From a virus: a stretch of DNA of 37,224 nucleotides. Below are positions 1 through 37,224 of the stretch, piece after piece. A program made the translations under genes and the position numbers. How positions within the stretch are numbered: position 1 is the first letter of the stretch; each line of letters starts with the position of its first letter. The stretch lies in IMG/VR virus record IMGVR_UViG_3300044684_000101, positions 1 through 37,224 of that record, one strand, 5' to 3'. The notes under the pieces were generated by a model, which searched no databases, was not told the origin of the DNA, and saw only the letters and a program-made list of their open reading frames with translations.

Positions 1-25
1 GAATATTCACCCAAGCGCGCATCAT
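1..25 (-). CDS. 5' end of a small early gene, cut by the window start
   Basis: An ATG-ATG start at 25-20 overlaps the TGA of the gene before it (ATGA), and eight codons (MMRAWVNI) run off the window. The coupling is typical of this operon, so I take it as a real gene start. The 13 bases around this start are the same as those around the start at 4475. It may be the first part of the gene whose end is seen at 37108-37224 if the molecule is circular, but a direct join puts the two parts one frame out of register. Confidence 0.45.
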
Positions 26-306
26 GCTTTGCTCCGGTTGATGGCGTACAACTTCGAGCCGATGTACTTGATCCCACGAGCTGCGGAATCTTCCCAATGA
101 ATACCGACGCGAGGCAGAAGCGCATTGTCCAGTTGGACTACAGTTGCCACCGGCTCCCCGCAAACCCTCTCCATAACGGCGGCCTCGAACTCCGCATACA
201 GCTTCACGAACACATCCGACGACAGCTTGTCCCGGTCGTTGTTCTCCTTCAGCGCCTTGCGGACGATCTTGAGGACTTCCTCGCGCGACAGAATCGGATC
301 TTTCAT
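22..306 (-). CDS. Hypothetical early protein, 94 aa
   Basis: I do not recognise this protein. It begins MKDPILSREEV, has a charged, probably helical first half (about residues 5-50) and a C-terminal part with GIHWEDSAARGIKYIGSKLY that looks beta-rich. GGAGAAG lies just before the ATG, and the start overlaps the stop of the gene before it (ATGA). It belongs to the leftward early operon. No membrane segment or metal-binding motif is visible. Confidence 0.7.
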   Translation of the reverse strand: MKDPILSREEVLKIVRKALKENNDRDKLSSDVFVKLYAEFEAAVMERVCGEPVATVVQLDNALLPRVGIHWEDSAARGIKYIGSKLYAINRSKA

Positions 307-1538
307 GATGCTTCTCCTGCGCGGGCATCGACCATGGCGCGGCAGGCCGATACTGCGTCGTGGTTCACGCCGTCAGCGCTCGGCTGGGGCTCGGACAACT
401 CCACGCGCGCGACAGCCCAGCGCTTGCCTTTGTTGTCGAGGCCGAGATTCTTGATCAGGTACATGGCCTTGTCTGCGCCGGCGCGTTCTGAATGAGCGCC
501 GTCCGACAGTTTCGGGTTGCCGTGCTGATCGAGTTCAGCGAGCCACCATTGGACGCTCGTCACGTCGGCGCGCGGCTCCGGCTGGCCCGGATGGGCGGCA
601 AGAAGGGTGCGCTCGATGGCGCGGGCGAATCGATTCGCCCATCCGACTGTCGGATGCCGGCATTCTCGATAGATTTCCGCGATCCGGTCGTCCGTCAGCC
701 CCTCCCGAGCGTCTGCCTGCGAAGCCTGAGCTTCGAGGCATTCGTTCCAGCCGTCGCGGTGGCCCATCGCATAGTCCCGAGCGTCTGCCTGTGCGGGAAG
801 CTGCGGGGAGGCGTAGAGCTTCATCCCCTTAGGCAGATCACCCAAATCCTCGATGACAGACTCGATGTGCTTGTAGCCGTCAGCGTCCTCGCAAACCTCC
901 GCGACCCACGTAGACAAGTGAGGCTCCGCAAGCGCCCGGATCGTTTCCTCGACGGCCATATGGGCGCACTGCCACATGTTCGTGCCGGGGATGGCATGGC
1001 ACTCGACTTCGCACTTGTACGCGATTTCGGAGATGCGGTCTTCGGTCAGCCATCCGGCCGGGATTGCCACCGGTTCCGCCGCCTGCGCGGGGGCGGCACA
1101 CGGAGCGCGTCCGTTGCTCCAAATGCATGTGCCTTGCGAATTCCCCAAGTCCTCTTGGCAAATGCACGGGCCGCGAGTCGCCCCTTCCGCCCCCGTCTCG
1201 TTGGCGGATGAGGCGCGGGCTTGCCAAATTGAAAAGTGAAATTCGTTATCTGCTACACGATTTGCCCTGGCCCAATCTGAGAACGAAATCCGCTCGTCTG
1301 TCAGTGTATGGGTGGCCTGGACAGGCGGCTCGCCTTCTCCGCTTTCGAGATAGAAGCACCCTTTGTCGTTGCACGCCTGCGCGGTAGTCGCGCCGCAAAG
1401 TTTGCACGGCGCTGCTGCGGGCTGGATCGCAACCCCTGCGCAGGAAACATATGCTTCTGCGGCTGAGCCTTCGCCTACGTTCGGCGTTGCTGCGGGCTGC
1501 AAGGCAGGGGATGCGGCGTTCTCTTTCTCTTGGCTCAT
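303..1538 (-). CDS. Modular Ea22/Eaa-like early protein, 411 aa
   Basis: This is a patchwork early protein of unknown function. I place the start at MSQEKENAAS because GGGAG precedes it and the previous gene ends two bases upstream; a longer reading would run through that gene. Residues C45, C48, C56 and C61 resemble a small zinc ribbon, and C125, C127, C138 and C147 may be a second one. A short motif occurs three times: LTDERI (79-84), LTEDRI (164-169) and LTDDRI (281-286). The phrase GMKLYASPQ near residue 240 and the section with WWLAELDQHGNPKL resemble segments shared among Ea22/Eaa-type proteins of temperate phages, which mix interchangeable modules. No enzymatic motif is visible. Confidence 0.7.
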   Translation of the reverse strand: MSQEKENAASPALQPAATPNVGEGSAAEAYVSCAGVAIQPAAAPCKLCGATTAQACNDKGCFYLESGEGEPPVQATHTLTDERISFSDWARANRVADNEFHFSIWQARASSANETGAEGATRGPCICQEDLGNSQGTCIWSNGRAPCAAPAQAAEPVAIPAGWLTEDRISEIAYKCEVECHAIPGTNMWQCAHMAVEETIRALAEPHLSTWVAEVCEDADGYKHIESVIEDLGDLPKGMKLYASPQLPAQADARDYAMGHRDGWNECLEAQASQADAREGLTDDRIAEIYRECRHPTVGWANRFARAIERTLLAAHPGQPEPRADVTSVQWWLAELDQHGNPKLSDGAHSERAGADKAMYLIKNLGLDNKGKRWAVARVELSEPQPSADGVNHDAVSACRAMVDARAGEAS

Positions 1539-1540
1539 GT

Positions 1541-2155
1541 TCACTCCCACGATTCGATTACGAATTTCCCGAAGACGCCGCGGAAGGTGCCGAGGCCGAT
1601 CGCCAGGCCGCCTTCCTCGATCAAATTGCGGATCTCCTGCTCCTTGATCTCTTTGTTCGGGTAGATGTCCAGCGTGAATTCCAGCGACCACGGCAGCGGC
1701 AGGACAGGGCGTTCCTTCGGGTTCGGGATGCCCTTGTCGAGGCGCGCCACGGATCGATGCAGATAAATCCGGCTCAGCGGGTCGTATTCCTCGCCGAACG
1801 CTCCGACGCGGATAGGCGTGCCGTCACGCAGAATCGGCAGGTACCCCGGATTCGCCGCAGGACCAGTAATGCTTGTGAAGCTCAGGCACGCGTTAGCGAT
1901 GTCCTTGTATGCCCGCTTGTCCCGAAGCCTCTTCGGCGCGCTGTTCGTGTTGTGTGCCGTGAGAAACGACACAATATTGGTGGCTGGCAGACACAAAATG
2001 TCCGATCCAGGTATCAGGTAGATCTTCTGGTGCCACTCCAGCTTCGTCTTGTTGTCGCCCGCGTACCGATCGAACATCAGTTCCCGCAGACCCTTCAGGA
2101 CCACGCGCCTCGTCACCTTCTCCAGCCGCGTGTCCGATTTGCTCAGTGTGCTCAT
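1541..2155 (-). CDS. Conserved-looking phage protein of unknown function, 204 aa
   Basis: Two starts are possible: 2161 has GAGGA only one base away, while 2155 (MSTLSKSDTR) has it six bases away, so I prefer 2155. The N-terminus is basic and helical. The C-terminus, EGGLAIGLGTFRGVFGKF, looks like the end of a set of phage proteins of unknown function found near recombination genes (recollection, not searched). A non-coding gap of about 200 bases with an unusual repeat precedes it, so its translation may be separately controlled. I cannot assign a role. Confidence 0.7.
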   Translation of the reverse strand: MSTLSKSDTRLEKVTRRVVLKGLRELMFDRYAGDNKTKLEWHQKIYLIPGSDILCLPATNIVSFLTAHNTNSAPKRLRDKRAYKDIANACLSFTSITGPAANPGYLPILRDGTPIRVGAFGEEYDPLSRIYLHRSVARLDKGIPNPKERPVLPLPWSLEFTLDIYPNKEIKEQEIRNLIEEGGLAIGLGTFRGVFGKFVIESWE

Positions 2156-2174
2156 CTTCATTCCTCATCAGTAA

Positions 2175-2249
2175 AGCCCTCGCCTTGCCTATCCTCGCCA
2201 GGCCCGGCCCAGCCTCTCCAGGCCCGTCCCGGCCGCGCCTCTCCTTGCC
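2175..2249 (-). repeat. Array of 15 phased pentamers, GGNNN on the minus strand
   Basis: Read on the minus strand (the transcribed strand of this operon), 15 consecutive five-base units all begin with GG. Ten of them have C and four have A in the third place: GGCAA, GGAGA, GGCGC, GGCCG, GGACG, GGCCT and so on to GGGCT. The phase is never broken over 75 bases, then stops abruptly on both sides. It lies in the only sizeable non-coding gap of the left operon, between the 114-aa gene and the 204-aa gene. The function is unknown. Confidence 0.85.
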
Positions 2250-2301
2250 ATGCAGTGGAGAAACTGGCGCATCCTCAATTCATTGCATCAGCATCAGGGG
2301 T

Positions 2302-2329
2302 AAAAAGTCGGGCGCTGTACGAGCCGCCC
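2302..2329 (-). terminator. Possible terminator or attenuator in the left operon
   Basis: On the minus strand GGGCG (2329-2325) can pair with CGCCC (2314-2310) around a loop of ten bases, followed by GAC and five Ts. The stem is short and the T tract starts three bases late, so it is an imperfect terminator. It stands just upstream of the pentamer array, so that array might be read only by transcripts that pass this point. Confidence 0.35.
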
Positions 2330-2352
2330 TTAATCACCACTCGGGGTCGACG

Positions 2353-2697
2353 CTAAATCGTTTTTGCCTCGACGCGCCTTGTTGACTCCAAGGTGCGCCA
2401 TACTTCGATCTTGGCCTGTGCTGCAACCATCAGCCATCTGAGCTTTTCCTCGGCCTCGACGGCGGCTTGCAATGATTCGAGGTGCTGCCGGTAGCTTTCG
2501 TCGGCATACGCCTCCCGCTCCTGCGCGCTTACTGCGTTGTGGCCGGCGCGCTCTGCGTCCTTCATCAACAGCGCCTTCTTGCTCTTGCGGAACTCTTCGA
2601 GATAAACGCGCGTTGCCTTGGCTTTGGCATATTCCGGCGCATTGTCTCGGATGAAGTCCAGCGCACGGAAGATGTTGATCTCGGCTTCGTCGCTCAC
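2353..2697 (-). CDS. Conserved early protein of the recombination module, 114 aa
   Basis: I choose the GTG at 2697 (MSDEAEINIF): it overlaps the previous stop (GTGA), GGAGGT lies three bases before it, and upstream translation looks like noise. The protein is almost wholly helical and charged, with YLEEFRKSKKALLM and SAQEREAYADESY as marked stretches, and looks like a coiled coil or helical bundle. I recall similar proteins beside Erf, RecT and Gp157 genes in temperate phages, without a known function. Its place next to gp157 and erf suggests an accessory role in DNA recombination (inference). Confidence 0.75.
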   Translation of the reverse strand: MSDEAEINIFRALDFIRDNAPEYAKAKATRVYLEEFRKSKKALLMKDAERAGHNAVSAQEREAYADESYRQHLESLQAAVEAEEKLRWLMVAAQAKIEVWRTLESTRRVEAKTI

Positions 2698-3197
2698 TTG
2701 ACCTCCAGCCGTTGGCCTCGCTCCAGATGCGCGCCAGGCACTTCGCAGCCGTCCTTGATTGCTTGCGCGATCAGCTTCTTGTCGGGAGCTGGAGCGGGCG
2801 GCGGCGGATCGGTGAGGTACGATTGCGGAATCTGCTTCTCGTCGTCGATCACGACGGATGGCGGGTTGTCGCGGATTGCGATCTTGAACAGCGGGCATTC
2901 GATCTTCGTGATGCCAGCGAAGATCATGGTGTCCATGACGTACTGCTTGACTCGTGCGGCGCGTGCCTCGTACGCCTTGCGGCGTTCGGCCATCGTCTTT
3001 TCAGCCGCCTTGATCTGATCGGCTGTCGCTTCGAGATTGCGAACCAACATGATCGTGTTCGTCGCCTTGGCTTCGAGGTCGCCAGACAGAGATTCCAGAG
3101 TGTCAGCAATGGTCTGGTCGTCCAGATCCATTTCGGCCAGCTTGTCGGCGGCTTCCTTGTATTCGCCAGCCAGTGCGTAAAGGGTGAGGGCGGTCAT
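2694..3197 (-). CDS. Siphovirus Gp157-family protein, 167 aa
   Basis: The first two thirds form a long charged helix (about residues 1-90, with LYALAGEYKEAADKL near the start) followed by a short beta part (FKIAIRDNPPSVVI). This is the pattern of the Gp157 family (Pfam Sipho_Gp157), first noted in Streptococcus phages and often found beside single-strand annealing proteins; its biochemical role is not settled. A Pro-rich stretch, PPPPAPAPDKK, precedes the C-terminus. It overlaps the erf stop by four bases (ATGA) and the next gene in the same way. Confidence 0.82.
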   Translation of the reverse strand: MTALTLYALAGEYKEAADKLAEMDLDDQTIADTLESLSGDLEAKATNTIMLVRNLEATADQIKAAEKTMAERRKAYEARAARVKQYVMDTMIFAGITKIECPLFKIAIRDNPPSVVIDDEKQIPQSYLTDPPPPAPAPDKKLIAQAIKDGCEVPGAHLERGQRLEVK

Positions 3198-3817
3198 GCT
3201 GCAACTCCTTCCAGTTCGATCTTGCGGTTGTCCTTGGCTTCAGCGAGCACTTCCTCAGCAACGGTGTCTTTGACGGCGCGGGCCGCCTTGTACGCTGCCG
3301 TATAGGCCGCCTTCAGTTCGTCCATGTTCTGCGCATCAGCAATGGCGTCGGTGTGACGCTTCAGGACCGCAGGCGGCAATCCCTTTGCCATGACTTCGTG
3401 CGTCGTCGCATCGGCATCGTTATCGCCTTCGGTCGGGATGCAGAATGTCTGCATGGCGCAGTACTTGTACGCCGCTGACATGGCCTTGTTCGTAGCCTTG
3501 TCGCCGCTATCCATCGCCTCGCCAAACGTCTTGACGGTGTGCTTGCTGCCGTCCTCGGCCGACACAAAATCGAACTCGGCTTCGACAGTCACGTAGAACA
3601 GGGCACCCCCTTGTTTCGTCTGGCGCTCGACTACCTCGCGCGAAAGCATGCGCGGCAGAATCACCAGATCGTTGTCAGCCAGAACGGTGGAGAGGGCGTT
3701 GTACACGTCATCAATCCCACGGAATTGGTAGCCCTGTTGCTGGTTTTTCCGGCCCTTGCTGATCCCTTCTTTGGCCAGCGTGGCCGCTACGTTTGCTATT
3801 GCTTTGTAGACTTTCAT
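3194..3817 (-). CDS. erf: Erf-family single-strand annealing protein, 207 aa
   Basis: Erf of P22 forms rings that anneal complementary single strands and helps circularise or recombine phage DNA. This protein starts MKVYKAIANVAATLAKEGI after GGGGGAAAT at a good distance. It carries the usual ERF-family core: YQFRGIDDVYNALSTVLADNDL (in two parts around residues 30-50), then FGEAMDSGDKATNKAMSAAYKY (about 118-139). The C-terminal third is helical and variable, as in other Erf proteins. It leads the gp157 and 114-aa genes in one overlapping cluster. No exonuclease gene is visible nearby. Confidence 0.9.
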   Translation of the reverse strand: MKVYKAIANVAATLAKEGISKGRKNQQQGYQFRGIDDVYNALSTVLADNDLVILPRMLSREVVERQTKQGGALFYVTVEAEFDFVSAEDGSKHTVKTFGEAMDSGDKATNKAMSAAYKYCAMQTFCIPTEGDNDADATTHEVMAKGLPPAVLKRHTDAIADAQNMDELKAAYTAAYKAARAVKDTVAEEVLAEAKDNRKIELEGVAA

Positions 3818-3893
3818 ATTTCCCCCGGTTCTCGTACCAATCCAACCATTCCTCGACTTCTTCCTGTTGCCGCCAGTCAGCACCGTGTGTCAT
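3711..3893 (-). CDS. Small acidic ORF running into erf, possibly frameshifted
   Basis: The ATG at 3893 overlaps the stop of the small membrane gene before it (ATGA), so translation of MTHGADWRQQEEVEEWLDWY is likely. As read, it goes on for about 35 more codons across the start of erf, where its sequence looks like an out-of-frame shadow. One extra G in the run of five Gs at 3822-3826 would end it as NRGEI-stop, with an exact ATGA overlap to erf. Either the C-terminal half is meaningless or the G run holds a length variation. Confidence 0.45.
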   Translation of the reverse strand: MTHGADWRQQEEVEEWLDWYENRGKYESLQSNSKRSGHAGQRRDQQGPEKPATGLPIPWD

Positions 3894-4024
3894 GTCGGAC
3901 TCCGATGCTCGACGACCTGGCCCACAAACGGCGCGTCATCCACAGGCAACACCAGCCATACCGTGAACAGAAAAATCCAGCCGATGCACATTTGCGTTAG
4001 GGGATGGTGGAGGAAGCGTTTCAT
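3890..4024 (-). CDS. Small single-span membrane protein, 44 aa
   Basis: An ATG at 4024 overlaps the stop of the 99-aa gene (ATGA), has GGGAG about eight bases upstream, and its own stop overlaps the next ATG. The peptide MKRFLHHPLT is followed by a hydrophobic stretch (MCIGWIFLFTVWLVLPV, about residues 12-28) and a short polar tail. It is therefore a probable inner membrane peptide of unknown function. The coupling on both sides is the main reason to call it real. Confidence 0.65.
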   Translation of the reverse strand: MKRFLHHPLTQMCIGWIFLFTVWLVLPVDDAPFVGQVVEHRSPT

Positions 4025-4320
4025 TCGCCGTCTCCCGGCCTGTCAGGGCCTTCGCTGAATTCCACGAGGTATGTGTTCGCGCCGATCTGGCGGGAATGCT
4101 CATCTCCTTGGACCCCACGCCATTCATAGTTATATGGGAAATCGTTCAATAGACAGTGACTCGATTGCCAATTGACACTGCCATCCAGACCCCTCCGTTT
4201 CAAATTGAACAGGCCATTGAATAGAGTTGTCAGAACTAAGCCGCCATGCTTATATCGGAATTCGTAGATTCCATTTCGCACTGGCGGGGTAGTACATGGA
4301 AACCATGGAGTGACCTTCAT
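4021..4320 (-). CDS. Small phage protein of the WYP..G-YE type, 99 aa
   Basis: The start MKVTPWFPCTTPPVRNGIYE is preceded by GAGGT and overlaps the previous stop. The N-terminal pattern (P-W-F-P ... P-V-R-x-G-x-Y-E) followed by a W-R-G motif near residue 68 is frequent in short phage early proteins of unknown function (recollection). The DNA of this gene is clearly more AT-rich than its neighbours (for example around 4130-4270), which suggests a separate origin. Confidence 0.7.
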   Translation of the reverse strand: MKVTPWFPCTTPPVRNGIYEFRYKHGGLVLTTLFNGLFNLKRRGLDGSVNWQSSHCLLNDFPYNYEWRGVQGDEHSRQIGANTYLVEFSEGPDRPGDGE

Positions 4321-4475
4321 ACCGACCTCGCAATAACGTCCCCGAACTGCACCGTCAAACAGACCACGATCAGCACACATGCGATCGCAGCCAATCCTTG
4401 ATGAACTCGCCGGCAGGCGTGCAACAGTTCGTTGTCGTCCACCGGTCTTAGGCTGTTGAGAGGGGCGCGCATCAT
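4317..4475 (-). CDS. Small single-span membrane protein, 52 aa
   Basis: An ATG-ATG start at 4475/4472 overlaps the stop of the Lar-like gene; GGAGG fits the second ATG better (four bases). The last codons overlap the next start (TATGA). The peptide has a basic region with HACRRVHQ and then a hydrophobic span, LAAIACVLIVVCLTV (about residues 28-42). It is probably inserted in the inner membrane; its role is unknown. The coupling at both ends supports it. Confidence 0.65.
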   Translation of the reverse strand: MMRAPLNSLRPVDDNELLHACRRVHQGLAAIACVLIVVCLTVQFGDVIARSV

Positions 4476-4834
4476 GCCTCCGCGCTGTCACGTTGTGCGA
4501 CGGCGCGGTCGATGAAGCTGTCCGCGTGTTCGCCAGTCAGGCTCAACGAACCAGAGCCGCGCATGGAACCGACAATGCGAATCCATTCGTCACCGTTGTT
4601 GATGCCGGCCCGCAGTTCGCGATAGCGCGCGGCATCCGTCACGTCCGTACCGGGCTGGCGGAAGTTCCACGACTTCGCCGCGTCGGTTTCTTCGCAGTGG
4701 AAAATGATCTGCTCGATGCAACCGATCGAACAGCGCACCTTGACGATGCGCTTGCCGTTATCCATTGCGCCGCCGTATTCGAACTGCGCGCGAGCACCAC
4801 ATATCGGACATGGCATGAGTTTGAGATCGCTCAT
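4472..4834 (-). CDS. Lar-like zinc-ribbon protein, 120 aa
   Basis: The N-terminus, LMPCPICGARAQFEY, with a second pair of cysteines in VRCSIGCIEQ, matches the layout of the Lar family (restriction alleviation protein), in which a small zinc ribbon is followed by variable sequence. Lar of Rac modulates host EcoK restriction; whether this relative does so is unknown. The C-terminal half (from about residue 62, TDVTDAARYRELRAG) is a separate segment common in phage early proteins. GGAGGT lies six bases before the ATG, and both ends overlap neighbours (ATGA). Confidence 0.72.
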   Translation of the reverse strand: MSDLKLMPCPICGARAQFEYGGAMDNGKRIVKVRCSIGCIEQIIFHCEETDAAKSWNFRQPGTDVTDAARYRELRAGINNGDEWIRIVGSMRGSGSLSLTGEHADSFIDRAVAQRDSAEA

Positions 4835-5205
4835 CGCGCACCTCCAGCCGTCGTGATGTGCCGCACCAGCACCGGCGCTTCCTTGCGTCCGGCCTTGATC
4901 AGCGCGGCGTCGATGGACAGACGCAGGCCCGACGGAATCATGGCGTTGCCCGCGTCAGCGTCGGCGACGAGCATTTCGAGGACCATGAGCATGTCCGACG
5001 AAGCCGCGAACTCCTTCGCGCGATTCTTCGCAGTGATCTCCGCAAGCTGGTGATCCGCAGCGGTCCGGTTTCGCATGTCGAGCCACGATTCGCCAGCAAG
5101 ACGGTCATCAGAGGGGTACTCGACCCAAACCGTCGCGATGAGCGTGCCGTCTTCAAGGCGGATGCGCTCGCCATCGGCGACGAGCGGCGTGTAGATCTTG
5201 TCCAT
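4831..5205 (-). CDS. Hypothetical early protein, 124 aa
   Basis: I do not recognise a family. The N-terminal third, YTPLVADGERIRLEDGTLIA, looks like two beta hairpins, and the rest is helical with NRAKEFAASSDMLMVLEML. Its C-terminus ends close to the Lar-like start (ATGA overlap). The ribosome site (GAGA) is weak. It is part of the leftward early operon. Confidence 0.65.
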   Translation of the reverse strand: MDKIYTPLVADGERIRLEDGTLIATVWVEYPSDDRLAGESWLDMRNRTAADHQLAEITAKNRAKEFAASSDMLMVLEMLVADADAGNAMIPSGLRLSIDAALIKAGRKEAPVLVRHITTAGGAR

Positions 5206-5253
5206 GTGGTCTCTCGGTGTGGTGTGATTGCTCGCCGTAGCGGGCGCGGTTGG

Positions 5254-5736
5254 TCAGGCGATCTGGGACAGCTGAAGCGCCAACGATTCAGTCTCACGCT
5301 TCACGTACTCGAAATCTCGATATGTTTCGTAGCCGCTGTAGCCATACTTTTCGGCTGAGATCGGGCACAGATCGCCAGCATGCGCACAGTCGAATCCGAA
5401 CACCCACAGGCCATCCAATGCCTCGACGCCGGGGGCCGAATAGGTCAGGCCGCCATGGACATCGACGAGCAGGACGATGCTTGTCGCTTCCTCGGTCGGT
5501 GCGTTTGCGCAAAGCAGGTTGATCGCCCCGATCTTGTCGATGTCTACTTCACGATCCAGCTGAGTCCGCGTTGCGGGAACATCGGCGCTGTAGTCTTTGC
5601 CGAACCACGGATGCGATTCCGGCACGCCCACATATCCGCAGAGATGCCCGCTCCATGAAACGCGGCGGATCTTGCATTTCATTCCATGAGCCTCGAAGAT
5701 TTCTTCGTTCGGCTCGTTCTTCCAAGATTGGTCCAT
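5254..5736 (-). CDS. Conserved phage protein of unknown function, 160 aa
   Basis: The protein contains blocks I recognise from many phage and prophage proteins of unknown function: RVSWSGHLCGYVGVPESHPW (about residues 25-44), VHGGLTYS (about 93-100), WVFGFDCAHAGDLCP (about 111-125) and a final helix with YRDFEYVKRETESLA. The conserved Cys, His and Asp in the GFDCAHAGD block hint at metal binding or catalysis, but none has been shown to my knowledge. CAGGAG lies eight bases before the ATG. Confidence 0.75.
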   Translation of the reverse strand: MDQSWKNEPNEEIFEAHGMKCKIRRVSWSGHLCGYVGVPESHPWFGKDYSADVPATRTQLDREVDIDKIGAINLLCANAPTEEATSIVLLVDVHGGLTYSAPGVEALDGLWVFGFDCAHAGDLCPISAEKYGYSGYETYRDFEYVKRETESLALQLSQIA

Positions 5737-5774
5737 CGTCTTTCTCCTGTAGCGGGAGCGGTGTGGTGCGCGGC

Positions 5775-5906
5775 TCAGCCGCGGTGGTGGTCGTCGTTCT
5801 CGATGTTCTTCATCGTTTCGCGGATACGTTCGATTACCTCGTAGACGATCCCAACGACGAACACTGAGCCGAGCGCGAAGAGCGCGATTTTTACGAAGGT
5901 CTGCAT
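5775..5906 (-). CDS. Small single-span membrane protein, 43 aa
   Basis: The ATG at 5906 lies one base after the stop of the previous gene. The peptide starts MQTFVKIALFALGSVFVVGI, giving one hydrophobic span (about residues 5-22), followed by a charged helix with YEVIERIRETMKNIEN and a His-rich end. The design resembles small phage membrane peptides that interact with host inner-membrane proteins, but I cannot say which. No strong ribosome site is visible, so coupling is likely. Confidence 0.6.
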   Translation of the reverse strand: MQTFVKIALFALGSVFVVGIVYEVIERIRETMKNIENDDHHRG

Positions 5907-5907
5907 G

Positions 5908-6051
5908 TCAGCACCAAATCATTCGTTTGTCTTGCCAGTCGATCGGCTCAGTACGCACATGGATACGATGACCATCCCGGCATACGTACTCCACCAGCAT
6001 TAGGACTGCGTACTGAAGGTAAAAGAATTGGGTCACATAGCCGGTCCTCAT
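5908..6051 (-). CDS. Hypothetical small protein, 47 aa
   Basis: The ATG at 6051 follows the previous stop by one base (TGAAATG). The peptide has a short aromatic and hydrophobic stretch (FFYLQYAVLMLVEYV) and a polar end with HIRVRTEP-like charged residues. No good ribosome site is visible, and a later ATG (MLVEYVCRDG) is an alternative start. The place in the operon supports it more than the sequence does. Confidence 0.45.
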   Translation of the reverse strand: MRTGYVTQFFYLQYAVLMLVEYVCRDGHRIHVRTEPIDWQDKRMIWC

Positions 6052-6052
6052 T

Positions 6053-6268
6053 TCAGCGCTCGTCGAAGTCGATTGCGGCAGCCAGTTCCAGATCCGTCTC
6101 GGTGCAGCATGCCGTTTCCATGGCGCTGTACACGATCCGCTGTTCTCGTTGGATGCCCATGATCTCGATCGCGGCTTCGTAGCTGCTGAACTCGCCAAGC
6201 CAGCGGTCACCATTCACGCCCGCGTAGAGCGTTCCGCCATTCACTACGAGGGGTTGGGTCCAGTCCAT
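6053..6268 (-). CDS. Hypothetical early protein, 71 aa
   Basis: A strong ribosome site (GGAGGTAATC) precedes ATG at 6268. The sequence MDWTQPLVVNGGTLYAGVNG suggests a small beta sheet with a W/Y-rich surface, then a helix (YEAAIEIMGIQREQR) and an acidic end. I do not recognise a family. It is the best-translated-looking gene of this part of the operon. Confidence 0.7.
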   Translation of the reverse strand: MDWTQPLVVNGGTLYAGVNGDRWLGEFSSYEAAIEIMGIQREQRIVYSAMETACCTETDLELAAAIDFDER

Positions 6269-6280
6269 GATTACCTCCGT

Positions 6281-6553
6281 TCAGAGCGGAATTTCGAGCG
6301 GCTTCGCGTCAGACTCGATCAGGCGCGTGCTATCCACGGCGTCCACCAGAGCGGTTTCGCACGAAGCTGCGAGACGTTTCGCGCGCTGGGCGGCATCTTC
6401 TTCGATCAGCGCGAGCACGCGCACGATGAAGCCCGGGGCCAGTTCGACCGTCATTGCGCCACCAGGGCCTTCGAAGTGCGCTTCGGCGCCGAGCGTGCCG
6501 CCGTTCGATTCGTAGCTTTCACGGCGGCGGATAGTTAAAGATTTCAGTTGCAT
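6281..6553 (-). CDS. Hypothetical early protein, 90 aa
   Basis: The first half is beta-like (MQLKSLTIRRRES, GAEAHFEGPGGAMTVELAPG) and the second is helical (IEEDAAQRAKRLAASCETAL). AGGGGAACGAC lies before the ATG. Similar beta-then-helix proteins of unknown function occur in early operons of Burkholderia-type phages (recollection). No catalytic motif is visible. Confidence 0.68.
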   Translation of the reverse strand: MQLKSLTIRRRESYESNGGTLGAEAHFEGPGGAMTVELAPGFIVRVLALIEEDAAQRAKRLAASCETALVDAVDSTRLIESDAKPLEIPL

Positions 6554-6571
6554 GTCGTTCCCCTTCGGTAG

Positions 6572-6856
6572 TTATGCAGCCCGATCACGTACTGCGTCGG
6601 CCGCGATCTGCTTGTTCATCGACTCAATTTCGCGCTTGACAACTCGGTCGAATGCATCCCATACGATCCGGCCGATCAGCACCAGATTTGCATTGGTGTC
6701 GTCCTCGGCCAGAAGCTCAAACATCCGCGTCTCTTCCTCCGGGCTGGCATCGAGTTCGTCATACAGCTCGTGCCGAGCGAGGCGCTTCGAAATCTCGCGG
6801 GCCAGCGTGTCCGGATCAACCGTGAAGCCAAGCCGGAAATTTTCGATCGCGCCCAT
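6572..6856 (-). CDS. First gene of the PL operon, hypothetical acidic protein, 94 aa
   Basis: I place the start at MGAIENFRLGF (GAGGG upstream); a GTG at 6907 is possible but would fall inside the promoter. The protein is acidic and helical, with DPDTLAREISKRLARHELYD and a central DASPEEETRMFELLAEDD. In lambda the first PL gene is the basic antiterminator N; this protein is acidic and does not resemble N. The leader of about 45 bases holds no box A or box B that I can recognise. Confidence 0.68.
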   Translation of the reverse strand: MGAIENFRLGFTVDPDTLAREISKRLARHELYDELDASPEEETRMFELLAEDDTNANLVLIGRIVWDAFDRVVKREIESMNKQIAADAVRDRAA

Positions 6857-6897
6857 GGTCAGGTCCCTCGGTTGTTCGTCTGTCGTAACGTTGCTGC

Positions 6898-6949
6898 CTA
6901 CAACCACAGACTACAACCTACAACTTACCATTGCAAGCAAAAGTTGTAG
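6898..6949. promoter_or_regulatory. Left operator region (oL-like), GTTGTAG repeats
   Basis: On the minus strand GTTGTAG occurs at 6924-6918, 6917-6911 and 6904-6898, with start-to-start distances of 7 and 13 bases, and once in the opposite orientation at 6943-6949. The same motif with the same 7/13 spacing occurs at the right operator, and in both places the -10 box begins four bases into the second repeat. I infer binding sites for the repressor and/or the Cro-like protein. Confidence 0.75.
6908..6936 (-). promoter_or_regulatory. Early left promoter PL
   Basis: TTGCAA (6936-6931) and TAGTCT (6913-6908) are 17 bases apart on the minus strand, each with four of six bases matching the sigma70 consensus. 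The boxes sit inside the GTTGTAG operator repeats, and the leftward early genes begin about 45 bases beyond the expected start point. The matching structure at PR supports the call. Confidence 0.68.
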
Positions 6950-6958
6950 ATTGGGACG

Positions 6959-6983
6959 AAAAAAATCCCGCGCGAGCGGGATT
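6959..6983 (-). terminator. Terminator of the lysogenic (immunity) operon
   Basis: An 8-bp perfect stem (AATCCCGC at 6964-6971 with GCGGGATT at 6976-6983) has a four-base loop and is followed on the minus strand by a T run. It lies 17 bases after the stop of the two-span membrane gene and just upstream of PL, so it ends the repressor transcript before the early left operon. Confidence 0.85.
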
Positions 6984-7000
6984 GTTGCGAATGCGTTAAT

Positions 7001-7213
7001 TTACCGATGAGGTCGTGCGAATCCTTGAATGATCCAAGCAAGTCCCTTCGCGCCTGCAAGGCCGATCACGCCGAAAATAATGCAAAGCATGGCGAACTCA
7101 TGGCGCCCATTGGAATAGCTGCTGAGCGCGCCCAGAGCAAGCAGGGCACCCCAAATCCAGCCAATTCCGGCGATTACTCGGGCGATTCGCGATAGCCCTT
7201 CGTGCCCGTTCAT
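7001..7213 (-). CDS. Two-span membrane protein in the rex position, 70 aa
   Basis: The ATG at 7213 overlaps the stop of the lipoprotein gene (ATGA). Two hydrophobic stretches are clear: IARVIAGIGWIWGALLALGA (about residues 10-29) and FAMLCIIFGVIGLAGAKGLA (about 40-59), with a basic C-terminus. It is the last gene of the repressor operon before the terminator, the place of rexB in lambda. It should be made in lysogens. I infer a role in exclusion of other phages or other change to the host envelope; the sequence itself shows only membrane insertion. Confidence 0.72.
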   Translation of the reverse strand: MNGHEGLSRIARVIAGIGWIWGALLALGALSSYSNGRHEFAMLCIIFGVIGLAGAKGLAWIIQGFARPHR

Positions 7214-7611
7214 CGCGTGATCTGCAGGTCGTAGAGTTGTTGGTCGTCCGTCAGGCATGTGCCAGTTCCAGATTGGCTAAGGCCGCTGAACGAAAAGACG
7301 CAACGGAGATTGTGGCCGTCGGCCGCTTGCGCGAGCACATTGCCATTTCCAGTTGCGCTGATGCCGATCGCATTTCCGGTTGCAACCTGGCCACCGGAGA
7401 ATGCCGTGCCGAGCGAGAAGGCGCCTCCGCGGACGTAGACGAATTTCCCGTCATAGGTGCGATCATCGATCGTAATCGAGACAGTTTTGTCGATTTGCTT
7501 GGCGACGCCATGCGCCATTTTCCCCGGCCCACGCGGCATCAACGCCAAATCGTAGGTCGCGCATCCCGATAGAAGGGTGAGCAGGCCTATCCCCGCAAGA
7601 ATTTTGTGCAT
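7210..7611 (-). CDS. Lipoprotein in the immunity operon, 133 aa
   Basis: The N-terminus MHKILAGIGLLTLLSGC is a typical lipoprotein signal with lipobox LSGC; Cys17 would be lipidated and the mature part would face the periplasm, probably on the outer membrane as residue +2 is Ala. The mature part is rich in beta strands and Gly (VSITIDDRTYDGKFVYVRGG, then GNAIGISATGNGNVL), with a C-terminal CVFSFSGLSQSGTGTC cysteine pair. It lies directly after the repressor gene and should be expressed in lysogens. Such lipoproteins can block phage adsorption or DNA entry; this is inference here. Confidence 0.78.
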   Translation of the reverse strand: MHKILAGIGLLTLLSGCATYDLALMPRGPGKMAHGVAKQIDKTVSITIDDRTYDGKFVYVRGGAFSLGTAFSGGQVATGNAIGISATGNGNVLAQAADGHNLRCVFSFSGLSQSGTGTCLTDDQQLYDLQITR

Positions 7612-7631
7612 TTTTACCCTGCGCGCGATTG

Positions 7632-8339
7632 TTATTCAGGCACCCACTTGCCGATTGCGACGCCAATGATTTCGGCGTCCGCCGGCATCTGGCTGATTTG
7701 ATTCGGCCAGCTCGGATTGAGCCACTTGAGCATGCGCATGTCCCCCTCCATCAGCAACTGGCGGAATGTTGCGCGCGATTCGTGTGGCATTCGGAGCATC
7801 ACCATACATCGGTTGGCGACTTCCTTGGATGGATCGATTGCGACGAAATCGCCTGGAGCATACGACTTGAGGCCGGTGGGGTCATAGTTGGCCTCGCCGT
7901 CGATCCGAACCACAAAAGAACCGCTTCCATGATCGAGAGGGAATGGTATCCACTCCTCGACCCCCTCGTTCTGCAGACTGGCCATTCCCCGTCCCCATTT
8001 ATTCGCGTGTTCCCACGATATGAGAGGGAGCTTCCCGAAAGATTCTTGCATCCTACTTACTTGTTCAGAATTTCGGGGTAGTGGTTTGTCCGCAGATTTA
8101 TTTACCGATTCCTTGACGATCATCAAGCGATCGAACTTCGTTCCTGCCACCAAATCTTCCACCGGCACGTGAAGCACCGTAGCGATCTCGGCAATTTTTG
8201 TAGGCCGAGGATCCGATTTCCCGGCTTCCCACTTCTGGACAGCTTGAGGCGTGACGCCAATGGCTCGAGCCAAATCCGACTGCGACACCGACGGATCGGT
8301 AAGGCTTTCTCGGATTTGCTGGATTCGGGTGCCGATCAT
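7632..8339 (-). CDS. CI-type repressor with degenerate S24 domain, 235 aa
   Basis: This is the probable master repressor of lysogeny. AAGGA four to five bases before MIGTRIQQI favours the start at 8339 over the ATG at 8351. Residues about 19-58 form a helix-turn-helix (SQSDLARAIGVTPQAVQKWE). Residues about 105-235 follow the LexA/S24 peptidase layout, but the key positions differ: the scissile Ala-Gly region reads SWEHANKW (A112-N113), the GDSM motif reads GEAN (A150 in place of Ser), and the Lys position reads ATFRQL (R193). RecA-stimulated self-cleavage therefore seems unlikely. The gene lies between two matching operator regions and leads the lipoprotein and membrane genes. Confidence 0.88.
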   Translation of the reverse strand: MIGTRIQQIRESLTDPSVSQSDLARAIGVTPQAVQKWEAGKSDPRPTKIAEIATVLHVPVEDLVAGTKFDRLMIVKESVNKSADKPLPRNSEQVSRMQESFGKLPLISWEHANKWGRGMASLQNEGVEEWIPFPLDHGSGSFVVRIDGEANYDPTGLKSYAPGDFVAIDPSKEVANRCMVMLRMPHESRATFRQLLMEGDMRMLKWLNPSWPNQISQMPADAEIIGVAIGKWVPE

Positions 8340-8372
8340 GGTTTCCTTCATGCCGCAATGTTACAAAAATTG

Positions 8373-8437
8373 GTTGTAAGTAGCATTGCAAAAATGAGTT
8401 GGAGAAATTGGTTGTAAGTTGTAGACTGTGGTTGTAG
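8373..8437. promoter_or_regulatory. Right operator region (oR-like), GTTGTAR repeats
   Basis: On the plus strand GTTGTAA occurs at 8373-8379 and 8411-8417, and GTTGTAG at 8418-8424 and 8431-8437. The last three have starts 7 and 13 bases apart, exactly as in the left operator, and the flanking sequence (ACTGTGGTTGTAGGC) is also nearly the same. The additional upstream copy lies toward the repressor gene and could serve regulation of the repressor promoter. Confidence 0.75.
8399..8427 (+). promoter_or_regulatory. Early right promoter PR
   Basis: TTGGAG (8399-8404) and TAGACT (8422-8427) are 17 bases apart. The -10 box begins four bases into the second operator repeat, the same arrangement as at PL. 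The leader to the Cro-like ATG would be about 27 bases. The -35 box is weak by itself, so the call leans on symmetry with PL. Confidence 0.6.
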
Positions 8438-8460
8438 GCGACTCAACCAGGAACCAACCT

Positions 8461-8661
8461 ATGTCTCCAATCCAGCGCGCTGCGCAGTTGGCCGGTGGTC
8501 AATCTGCTCTCGCTCGAAAGCTTGGCTGCACTTCTCAGGCCGTCTCCAAGATGTGCTCGACGGGACGCGTGCCAGCTGAACGAGTGATCCCCATCGAAGC
8601 GGCCACTGGCGTTTCGCGGCATGAACTTCGCCCAGATCTGTATCCGCTCGAGACTGCGTAA
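8461..8661 (+). CDS. Cro-like / YdaS-type regulator, 66 aa
   Basis: The protein starts MSPIQRAAQLAGGQSALARK and contains a helix-turn-helix (about residues 13-36, SALARKLGCTSQAVSKM) followed by RVPAERVIPIEAATGVSRHELRPD in two helices. This is the pattern of the YdaS/Cro group, a DNA-binding fold used by phages as the Cro-equivalent. It is the first gene after PR and divergent from the repressor, so I infer that it represses the repressor promoter and tunes PR. AGGA lies eight bases before the ATG. Annotation pipelines may call it an antitoxin; no toxin gene is next to it. Confidence 0.82.
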   Translation: MSPIQRAAQLAGGQSALARKLGCTSQAVSKMCSTGRVPAERVIPIEAATGVSRHELRPDLYPLETA

Positions 8662-8677
8662 CCGTTTCATTTTTTCG

Positions 8678-8700
8678 TAAGGCGTCGTTAGGACGCCTTA
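8678..8700 (+). terminator. Hairpin after cro, tR1-like
   Basis: A perfect 9-bp stem (TAAGGCGTC with GACGCCTTA, loop GTTAG) lies 17 bases after the Cro-like stop. It is followed by AATTT rather than a full T run, so it would be at most a leaky terminator or a pause site. In lambda, tR1 lies at this place between cro and cII. Confidence 0.4.
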
Positions 8701-8774
8701 AATTTCCGCGTTGCAGCACGTGTAACGCTACGTGGAACACCAAGAACTTTCCAAGAAGAACAAGGGAGTAGGGC

Positions 8775-9143
8775 ATGCAGACCGAGATTCCGGTTTTTCA
8801 GGCCGTCAAGGAGCCTGACTGGGTAGCCGAGTATTTGATTGGCCGCTTGCGCAACGAGCACGACGCCGTGCTGCTTTGCTGGAACAAACGGCGAGTCAAG
8901 TATTCGATGAGCGATGCCGCGGCGCTGTTGGGGCTGCCGAAGTCGCACCTGTCGAACATCTTGGCCGGGAAGAAGTACCTGCCTTACGACATGCGGGTTC
9001 GGTTCCAGCAGTTCTGCGGGAACTACGCGATCCGCCAGTACGAGGACAAGGTTTTCGGGTTCAAAACGGTAGTCGAGACGCCGCAAGAACGTGAGCTTCG
9101 AGAGCTTCGCGCGAAGGTGGCGGCATTGGAGGCGGCGGCATGA
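8775..9143 (+). CDS. CII-position helix-turn-helix regulator, 122 aa
   Basis: The protein holds a helix-turn-helix at about residues 42-66 (KYSMSDAAALLGLPKSHLSN) and a C-terminal helix that could be a coiled coil (PQERELRELRAKVAALEA, about 102-120). GGGAG lies before the ATG. It follows the Cro-like gene and precedes the replication genes, which is the place of cII in lambda and c1 in P22. I infer a transcription regulator active early in infection; similarity to CII itself is not visible. Confidence 0.7.
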   Translation: MQTEIPVFQAVKEPDWVAEYLIGRLRNEHDAVLLCWNKRRVKYSMSDAAALLGLPKSHLSNILAGKKYLPYDMRVRFQQFCGNYAIRQYEDKVFGFKTVVETPQERELRELRAKVAALEAAA

Positions 9144-9433
9144 ACTGCAAGATCGGAAACATGGCAATCCTCATCAAGGGGAAAGGAATATCCGGCCGCA
9201 TCGTCGAGGTGATTGATGTGTGCCCACGGAATTCCCATTTCAGGTTGCCGGATGGGGGATGGCATGAGCCCGTCGACTATGAATGGATCGTCCGCTTCCA
9301 GAATCCGGTTGAGGCGCCAATGGATCACGGCCGCACGCGGACAACCGTTTACGCGCCTGTTCCTGACCGCGTTTTGCGGCCCATCACCGGCCTCCCCATC
9401 ACCGACGATGTAATCGATGAGGTGACGGCATGA
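9140..9433 (+). CDS. Hypothetical small protein, 97 aa
   Basis: The ATG overlaps the previous stop (ATGA). The sequence reads as a small beta barrel: MAILIKGKGISGRIVEVIDV, FRLPDGGWHEP, WIVRFQNPV, then DRVLRPITG. I recall similar short proteins of unknown function near phage replication genes. No catalytic motif is visible. Confidence 0.68.
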   Translation: MNCKIGNMAILIKGKGISGRIVEVIDVCPRNSHFRLPDGGWHEPVDYEWIVRFQNPVEAPMDHGRTRTTVYAPVPDRVLRPITGLPITDDVIDEVTA

Positions 9434-9741
9434 ATGGCACCTTTGCCGAGTACGCAACAAGCACTGCGTTTCTCGTCCAACTGTCGAAGAACCAGTGTAA
9501 TGCGTTGTTACGTGTCTCAGCAGTCACTTTTGACACGCTGGTTCAGGTCAGCACATTGCAGTCTCTGGAGGCGCGCGGCCTCGTTTTCTGGAAGCGCGAT
9601 CACCTCGGGCGAGCGATCGATTTCGGTGGTCTGACTCGAGCCGGCGAACTGATGGTCGAACTCCTGAAGGAAGCCGGCATGACGATCGAGAGCACCAACT
9701 CTGTCGGGATGCTGAAGCGCCTCGCTCGGGAGGCCGCATGA
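9430..9741 (+). CDS. Hypothetical small protein, possible winged helix, 103 aa
   Basis: The start overlaps the previous stop (ATGA). The order of helices and the C-terminal LEARGLVFWKRD ... IDFGGLTRAGELMVEL resembles a winged helix as in MarR-type proteins (LxxRGLV, then a wing, then GLTxxG). This fold is inferred from the pattern only. It may bind DNA, perhaps at the replication origin nearby. Confidence 0.6.
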   Translation: MNGTFAEYATSTAFLVQLSKNQCNALLRVSAVTFDTLVQVSTLQSLEARGLVFWKRDHLGRAIDFGGLTRAGELMVELLKEAGMTIESTNSVGMLKRLAREAA

Positions 9742-9824
9742 CACCCCTTCTCGGAGCATTCATCGCATGGAGCGCCCTGTTTGTTGGGCTGCTCGGTATG
9801 TTTTTCTGGCTGATGCGGAAGTGA
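9738..9824 (+). CDS. Tiny single-span membrane peptide, 28 aa
   Basis: The ATG overlaps the previous stop (ATGA) with GGGAGG upstream, and the stop lies three bases before the next ATG. The peptide is almost all one hydrophobic span (LLGAFIAWSALFVGLLGMFF) with a basic end, RK. Its strong ribosome site and coupling on both sides make it plausible in spite of its size. Confidence 0.55.
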   Translation: MTPLLGAFIAWSALFVGLLGMFFWLMRK

Positions 9825-9827
9825 TAA

Positions 9828-10601
9828 ATGGCCGGTGACTGGATCAAGATGCGCACGAACCTGTGGGATGACCCTCGGGTTTCGAACTTGTGCGATCTGA
9901 CCGGGTGTAGCGAAGCAGCGGTGGTTGGCGGTCTGTACTGGCTCTGGGCTACGGCCGACGACCATTCGGCTGATGGCGAGCTGCACGGCCTGACGCTCGC
10001 GGCGATCGCCCGTAAGACTGGCGTTCCGAATCTCGGAACGGCCCTCTGTCAGATCGGTTGGATTGAAGAGATTGACGGCGGCGTTCGAATCGTTCGGTTC
10101 GATGACCACAACGGAACGTCTGCCAAGAAGCGAGCTGATACGGCAAAACGCGTCGCGAAACATAGAGGTAACGCTGATGTAACGCATAGCGCGTTACAAG
10201 ATGAGGAGTCCTGCGTTACAGGTGCGTTAGCTAGAGAAAGAGAAGAGAAAGAGAAGAACAGAAACGTAAGTGGTACTTCAAGCTCAGTAGCACGCGCTTC
10301 GCGCTTGCCCAAGGACTGGTATCCCTCCGAGGAGGAAGCGACGTTCTGCAGAACCGAACGGCCAGACCTGAACGTGCAGCAAGTCGCAAGCGAGTTCCGG
10401 GATTACTGGACTGCCAGACCTGGGAAGGACGGCACGAAGCTTGATTGGACCGCTACGTGGCGGAACTGGGTGAGGCGGCAGCGTGCGCAGAACGGCCGAA
10501 GTCCGCCGTCGAACTTCCAGGATCGCAACGACGCAACCATCGCAGCACTGACCGGCAGGGATCGAACGTATGAACCAGATGACCGAACCATCGATGTATG
10601 A
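9828..10601 (+). CDS. Replication initiator (O-like), 257 aa
   Basis: The N-terminal domain (about residues 1-110, MAGDWIKMRTNLWDDPRVSN, then VVGGLYWLWATADDH) resembles phage replication proteins of the winged-helix initiator class. The middle (about 105-160) is a charged linker whose DNA carries phased TAACGC repeats. The C-terminal domain (LPKDWYPSEEE, then FRDYWTARPGKDGTKLDWTA, TWRNWVRRQ) is the DnaT/O-like C-terminal segment found in many phage and plasmid initiators. It is followed by a P-like helicase loader, as in lambda O-P. Confidence 0.85.
   Translation: MAGDWIKMRTNLWDDPRVSNLCDLTGCSEAAVVGGLYWLWATADDHSADGELHGLTLAAIARKTGVPNLGTALCQIGWIEEIDGGVRIVRFDDHNGTSAKKRADTAKRVAKHRGNADVTHSALQDEESCVTGALAREREEKEKNRNVSGTSSSVARASRLPKDWYPSEEEATFCRTERPDLNVQQVASEFRDYWTARPGKDGTKLDWTATWRNWVRRQRAQNGRSPPSNFQDRNDATIAALTGRDRTYEPDDRTIDV
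10168..10230. other. Iteron-like repeats, putative replication origin
   Basis: Inside the initiator gene, GTAACGC occurs at 10168 and 10179, and its reverse complement GCGTTAC at 10191 and 10213, with GCGTTAG at 10224. Distances within each orientation are 11, 22 and 11 bases, so the sites lie on one face of the helix. The pair 10179-10197 forms a dyad with a five-base centre. A purine-rich stretch (AGAGAAAGAG type, 10233-10262) follows. Lambda ori has the same plan: iterons inside O followed by an easily melted tract. Confidence 0.68.
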
Positions 10602-11214
10602 GCGTCCCGAGCGCCTGGAATGGCCGCTCAACGCTCTGCCGAAGCACTGGATCGAAGCCCTGTTCGCGAAGATGAGCGCGTTCTACGGGTCGAAGTTCGC
10701 GACGATGTGGAGCGGTTCGAAGCCCGAGGAAGTGCAGAAGGCGTGGGCGATCGAGTTGCACAAGCTGTCGCGCGAACAGTTGAAGGCGGGCAGCGACGCG
10801 CTCACCGCATTCGCGAAGCCTCCGACGCTGCCGGAATTCGTGGCGCACTGCAAGAGCACCCGGGCCGAGCAAGCCGCCGCAACGGCGCCGAAACTGGCCG
10901 ACGAGAAGCGGGCCGACCAGGCGACCGTGGACGCAAACATGGGGCGCATCCGGGCTGCCAGTGCGCGTTTAATGACGAAGGAACCGACCGCCGAATGGGC
11001 GTTTCAGCTCGTGCTCCGTGGAAAGTCGGCCGGGGGGCAGAAGCTCCCAATGCAGGTCGCCAGCTGCGCGATGGACGCCATCACGTCGACGGCCGGCCTC
11101 CGCGTCGTCAACACATGCTCGGACCCGGAACTGCGGCGGCAGTACGCAGAGATTCGACAGGCCGTTGTGGATGAGTACTCGGCAGCGGGCAAACCGCTCT
11201 GGGGTGTGCGATGA
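10570..11214 (+). CDS. Lambda P-like helicase loader, 214 aa
   Basis: The N-terminal half (KHWIEALFAKMSAFYGSKFA, then VQKAWAIELHKLSREQLKAG and PPTLPEFVAHCKS, about residues 25-95) has the W, YG, W and PPTLPEF positions typical of the lambda replication protein P family. These proteins bring the host DnaB helicase to the origin bound by the initiator. It overlaps the end of the initiator gene by 32 bases. The C-terminal half (about 115-214) is more variable. Confidence 0.78.
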   Translation: MNQMTEPSMYERPERLEWPLNALPKHWIEALFAKMSAFYGSKFATMWSGSKPEEVQKAWAIELHKLSREQLKAGSDALTAFAKPPTLPEFVAHCKSTRAEQAAATAPKLADEKRADQATVDANMGRIRAASARLMTKEPTAEWAFQLVLRGKSAGGQKLPMQVASCAMDAITSTAGLRVVNTCSDPELRRQYAEIRQAVVDEYSAAGKPLWGVR

Positions 11215-11396
11215 CATGGTTCATAACCGGCAAATTGAGGCCAGGGATTTACTACGGCGGAATAGTTCGGCGTGATCGCAAGCCGCAGATTTTCTGGTCG
11301 AACGGTCAATGGCTTTATACCGCGAATCATCGTGCTAGTCGGAAAAGATGCAATGCAGCGCGGGACTGGTGCATGAAGATGAATGGGTGGAATTGA
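11211..11396 (+). CDS. Hypothetical small protein, 61 aa
   Basis: The start overlaps the previous stop (ATGA). The peptide MTWFITGKLRPGIYYGGIVR is basic and aromatic, with two Cys near the end (KRCNAARDWCMKMNG). I do not recognise a family. It lies between the helicase loader and NinG, and ends two bases before the NinG start, which supports it. Confidence 0.6.
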   Translation: MTWFITGKLRPGIYYGGIVRRDRKPQIFWSNGQWLYTANHRASRKRCNAARDWCMKMNGWN

Positions 11397-11398
11397 TT

Positions 11399-11959
11399 GT
11401 GAAAAGTCTCAAGTCCAAGCGATGCCGCATCTGCGCCCGCGAGTTCACCCCGATCAGCAGCATGTCGAAGGTGTGCTCGGTTCACTGCTCGATGGAATGG
11501 TCGCGGCGCGTCTCGGCGAAGAAAGCGGAGCAAGAAGCTCGGACGGAGCGGAAGGAGACGCGGGAGGCCAAAGAACGACTCAAGACGCGCGGGGATCACC
11601 TGAATGAGCTTCAGCAGGTGTTTAACACATGGATTCGACTTCGTGACGCCGATAAGTCATGTATCTCATGCGGTCGGAACCATCAAGGCCAATGGCACGC
11701 GGGGCATTACTTAGGAGTCGGGCGTGTACCTGCACTTCGCTTCGAGCCGGATAACGTCCATAAACAGTGCAAGCCATGTAATACGGATCTCAGCGGGAAT
11801 CCGATTCGCTATCGCGCCAGGCTTGTTGAGTTGATCGGCCTAGAGCGAGTGGAGTGGCTGGAAGGACCGCACGAGCCTTTGAAATTGACCGTGTCGGATA
11901 TCAAGGAAATGAAGTCGTACTACCGCGCCGAGGTTCGGCGCCTCAAAAAGGAGATGTGA
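11399..11959 (+). CDS. ninG: NinG/Rap recombination protein, 186 aa
   Basis: NinG (Rap, Orf) proteins are Holliday-junction nucleases that aid phage recombination. I choose the GTG at 11399 (MKSLKSKRCRICAREF). An N-terminal zinc site (RCRIC ... VCSVHC) is followed by a long charged coiled coil (about residues 40-75), then the family core: WIRLRDADKSCISCGRN, QWHAGHYLGVG, LRFEPDNVHKQCKPCN and SGNPIRYR. These contain the second zinc site and the HNH-like His residues. Length agrees with the lambda family. Confidence 0.92.
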   Translation: MKSLKSKRCRICAREFTPISSMSKVCSVHCSMEWSRRVSAKKAEQEARTERKETREAKERLKTRGDHLNELQQVFNTWIRLRDADKSCISCGRNHQGQWHAGHYLGVGRVPALRFEPDNVHKQCKPCNTDLSGNPIRYRARLVELIGLERVEWLEGPHEPLKLTVSDIKEMKSYYRAEVRRLKKEM

Positions 11960-11960
11960 G

Positions 11961-12353
11961 ATGAACATGGCGACCAACACGAATCGCACCGACGATGAGC
12001 AACTTGAAGACATGATTCAGCGGAAGGGCAAGACGGCACCGCGCGTGACGCCGGCAGACATCGAGGCGTGCATTGCCGAGACGCATTACTTCACGGCTAC
12101 CGATGGTGTCTACGGCGCGGCGATCGTCGATGGTGTCGAGAGTGGGGCGACCGCGCCGCTGTCGCTGCTGACGTTCTGCGTGCTCGTGCTGCGCAACGGC
12201 TTCACCGTAACCGGCGAAAGTGCCTGCGCGTCGCCCGAGAACTTCGACGCCGAGATCGGCCGCAAGATCGCTCGAGACAACGCCAAGAACAAGATCTGGC
12301 TTCTGGAAGGTTATCTGCTGAAGCAGCGTCTTCACGACGGTGAAGGGTTCTGA
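11961..12353 (+). CDS. N4 gp49 / Sf6 gp66 family protein, 130 aa
   Basis: The block LLTFCVLVLRNGFTVTGESA (about residues 69-88), followed by CASPENFDAEIGRKIARDNA and KIWLLEGYLLKQRL, is the clear signature of the Phage_gp49_66 family, common in early operons. The function is not known; a role in host takeover or nucleotide metabolism has not been shown. Met3 (11967) is an alternative start. Confidence 0.85.
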   Translation: MNMATNTNRTDDEQLEDMIQRKGKTAPRVTPADIEACIAETHYFTATDGVYGAAIVDGVESGATAPLSLLTFCVLVLRNGFTVTGESACASPENFDAEIGRKIARDNAKNKIWLLEGYLLKQRLHDGEGF

Positions 12354-12383
12354 TTCGGTTAGGCGGATGAAGAGGGAGGCAGC

Positions 12384-12848
12384 ATGAGCAAGAAACGGAA
12401 GGTATACCGCCCGCGCCCGGTGAGGCTGAACGCCTGCACTGCGGCGCTCGAGAGGAATCGAGTGATGAAGCAGGCAGTCACGGGCGATTTCACGGACGAG
12501 CTCGAGGTTGCCGCTTTGGCTGCTATCGATGCGATCGCTCGGGGGTACGGGACGAAGGACCAGTGGGACACGCTGGCGAACTGCCTGAACCACGGCTGGT
12601 TGCTGGCGAAGGCTGGCCTGGGTGAGGAGGCTCGGGGAACGTTCAACGACGCCCACGAGGCGATGCGCCGGATGGTGCCGGTCTATCACCAGACCGGGAA
12701 GCTGGCCTTCCAATCAAAACGCGATCAAGAAACGATCGAATCGGCGATTGCGATCTGGATCGAGCAATTGAAGATTATCACCATCGGCGAGCTCGCCAGC
12801 GCAATGAAGGTCGTCGAAGAGAACTACTGGAAGCATCAGGAGGCATGA
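12384..12848 (+). CDS. Conserved-looking phage protein, 154 aa
   Basis: The N-terminus is very basic (MSKKRKVYRPRPVRLN). The body is helical with AARGYGTKDQWDTL-type and NCLNHGWLLAKAGLGEEA segments, and MRRMVPVYHQTGKLAFQSK further on. I recall close relatives among Burkholderia-type phages before the Q region, without known function. The basic start suggests nucleic acid or nucleoprotein contact (inference). GGGAGG precedes the ATG. Confidence 0.7.
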   Translation: MSKKRKVYRPRPVRLNACTAALERNRVMKQAVTGDFTDELEVAALAAIDAIARGYGTKDQWDTLANCLNHGWLLAKAGLGEEARGTFNDAHEAMRRMVPVYHQTGKLAFQSKRDQETIESAIAIWIEQLKIITIGELASAMKVVEENYWKHQEA

Positions 12849-13351
12849 TGGCGAAGCAATGGAATCCGTGGACGACGGGGGAACTGAAAATCCTCCGCGA
12901 AATCTGGGCATCGGAGCGCCCGCTTAAGACGAATCTGCATCGTCTGCCGCGCCATACCCTGAGCGCCATCATCTTCCGGGGGCAGCGCGAGGGGTTACCG
13001 GCTCGTTACAAGGTCAAGGCGGAATACTCGCCGGCTTTCGCTGTTCTGAAGGCGCAGCTCGAGAAAGCTCCAGACGGTGCATTCGGCCTGTCGGAGAAAA
13101 CCGGGGTGTCATATCGCCGCGCGCACGAATTCTGCCGCGTCATGCACAAGGAAGGTCAGATCCACATCACCGGCTGGCGCAAGAAGGATCGAAACGGTCC
13201 AGCCGCGCCCGTGTGGGCATGGGGCGAAGGCGACGATGTTCGTCGGCCGGCGCCTCCGGCGATTGGACACCATAGAGCATGCCGCAAAGCCGCCACGCCT
13301 TTCGGGCAGATCATCGAATATGCAGAACAACTTCATCGGGAGGCCGCATGA
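12845..13351 (+). CDS. Putative DNA-binding protein with SANT-like N-terminus, 168 aa
   Basis: Residues about 6-50 (WTTGELKILREIWASERPLK, then RHTLSAIIFRGQREGL) have the W/L spacing of a SANT/GcrA-type helix-turn-helix. Residues about 65-110 (LEKAPDGAFGLSEKTGVSYR, AHEFCRVMHKEGQIHITGW) look like a winged helix. The rest is loop-rich. The start overlaps the previous stop. I infer a DNA-binding regulator; its target is unknown. Confidence 0.65.
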   Translation: MMAKQWNPWTTGELKILREIWASERPLKTNLHRLPRHTLSAIIFRGQREGLPARYKVKAEYSPAFAVLKAQLEKAPDGAFGLSEKTGVSYRRAHEFCRVMHKEGQIHITGWRKKDRNGPAAPVWAWGEGDDVRRPAPPAIGHHRACRKAATPFGQIIEYAEQLHREAA

Positions 13352-13467
13352 AACCCGCACATCTCGAGCAAGACAAGAACCGCCTTGAGCGGATTTGGGA
13401 CGAAGTGCAGGCGCTGAATCGCGCGGCTGGGCCGTGGGGAATATTCTCGAAGGGCTTCATCGCGTAG
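13348..13467 (+). CDS. Small hypothetical protein, 39 aa
   Basis: ATG overlaps the previous stop (ATGA) with GGGAGG upstream. The peptide MKPAHLEQDKNRLERIWDEV is a single amphipathic helix followed by NRAAGPWGIFSKGF. The strong ribosome site supports expression; the role is unknown. Confidence 0.55.
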   Translation: MKPAHLEQDKNRLERIWDEVQALNRAAGPWGIFSKGFIA

Positions 13468-13563
13468 GCGCGAAGTGTGAGCTTAGGCATCTCGCTACGC
13501 CGATGCATACTCGGCCGCTGGCTCCTGCGATACGGGCGCTTTTATCAGAATCCGGAGCTTTAT

Positions 13564-13962
13564 ATGCCAGCCACCAGCATCGCCATTATGGCGTCGACGC
13601 AATCAAGTATCGCATCGGCCAATGCAGCTCGCGCGGAAGCGGAGGCGCATACAGCGCGTTGTATCGCAGATGTCGGCTCATATAACCAAGCCACGGCAGA
13701 TGTAGCACGTTCGCAGTCGTATGCAGAATGCGTGCTGTACCTCCATCCGTCCACGACGCGGAGCGAAATTCTTGGGATAAAGATCGGGATAGCTGTCTTG
13801 TTGGTGATGCTGGTGATTGGAATTGCGATTGGGGCAATAAAAGGAAGACGGGACTACATCACTGGTCCGTGGATTGGTGCTTTTTTCGGTGGTTGCCTAG
13901 CTGGATGTGCATGGTTTGGAGGGGCTTTGTTGATCGCAGCAATCGGCTTCCTCCTTTCGTGA
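13564..13962 (+). CDS. Two-span membrane protein, 132 aa
   Basis: I choose ATG 13564 because GGAG lies six bases upstream; an upstream GTG (13477) has no such site. The N-terminal 65 residues are Ala/Ser-rich and polar. Two hydrophobic spans follow: ILGIKIGIAVLLVMLVIGIA (about 68-87) and a Gly-rich pair region, WIGAFFGGCLAGCAWFGGAL (about 104-123). It has no recognisable family. It lies just before the Q-like gene, in the place where lambdoid phages carry varied accessory genes. Confidence 0.62.
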   Translation: MPATSIAIMASTQSSIASANAARAEAEAHTARCIADVGSYNQATADVARSQSYAECVLYLHPSTTRSEILGIKIGIAVLLVMLVIGIAIGAIKGRRDYITGPWIGAFFGGCLAGCAWFGGALLIAAIGFLLS

Positions 13963-13972
13963 AGAGGACCTG

Positions 13973-14362
13973 ATGAGCCACTACGACGAGATCGACGATG
14001 CTCTCTACGCCTGGTACAAGTGGGCCGGCGGATACCACGAAGTCCGCGGGCATTCTGGCGCCGATCCGACGTGCCGCGATTTCCGAGCCAGCCGTCAGTG
14101 GATGGATTACAACGACCTGAACGATTTGGTCGACTACCAGCTTCAGAAGGTAAAAGGGGAGCTGATCGATCCGCTAATCCAGAAGCTCGGCCTGCGCCAT
14201 CGGGTTGCCGTCAATACTGCGATGCGCAATATGGACTGCGGGGCGAGCGTCTGGTCGAGCCCAAGGAACCCTGATACGCAACAGGATGACTACCGAGAAG
14301 CCAAGGATCTGCTTCGTCCGAAACTTGCATCAATGGGGCTTGTAAACCGCAAAGTACTGTAA
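13973..14362 (+). CDS. Probable late antiterminator in Q position, 129 aa
   Basis: The protein starts MSHYDEIDDALYAWYKWAGG and includes CRDFRASRQWM and helices around HRVAVNTAMRNMDCG. The YxxIDxALYAWxxW opening is like that of small Q/DUF1133-type phage proteins. The position is the stronger evidence: it is the last gene of the early right operon and a sigma70 promoter and terminator follow at once, just as at lambda Q-PR'-tR'. Q proteins bind near the late promoter and let RNA polymerase pass terminators. The assignment is inference. Confidence 0.6.
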   Translation: MSHYDEIDDALYAWYKWAGGYHEVRGHSGADPTCRDFRASRQWMDYNDLNDLVDYQLQKVKGELIDPLIQKLGLRHRVAVNTAMRNMDCGASVWSSPRNPDTQQDDYREAKDLLRPKLASMGLVNRKVL

Positions 14363-14368
14363 TAGAAT
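14340..14368 (+). promoter_or_regulatory. Late promoter (PR'-like)
   Basis: TTGTAA (14340-14345) and TAGAAT (14363-14368) are 17 bases apart; the -10 box has five of six consensus bases. The promoter overlaps the last codons of the Q-like gene. A strong terminator starts about 45 bases after the expected start point, the plan of a Q-controlled late leader. Confidence 0.72.
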
Positions 14369-14420
14369 TAGCAATTGAAGTGGGAGAAGTTGCGCCCAGA
14401 GAAAACCGAATCCCTTCCAG

Positions 14421-14452
14421 AAGCCCGCTAGGCAGCCGCCAGCGGGCTTTTT
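14421..14452 (+). terminator. Late leader terminator (tR'-like)
   Basis: A 9-bp stem (AAGCCCGCT with AGCGGGCTT, loop of 11 bases) is followed by a T run. It stands between the late promoter and the first late gene, so late genes would need antitermination. Confidence 0.85.
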
Positions 14453-14467
14453 GCTTTGGAGCTGACC

Positions 14468-14713
14468 ATGGCGACGATGAGCACGAAGAAGCGCGACAAG
14501 CTGCCCGCGAAGGCGTTTGCGGGTCCGGATCGGTCGTATCCGGTCAATGATCGGGCGCATGCTGCGAACGCCAAGGCCCGCGCCTCACAGGCCGTCAACG
14601 CCGGTCGCATGTCTGGCAGCGAGAAGGCCAAGATTGACGCCAAGGCTGACAAGGTACTCGGCGAATCCCCGAAGCGCGGCGAGCGCACGGCGAAGCACAA
14701 GGCCAAGAAATGA
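14468..14713 (+). CDS. Small basic DUF6582-like protein, 81 aa
   Basis: GGAG six bases upstream favours ATG 14468. The protein carries KLPAKAFAGPDRSYPVNDRA and HAANAKARASQAVNAGRMS, a short basic pattern (LPxxxFA-PxxRxYPxxDxxHAxNAxxR) I know from many phage and prophage proteins, in some as a domain of head-linked proteins (DUF6582-type). It is very Lys/Ala-rich and should be nucleic-acid binding or unstructured. First gene of the late operon. Confidence 0.7.
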   Translation: MATMSTKKRDKLPAKAFAGPDRSYPVNDRAHAANAKARASQAVNAGRMSGSEKAKIDAKADKVLGESPKRGERTAKHKAKK

Positions 14714-14856
14714 TTCTTCCGCAAGCCGTGAGTGCGCGAACCGCGGCAGCTGCTGACGTATTGGAAGCCAGTGGTCTCCGCCGGATTCCGGAACTCGTGC
14801 TGGCGACGGGCGGCAGTAATTCCCTCAACGAACGGAGCATGACATGGACGAACTGA
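14710..14856 (+). CDS. Possible small coupled ORF, 48 aa
   Basis: An ATG overlapping the previous stop (ATGA) opens a 48-codon frame that ends 13 bases inside the next gene. The sequence (MILPQAVSARTAAAADVLEA) could form one helix. No strong ribosome site and no recognisable features are present; without it the 130 bases here would be a non-coding spacer. Confidence 0.3.
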   Translation: MILPQAVSARTAAAADVLEASGLRRIPELVLATGGSNSLNERSMTWTN

Positions 14857-15215
14857 ACGCAGCGCCGAGCAGCACGGAGCCGACCGCCGAAGAACTGGCG
14901 TCGATCGCGATGGGGACGAACGCGCAGGAGGTTGGCGCGGCCGCATCGGGGGAGTTCAATTCTTCCGTTGCCTCGGATGGTGCAACGGGCGCCGTATCGG
15001 AGACGGAGGATGCAAATGTGGGCGCCGGCCCCCTCCCGGACCAGGCTGCATCCCATGGTGATGCGCCGGCCGTCGGCGGCGGTATCGATGCGCCGTCGCA
15101 CCTCCTGCTGCTCGACGCCATGCTCGCCGAGATCGAGCGCAAGATCGCTACCGGCGTCCATCTGTTCGCACAGGAAGTCACGGCCGCGCGCGATCACTTG
15201 GCGAAGCTGCTGTAA
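14844..15215 (+). CDS. Hypothetical protein before terminase, 123 aa
   Basis: Residues 1-80 are Ala/Gly/Ser-rich and probably disordered. The end (LLLLDAMLAEIERKIATGVH, then ARDHLAKLL, about residues 86-123) is a clear amphipathic helix pair. CGGAG precedes the ATG. Its place before the terminase genes suggests a packaging or head role, but nothing in the sequence proves it. Confidence 0.65.
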   Translation: MDELNAAPSSTEPTAEELASIAMGTNAQEVGAAASGEFNSSVASDGATGAVSETEDANVGAGPLPDQAASHGDAPAVGGGIDAPSHLLLLDAMLAEIERKIATGVHLFAQEVTAARDHLAKLL

Positions 15216-15222
15216 CGAGATC

Positions 15223-15669
15223 ATGGGTCGCCCGAGCAAGTACAAGCCTGAGTACGCAACCCAGGCGGCGAAGCTTTGCGCATTGGGGGCGACGGACGCT
15301 CAGCTGGCCGACTTTTTTGAAGTGGCGATCTCGACGATTGCGCTCTGGAAGGTGCAGCACGTTGAATTTTCGGACGCCATAAAGGTTCCGAAGGCCGAAG
15401 CTGACCTCCGTGTAGAGCAAAGCCTGTATCGACGGGCGATGGGCTACGAGCATGACGAGGTTGATATCCGCGTCGTAGGTGGAGAAATCGTGGAAACTCC
15501 GATCCGCCGCTATTACCCGCCAGATACAGCCGCCCTCATCTTCTGGTTGAAGAACCGTAAGAAGGACGAATGGCGCGACAAGATCGACCACGAGCACGCT
15601 GGGAAGAACGGCGAGCCCATCCAGTTCCAGCGCGTCGAGCGCCGCATCATCGATCCGAAGTCGGAATGA
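15223..15669 (+). CDS. terS: Terminase small subunit, 148 aa
   Basis: The start MGRPSKYKPEYATQAAKLCA is typical of small terminases; longer readings run through the previous gene. A helix-turn-helix covers about residues 20-45 (GATDAQLADFFEVAISTIAL). The C-terminal part with YYPPDTAALIFWLKNRKKDEW is also common in this family. The small subunit recognises the packaging site and brings DNA to the large subunit. The stop overlaps the large-subunit start (ATGA). The pac site of such phages is often within this gene; I cannot identify it. Confidence 0.85.
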   Translation: MGRPSKYKPEYATQAAKLCALGATDAQLADFFEVAISTIALWKVQHVEFSDAIKVPKAEADLRVEQSLYRRAMGYEHDEVDIRVVGGEIVETPIRRYYPPDTAALIFWLKNRKKDEWRDKIDHEHAGKNGEPIQFQRVERRIIDPKSE

Positions 15670-16901
15670 CCGTCCTCGAAATCCAGACGCCGCGGGTGTT
15701 TGCTCCACTGCTCGCCCCTGCGCGCTACAAAGGGGCGCATGGTGGTCGAGGGTCGGGCAAGTCGCACTTCTTCGGTGAGCTGTGGCTGGAGGAAAACGTC
15801 AGCGAGAAGCTCGACTTCGTGTGTTTGCGCGAGACGCTGAAATCGCTTGAGTTCTCGGTCAAGAAGCTGCTCGAGGCGAAGATCGAGGCGTTCAACGCGG
15901 GCGACTATTTTGAGGTTCAGGACCGTCGCATCATGTCCCGGCATGGCGGCGTCACGATTTTCGAGGGCATGCAGAACCACACGGCTGACTCGATCAAGTC
16001 GCTGGAAGGTTTTGATCGTGCGTGGTTCGAGGAAGCCCAGAACGCGAGCGAGAAAAGCCTCACGCTACTGCGCCCGACGATCCGCAAGCCCGGGTCGCAG
16101 CTTTGGTTTGGCTGGAACCCTGGAAAGCCTACCGACCCGATCGACGTCCTGCTTCGCGGGGATCAGCCGCCGCCGGATTCGATCGTGGTCGAGGCGAACT
16201 TCATGGACAACCCGTGGTTGCCGCGCGAACTCCATGAGGAAATGGAGTACGACAAGCGCCGCGACCCGGACAAATACGCGCACGTTTGGCTCGGCGGCTA
16301 TCAGCAGCGCAGCGAGGCGCGCGTATTCAAGAACTGGCGCGTCGAGGAATTCGAGCGGCCTGAAGGCAGGATCTTCCGTCTGGGTGCTGACTGGGGCTTC
16401 GCGAGCGATCCGTCAGTGCTGATCCGTTGCGACATCGACGGCAATCGCCTGTACGTCGATTACGAGGCCTATCAAGTCGGCTGCGAGATCGTAAACCTGC
16501 CGGAACTGTTCATGGCGGTCCCGGAGGCTGAGAAATGGCCGATTACGGCTGATTCGGCGCGCCCCGAGACGATCAGCCACATGCAGAAGCACGGCTTCCC
16601 GAAGATCCGTGCGGCCATCAAGGGCGCGAAGTCGCTGGAAGAGGGTGTCGAATTCCTGAACTCGTTCGATATCGTCGTGCATCCGCGGTGCAAGCATCTG
16701 ATCGATGAGCTGACGCTGTACAAGTACAAGGAAGACAAGCTGACTGGCGCCGTGCTGCCGATTCTTGAGGACAAGGACAACCACGTGATCGACGCCCTGC
16801 GCTATGCATGCGAGGGCGCCCGCCGGGCCGCGAAGCCCGCTAAGCAGAAACAACCCGTCGTGCGCCGTTCCGTCATGGGCGGTGGCGCTTGGATGAGCTG
16901 A
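15666..16901 (+). CDS. terL: Terminase large subunit, 411 aa
   Basis: This is the ATPase-nuclease that pumps DNA into the head. The Walker A motif GGRGSGKS lies at about residues 26-33, the Walker B with the catalytic Glu (FDRAWFEEA) at about 115-123, and the nuclease domain has GADWGFASDPSVLI, ITADSARPETI and DKDNHVIDALRYA with the expected Asp residues. The layout fits the PBSX/Terminase_3 type, which agrees with headful packaging and with the circular permutation suggested by the window ends. The TGATG overlap couples it to the portal gene. Confidence 0.95.
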   Translation: MTVLEIQTPRVFAPLLAPARYKGAHGGRGSGKSHFFGELWLEENVSEKLDFVCLRETLKSLEFSVKKLLEAKIEAFNAGDYFEVQDRRIMSRHGGVTIFEGMQNHTADSIKSLEGFDRAWFEEAQNASEKSLTLLRPTIRKPGSQLWFGWNPGKPTDPIDVLLRGDQPPPDSIVVEANFMDNPWLPRELHEEMEYDKRRDPDKYAHVWLGGYQQRSEARVFKNWRVEEFERPEGRIFRLGADWGFASDPSVLIRCDIDGNRLYVDYEAYQVGCEIVNLPELFMAVPEAEKWPITADSARPETISHMQKHGFPKIRAAIKGAKSLEEGVEFLNSFDIVVHPRCKHLIDELTLYKYKEDKLTGAVLPILEDKDNHVIDALRYACEGARRAAKPAKQKQPVVRRSVMGGGAWMS

Positions 16902-19006
16902 TGGCCCGCAAACCGAAAGAAGATCCGCACTCGAAGATCGTCGCCGAGGCGAAGGAACGCTTCGAGCGCTGCGAGGAGTTCGAGTCGGAATTCCGCCAGC
17001 GCTTCATCGAAGACCTGCGTTTCTCGAACGGCGATGCGGACAACGGTTGGCAGTGGCCCGACCAGATCCGCACGACGCGTGAAGGTGATGCTCGGCCATG
17101 CCTGACGATCAACAAGGTGCGCCAGCACAACCTGCAGATCATCAACGACGCGAAGCAGAACAAGCCGAGCGTCAAGACGCTGCCGGTCGACGGCGAGGCC
17201 GATATCGAGATCGCGAAGATCCTCGACGGCATCGTACGGCACATCGAATACAATTCGCACGCCGAGATCGTGTACGACACGGCGACCGAGTTTGCGGTGC
17301 AGGGCGGCCTCGGTTACTGGCGCGTGGTCTGCGAATATGCGCACGACGGCTCGTTCGACCAAGAGATCTTCCTGCGCCGCGTGAAAGATCCGCTGACGAT
17401 CTATCTCGATCCGGACATTGAGTCTGCCGACGGTTCTGACGCCAAGTTCGCATTCGTGTTCGAGGAAATGGCGAAGGCCGAGTACGAGGCGCGCTATCCG
17501 GGCGAGGAAGCGCAAAGCGTGGTATTTGGCGACGACACGCAAAGCGATGGATGGATCAGCAAGAACAAGATCCGCGTGTGCGAGTACTTCCGCAAGACGG
17601 CGAAGCTCGACAAGCTCGTGAATCATCCGGTGAATGGCCCGATGCGTTTGTCGGAGATTGAGGACGCCGAAGAGCGCGCCGCGATCGAGAAGGATGCGTC
17701 GATCCAGAAGCGCGAAATCACCGAGCCGCAGATCACCTGGTATCTGATCGCGGGCGACAAGATCATCGACGAGAAGCCGTGGGCTGGCCGCTACATCCCG
17801 ATCGTGCGCGTGGTGGGGGAGGAAATCGTCATCAACGGCAAGGTCGAGCGTAAGGGTCATACGCGGAATCTGAAAGACGCGCAGCGCATGTACAACTATA
17901 TGTCGTCGGCGAACGTCGAGTACATTGCGCTGCAGACGAAGACGCCCTTCGTAGGGCCTGCCGAAGCGTTTGATGGCTACGAGAACGAGTGGGCGAACGC
18001 GAACAAGGACAACCTGCCGTATCTACCATACAACTCGCATGACGAGGCTGGAAACCCGATTGATCGACCGTCGCGCGAACAACCTCCTGTCGGAGCGAAT
18101 GCATACCTGACCGGCATGCAGAATGCTCAACAGGAGCTGATGATGGCCTCGGGCCAGTATCAGGAGCAGTTCGGGCAGCCGTCGAACGCGCAGGCCGGTG
18201 TTGCGATCCAGGCTCGGCAACGGCAGGGCGACCGCGCGACGTACCACTTCATAGACAACGTGGCGCGCGCGATCCGCTATACGGGCCGCGTGCTGATCGA
18301 CCTGATCCCGAAGATCTACGACACGAAGCGCGTCGTGCGGATCGTTGGTGAGGATGGCACCGAGACATTCGCGACGGTCGATCCTGACCAGAAGCAGCCG
18401 CTGCAGCAGGCACCGCATCCGTCGATCGCCGACGAGGTGCAGATGATCTTCAATCCGGGCATCGGCCGCTACGACGTAACCGTCGAGGTGGGACCGAACT
18501 ACGAGACGCGTCGGCAGGAGGCGTTCAACGCGCTGACGCAGATCATGTCGCAGGATCAGGAACTGATGAAGGTTGCCGGCGACCTCCTGTTCAAGGCAGC
18601 CGACTTCCCGATGGCTGATGAGGTCGCGGAGCGCCTGCATCGCACGATCGCGCCTGAGATCCTTGGCGAGGGCCCAAGCCCGCAAGAGAAGGATATGGAG
18701 CAGAAGATGCAGCAGATGGGCCAGATGATCGAGCGCCTGAGTGCGGAACTGCAGAACGCGCGCCAAGGCAAGGACGCTCAGGAAACGAATATCAAGGCAT
18801 ACGACGCCGAGACGAAGCGTTTGCAAGCCCTCGGCCAGCCGCTTGACCCGCAGCTGGTTGCCCACGTGGCCACGCAGGTCGTCATGCAGATGATGGAGAC
18901 GGGTGCGCCGGATGGTGCGCCACTTCCCACGCCTGACCCGATGCAGCAACAACCACAGAACCCGCCGAGTGCGGGTTTTTTTACGCCCGCACCTCAAGGA
19001 CAGTGA
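16901..19006 (+). CDS. P22-like portal protein, 701 aa
   Basis: Twelve copies form the DNA channel at the head vertex. The length fits P22 portal (about 725 aa). Features include NGDADNGWQWPDQIR (about 36-50), the stem region around LTINKVRQHNLQIINDAKQN, and a long C-terminal coiled coil (KDMEQKMQQMGQMIERLSAE, about 600-640), as in the P22 portal barrel. The start is MARKPKEDPH. The last codons contain a terminator hairpin. Confidence 0.92.
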   Translation: MARKPKEDPHSKIVAEAKERFERCEEFESEFRQRFIEDLRFSNGDADNGWQWPDQIRTTREGDARPCLTINKVRQHNLQIINDAKQNKPSVKTLPVDGEADIEIAKILDGIVRHIEYNSHAEIVYDTATEFAVQGGLGYWRVVCEYAHDGSFDQEIFLRRVKDPLTIYLDPDIESADGSDAKFAFVFEEMAKAEYEARYPGEEAQSVVFGDDTQSDGWISKNKIRVCEYFRKTAKLDKLVNHPVNGPMRLSEIEDAEERAAIEKDASIQKREITEPQITWYLIAGDKIIDEKPWAGRYIPIVRVVGEEIVINGKVERKGHTRNLKDAQRMYNYMSSANVEYIALQTKTPFVGPAEAFDGYENEWANANKDNLPYLPYNSHDEAGNPIDRPSREQPPVGANAYLTGMQNAQQELMMASGQYQEQFGQPSNAQAGVAIQARQRQGDRATYHFIDNVARAIRYTGRVLIDLIPKIYDTKRVVRIVGEDGTETFATVDPDQKQPLQQAPHPSIADEVQMIFNPGIGRYDVTVEVGPNYETRRQEAFNALTQIMSQDQELMKVAGDLLFKAADFPMADEVAERLHRTIAPEILGEGPSPQEKDMEQKMQQMGQMIERLSAELQNARQGKDAQETNIKAYDAETKRLQALGQPLDPQLVAHVATQVVMQMMETGAPDGAPLPTPDPMQQQPQNPPSAGFFTPAPQGQ
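18959..18982 (+). terminator. Terminator inside the 3' end of the portal gene
   Basis: AACCCGC (18959-18965) pairs with GCGGGTT (18971-18977) around CGAGT and runs into seven Ts. It lies within the last codons of the portal gene, encoding PPSAGFFTP, 24 bases before the portal stop. Transcription past it would rely on antitermination. Confidence 0.75.
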
Positions 19007-19007
19007 C

Positions 19008-19313
19008 ATGAGCTACCCCGGCCTGATTCAGGATGCGTCGAATCCGACGCCGATCACCGCGCTTTTCATCATCCGCCAGACACTGACGCCGGCGCAGGTC
19101 GCCGCAAACACGACGGCCGAGCAGACGTTCAACGTCCCGGGGCTTCAGGTCGGCGACTCGCTCGACATCAACAAGGCATCCCACCAGGTCGGCCTGTCGA
19201 TCGGCAACGTGCGCGTCTCCGCGGCGAACACGCTCGCGATTCAGTTCGTGAACACGACGGCGAGCCCGATCACGCCGACGGCCGAGCAATACATCATCGG
19301 CGGTCAGCGTTAA
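19008..19313 (+). CDS. Probable head-associated protein, 101 aa
   Basis: The protein begins MSYPGLIQDASNPTPITALF and reads as a small beta domain: TLTPAQVAANTTAEQTFNVP, GLSIGNVRVSAANTLAIQFV and TASPITPTAEQYII. I have seen the same pattern in short proteins next to P22-type portal and coat genes. Such proteins may decorate the capsid; this is inference. It stands between portal and scaffold genes. Confidence 0.65.
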   Translation: MSYPGLIQDASNPTPITALFIIRQTLTPAQVAANTTAEQTFNVPGLQVGDSLDINKASHQVGLSIGNVRVSAANTLAIQFVNTTASPITPTAEQYIIGGQR

Positions 19314-19317
19314 GGCC

Positions 19318-19527
19318 ATGAACGTCGTTCATTTTCCGCGCGATACGACTCCCGAAACGCTGGGCGAGAACCTCGCTGAGTTTGCGCGCGATGGAAACGT
19401 GAAGTGGGTCGTGATGGTGATCGTCGAGTCAGACGATTCGCTCCGCTTCGAATGGTCGAAGTTGCCGAGCAATCTTGCAGCGCTCGGAGCAGTTGAGTTT
19501 TTGAAGCAGCACCTGATGTCCATCTAA
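19318..19527 (+). CDS. Small conserved-looking protein, 69 aa
   Basis: The protein has a helix (TPETLGENLAEFARDGNVK), a hydrophobic strand (WVVMVIVESDD) and a final helix (NLAALGAVEFLKQHL). I recall similar short proteins in late operons of phages from soil proteobacteria, with unknown role. A terminator follows directly. Confidence 0.62.
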   Translation: MNVVHFPRDTTPETLGENLAEFARDGNVKWVVMVIVESDDSLRFEWSKLPSNLAALGAVEFLKQHLMSI

Positions 19528-19545
19528 ACGACATCGCTTTCCCCG

Positions 19546-19577
19546 AAGGCCCGCATCCGAAAGGAGCGGGCCTTTTT
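19546..19577 (+). terminator. Terminator before the scaffold gene
   Basis: A 9-bp stem (AAGGCCCGC with GCGGGCCTT, 11-base loop) is followed by a T run. It lies between the 69-aa gene and the scaffold gene, one of several terminators within the late operon. Confidence 0.85.
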
Positions 19578-19627
19578 GCATTCCGTACCGGCGCGGCATC
19601 ACCGGGCGCAAATCCTTGGATACGTCC

Positions 19628-20356
19628 ATGCAAACCGAAGACCAGGCAGCACCGCAGGAATCAGTCGTACCGCCGACGACGGAGACCCCGGAACAGGCGC
19701 ATGAGCCCGCTGAAACGAGCACGGTACCGGGCACCGAGCAACCCGCGAACGCAACCGAGCAGCCGCCGCAGCAGCAGGAAAAGCCCAAGAGCGATTGGGT
19801 GCAACGGCGCATCGACCAGCTGACGCGGGAGAAGCATGAGGAAAAGCGGCAGCGCGAAGCCCTCGAGGCACGCCTGCGCGAGCTTCAACCCGATGCGACG
19901 ACTACGACGGCACAGCCGATGACCGCGGATCAGATCCGCGCAGAGGCGGCCCGGCTCGTTGCGCAGGAGAAGTTCGACGCGGCCTGCAACAAGGTATTCG
20001 ATGCCGGCAAGACCGAATTCCCGGACTGGGATACATCGCTGCGCACGTTCCAGATGCTCGGCGGCGCATCGCAGGACTTCCTGGAGGCGGTCACTTCGAT
20101 GGATGCAGGACACAAGGTGCTTCATCACCTCGGCCAGAACCCCGAAGAAGCCGAACGACTGCTGTCTCTCCCTCCGCTTCGCATGGCGCTTGAACTGGCC
20201 CGTCTCGAAACGACGGTCGGTCAGGCGAAACCCGCTCCCGTATCGAAGGCACCCGCGCCGATCTCGCCTGTTGGCGGCAAGTCCGCTCCGGTTGAACCGG
20301 AGGAATTTGCCTCGACAGCGGATTACGTCGCATGGCGCAAACGCAACCGCTCATGA
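19628..20356 (+). CDS. Scaffolding protein, 242 aa
   Basis: The first 55 residues are rich in Glu, Pro, Gln and Thr. A charged coiled coil follows (about 58-90, QRRIDQLTREKHEEKRQREA), then helices including FDAGKTEFPDWDTSLRTFQM and VLHHLGQNPEEAERLLSLPP, and a C-terminal ADYVAWRKRNRS with basic helix. Scaffolds of P22-like phages end in such a basic helix that binds coat protein. Position directly before the coat gene supports it. GGAT lies six bases before the ATG. Confidence 0.85.
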   Translation: MQTEDQAAPQESVVPPTTETPEQAHEPAETSTVPGTEQPANATEQPPQQQEKPKSDWVQRRIDQLTREKHEEKRQREALEARLRELQPDATTTTAQPMTADQIRAEAARLVAQEKFDAACNKVFDAGKTEFPDWDTSLRTFQMLGGASQDFLEAVTSMDAGHKVLHHLGQNPEEAERLLSLPPLRMALELARLETTVGQAKPAPVSKAPAPISPVGGKSAPVEPEEFASTADYVAWRKRNRS

Positions 20357-20364
20357 GGCTTTAA

Positions 20365-21573
20365 ATGGCAAACACTCTTCTCACACCCGTCAAGATCCTC
20401 GACGAATCGCTGATGATTCTCGAGAACATGTTGACCTTCACCGCTCGCTCGAACCGCGACTACTCCGACGAGTTCGCGATCAGTGGCGCGAAGATCGGCG
20501 CAACCGTCAACGCCCGCAAGCCGAACCGCTTCGTCGGTACGACCGGCCCGGCGCTGAACATCGAGAACGTGAACGAAACGTCGGTGCCGATCACGCTGAC
20601 CACACAGTTCCACGTCGACTTCACGTTCAGTTCGCAAGAGCTGACCCTCATCGTCGACGAGTTCGCGGATCGCTACCTGAAGCCGGCCATGGCCACGATC
20701 GCCAACAAGATCGACTTCGATGGCCTGGGCCTCGCCACGACAGTCGCGAACAACGTCGGCACGGTCGGCACGACGCCGAACGACATCAGCGTTCTGCTGA
20801 ATGCCGGTGTGAAGCTCGACAACGAAGCAGCGCCGCGTGACGGTCGCCGCACGGTCGTATGGGACCCGGCCACGAACGGCTCGATGGTGAAGTCGGCTGC
20901 CGGCCTGTTCAACCCGTCGAACAAGATCGGCGAGCAATACGAAAGCGGCATCTTCTCGCCGTCGGGCCTCGGTTTCGACATCGGCATGGACCAGAACGTG
21001 AATACGTTCACGACTGGGACGCGCACGAACGGCACGGTCTCGGGTGCTGGTCAAACCGGCTCGACGCTCCTCGTCACGGGTCTGGGTGCTGCGGCAACGG
21101 TGAAGAAGGGCGACACGTTCACGATCGCTGGCGTCTTCGGCGTGAACCCGCAGAACCGCCAGTCGACCGGCGTTCTGCGTCAGTTCACGGTGCTGGCTGA
21201 TGCGACCGCCGATGGCTCGGGCAACGCGACGCTGTCGATCTTCCCGGCCATCAACACGGCTGCATCGAACCAGCAATACCAGACGGTCACGGCCGGCCCG
21301 GCGAACGCCGCCGCGGTCACGTGGGACATCGCCGCATCGACGCAGTACACGGCGAGCCTCGCGTATCACCGCGACGCGTTCACGCTGGCCACGGCCGACC
21401 TGGAAGACGTCAGCAAGTACGGCGCATGGGGTGCGCGACGCGTGCACAAGGGCATCTCGATGCGGATCGCGCGTCAATACGCGATCGGCACCGATACCGT
21501 CCCGTGCCGTATCGACGTGCTGTACGGCTGGGCGCCGGTGTACAACGAACTGGCCTGCCGGATCGTCCGCTGA
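20365..21573 (+). CDS. P22-like major coat protein, 402 aa
   Basis: The protein begins MANTLLTPVKILDESLMIL and includes FVGTTGPALNIENVNETSVP and FHVDFTFSSQELTLIVDEFA, typical of the P22 coat family. Residues about 220-305 (KGDTFTIAGVFGVNPQNRQS and following) correspond to the inserted beta domain found in P22-type coats. GAGG lies six bases before the ATG. It should be the most abundant virion protein. A terminator follows. Confidence 0.95.
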   Translation: MANTLLTPVKILDESLMILENMLTFTARSNRDYSDEFAISGAKIGATVNARKPNRFVGTTGPALNIENVNETSVPITLTTQFHVDFTFSSQELTLIVDEFADRYLKPAMATIANKIDFDGLGLATTVANNVGTVGTTPNDISVLLNAGVKLDNEAAPRDGRRTVVWDPATNGSMVKSAAGLFNPSNKIGEQYESGIFSPSGLGFDIGMDQNVNTFTTGTRTNGTVSGAGQTGSTLLVTGLGAAATVKKGDTFTIAGVFGVNPQNRQSTGVLRQFTVLADATADGSGNATLSIFPAINTAASNQQYQTVTAGPANAAAVTWDIAASTQYTASLAYHRDAFTLATADLEDVSKYGAWGARRVHKGISMRIARQYAIGTDTVPCRIDVLYGWAPVYNELACRIVR

Positions 21574-21596
21574 TGGGCGCTCTGCTTCAGCAATCG

Positions 21597-21620
21597 ACCC
21601 CCGCTTCGGCGGGGGTTTTT
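21597..21620 (+). terminator. Terminator after the coat gene
   Basis: An 8-bp stem (ACCCCCGC with GCGGGGGT) with a UUCG loop is followed by five Ts. It lies 24 bases after the coat stop and before the next start. UUCG loops give very stable RNA hairpins, which may also protect coat mRNA from decay. Confidence 0.88.
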
Positions 21621-21635
21621 GTTTCCGGAGGCGAC

Positions 21636-21968
21636 GTGTTCCAAGAATTCCCGATGTGGGTCAATGGCCCGAACGGTGCGCAGCAGATCGTCGAATCGCA
21701 GGCTGCTTTCGATGCGCTCGGTGACGGCTGGACGAAGCCCGCGCGCGTCGAGCTCGTACCGCGCGAGCAAGCGCCGGGTTTCCTCGAGTATCCGAAGTGG
21801 GTCGGCGGCATCCTCGTGCACAGCGCCGAGGAAGAGGCCGCACTTGCACCGGTCGTCGAAGCCGACGACGAGCGCGCGGCACTGATCCAGATCGCCGACG
21901 AGAAGGGCGTCAAGATCGATAAGCGCTGGTCGAACGACAAGATCCGCGCGGCGCTGGAGGCAGCGTGA
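21636..21968 (+). CDS. Hypothetical protein after coat, 110 aa
   Basis: I choose the GTG at 21636 (MFQEFPMWVNGPNG) because GGAGGCGAC precedes it; an ATG at 21573 would run through the terminator. The N-terminal half repeats a pattern of a strand plus W/Y (FPMWVNGPNGAQQIVESQ, then YPKWVGGILVHSAEEEAA). The end, LIQIADEKGVKIDKRWSNDK, resembles a SAP/HeH-like short helix pair often found in phage head proteins. Role unknown; maybe a head completion factor. Confidence 0.68.
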   Translation: MFQEFPMWVNGPNGAQQIVESQAAFDALGDGWTKPARVELVPREQAPGFLEYPKWVGGILVHSAEEEAALAPVVEADDERAALIQIADEKGVKIDKRWSNDKIRAALEAA

Positions 21969-22681
21969 CAACCGCCGTCGATCTGCTCACCCTCGCGCTG
22001 AAGGATATCGGCGCGCTGGGTATCGGGCAGTCGATCTCGCCCGATGACACTGAGGACGGGCTGAACACGCTCAACATGATGCTCGGTCAGTGGCAGGGCG
22101 AGCGCCTGAGCGTCTATCACCTCGTCGATACGGCCCTGCAATCGACCGGCGCGCAGTCGTACACGGTTGGACCCGGAGGCAACTTCAACACGCCATCGTG
22201 GCCGTACCAGATCAACGCGGCATACGCGCGGCTGAACCCGGGAACCGCGACGCCGATCGACTATCCGGTGACGATCATCCCGGCGCGCGAGGATTACGCG
22301 CGCATCGCACTGAAAGCGCTGGTGTCGTTCCCGAATTACGCGTTCTACGACTCGGCGTGGCCGCTCGGTACGCTGTTCATGTACCCGATCCCGAACGCCA
22401 GCTTCGAGCTGCATATCGTGACTTTGGAGGCGCTTCCGCAGTTCGTGACGCCGGCTGACGTGATCAATCTGCCGCCCGAATATATGGCGGCGATCCGTTA
22501 CAACCTCGCGTGCTACCTGGCGCCGTCGTATCAGCTGGATCCGCAGCCGGCGCTCGTACGTCTCGCGATGAACGCGAAGCGCGTCATTAAGCGCATGAAC
22601 GTGCAGATCAAGGCGATGAGCATGCCGCGCGGCCTGGCGACGAAGCAGCGGTACAACATCTACAGCGACAGGCCGTACTGA
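21965..22681 (+). CDS. P22 gp4-like tail accessory factor, 238 aa
   Basis: P22 gp4 binds the portal after packaging and begins tail assembly. This protein starts with GTG (GTGA overlap) and has TTAVDLLTLALKDIGALGIG, TLNMMLGQWQGERLSVYH, YPVTIIPAREDYARIALKAL and LPPEYMAAIRYNLACYLAPS, the typical order of this family. Length is above that of P22 gp4 (166 aa), as in many relatives. It is followed by the gp10-like gene, as in P22. Confidence 0.88.
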   Translation: MTTAVDLLTLALKDIGALGIGQSISPDDTEDGLNTLNMMLGQWQGERLSVYHLVDTALQSTGAQSYTVGPGGNFNTPSWPYQINAAYARLNPGTATPIDYPVTIIPAREDYARIALKALVSFPNYAFYDSAWPLGTLFMYPIPNASFELHIVTLEALPQFVTPADVINLPPEYMAAIRYNLACYLAPSYQLDPQPALVRLAMNAKRVIKRMNVQIKAMSMPRGLATKQRYNIYSDRPY

Positions 22682-24105
22682 TGCGCGTCCCCCTGACCAT
22701 CGGCGCATACGCCGCGAAAAGCCTGATTGCCGAGGCGCAGCGCTGCGTGAACCTGTTCGGCGAACAGAACCCGCAGGATGCGCCCGTGCCGTTCACCTAC
22801 TATCCGACCCCGGGCCTCACGCTGGTATCGACGCCGCCGGTCTCGGCTGAGTCGCGCGGCATTTATACGGCATCGAACGGGAATCGGTACGAGGTGGTCG
22901 GCTCGAACGTGTACAGCGTGGATGCGCTGAACGTCTATTCGTTGCTCGGCACGCTCACTTCGTTGAACGGCCACGTCTCGATGGTCGACAACGGGACTTC
23001 GATGTTCATCGTCGATGGAACGCCGACGGGATACACCGTGGCGATCGCGACCAACACGATGACGCAATGCATCGATCCCGCGTTCTACGGTGCCGACAAG
23101 GTTGATCTGGTCGATGGGTATTTCGTGTTCAACAAGCCCAGCACGACGCAGTTCTATATTTCGCGGTACAACGACATCACGTTCGATCCTCTCGACGTTG
23201 CGTCGAAATCGACGTATTCGGACAATCTCGTGACGCTGGCGGTGATGCACCGCGAGATCTGGCTGTTCGGCGCGCTGACGACCGAAGTGTGGTTCAACAC
23301 AGGCGCGTCCGATTTCACGTTCGGCCGGATGCCTGGCGTCTTCATCGAGCACGGCTGCGCGGCGAAGCATTCGGTCGCGAAGATCGACCTGGCGCTCTTC
23401 TGGCTCGGCCGCGATTTGCAGGGACAGGGCGTCGTTTTCGCGGGCAGGAACTACCAAGCCGAGCGCATTTCGACGCATGCGCTCGAGCAGGCGATCAGCG
23501 CATACAGCCGCATCGACGATGCAATCGGATTCTCATACCTCCAGAGCGGCCACGCATTCTACGTTTTGACGTTCCCGACCGCGAACGCGACATGGTGCTT
23601 CGACGTGACAACAGGCCAATGGCATCAGCGCGCGTACCTCGAGGCGGACGGTTCGCTGAGCCGGCATCGCATGAACTGCCATTCATTCAACGGCGGCCGC
23701 AATCTGGTGGGCGACTGGAAAACGGGCGTTGTATATGCGCTTGACCCGAATGCGTACACCGACAACGGCGCGCCAATCCAGCGCATTCGATCTTTCCCGC
23801 ACATCCTCGGTGCCGACGGCAACCGCGTGATGTTTCGGCAGTTCATCGCGGACATGGAGGTGGGCGCTGGCATGCCGGCCAACACGACGGACCCGCTCGT
23901 AAGCCTTCGCTGGAGCGATGACCGCGGGGCGACATGGGGCAATGCGGTGACGGGCACGATGGGGCGCCGAGGTGAATTTCGTACCTCGATCCAGTTTCAG
24001 CGACTCGGCTATGCGCGCGATCGCGTGTTTGAGCTGTCCTGGTCGGAGCCGATCAAGACTGCGCTGAATGGTGCGTGGGTCGATGTTTCGAGGGCGCGCA
24101 CGTGA
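22681..24105 (+). CDS. P22 gp10-like packaged DNA stabilisation protein, 474 aa
   Basis: The opening MRVPLTIGAYAAKSLIAEAQ with RCVNLFGEQNP and YYPTPGLTL is characteristic of P22 gp10, the tail hub that closes the portal channel. The rest is a beta-propeller-like series: HVSMVDNGTSMFIVDGTP, DLVDGYFVFNKPSTTQFYIS, EIWLFGALTTEVWFNTGA. Length matches P22 gp10 (472 aa). It overlaps the gp4-like stop (TGATG). Confidence 0.93.
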   Translation: MRVPLTIGAYAAKSLIAEAQRCVNLFGEQNPQDAPVPFTYYPTPGLTLVSTPPVSAESRGIYTASNGNRYEVVGSNVYSVDALNVYSLLGTLTSLNGHVSMVDNGTSMFIVDGTPTGYTVAIATNTMTQCIDPAFYGADKVDLVDGYFVFNKPSTTQFYISRYNDITFDPLDVASKSTYSDNLVTLAVMHREIWLFGALTTEVWFNTGASDFTFGRMPGVFIEHGCAAKHSVAKIDLALFWLGRDLQGQGVVFAGRNYQAERISTHALEQAISAYSRIDDAIGFSYLQSGHAFYVLTFPTANATWCFDVTTGQWHQRAYLEADGSLSRHRMNCHSFNGGRNLVGDWKTGVVYALDPNAYTDNGAPIQRIRSFPHILGADGNRVMFRQFIADMEVGAGMPANTTDPLVSLRWSDDRGATWGNAVTGTMGRRGEFRTSIQFQRLGYARDRVFELSWSEPIKTALNGAWVDVSRART

Positions 24106-24521
24106 GCACACTTGCGAACATGCCGAACCCAGGCACGCCGGTTGTCGGCCCGGACGGACGTTTAGCTCCTGAGTGGTTCGCCTTCTTCCTGTCGCTACTG
24201 TCGCGCACCGGGGGTGAAGGTGCGCCGGTCGATATCGAAAGCCTGCAAAAGCAGGTGAATGTACAGGCAGGCCAGATCAATGATCTGTTCTTCCTTGAGA
24301 ACAGCGCTGTGTCTGGTGCGATCACGGCTGCGCTGTTTCGCCGCGTTGTCGCTCTTGAGGCAATGGTGCAAAGCGTCGTTCCAGTGCAGCCGCGCGCGGC
24401 GCAGACACTCCCCGATCCAGTCGCAACGCCGCCGCGTACGGGGATAACCCTTCCCGACCCAGTGGCCGTCCCGCAACGCACATCGGACGATCTCCGCAAA
24501 CTTATCGAGGCTCGCAAATGA
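24102..24521 (+). CDS. Hypothetical tail protein in gp26 position, 139 aa
   Basis: The start is a GTG overlapping the previous stop (GTGA). The N-terminus STLANMPNPGTPVVGPDGRL with WFAFFLSLLSR resembles the opening of proteins that follow gp10 in other phages. A coiled coil (IESLQKQVNVQAGQINDLFF) follows, and the end has two copies of TLPDPVA spaced by PPRTGI. In P22 this is the place of the tail needle gp26. This protein is shorter and shows no long trimeric coiled coil, so needle function is only a guess. Confidence 0.6.
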   Translation: MSTLANMPNPGTPVVGPDGRLAPEWFAFFLSLLSRTGGEGAPVDIESLQKQVNVQAGQINDLFFLENSAVSGAITAALFRRVVALEAMVQSVVPVQPRAAQTLPDPVATPPRTGITLPDPVAVPQRTSDDLRKLIEARK

Positions 24522-24847
24522 GCGTGAATTGGAAAACCCTCTATCAGGGCGTCCTGACAGGCTCCGCAGCGGCTGTGTACGCGCCCGGTGCGGCGCTCCA
24601 AGGCGCAGCGCATACGGTGAACCTGTGGAACCCCACAGCGGCCGCCGTGACGGTCAATTTCTACCTCGTGCCGAACGGCGGATCGGCGAACGACGCAACA
24701 CGTATCCACCGCGTCTCGGTGCCGGCTACGAGTCCGCTCAGCGTTCCCGAGGTGATCAATACGAAGGTCGTCAATCCGTCGTCGCTGTATGCAGACGGTA
24801 ATGGGGTGACGCTGACGATCACTGGTGCAGAGGCAACTGCATCGTGA
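24518..24847 (+). CDS. Hypothetical virion protein, 109 aa
   Basis: The protein (MSVNWKTLYQGVLTGSAAAV) is a single beta domain: YAPGAALQGAAHTVNLWNPT, AVTVNFYLVPNGG, RIHRVSVPATSPLSVPEVIN and GVTLTITGAEAT. Such small sandwich proteins are found in tail and head modules, but no role is known. It overlaps both neighbours (ATGA and GTGA). Confidence 0.62.
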   Translation: MSVNWKTLYQGVLTGSAAAVYAPGAALQGAAHTVNLWNPTAAAVTVNFYLVPNGGSANDATRIHRVSVPATSPLSVPEVINTKVVNPSSLYADGNGVTLTITGAEATAS

Positions 24848-25347
24848 AAATCGCCATCGAGACATTCACCCGAGAACTCGCAGACGAAATCGTTCCGCTT
24901 GGGCAGCAGAGCTGGGACGAATGCTCGGAGATCAAGAAAGACACCTGTGCCTATCACGGTCAGCGCGGTCTTGCGATCGATCCGGACATCGACCAGTACC
25001 TCTACTTAGCCGACCATCAATCGCTGATCGCCTTCACTCTACGAGACGATGAATGCGGTTTGCATGGATATGCCCTGGCGATCCTCTATCGAAGCCTGCA
25101 CCTGAAGACTGAACTATGCGGCAACGTCGACACGTTCTACGTGCAGCCGAATCATCGGAGCTCGATGCCGCGCCTCATGTCGGCTATCGAGGAAACGCTG
25201 CGTGAGCGCGGCGTCAGCATCATCGGATGGCCGGTCACGATGACTGGGAAGCTGTACGAGATCCTGAAGTGCCGCGGCTATATCGCCGACGATGTCGTGA
25301 TGGAGCTCAAACTCAAGGATCTGCCCGGAGGTGAAACATGTGCGTAG
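24844..25347 (+). CDS. GNAT-type acetyltransferase-like protein, 167 aa
   Basis: The protein starts with GTG (GTGA overlap). It follows the GNAT fold order: helices at the start, strand with YLYLADHQSLIAFTLRD, LHGYALAILYRSLHLKTEL, then DTFYVQPNHRSSMPRLMSAI in the place of motif A, and VSIIGWPVTMTGKLYEILKC and RGYIADDVVMELKL at the end. The acetyl-CoA loop (usually Q/RxxGxG/A) reads HRSSMP, so binding may be weak or altered. It lies between tail and ejection genes; target unknown. Confidence 0.75.
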   Translation: MKIAIETFTRELADEIVPLGQQSWDECSEIKKDTCAYHGQRGLAIDPDIDQYLYLADHQSLIAFTLRDDECGLHGYALAILYRSLHLKTELCGNVDTFYVQPNHRSSMPRLMSAIEETLRERGVSIIGWPVTMTGKLYEILKCRGYIADDVVMELKLKDLPGGETCA

Positions 25348-26159
25348 CTGCTGCAATTGCAGGCGCCGGCGTTGTTGGGAGCGTTGCCTCGGGCGTAATC
25401 GGCGCGAACGCGGCCGGCGACGCCGCCCAAACTCAGGCCGATGCCGCAAACCGCTCGGCAGATATTCAGAATCAGCAGTGGCAGCAGACGCAGAAAAATC
25501 TCAAGCCCTATATGGACTTGGGTTCTTCGGCAATCAATCCGCTCCTGTCGGCGATGGGATACAACGTCACGAAAAATGATGACGGGACGTACACATTCGG
25601 CTCGACGGATCCGAACAACCCGCTGCAGCAGCGATTCACGGCGCCTACCGCAGAACAAGCCGCAGCGACGCCGGGCTACCAGTTCACGCTTGACCAGGGT
25701 CTCAAGTCGGTGCAGAACAGTGCTGCGGCGCGCGGTCTCGGAACCGCTGGAGCAGCGCTGAAGGGCGCATCAACGTATGCGACGGGGCTCGCGAACTCGA
25801 CGTACAACGACGTATTCAATCGCGCGCTCCAGACGTTCAACACGAACTATAGCTCGGCGGCGAACAACGTCAACCGTTTGAGCGGTTTGGTCGGAAATGG
25901 CCAGAACGCCGCAGCGACGAACGGTTCACTCGGGGCGGCCGCCGCTGGAAATATCGGGAATACGCTGACGAGCGGTGCGAACGCGAGTGCATCCGGCACT
26001 ATTGGCGCAGCGAATGCATTATCCGGAGGACTGAGTAGCCTCGGCAGTGGAGCATTGACCTATGGGCTTCTGAACAATAATGCACTGGCGAGCGCGACTG
26101 CCGCAAACCCGACGTACGGGACGACTGCGGCCGGCAACCCGATCTACTTCCAGGTGTGA
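25338..26159 (+). CDS. DNA transfer/ejection protein, gp7-like, 273 aa
   Basis: GGAGGTGAAAC precedes the ATG, which overlaps the GNAT stop by ten bases. The N-terminus is a hydrophobic Gly/Ala span (AAAIAGAGVVGSVASGVIGA), followed by a Gln-rich helix and a Gly/Ala/Asn-rich body (YQFTLDQGLKSVQNSAAARG). This is the usual appearance of phage DNA transfer proteins that leave the virion to form the channel through the envelope. It is the first of three ejection genes, like P22 gp7-gp20-gp16. Confidence 0.82.
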   Translation: MCVAAAIAGAGVVGSVASGVIGANAAGDAAQTQADAANRSADIQNQQWQQTQKNLKPYMDLGSSAINPLLSAMGYNVTKNDDGTYTFGSTDPNNPLQQRFTAPTAEQAAATPGYQFTLDQGLKSVQNSAAARGLGTAGAALKGASTYATGLANSTYNDVFNRALQTFNTNYSSAANNVNRLSGLVGNGQNAAATNGSLGAAAAGNIGNTLTSGANASASGTIGAANALSGGLSSLGSGALTYGLLNNNALASATAANPTYGTTAAGNPIYFQV

Positions 26160-27598
26160 TGATGCCGCTCGATCCCTCGATCCCGCTTCAAGCGAAAGTG
26201 CCTGAGTTCAATCCGCTGCAACAGGCGTTGCAAGTTGCACAGTTCCGGTATATGAACGCGAACGGTCAAGCGATGCAGCAGCAGCTCGCGGCCAATCAGG
26301 CTGCCTCTGAGGCATTCAAGCAGTCGACTGACACGAACGGCAACACGGACTACAACAAGTTCCGGTCGATCATGGCGGGAGGAGCAGGCGCATATAACCT
26401 GCCGCAGATCAACAATTCAATCCTTGATGCGCAGCAGAAGCAGGCGACGTTGACGGGCACGAATCTGGATCAGGCGATGAAGACGCAAAGCGCGCTCCGT
26501 CAGGGTCTCGGGAGCCTGCTGACGAAACCCGACCTGTCGCCACAGGACGTGATGAACTTTGGGGTCACGCAACTGCAGGCCGGCGCGATCACGCCGCAGG
26601 TATTTCAGGCCGAAATGCAGTCGATGCCGCAAGATCCGCAGGCTCTTCGCGGGTGGCTGCAGCAGCACTACATGTCGGCGTTGAGCGGCGAAACGCAGCT
26701 GAACGCGATGATGCCCAAGTACGCGCAGGTCAACACTGGACCCGCTACTGTCGCCGTCAACCAGAACCCGCTGGCTGCAGGCGGCGGCGTCGGCACTGTT
26801 GGCTATACGGTGCAGAACAGCCTCTCGCCGAGCGAATCGATTGCTCCCGGGATCACGATCAATCAAGGTGGCCAGCCGACCACGTACACGAAGGGGCAAA
26901 TGGCCGGTGGACAGGTTCCGCAGGCTCCAGGTGGCGGCTATGCGACCAGTGCGCCGCTCGGCGCAGGCGACATTGCTAGCGGCGCGGCGACGCGCTACAA
27001 CACGCTGCAGGCGGCTGCCTCGCAGGCAAAGCCGATGATGCAGACGTACGACCTCGCAAATCAGGCAGTGCAGGGCGCGATCGCGGCCGGCAAGGGGTCC
27101 GGCACGATCGCTTCTGGGGCTGGCGTCATCAATACAATCCTCGGCGCGCTCGGCCAGAAGCCGACTGGCGATTCGGTGAAGGATTACCAGCTCGCCGTGA
27201 GCTACCTGAACAGCGCTGCCGACCAGGCGGCCCAATCGCTCGGCTTGTCCGGCAGCGATGCGCGCGTCGCCGCGGCGAAGGCCGGGCAGCCCGATCCGAA
27301 CAATATGAACCTGCCAGCGCTTCAGGAATCGCTCGCGCATGCGAAAGGCCTCCAGCAAGCTCTGCTTGATCGGCAGCAAGCGACAACCAACTTCCTCGCA
27401 CAGAACGGCAACAACACGAGCCAGCTTCCGCAGTTCGAGACGAAGTGGAACCAGGCATTCAATCCGGACGTGTCCTATATCCGGTCGCTGAACGATCCTG
27501 CGGCGCAACAGACTGCGATGCAGAAGATGAAGGCCGAAGGCAAGCTGCAGGGCTGGATGAAGGACTATCAGGCCATGAAGGCGCTCGGGGCATTCTGA
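26159..27598 (+). CDS. Ejection protein, gp20-like, 479 aa
   Basis: The start is one of two ATGs (26159 or 26162) overlapping the previous stop. The protein is Gln/Ala/Asn-rich and helical at both ends (NPLQQALQVAQFRYMNANGQ; then LAHAKGLQQALLDRQQATTN), with a Gly-rich middle. No enzyme motif is seen. Length matches P22 gp20 (471 aa), and the position between the gp7-like and the large gp16-like genes supports it. Confidence 0.8.
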   Translation: MMPLDPSIPLQAKVPEFNPLQQALQVAQFRYMNANGQAMQQQLAANQAASEAFKQSTDTNGNTDYNKFRSIMAGGAGAYNLPQINNSILDAQQKQATLTGTNLDQAMKTQSALRQGLGSLLTKPDLSPQDVMNFGVTQLQAGAITPQVFQAEMQSMPQDPQALRGWLQQHYMSALSGETQLNAMMPKYAQVNTGPATVAVNQNPLAAGGGVGTVGYTVQNSLSPSESIAPGITINQGGQPTTYTKGQMAGGQVPQAPGGGYATSAPLGAGDIASGAATRYNTLQAAASQAKPMMQTYDLANQAVQGAIAAGKGSGTIASGAGVINTILGALGQKPTGDSVKDYQLAVSYLNSAADQAAQSLGLSGSDARVAAAKAGQPDPNNMNLPALQESLAHAKGLQQALLDRQQATTNFLAQNGNNTSQLPQFETKWNQAFNPDVSYIRSLNDPAAQQTAMQKMKAEGKLQGWMKDYQAMKALGAF

Positions 27599-30492
27599 TG
27601 GCAGATGTTCAGGGGTTCATCCAGCAATTCGGCCCGGTCGCCGCGGCTGTCAGTCAACGCATCGGCGTCGCGCCGGACGTGCTGCTTGGTCAGTGGGGAC
27701 TTGAAACAGGGTGGGGCAAGTCCATCGTCCCTGGGACAAACAATCTCGGGAACATCAAGGGGCCAGGTGTCGCCGCGAAAGACAATCAGACGGGCTCCGT
27801 TGATCAGTATCGCGCGTACTCGTCGCCGCTCGATTTCGGCAACGACTTCGTGAACCTCATCTCAAACAACTATAAGAATGCGATCGGGAAGGGCGCTGAC
27901 GCCGCTGGCTATGCTGGCGCGCTGAAGGCCGGCGGTTATGCCGAAGACCCGAAATACGTCGGCAAGCTCTCGAGTGCGGTCGACATGGTGCGCAAGTTCG
28001 GTGATTCGATCGCATCGGCATTGTCCGGCAGCGCGAATGCGTCTGAACTTTCGCCGGCGCAGATGGGTGGTGCGCCGGTGATCTCGGCGACGGGGCAGCG
28101 CCTGAATGGACCCCAGACGGCTTCTGCACCGGCACCGTCAGCGGCTATCCCGATGGAATCTACTGGAGACCCGCTGCTCGACATGGCGCACGGGGTAATG
28201 GGCAGCGCGACGAAGCCATCAAGTGCTGCGCCGGTATCTACCGCAGCTCCGAGCGTGTCGCCGACCATTGCCGATCCGCTGATGGCGATGGCGGCCGGCG
28301 TCATGGCAGCGAAAGATCAACCAGCGAAGGCCGCACAAACGCCGGCAACACCGTTTAAGTCGTCGGCTCAGACCGCTCCGGCAACGCCAACAAACCTACT
28401 TGGTGCGGCTGTCGAGCCGCTGCTTACCGCAGCGACCGGCGCTATTGCAACGCCGGCCGGTTGGGCGACACGTCTCGGCGCAGCACTGACCGGTTCATCG
28501 TTCGACCAAGCGAAACAGGCCGGCGAAAGCGTCCAGAACGCGTTGACCTACCATCCGATGACGGCCGGCGGCCAACAGGCGAATGCGGATATCGGGCGCG
28601 TGGCAGGAAATGCCCTGAGCGCCATCGCCAACACGGCGCCCGTGAAGGCATTGACGGATGCGTATCAACGCAACTTCGTGCAAGGACAGTCGCCGATCAT
28701 GGCGACGGTGAACGATATGGTTCCGGGCGTGACAGCCGCCGCCCTAGCGCCGGAACTTGCTGGGCGCGCGACGAATCTCGTCAAAGCGATCGGACGCCCG
28801 GCTGTGCCGGCGCCGACGCCGGGCAGTATCGAGCTTGCGAACCGAGGCGTTGGGCCGGTTCCGCAGGGCTTGCCTGTCGCCCAGATGGATCGCTTGCCGG
28901 TCGTGCAGTCGTCGAATGATCTGGCGTTCATTCAGCGGCCGGGCGATATCCGCGTCGGACAACCGATGGAGACTGCGCCGGCGCAAGGGCTTACCGCGGC
29001 GCCGGTGGCGAACGACGCAGTAGGCCTCAATCGAATCGCGTCGAACGACGCCGCCGGTGTGCGGCCAAACCTTCCGCAAGCGCCGATGCCGCAACCTGTC
29101 GCGCGCGGTGCGGCGGCGAACGATGGGGGTGCCCCTGCGCCGATTCCGACCCCCGGGCCCGCAGCGCCGGTCGAGATTCCCCGCTTCGACGCAGAGGCGC
29201 CGTCGACCGTCAAGTCATCGCTCGCGCCGGCGCAGCAACAGCAGAATCTCGACCTGATGCGCGAGATCGGGCTCGACTCGACGCGGCCCAGCGCGATTAG
29301 CGGCGACAAGTTCTCGGCCGGCCAGGAATACCAACTCGCCAAGACCGACACGCCGCAGGGCGAAGTACTTCGCGCGCAGTTCGACCGCGAACGTTCTGCG
29401 CTACAGAACTACGCGCAGCGGATTTCGCAGGAGACCGGCGCGCGCGGCGCGTCACCCGAGGAGGTCGGACAGATCATCCGGCAGCCTCTGCGTGACCTGA
29501 ATGCGTATTACGACAACGCCGTGAGCGGTATCTACCAGGCAGCCGACCAACGCGCGGCCGGAATTGCAGGGATCGATGCCGATGCGTTCAAGACACTGAT
29601 GGACACGAAGTCGAACTTTGCCGGAAAAGCCGAGAACGGTTCACTCGGCCGCGGTATCAATGCGTACTTGCGCGAACAGGGACTGCGGAACGCTGATGGC
29701 ACGTTCAACCCCATGACGGCCGAGCAGGCCGAAGGGGTGCGCCAGTACATCAACAGCCAGTGGTCGCCCCAGAATTCCGGCCTGATCGGCAAGATCAAAG
29801 AATCGCTCGATATGGACGTGGCGAAGTCGGCCGGTGACGATGTGTATGCGCAGGCGCGCGCATTGCATGCGGAACGGAAGAATCTGCTCGACAATCCGAA
29901 CGGCATCTCGTCGCTGCTCAACGAGCAGGGGCCGAACGGCATCAACCAGGCGATCCCCGACGAGAAGGTCGCCCAGAAGCTGACGTCGATGCCGGTTGGC
30001 CAGCTGCGACATATCGTCGATACGCTGAACAATGCACCAGCCGAACTGCAGCCAGTCGCGCAACAGGCGCTATCGGAAATGCGCGGCGTGTTCTCCGACG
30101 GCGTACGAAATGCCGGTCAAGGGGCTGAATGGAATGCTGCGAAGGTCACGAAGATGCTGAACGATCAGCGCTCGCGTATGGCGCTGCTATTCGATGATGC
30201 GCAGATGAGCCAGTTCCGAACGCTCAACGACGCCGGCCATGTGCTGCAGAAGCCGACGGCCTATCCGGGAGCTGCTGCGCAGGGCCATAACCTGCTGCAG
30301 CGTGCGGTGATCTGGGCGCCGACGGCGGCAACGACGGGTGCCGCATCGGCGCTGTTCGGGCCGCTCGGTGCGGCAGTGACTGCACCGGCTGGTGCCGCGC
30401 TTACGCGCAAGGCAACGCAGTTCGTGAACGAGCGCGCAGCGAACAAGCTACTTGAGTCGTTTTCGAAGCCAAAGATCGATTGGCAACAGTAG
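27598..30492 (+). CDS. Large ejection protein with glucosaminidase-type domain, 964 aa
   Basis: The start MADVQGFIQQFGPVAAAVSQ overlaps the previous stop (TGATG). Residues about 1-140 form a FlgJ/GH73-like muramidase domain: GQWGLETGWGKSIVPGTNNL with the catalytic Glu, NIKG, and SVDQYRAYSSPLDFGNDFVN. A Pro/Ala-rich linker and a long helical body follow; a Gly/Ala hydrophobic segment lies near the end (TTGAASALFGPLGAAVTAPA). I infer that it is ejected with the DNA and cuts peptidoglycan locally. P22 gp16 (609 aa) lacks the domain in this form. Confidence 0.85.
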   Translation: MADVQGFIQQFGPVAAAVSQRIGVAPDVLLGQWGLETGWGKSIVPGTNNLGNIKGPGVAAKDNQTGSVDQYRAYSSPLDFGNDFVNLISNNYKNAIGKGADAAGYAGALKAGGYAEDPKYVGKLSSAVDMVRKFGDSIASALSGSANASELSPAQMGGAPVISATGQRLNGPQTASAPAPSAAIPMESTGDPLLDMAHGVMGSATKPSSAAPVSTAAPSVSPTIADPLMAMAAGVMAAKDQPAKAAQTPATPFKSSAQTAPATPTNLLGAAVEPLLTAATGAIATPAGWATRLGAALTGSSFDQAKQAGESVQNALTYHPMTAGGQQANADIGRVAGNALSAIANTAPVKALTDAYQRNFVQGQSPIMATVNDMVPGVTAAALAPELAGRATNLVKAIGRPAVPAPTPGSIELANRGVGPVPQGLPVAQMDRLPVVQSSNDLAFIQRPGDIRVGQPMETAPAQGLTAAPVANDAVGLNRIASNDAAGVRPNLPQAPMPQPVARGAAANDGGAPAPIPTPGPAAPVEIPRFDAEAPSTVKSSLAPAQQQQNLDLMREIGLDSTRPSAISGDKFSAGQEYQLAKTDTPQGEVLRAQFDRERSALQNYAQRISQETGARGASPEEVGQIIRQPLRDLNAYYDNAVSGIYQAADQRAAGIAGIDADAFKTLMDTKSNFAGKAENGSLGRGINAYLREQGLRNADGTFNPMTAEQAEGVRQYINSQWSPQNSGLIGKIKESLDMDVAKSAGDDVYAQARALHAERKNLLDNPNGISSLLNEQGPNGINQAIPDEKVAQKLTSMPVGQLRHIVDTLNNAPAELQPVAQQALSEMRGVFSDGVRNAGQGAEWNAAKVTKMLNDQRSRMALLFDDAQMSQFRTLNDAGHVLQKPTAYPGAAAQGHNLLQRAVIWAPTAATTGAASALFGPLGAAVTAPAGAALTRKATQFVNERAANKLLESFSKPKIDWQQ

Positions 30493-30669
30493 CGGGAAGA
30501 ACATCAGCATGAGCAAGTATCGCTTCCATGACATCGCCATCGGCCGCGGAATCTGCTTGCCGTGTCGCGCGCGAGCCTCATCGATCTCGAATGCTGAACC
30601 GCGTGCACGCTTCGAATACTCGAGCATTACTCGGCCGTCCCGATCCAACACCTGAAAACGCATCGTCAC
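30448..30669 (-). CDS. Opposite-strand membrane protein in sieA/immI position, 73 aa
   Basis: The GTG at 30669 (MTMRFQVLDRDGRVMLEYSK) has GGGAG six bases upstream. A soluble beta-rich part (residues 1-45) is followed by a hydrophobic span (RYLLMLMFFPLLLPIDLWL, about 51-69) and a basic end. The gene points against the late operon and overlaps the last 45 bases of the gp16-like gene. P22 carries sieA and the immI genes in the same place, between gene 16 and the tail spike. I infer expression in lysogens and possible superinfection exclusion. A longer reading from 30708 would pass through the terminator hairpin. Confidence 0.65.
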   Translation of the reverse strand: MTMRFQVLDRDGRVMLEYSKRARGSAFEIDEARARHGKQIPRPMAMSWKRYLLMLMFFPLLLPIDLWLRKRLK

Positions 30670-30682
30670 GATTGACTCCCAG

Positions 30683-30705
30683 AACCCCGCCCAGTGCGGG
30701 GTTTT
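30683..30705 (+). terminator. Terminator after the ejection genes (first of two)
   Basis: An 8-bp stem (AACCCCGC with GCGGGGTT, loop CCAGT) followed by a short T run. It lies upstream of the fibre genes; on the other strand it falls in the leader of the opposite-strand gene. Confidence 0.7.
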
Positions 30706-30706
30706 C

Positions 30707-30712
30707 ATTATA
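30707..30712 (-). promoter_or_regulatory. Possible -10 box for the opposite-strand gene
   Basis: A perfect TATAAT on the minus strand, 38 bases before the GTG of the opposite-strand gene. No -35 box is visible at 16-18 bases, because that place is taken by the second terminator hairpin. It is a candidate only. Confidence 0.35.
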
Positions 30713-30737
30713 GGCCGCTCTTCGGAGTGGCCTTTTT
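30713..30737 (+). terminator. Second terminator before the tail fibre genes
   Basis: GGCCGCTC (30713-30720) pairs with GAGTGGCC (30725-30732, one G-T pair) around a TTCG loop and is followed by TTTTT. Together with the hairpin ten bases upstream it forms a tandem terminator. Confidence 0.8.
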
Positions 30738-30751
30738 GTTTTGAGGTAGCA

Positions 30752-31180
30752 ATGGCATCCATCCTTCCGAATGGAAAAACGCAGTTCGTCGACCAGAACG
30801 GCAAGCCGCTTGCTGGTGGGACCGTCACCTTTTACGCCCCGGGAACTACAACAAAACAGGACACGTGGCAAGACCAAGCGATGACGCATCCCAATACGAA
30901 TCCGGTGGTACTGGATTCGCGCGGGCAAGCAACAATTTGGGGGGATGGTTCATATCGGCAGGTTTTGGCCGATGCGTTCGGGGTGGTGATTTGGGATCAG
31001 GTCGTCGCGGCTCCTCTCACACAAAGTGATCTTCCCAGCGGCGGAATCGCTCGGCCATCTAGTCCCAAACTCTGGCAAGTGTGGATTGATTCAACTCTCG
31101 GTCCATACGGGCAACCAATCTATTGCGCTCAAGTAACCCCCTCCATTATCTGGTGCAACTTCGCAGGAGTTCCTGTATGA
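30752..31180 (+). CDS. Tail fibre/spike N-terminal adaptor-like protein, 142 aa
   Basis: The protein opens with MASILPNGKTQFVDQNGKPL, AGGTVTFYAPGTTTKQDTWQ and NPVVLDSRGQATIWGDGSYR, a domain I know as the virion-binding N-terminus of tail fibres in several phage groups. Here the gene ends after about 140 residues with a short WQVWIDSTLGPYGQPIYCAQ section, so no receptor-binding body is fused to it. It overlaps the next gene (ATGA), which may provide that body. Confidence 0.72.
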   Translation: MASILPNGKTQFVDQNGKPLAGGTVTFYAPGTTTKQDTWQDQAMTHPNTNPVVLDSRGQATIWGDGSYRQVLADAFGVVIWDQVVAAPLTQSDLPSGGIARPSSPKLWQVWIDSTLGPYGQPIYCAQVTPSIIWCNFAGVPV

Positions 31181-32526
31181 AAAAGCTACTCGGCGCCATT
31201 TGCGCGCTTTTCTTCACCACGTTTGCTTTCGGGCAGACATTCGGCGTCCAAAATCTTCAGGTGAACGGATCGGCGACGATCAGCGTTCCGTCTGCCTTCA
31301 CCTCGGCTGCGCTGCGCGCAGCGCTCGGCGCCGCGCCCACGATCAACGTCGACAACGTCAACGGCGTGGATTGGTCGGGTTGCGGCACTGGAGCCGGCAG
31401 CGCTGCCTGCAAGTCGATCCAGACCGCCTACAACAATCTGTGCTCGCAATTCGATATGCGAAGCATCTTCCCTGCATCGCCGGTCATCAAGCTGACGTCG
31501 GGGCAGACCTTCACGACGGGTCTGACGATACAGCAGGGCGCGCAGACGTCACCGACGTGTACTGGCGCGAACCAACTCACTCTGGATCTCAATGGCGCCA
31601 CGATCAATCCGACGAACAACACCGCGATCTACATTCGGCACGTCCCGATCTGGCTTCGCGTGAAGAGCTCGTCAGGACAAGGCACGCTGACCGTGAGCGG
31701 CACGCAGGGGAACCTGGTTGATGCGCGCGGCGGTGGCGTGATGGTCGAGTTCGATGGCGGCATCAACTTCGGCTCGACGCCGGGCACCTATCCGCAACTC
31801 TCGGCAAGCCGCTCTGCGATCATCAGCACATGCCCGGTTGGCACCTGCCCCGAATCAATCAACTACAACATCACCGGCGGCGGCGGCACGTTCGCAAGCG
31901 CGATCATCGGCGGATCGATCCAGTTCGAAGGCATCACGCTGAACATCGCGAACGCCGTCACGTATCAGGTCGCGTTCACGCAGGCCGATGATGCGGGCAG
32001 TTCGTCGAACTGGTCGGGGATGACGTGGCAGTGCGCCGGCACGACGTGCACCGGCAGCGGCAGCGTTACCGGCGCCCAGTACATCGCCTCGAAGGCTGGC
32101 GTCGTCAATACGAACGCGCAGGCTGGGCCGTTCTCTGGTTGTGCCGGCAACAACATGCTGCCGGGGAATGCCTGCGGGCAGATGGGTTATACGGGGGGGC
32201 GCTTCTCCGATCCGGGTACGCCGATAGTCTCCGGCTGCGGCACGGGTGCTTTTGCACAGAACAGCGAGCCCGCATTCAACATCGTTCTCGGCAGTGGATT
32301 GACGACGACGAATGGCACCCGCGTGTCGAGCTGCAACGTCACGATGGCGACGCGATCAGCCTGGAATGCCTGCACGCTCGTGACGAATGATCCGGGCTCT
32401 GTTTCGGCTCTCGGTCAGGCATGGACGGGCCCAACGTCGTCCGCGCCGGGCGTGCTCAATATCACCTGGACGGCCACGGGCTTCGATCCGAACGGCAAAG
32501 CGATCTGGGTCAACTGCGGCTCATAA
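31177..32526 (+). CDS. Tail spike-like protein with signal peptide, 449 aa
   Basis: The start MKKLLGAICALFFTTFAFGQ is a Sec signal peptide with probable cleavage after FAFG. The body begins TFGVQNLQVNGSATISV and is Ser/Thr/Gly/Asn-rich, with NNTAIYIRHVPIWLRVKSSS and LVDARGGGVMVEFDGGINFG suggesting a right-handed beta helix, as in spikes. At least ten Cys are spread over the body, unusual for a cytoplasmic phage protein and fitting disulfides after export. It follows the adaptor gene with ATGA overlap, so it is probably the receptor-binding part. Confidence 0.68.
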   Translation: MKKLLGAICALFFTTFAFGQTFGVQNLQVNGSATISVPSAFTSAALRAALGAAPTINVDNVNGVDWSGCGTGAGSAACKSIQTAYNNLCSQFDMRSIFPASPVIKLTSGQTFTTGLTIQQGAQTSPTCTGANQLTLDLNGATINPTNNTAIYIRHVPIWLRVKSSSGQGTLTVSGTQGNLVDARGGGVMVEFDGGINFGSTPGTYPQLSASRSAIISTCPVGTCPESINYNITGGGGTFASAIIGGSIQFEGITLNIANAVTYQVAFTQADDAGSSSNWSGMTWQCAGTTCTGSGSVTGAQYIASKAGVVNTNAQAGPFSGCAGNNMLPGNACGQMGYTGGRFSDPGTPIVSGCGTGAFAQNSEPAFNIVLGSGLTTTNGTRVSSCNVTMATRSAWNACTLVTNDPGSVSALGQAWTGPTSSAPGVLNITWTATGFDPNGKAIWVNCGS

Positions 32527-32541
32527 ATCGGGGTATCGCTC

Positions 32542-32751
32542 ATGAACAAAGAGGCAATCGGCAATGCGGCGAGCGCGGTGGCAAATGCCACTTCGCCGAT
32601 CGCGGTGCCAACGGGGGGAATCGTCACGTGGTGGACTTGGCTGACCGGCCATGACATTTCGTGGTTCGTGGGGCTGCTGACGATCTGCGTGTTGCTGCTC
32701 CAGATCAAGGATCATCTCTGGCCGCGACGGCCGAAGGGGCAGGCGCAATGA
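32542..32751 (+). CDS. Small membrane protein, holin candidate, 69 aa
   Basis: The protein has one clear hydrophobic span (SWFVGLLTICVLLLQI, about residues 40-55) preceded by a mildly hydrophobic VPTGGIVTWWTWLTG and followed by a basic tail (WPRRPKGQAQ). The form resembles small phage holins or their partners. It is the first gene of the lysis cassette and overlaps the next (ATGA). Confidence 0.62.
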   Translation: MNKEAIGNAASAVANATSPIAVPTGGIVTWWTWLTGHDISWFVGLLTICVLLLQIKDHLWPRRPKGQAQ

Positions 32752-33026
32752 AGCTTTTCGTCGAAGACTGGAAGGATTTCCATCGATGGTGGTCCGTGCG
32801 CGTGAGCGCGGTGTTGCTCGTACTGCTGGCCGCGATTCCGTCCCTCGCGGATCAGTATCCGCAGCTCGCGCCATCGCTGCTAGCATTGTTCCCGAAGCAT
32901 GGACAGGAGTGGGTGCCGATCGTCGGCGTGCTCCTGACGGTCGCCGCGCGCGTCGTCAGCCAGGCTGGCTTGATCGATAGCATCAAGCGCCTGTTCGGGA
33001 AGGGTGGCAGCGATGGCGTTCAGTGA
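32748..33026 (+). CDS. Membrane protein, probable holin, 92 aa
   Basis: The protein starts MKLFVEDWKDFHRWWSVRVS, then has spans VSAVLLVLLAAIPSLA (about 19-34) and WVPIVGVLLTVAARVVSQAG (about 55-74). The W-x-x-F/W-R-W-W-S-V opening is common in a family of phage holin-like proteins (DUF7940-type). Holins form the timed lesion that releases or activates the endolysin. It overlaps the endolysin start by 14 bases. Confidence 0.72.
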   Translation: MKLFVEDWKDFHRWWSVRVSAVLLVLLAAIPSLADQYPQLAPSLLALFPKHGQEWVPIVGVLLTVAARVVSQAGLIDSIKRLFGKGGSDGVQ

Positions 33027-33657
33027 TCTCATCCGCGCGATCCTCTCGCTGTTCGCGCGCGCGCCGGCGGCTATGCCCGAGCCGCAAGTGGCCGCGCCAG
33101 CCGACTCAAACGTCGCGCCGGTGCCGAAACCTTCGGAGCCTGCGCCGAAAGCTCCGGAGGTTCCCATCGCCGCGGTGGTTCCGGTTCCTGTAGCGCATGA
33201 GCCGGACTGGCTCGTGCTCTGTCGGCCACTCACCGAGGCGTCGGAAGCGTGCCGCCTGAAGGCATATCCGGATCCGGCGAGCGGTGGTGTACCGTGGACG
33301 ATCGGATGGGGCGCTACGGGCGCCGGAATCGTCGAGGGCACGGTGTGGACGCAGGAGCATGCCGACAGCCGCCTGACGCTCGATTTGAACGCCCGCGCGG
33401 ACATCGTCGATCGACTCGTGAAGGTTGTGCTCACGCCGGCGAAGAAGGGGGCACTCGTCGATTTCGTCTACAACGTCGGTGAGGACAATTTCGAAAGCTC
33501 GACGCTCCTCAAGCGGCTGAATGCCGGTGACTACCAAGCCGCGGCAGACGAATTCCCGAAATGGAATCTGGCGCATGGAAAGGTGATGCCGGGCCTCGTC
33601 ACGCGGCGCGCTCGGGAGCGCGATCTCTTCCTCACCGGCCGCTGGAGCGCGTCATGA
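33013..33657 (+). CDS. GH24 endolysin (T4-type lysozyme), 214 aa
   Basis: The catalytic region reads ASEACRLKAYPDPASGG with E78, D87 and T96 (VPWTIGWG) as the Glu-Asp-Thr triad of GH24 lysozymes, which cut the MurNAc-GlcNAc bond of peptidoglycan. KKGALVDFVYNVGEDNFESS and the end RRARERDLFLTGRW are also typical. The first 20 residues are hydrophobic (LIRAILSLFARA), then comes a Pro/Ala linker to about residue 62. The N-terminus might act as a signal-arrest segment, but it contains charged residues and is short. Confidence 0.92.
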   Translation: MAFSDLIRAILSLFARAPAAMPEPQVAAPADSNVAPVPKPSEPAPKAPEVPIAAVVPVPVAHEPDWLVLCRPLTEASEACRLKAYPDPASGGVPWTIGWGATGAGIVEGTVWTQEHADSRLTLDLNARADIVDRLVKVVLTPAKKGALVDFVYNVGEDNFESSTLLKRLNAGDYQAAADEFPKWNLAHGKVMPGLVTRRARERDLFLTGRWSAS

Positions 33658-33938
33658 CGATCATCTCCATCCTGCTCAAATTCGGCCCGTGGCTGCTCGC
33701 GGCGGCCGGCGTGCTGTTCGGCATGTTCCGGCATCAGCAGGCCGCGACGGCGACGGCAAAGGCACAGGCGCAGGTCGCTCAGGCGCAGGCTACCGTCGAC
33801 GCCGGAAACGCTGCAGCAGCGCAGGCCGGCCAGCAAGCGGTAGTCACGGCGGCCAGCGCGCAGCAGCAGGCCGCGGCGGTGCCCGATTCCGATCTCGATC
33901 AGCAGCTTAGCCAGATCGGCGCGCTGCGGAAGGAGTGA
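33654..33938 (+). CDS. Rz: Inner membrane spanin (Rz-like), 94 aa
   Basis: The start overlaps the endolysin stop (ATGA). A transmembrane helix (about 5-24, ISILLKFGPWLLAAAGVLFG) is followed by an Ala/Gln-rich coiled coil (about 28-80). This is the plan of an i-spanin, which joins an outer membrane lipoprotein and fuses the two membranes at the end of lysis. The next gene encodes that lipoprotein. Confidence 0.78.
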   Translation: MTIISILLKFGPWLLAAAGVLFGMFRHQQAATATAKAQAQVAQAQATVDAGNAAAAQAGQQAVVTAASAQQQAAAVPDSDLDQQLSQIGALRKE

Positions 33939-33940
33939 CC

Positions 33941-34138
33941 ATGCGCATGCTGATCGCCGCGGTGACGGCCGCGCTCCTCGCTGGCTGCCAGACCTGCCCG
34001 ACGGTGCCGCCGGCGCGCATCGTCGACACCGGCTGCCTGTGGATCAAGCCCATGACGGCATCGCCGGCCGATACGCCCGAGACGAAGCGCGAGATCCTCG
34101 AGCACGAGCTCACGCGGCGGGCGAACTGCCAGAAATAG
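33941..34138 (+). CDS. Rz1: Outer membrane spanin-like lipoprotein (Rz1-like), 65 aa
   Basis: AAGGAG lies five bases before the ATG. The N-terminus MRMLIAAVTAALLAGC is a lipoprotein signal with lipobox LAGC; mature residue +2 is Gln, which fits outer membrane sorting. A short PTVPP stretch and a C-terminal helix (ETKREILEHELTRRANC) follow. It is the separate (not nested) form of o-spanin, placed after Rz. It is the last gene of the late operon. Confidence 0.75.
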   Translation: MRMLIAAVTAALLAGCQTCPTVPPARIVDTGCLWIKPMTASPADTPETKREILEHELTRRANCQK

Positions 34139-34342
34139 GCGTTCATAACACTCCGGTAAGTGCTTGATTTTGCTGGCCGCTAGATGCCGAATTCGACAAT
34201 GTATTTCTATCGGCAACTTTGCTCGCAATGCCTTGATTGAAAACGGTAAACGCTGGTTTGTGGCAATATGCAACGCTTACTGCCTTGATCGGCCTGAAAC
34301 CCTTGCTGGGTAAGGTATGGTTAACAGGTGTTCAAAATTCGT
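34139..34342. other. Non-coding region between lysis genes and int, probable attP
   Basis: No gene is visible here. CGTTCATAACAC occurs at 34140-34151 and again at 34340-34351, exactly 200 bases apart. The second copy lies in an inverted repeat (AGGTGTT at 34325-34331 with AACACCT at 34347-34353). TGCCTTGAT occurs at 34229 and 34281, and TGCTTGAT at 34161. Such repeats beside int suit arm and core sites of a tyrosine recombinase. I cannot define the core or the host site; no tRNA-like 3' end is recognised. Confidence 0.5.
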
Positions 34343-35422
34343 TCATAACACCTTGACGCGAATCGGCTCAATCCCCCGCGGATCAGCATAGATCCGGGCC
34401 GACTGATCGCTCAGGTGGCCGAGCAGCGCCTTGGTGTCGACATTGCCCTGCTTCTCGTACAGGCGCTTCGACAGGCTGCGGATTTCGTGGAATGTGGGCG
34501 CCCCTTCCTCGGGGATCTTGGCCAGCTTGCGGGCCTCGGCGAACGCTACGGAAAGAGCATCCGGCGTCACCCGATCTCCCTTCATGGTCTTGCCTTTCTG
34601 CTTCACGTGATGGATCAGGTACTGGCTGACGACGCCGGTTGACCGGCAATCCTTGATCACGTCCATCAGCGATTTCCCGACCGCATCCATCCGGAGCGCG
34701 ACCGGAATCTCGATCTCTACTCCAGTCTTCTGGCGATGCACGCGGGCATGCTCTCCATGCACGCAGCGGCGCGGCCATCGGGCGCAGGTCGACCGGTCCT
34801 GACCCGACACGAGGGCGAGCATCATCGCGCGCTGGAGCCACTCATTGACCTGCGGAGCAACCTCGTATATCTCCATGAACCGCTCAAGCGTCAGGCGCCC
34901 ACGTTTCACCACCATCTTGATCGACTCGGTGTTCATTGCCGGGTTGTGTTCCATCAGACCCAGCGAAGTACCGCGGCGACAGATCGCCACCGACCGTGCG
35001 CGAAGCTGACGCGCCAGCGCGATTTTTCCCTCAGCCTTCTTCGTCTCGAGCATGTCGGCGATGTGCTTGGTCTTCAGGTCGGAGCAAGACAGCGCGCCGA
35101 TCTCGGCCGCGATGATCCTATCCAACTGCCGGTTCAGCTTCGCCGTTCCCTTCGTGGTCGACACCGGCATCTTCGCGAGAAGGTCTTCGACCGTGGCGTC
35201 TGACGTCGCAATCCGATCGGCCAGCGACTTCGTTTCCTTGCCGGCCGCCACCTTCGCATTGGCCTCGACAGCCTCGTAGATAGCCTGCTCGATCGGGATG
35301 CGGCCGAGCGTGTAGATCTTCTTGTCGCGCGGATCGCGGTACACATAGTATCCCGGCCGAGGTTCATGCAGGTTCGGCGGGAAGTGCGCGCGCCTACGTA
35401 TCCTTGGTCGGGCAGCCATCAT
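34343..35422 (-). CDS. int: Tyrosine recombinase integrase, 359 aa
   Basis: The N-terminus (RPRIRRRAHFPPNLHEPRPG) matches the lambda-type arm-binding segment. The catalytic residues are visible: R210 (SGQDRSTCARW), K232 (QKTG), H312 and R315 (FHEIRSL), H336 (LLGHLS) and Y345 (ARIYADPRG). It inserts and removes phage DNA at attP. The start overlaps the xis stop (ATGA). The stretch from 210 to 232 is less well conserved, but no frameshift is found in the other frames. Confidence 0.95.
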   Translation of the reverse strand: MMAARPRIRRRAHFPPNLHEPRPGYYVYRDPRDKKIYTLGRIPIEQAIYEAVEANAKVAAGKETKSLADRIATSDATVEDLLAKMPVSTTKGTAKLNRQLDRIIAAEIGALSCSDLKTKHIADMLETKKAEGKIALARQLRARSVAICRRGTSLGLMEHNPAMNTESIKMVVKRGRLTLERFMEIYEVAPQVNEWLQRAMMLALVSGQDRSTCARWPRRCVHGEHARVHRQKTGVEIEIPVALRMDAVGKSLMDVIKDCRSTGVVSQYLIHHVKQKGKTMKGDRVTPDALSVAFAEARKLAKIPEEGAPTFHEIRSLSKRLYEKQGNVDTKALLGHLSDQSARIYADPRGIEPIRVKVL

Positions 35423-35613
35423 GCGATCCTATGGACGAGGCGAGGGCGCGCAGCGGTGTCGTGATACACCGCATTTTCCTCAACGTAGTACGCGTTTCCG
35501 ACGATGATCGGGGCCGGATAGATCTTCCCCTCCTTGATCCATCGGCGTGCCGTTCGCATCGCTGGCGCTGGGCTGAACTCGCGAGCAAGCCAATCGCTCA
35601 GTCTGATCTTCAT
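35419..35613 (-). CDS. xis: Excisionase (lambda Xis-like), 64 aa
   Basis: The sequence MKIRLSDWLAREFSPAPAMR, TARRWIKEGKIYPAPIIVGN and AYYVEENAVYHD is the lambda Xis-type winged helix: W, then TxRRWxxEGxIxPxP, then YxVxxxAxY. It bends attachment-site DNA and directs Int toward excision. Its gene overlaps int as in lambda. GGAGG lies ten bases upstream. Confidence 0.92.
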   Translation of the reverse strand: MKIRLSDWLAREFSPAPAMRTARRWIKEGKIYPAPIIVGNAYYVEENAVYHDTAARPRLVHRIA

Positions 35614-35661
35614 TTCTCAAGTACCTCCAGCTGATCTCTAGTATCCGTTGCAAAACATCGG

Positions 35662-35784
35662 TCACGGCGCGACCTTGCAGATAACCGGATCTGGTCCGTA
35701 GTACAAGCGAAAATGCCCGAGACCCAGCATCCCGGCGACCGACAACATGGAAACAAAAATTCCGATGTACGCGAATATTTTCAT
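35662..35784 (-). CDS. Small single-span membrane protein, 40 aa
   Basis: The ATG at 35784 overlaps the stop of the zinc-ribbon gene (ATGA), with GAGGA upstream. The peptide starts MKIFAYIGIFVSMLSVAGML, one hydrophobic span (about 4-23), then LGHFRLYYGPDPVICKVAP. The span is followed by periplasmic- or cytoplasmic-facing residues; orientation is unclear. Its function is unknown. Confidence 0.6.
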   Translation of the reverse strand: MKIFAYIGIFVSMLSVAGMLGLGHFRLYYGPDPVICKVAP

Positions 35785-35999
35785 TTCTGTTCTTCCTCAC
35801 TAGCAGGGGCGCGGCCAGTTGCGCCGAGGTCAAGGCGCACGCCGCAAAGCTGGTTGGCACAGGTCGGCTGCCACGGGGCATTCCCTTTTCCACACGTGGG
35901 ACAAGTCCAGCCTACTGCCGAAGGCGCTGGAGTGCAGCCTTGGAACGGCGCGCACATGCTTGGCGTCGAGCACTCCATCATGGTTTTCCGGCAGATCAC
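35781..35999 (-). CDS. Small zinc-ribbon protein, 72 aa
   Basis: A GTG start overlaps the previous stop (GTGA) and has AGGAGG four bases upstream, a strong site. WTCPTCGKGNAPWQPTCANQ with a final LCG gives a four-Cys zinc ribbon (about residues 31-52), like RanBP2 or rubredoxin-type knuckles. The N-terminal part also has three Cys. It may bind RNA, DNA or protein; no target is evident. Confidence 0.68.
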   Translation of the reverse strand: MICRKTMMECSTPSMCAPFQGCTPAPSAVGWTCPTCGKGNAPWQPTCANQLCGVRLDLGATGRAPASEEEQK

Positions 36000-36430
36000 G
36001 ATTCCTCCTGGCGTTGGGAGAGGAATAGCGCCACACCTTCGCTGACTTTCAGATCCGGATGTGACGCTGCGAATTCCTCGGTGTATCCGATCGCATTCAG
36101 CACTGCTACGAGCGTATCGAGCGCATCACGCTTATCCGCAGCAGCGGCTTCGAGAGCGGCGAGCAAGGTGTCGATGGCGTCGGCGGCTGCCGCTGCGTTC
36201 GTTTCCAACTCGGTCTGGAACAGCTTCTTGACGATGTGGATGCCTTCTTGCTCGATCCATGCAGCACAGGACTTCTGCTGATCACTGAACCAGCGATCGG
36301 CGTCATAGCCCCAGTCGAAATCCATGAAGTACGAGGTTTCGTCTCTACCCATCGCGTACCACTTGTAGCGGCCGGCGCTGCCTTTTCGTAGGTCAGCCGC
36401 CAGCGCTTTCATCTTCTCGGTGTCGATCAC
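35996..36430 (-). CDS. Hypothetical early protein, 144 aa
   Basis: The start is a GTG that overlaps the previous stop (GTGA). The N-terminal half has YKWYAMGRDETSYFMDFDWG and FSDQQKSCAAWIEQEGIHIV; the C-terminal half is an Ala-rich helix (AAADAIDTLLAALEAAAADK) that repeats itself partly around residues 80-110. Ala-rich ends like this are common in Ea22-type phage early proteins. No role can be given. Confidence 0.65.
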   Translation of the reverse strand: MIDTEKMKALAADLRKGSAGRYKWYAMGRDETSYFMDFDWGYDADRWFSDQQKSCAAWIEQEGIHIVKKLFQTELETNAAAAADAIDTLLAALEAAAADKRDALDTLVAVLNAIGYTEEFAASHPDLKVSEGVALFLSQRQEES

Positions 36431-36930
36431 GACTTCTCTCCCTGATCACCAGTGGGGGCGGTCTTCATTTCCAGAATCGCCCCCACGTATTCATCAAGCC
36501 TCCGACCTTCACCCATGTGGTCGACCATTTCCGCGATTTCTTCGATTAGGGTGTCGCGGAGTGATGGGGCGGAGGCGGCCTTGATGGCACGGATAGCTCG
36601 AGCCGCTTCTGTTCCAAGTTCGAAGCGAAACGCGTCTTTCGCGTACGTCCGCTCGGCAATCTCCGCGCACTCCTCGATGATCGCCTCCCTGTCGGGCGTG
36701 GTGCGGCGAGCGGCCAGTTCCAGCGCTGCTCGTTCGGCAAAAGAGCGCGCGAGCGTCAGAGCATGGGCGGCGTCGAGCACCTGAAGCATCTGAGCGAGTT
36801 CACGCACTCTGCCATCCCGAAGCAATGCGGTGTCGCTCCATTCCAGCAGTTCGGTTGCCAGTTCGCGAGCATGCTCACGGGCGTATGCGGTTGCCGCGTC
36901 GCGAACCGCTTTCAGTTCGCGCTCATCCAT
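36427..36930 (-). CDS. Hypothetical helical early protein, 167 aa
   Basis: GAGGAGAAGCACC precedes ATG 36930 (MDERELKAVRDAATAYAREH). The protein is almost wholly helical, with ERAALELAARRTTPDREAII in the middle and a C-terminal SLRDTLIEEIAEMVDHMGEG. The middle motif is like those of other modular phage early proteins. It overlaps the gene before it by eight bases. Confidence 0.65.
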   Translation of the reverse strand: MDERELKAVRDAATAYAREHARELATELLEWSDTALLRDGRVRELAQMLQVLDAAHALTLARSFAERAALELAARRTTPDREAIIEECAEIAERTYAKDAFRFELGTEAARAIRAIKAASAPSLRDTLIEEIAEMVDHMGEGRRLDEYVGAILEMKTAPTGDQGEKS

Positions 36931-37111
36931 GGTGCTTCTCCTCAAACAGCGGCAATTCGAGCCAGTGAGCTTTTGGCATCAGAAGTTCGCCATTGCGGCG
37001 GACGCGCGCCATGACCATATCGACGGTGTGCCACTTGAGACGCAAACGTCCGCGCTCAGGGTCGAGTCTGTCGCGTCTGTCGAAGTCGCGCATGTCATCG
37101 GTGATCTTCAT
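36923..37111 (-). CDS. Hypothetical basic small protein, 62 aa
   Basis: The start overlaps the stop of the cut gene at the window end (ATGA). The peptide MKITDDMRDFDRRDRLDPER is highly charged, then WHTVDMVMARVRRNGELLMP looks like a helix and a hairpin. No family is recognised. Confidence 0.62.
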   Translation of the reverse strand: MKITDDMRDFDRRDRLDPERGRLRLKWHTVDMVMARVRRNGELLMPKAHWLELPLFEEKHHG

Positions 37112-37224
37112 GATTGGCGGTCCTCTGGATCGATTTTGAAGAAGCAGTCTTTGGTCGCCTGCGCGAAGATGCGGCGCACTCGACCTTCGTACCGGTAATC
37201 GAAGCGTTCTCCATATCGAAGAGC
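37108..37224 (-). CDS. 3' end of a small early gene, cut by the window end
   Basis: Thirty-eight codons (ALRYGERFDYRYEGRVRRIF ... KIDPEDRQS) end with a stop that overlaps the next start (ATGA). The composition looks coding, and no start lies within the window before codon 16. It may continue from 1-25 if the molecule is circular. Confidence 0.6.
   Translation of the reverse strand, partial: ALRYGERFDYRYEGRVRRIFAQATKDCFFKIDPEDRQS

Follow-up and report, generated by a model that had tools for sequence, protein, structure and literature searches.

A phased array of GGNNN pentamers and the adjoining RAMP-like gene, a very probable divergent single-array VIPR system in a virus genome

The window, by which we mean the whole 37,224-nucleotide stretch of viral DNA that was analysed, is phage-encoded, being a virus record with Erf, Gp157 and a repressor. 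The carrier is a temperate phage, probably of Burkholderiales, and DNA and protein BLAST searches against named phages returned no close relative. The left operon contains an array of five-base units, with the genes for Erf and Gp157 at 0.4-1.6 kb on its upstream side. A gene of 114 aa ends at 2353, and approximately 100 nt separate it from the array, in agreement with the sequence-only reading, which had placed the array about 100 bases past this gene cluster. The array is followed by a gene for a protein of 204 aa, called vipr here for the homology described below. The features of the locus are as follows.

2302..2329, minus strand: terminator-like hairpin GGGCGGCTCGTACAGCGCCC followed by T5, between the upstream 114-aa gene and the array; in the near relative L130 the stem is unchanged and the loop differs.
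2250..2254, minus strand: TGCAT, a weak candidate for an imperfect 5' unit; the preceding unit in the family has C at its third position in 78%, and L130 has CGCAC.
2175..2249, minus strand: GG[C/A]NN array of 15 units, a vrRNA-type guide region according to the phase count, the family arrays and the consensus in PMC13142463.
2190..2249, minus strand: units 1-12, the presumed variable guide (NN pairs AA GA GC CG CG CT GA TG CG CT GA TA), from the NN variability in 130 family arrays and the 1-nt-skip reading of PMC13142463.
2175..2189, minus strand: units 13-15 (GGCAA GGCGA GGGCT), a near-constant 3' end (handle), from the A-rich terminal NN of the family and the LESphi2 arrays, which end GGCRA GGGCT.
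1541..2155, minus strand: vipr, 204 aa (206 aa from ATG 2161), a predicted single-domain RAMP with the G-loop GGLAIGLGTFRGVFGKF, from homology, profiles and a structural model.

The fifteen phased GGNNN units were read directly from the window sequence at 2249-2175 on the minus strand (5' to 3': GGCAA GGAGA GGCGC GGCCG GGACG GGCCT GGAGA GGCTG GGCCG GGCCT GGCGA GGATA GGCAA GGCGA GGGCT), and the earlier count, with a third base that is mainly C or A, proved exact. GG is present in 15/15 units, the third base is C in ten, A in four and G in one, and the two remaining positions show 7 distinct NN pairs. The longest run of GG at period 5 in the rest of the 37 kb has 4 units. When every dinucleotide is counted at each period from 2 to 12, the runner-up, sub-periods of the array aside, is a run of 7 (GC, period 12). 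With a GG frequency of 0.064 on the minus strand, the naive chance of such an array is about 1e-18 per position.

The distance from the array to the most likely vipr start, ATG 2155, is 19 nt. An alternative in-frame codon, ATG 2161, sits directly on the Shine-Dalgarno-like GAGGA, making ATG 2155 the likelier start. No stable fold that would make a structured 3' tail was found between array and start codon (fold z +1.3), and the RNA of array and leader together folds no better than shuffles. The hairpin at 2302..2329 was absent from the output of a consensus scan, no sigma-70-like promoter was found, and an Rfam search of the window gave zero matches.

Neither Pfam nor NCBIfam assigned a family to the 204-aa protein. 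A profile built from 49 sequences of its family and compared with all PDB sequences found a sole match, the entry 36pp 'SUSP1 Vipr protein' (E 1.7e-4). BLASTP of the 204-aa protein against SUSP1 Vipr gave an E of 1e-7 in the C-terminal G-loop region, and hhalign of the family profile against six SUSP1-type Viprs gave 95.4% with an E of 1.7e-8 over 137 columns. In the family the glycines G185, G189, G191 and G198 of the glycine-rich loop are invariant. The AlphaFold2 model (pLDDT 85) retrieved Csm/Cmr/Cas7-type RAMPs throughout the Foldseek list, and its best VIA-align match was a Csm3/Cas7 RAMP (Z 11.7, 4.2 Å over 167 residues). Judged from the model, the protein has a predicted RAMP fold with an RRM core, and sequence comparison identifies it as a Vipr homologue. 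Its relatives comprise 68 in viral contigs and five in genome contigs, and two of the latter belong to named Burkholderiales, Paraburkholderia phenoliruptrix (81%) and Candidimonas nitroreducens (69%). Vipr homologues flanked by GGYNN arrays are also present, annotated as 'hypothetical protein', in LESphi2 (L271, Pseudomonas aeruginosa), LittleE (L272, Mycobacterium) and Trine (L273, Gordonia).

VIPR, a means of phage-versus-phage gene silencing, was introduced by the Doudna laboratory in a preprint of 2026 (PMC13142463). In that work vrRNAs of 9-16 GGY/NN pentamers are bound by Vipr, a small RAMP protein, and guide it to double-stranded DNA, where the NN pairs are read and one target base is skipped per unit (PMC13142463). 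Experiments on other members demonstrated RNP formation, the 1-nt-skip code and repression of competing phages, and VIPR is presented as a form of RNA-guided DNA recognition that predates CRISPR and whose code is non-contiguous (PMC13142463). Further VIPR traits are a thumb domain in the protein, a conserved tail behind the repeats and a vap accessory gene.

In order to examine the relation between array and gene from the protein side, arrays of at least 8 units within 2.5 kb were surveyed in the loci of 65 relatives, with Markov-shuffled loci as controls. An array on the same strand was found within 2.5 kb in 53/65 relatives. These loci hold 137 arrays in total, 132 of which are on the vipr strand and 127 close before or after vipr; many relatives carry full arrays on both sides of it. 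The suggestion that the 204-aa product is the partner of the array thus gains strong support from linkage as well as homology. Zero arrays were found in the shuffled loci, and periods 3, 4, 6, 7, 8 and 9 gave 2, 0, 6, 0, 0 and 1 arrays of at least 8 units versus 137 at period 5.

The same association appears from the array side. When viral contigs were scanned blindly for twelve GGs spaced five bases apart, at least 120 loci were returned; among the matches listed most are intergenic GGY+NN arrays, and many of these end directly ahead of a ribosome-binding site or hairpin. With simple repeats removed, vrRNA-like arrays (mostly a pyrimidine third base and varied NN) are found in 102 of the 120 loci listed, and an iterated profile, which also recovers SUSP1 Vipr, detects a Vipr homologue in 75 of these 102. 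All the arrays concerned in the listed loci (143/143) lie on the strand of the Vipr homologue, at a median distance of 178 nt, and no Vipr homologue was detected in 59 control viral loci (best E 0.23). Similar runs do occur in other temperate phages, as the sequence-only reading had tentatively suggested and as the scan and the LESphi2 arrays indicate. A further 27 listed loci have vrRNA-like arrays and no recognisable Vipr in the stretch analysed (L009, L010, L014, L019, L024, L039, L044, L047, L077 and others). In these loci Vipr may have diverged, the contig may have ended too early, or the guides may be orphans such as the preprint reports in satellites (PMC13142463).

Comparison with the family arrays shows how the window array may be divided. 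In 130 distinct arrays the NN pairs are variable until the last 3-4 units and then become A-rich and near constant, which leaves twelve guide units in the window array; its near-constant last three units may replace a conserved 3' tail. The third base in relatives' arrays is C in 92%, T in 4% and A in 3%, and the window has 5/15 non-pyrimidine third bases versus approximately 4% in the family. Relative to L130 there are 3 differences in the 75 array bases, all at unit positions 3-4 and none hitting a GG, while 10% of the bases of the vipr gene differ (90% identical). The scaffold seems to be still under selection, since all 15 units hold the GG phase without a fault although the flanks and the vipr codons drift. 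Among the family arrays of L130-L203, GG is broken in 98 of 2540 units with the five-base phase kept, and nearly always one G alone is altered (TG, AG, GA, GT, CG, GC), hinting that single scaffold mismatches are tolerated. Some arrays in the same loci reach 40-89 units, compared with 9-16 in the preprint, and are probably overlapping or fused guides.

Among the closest known systems is that of SUSP1, an Escherichia phage with a type II VIPR (Vipr ALH47069.1, 36pp). As in the window, a phased array of GG-headed pentamers (GGY/NN in SUSP1) stands next to the gene for a small RAMP protein and shares its strand, and the two proteins are homologous, with a C-terminal G-loop in both. The SUSP1 system comprises four vrRNAs, a tail structured as a pseudoknot, and vap1 (PMC13142463). 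The window differs in that its one array occupies the vipr leader, 4 of the units are GGA, a tail is not visible and an accessory gene does not recur; no neighbour of vipr is common to most relatives. The Pseudomonas phage LESphi2 (OQ594955) has a VIPR-like locus containing arrays with the same ending as the window's and a Vipr homologue 38% identical to that of SUSP1, but it carries three arrays, each with further sequence ahead of vipr, and an adjacent second gene. Since systems with a single vrRNA and variants of the consensus are already mentioned in the preprint (PMC13142463), the window holds a divergent VIPR member and not a new kind of system, the kind itself being already known from that work.

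Two other comparisons are more distant. The Csm3/Cas7 subunits of type III CRISPR effectors oligomerise along guide RNA, and they share their fold with the 204-aa protein at approximately 8-18% identity. CRISPR-Cas itself was rejected, as there are no long repeats with unique spacers and no cas family among the ten neighbouring proteins scanned; the pentamer array is the only array of the locus. TRAP is a multimer that reads NAGNN repeats in a five-base RNA register. The analogy drawn with it earlier fails as a mechanism: the units here are GG(C/A)NN, so that the array is not a TRAP target, the fold is unrelated and TRAP has no targeting code.

Homology, fold and linkage together identify the array and the following gene as a VIPR system. 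We consider it very likely that the array supplies the guide portion of a vrRNA and that the next gene encodes its Vipr, the two making up a small, single-array system in the early left operon. Weighing against this reading are the non-pyrimidine third bases, the lack of a structured tail, of a sigma-70-like promoter and of a recurrent accessory gene in the searches made, the target searches described below, and the preprint status of the VIPR work. By analogy with the members studied in the preprint, this copy would be expressed and active. The guide RNA would be transcribed from the minus strand together with the vipr leader, and Vipr subunits, as Cas7/Csm3-like RAMPs, would line up on it, one per pentamer. 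Each subunit would grip the GG and expose the two variable bases, and the exposed pairs would jointly recognise DNA in the pattern NNxNNxNN..., each unit leaving one base unread. Binding to the DNA would then keep a gene of a rival phage or prophage from being transcribed. The proposal of a binding platform for a multimeric protein holds in part: the array is non-coding and, on sequence grounds, most likely an RNA bound by an oligomerising protein, but it is best read as a programmable guide, with GG as scaffold and NN as code, rather than a passive platform.

Under the published 1-nt-skip rule the window guide reads AAxGAxGCxCGxCGxCTxGAxTGxCGxCTxGAxTA. Searches of viral contigs with 8-unit cores gave 31, 17 and 11 matches, which is chance level, and no convincing target. 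The best viral match, 22/24 to the L130 version of the guide, lies in an unrelated AT-rich virus (L244, 1405-1440) and is not at wobble positions; we judge it to be probably due to chance. From its translation, the gene at this site resembles what we take to be a UDP-glucose dehydrogenase. In 398 Burkholderiaceae genomes there were 2 hits at 3 mismatches versus 4 in reversed-pattern controls, the window contains no self-target, and no target was found for the guides of the Paraburkholderia phenoliruptrix and Candidimonas nitroreducens prophages. When the skip rule was tested among the 2.2 Mb of collected loci, a database too small for the purpose, no skip length stood out. With one genome per species, a thin sample for fast-changing prophage targets, the target null says little either way.

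The alternative that survives best is a vrRNA that has degenerated or been retired and persists mainly as part of the vipr leader, with Vipr binding shutting off its own translation and no foreign target involved. The position of the only array, 19 nt ahead of the start codon, would suit such autoregulation, as would the non-pyrimidine third bases, the missing tail and the target null, and in several close relatives (L132-L137) the array immediately preceding vipr contains broken units. We nevertheless regard it as distinctly unlikely, in view of the perfect GG phase maintained over 15 units amid drifting flanking bases and vipr codons, and of the full arrays that stand before and after vipr in many relatives. 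Within the preferred reading, a guide read by Vipr, we raise only tentatively, as a possible but improbable variant, a tail-less, leader-embedded VIPR with relaxed GGM/NN units, in which vipr could not be translated while its product is loaded on the guide, nor the guide be loaded during translation, so that the guide would double as the protein's own off-switch.

The sequence-only reading had also proposed Erf as the partner and suggested looking for co-occurrence of phased arrays with Erf/Gp157 modules. A platform for Erf or another recombination protein would be in keeping with the Erf and Gp157 genes upstream, and YqaJ (17/71 loci), Erf and SSB families are frequent neighbours of the relatives. 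However, homologues of the window's own Erf or Gp157 are near only 3/73 Vipr relatives and the arrays track vipr, so that linkage largely refutes this idea, to which we give very little credence. The array goes with vipr and not with the recombination genes, and an early operon is common to both. As to other neighbours, a Lar-like restriction alleviation protein below the Pfam cut-off is encoded in the window at 4472-4834 (minus strand), and in L132 (6563-7795) and L133 a gene for a C5 cytosine DNA methylase lies behind vipr or overlaps it; ORFs related to this gene occur in 8 loci.

A simple-sequence or slippage repeat, a G-quadruplex or a composition artefact without a partner is equally remote: some scan matches are simple repeats and 16/120 listed loci lack both a vrRNA-like array and Vipr, but diverse NN pairs with fixed GG, the linkage to strand and gene and the lack of an equivalent at other periods contradict it.

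vrRNA-like arrays look common in viral contigs, with at least 120 loci from the pattern scan and, among those listed, 75 that combine an array with a recognisable Vipr. The lineage of the window, with its 68 viral-contig relatives, is a distant relation of the SUSP1 type that was tested, and its minimal layout of one guide and one protein suits testing how little VIPR needs.
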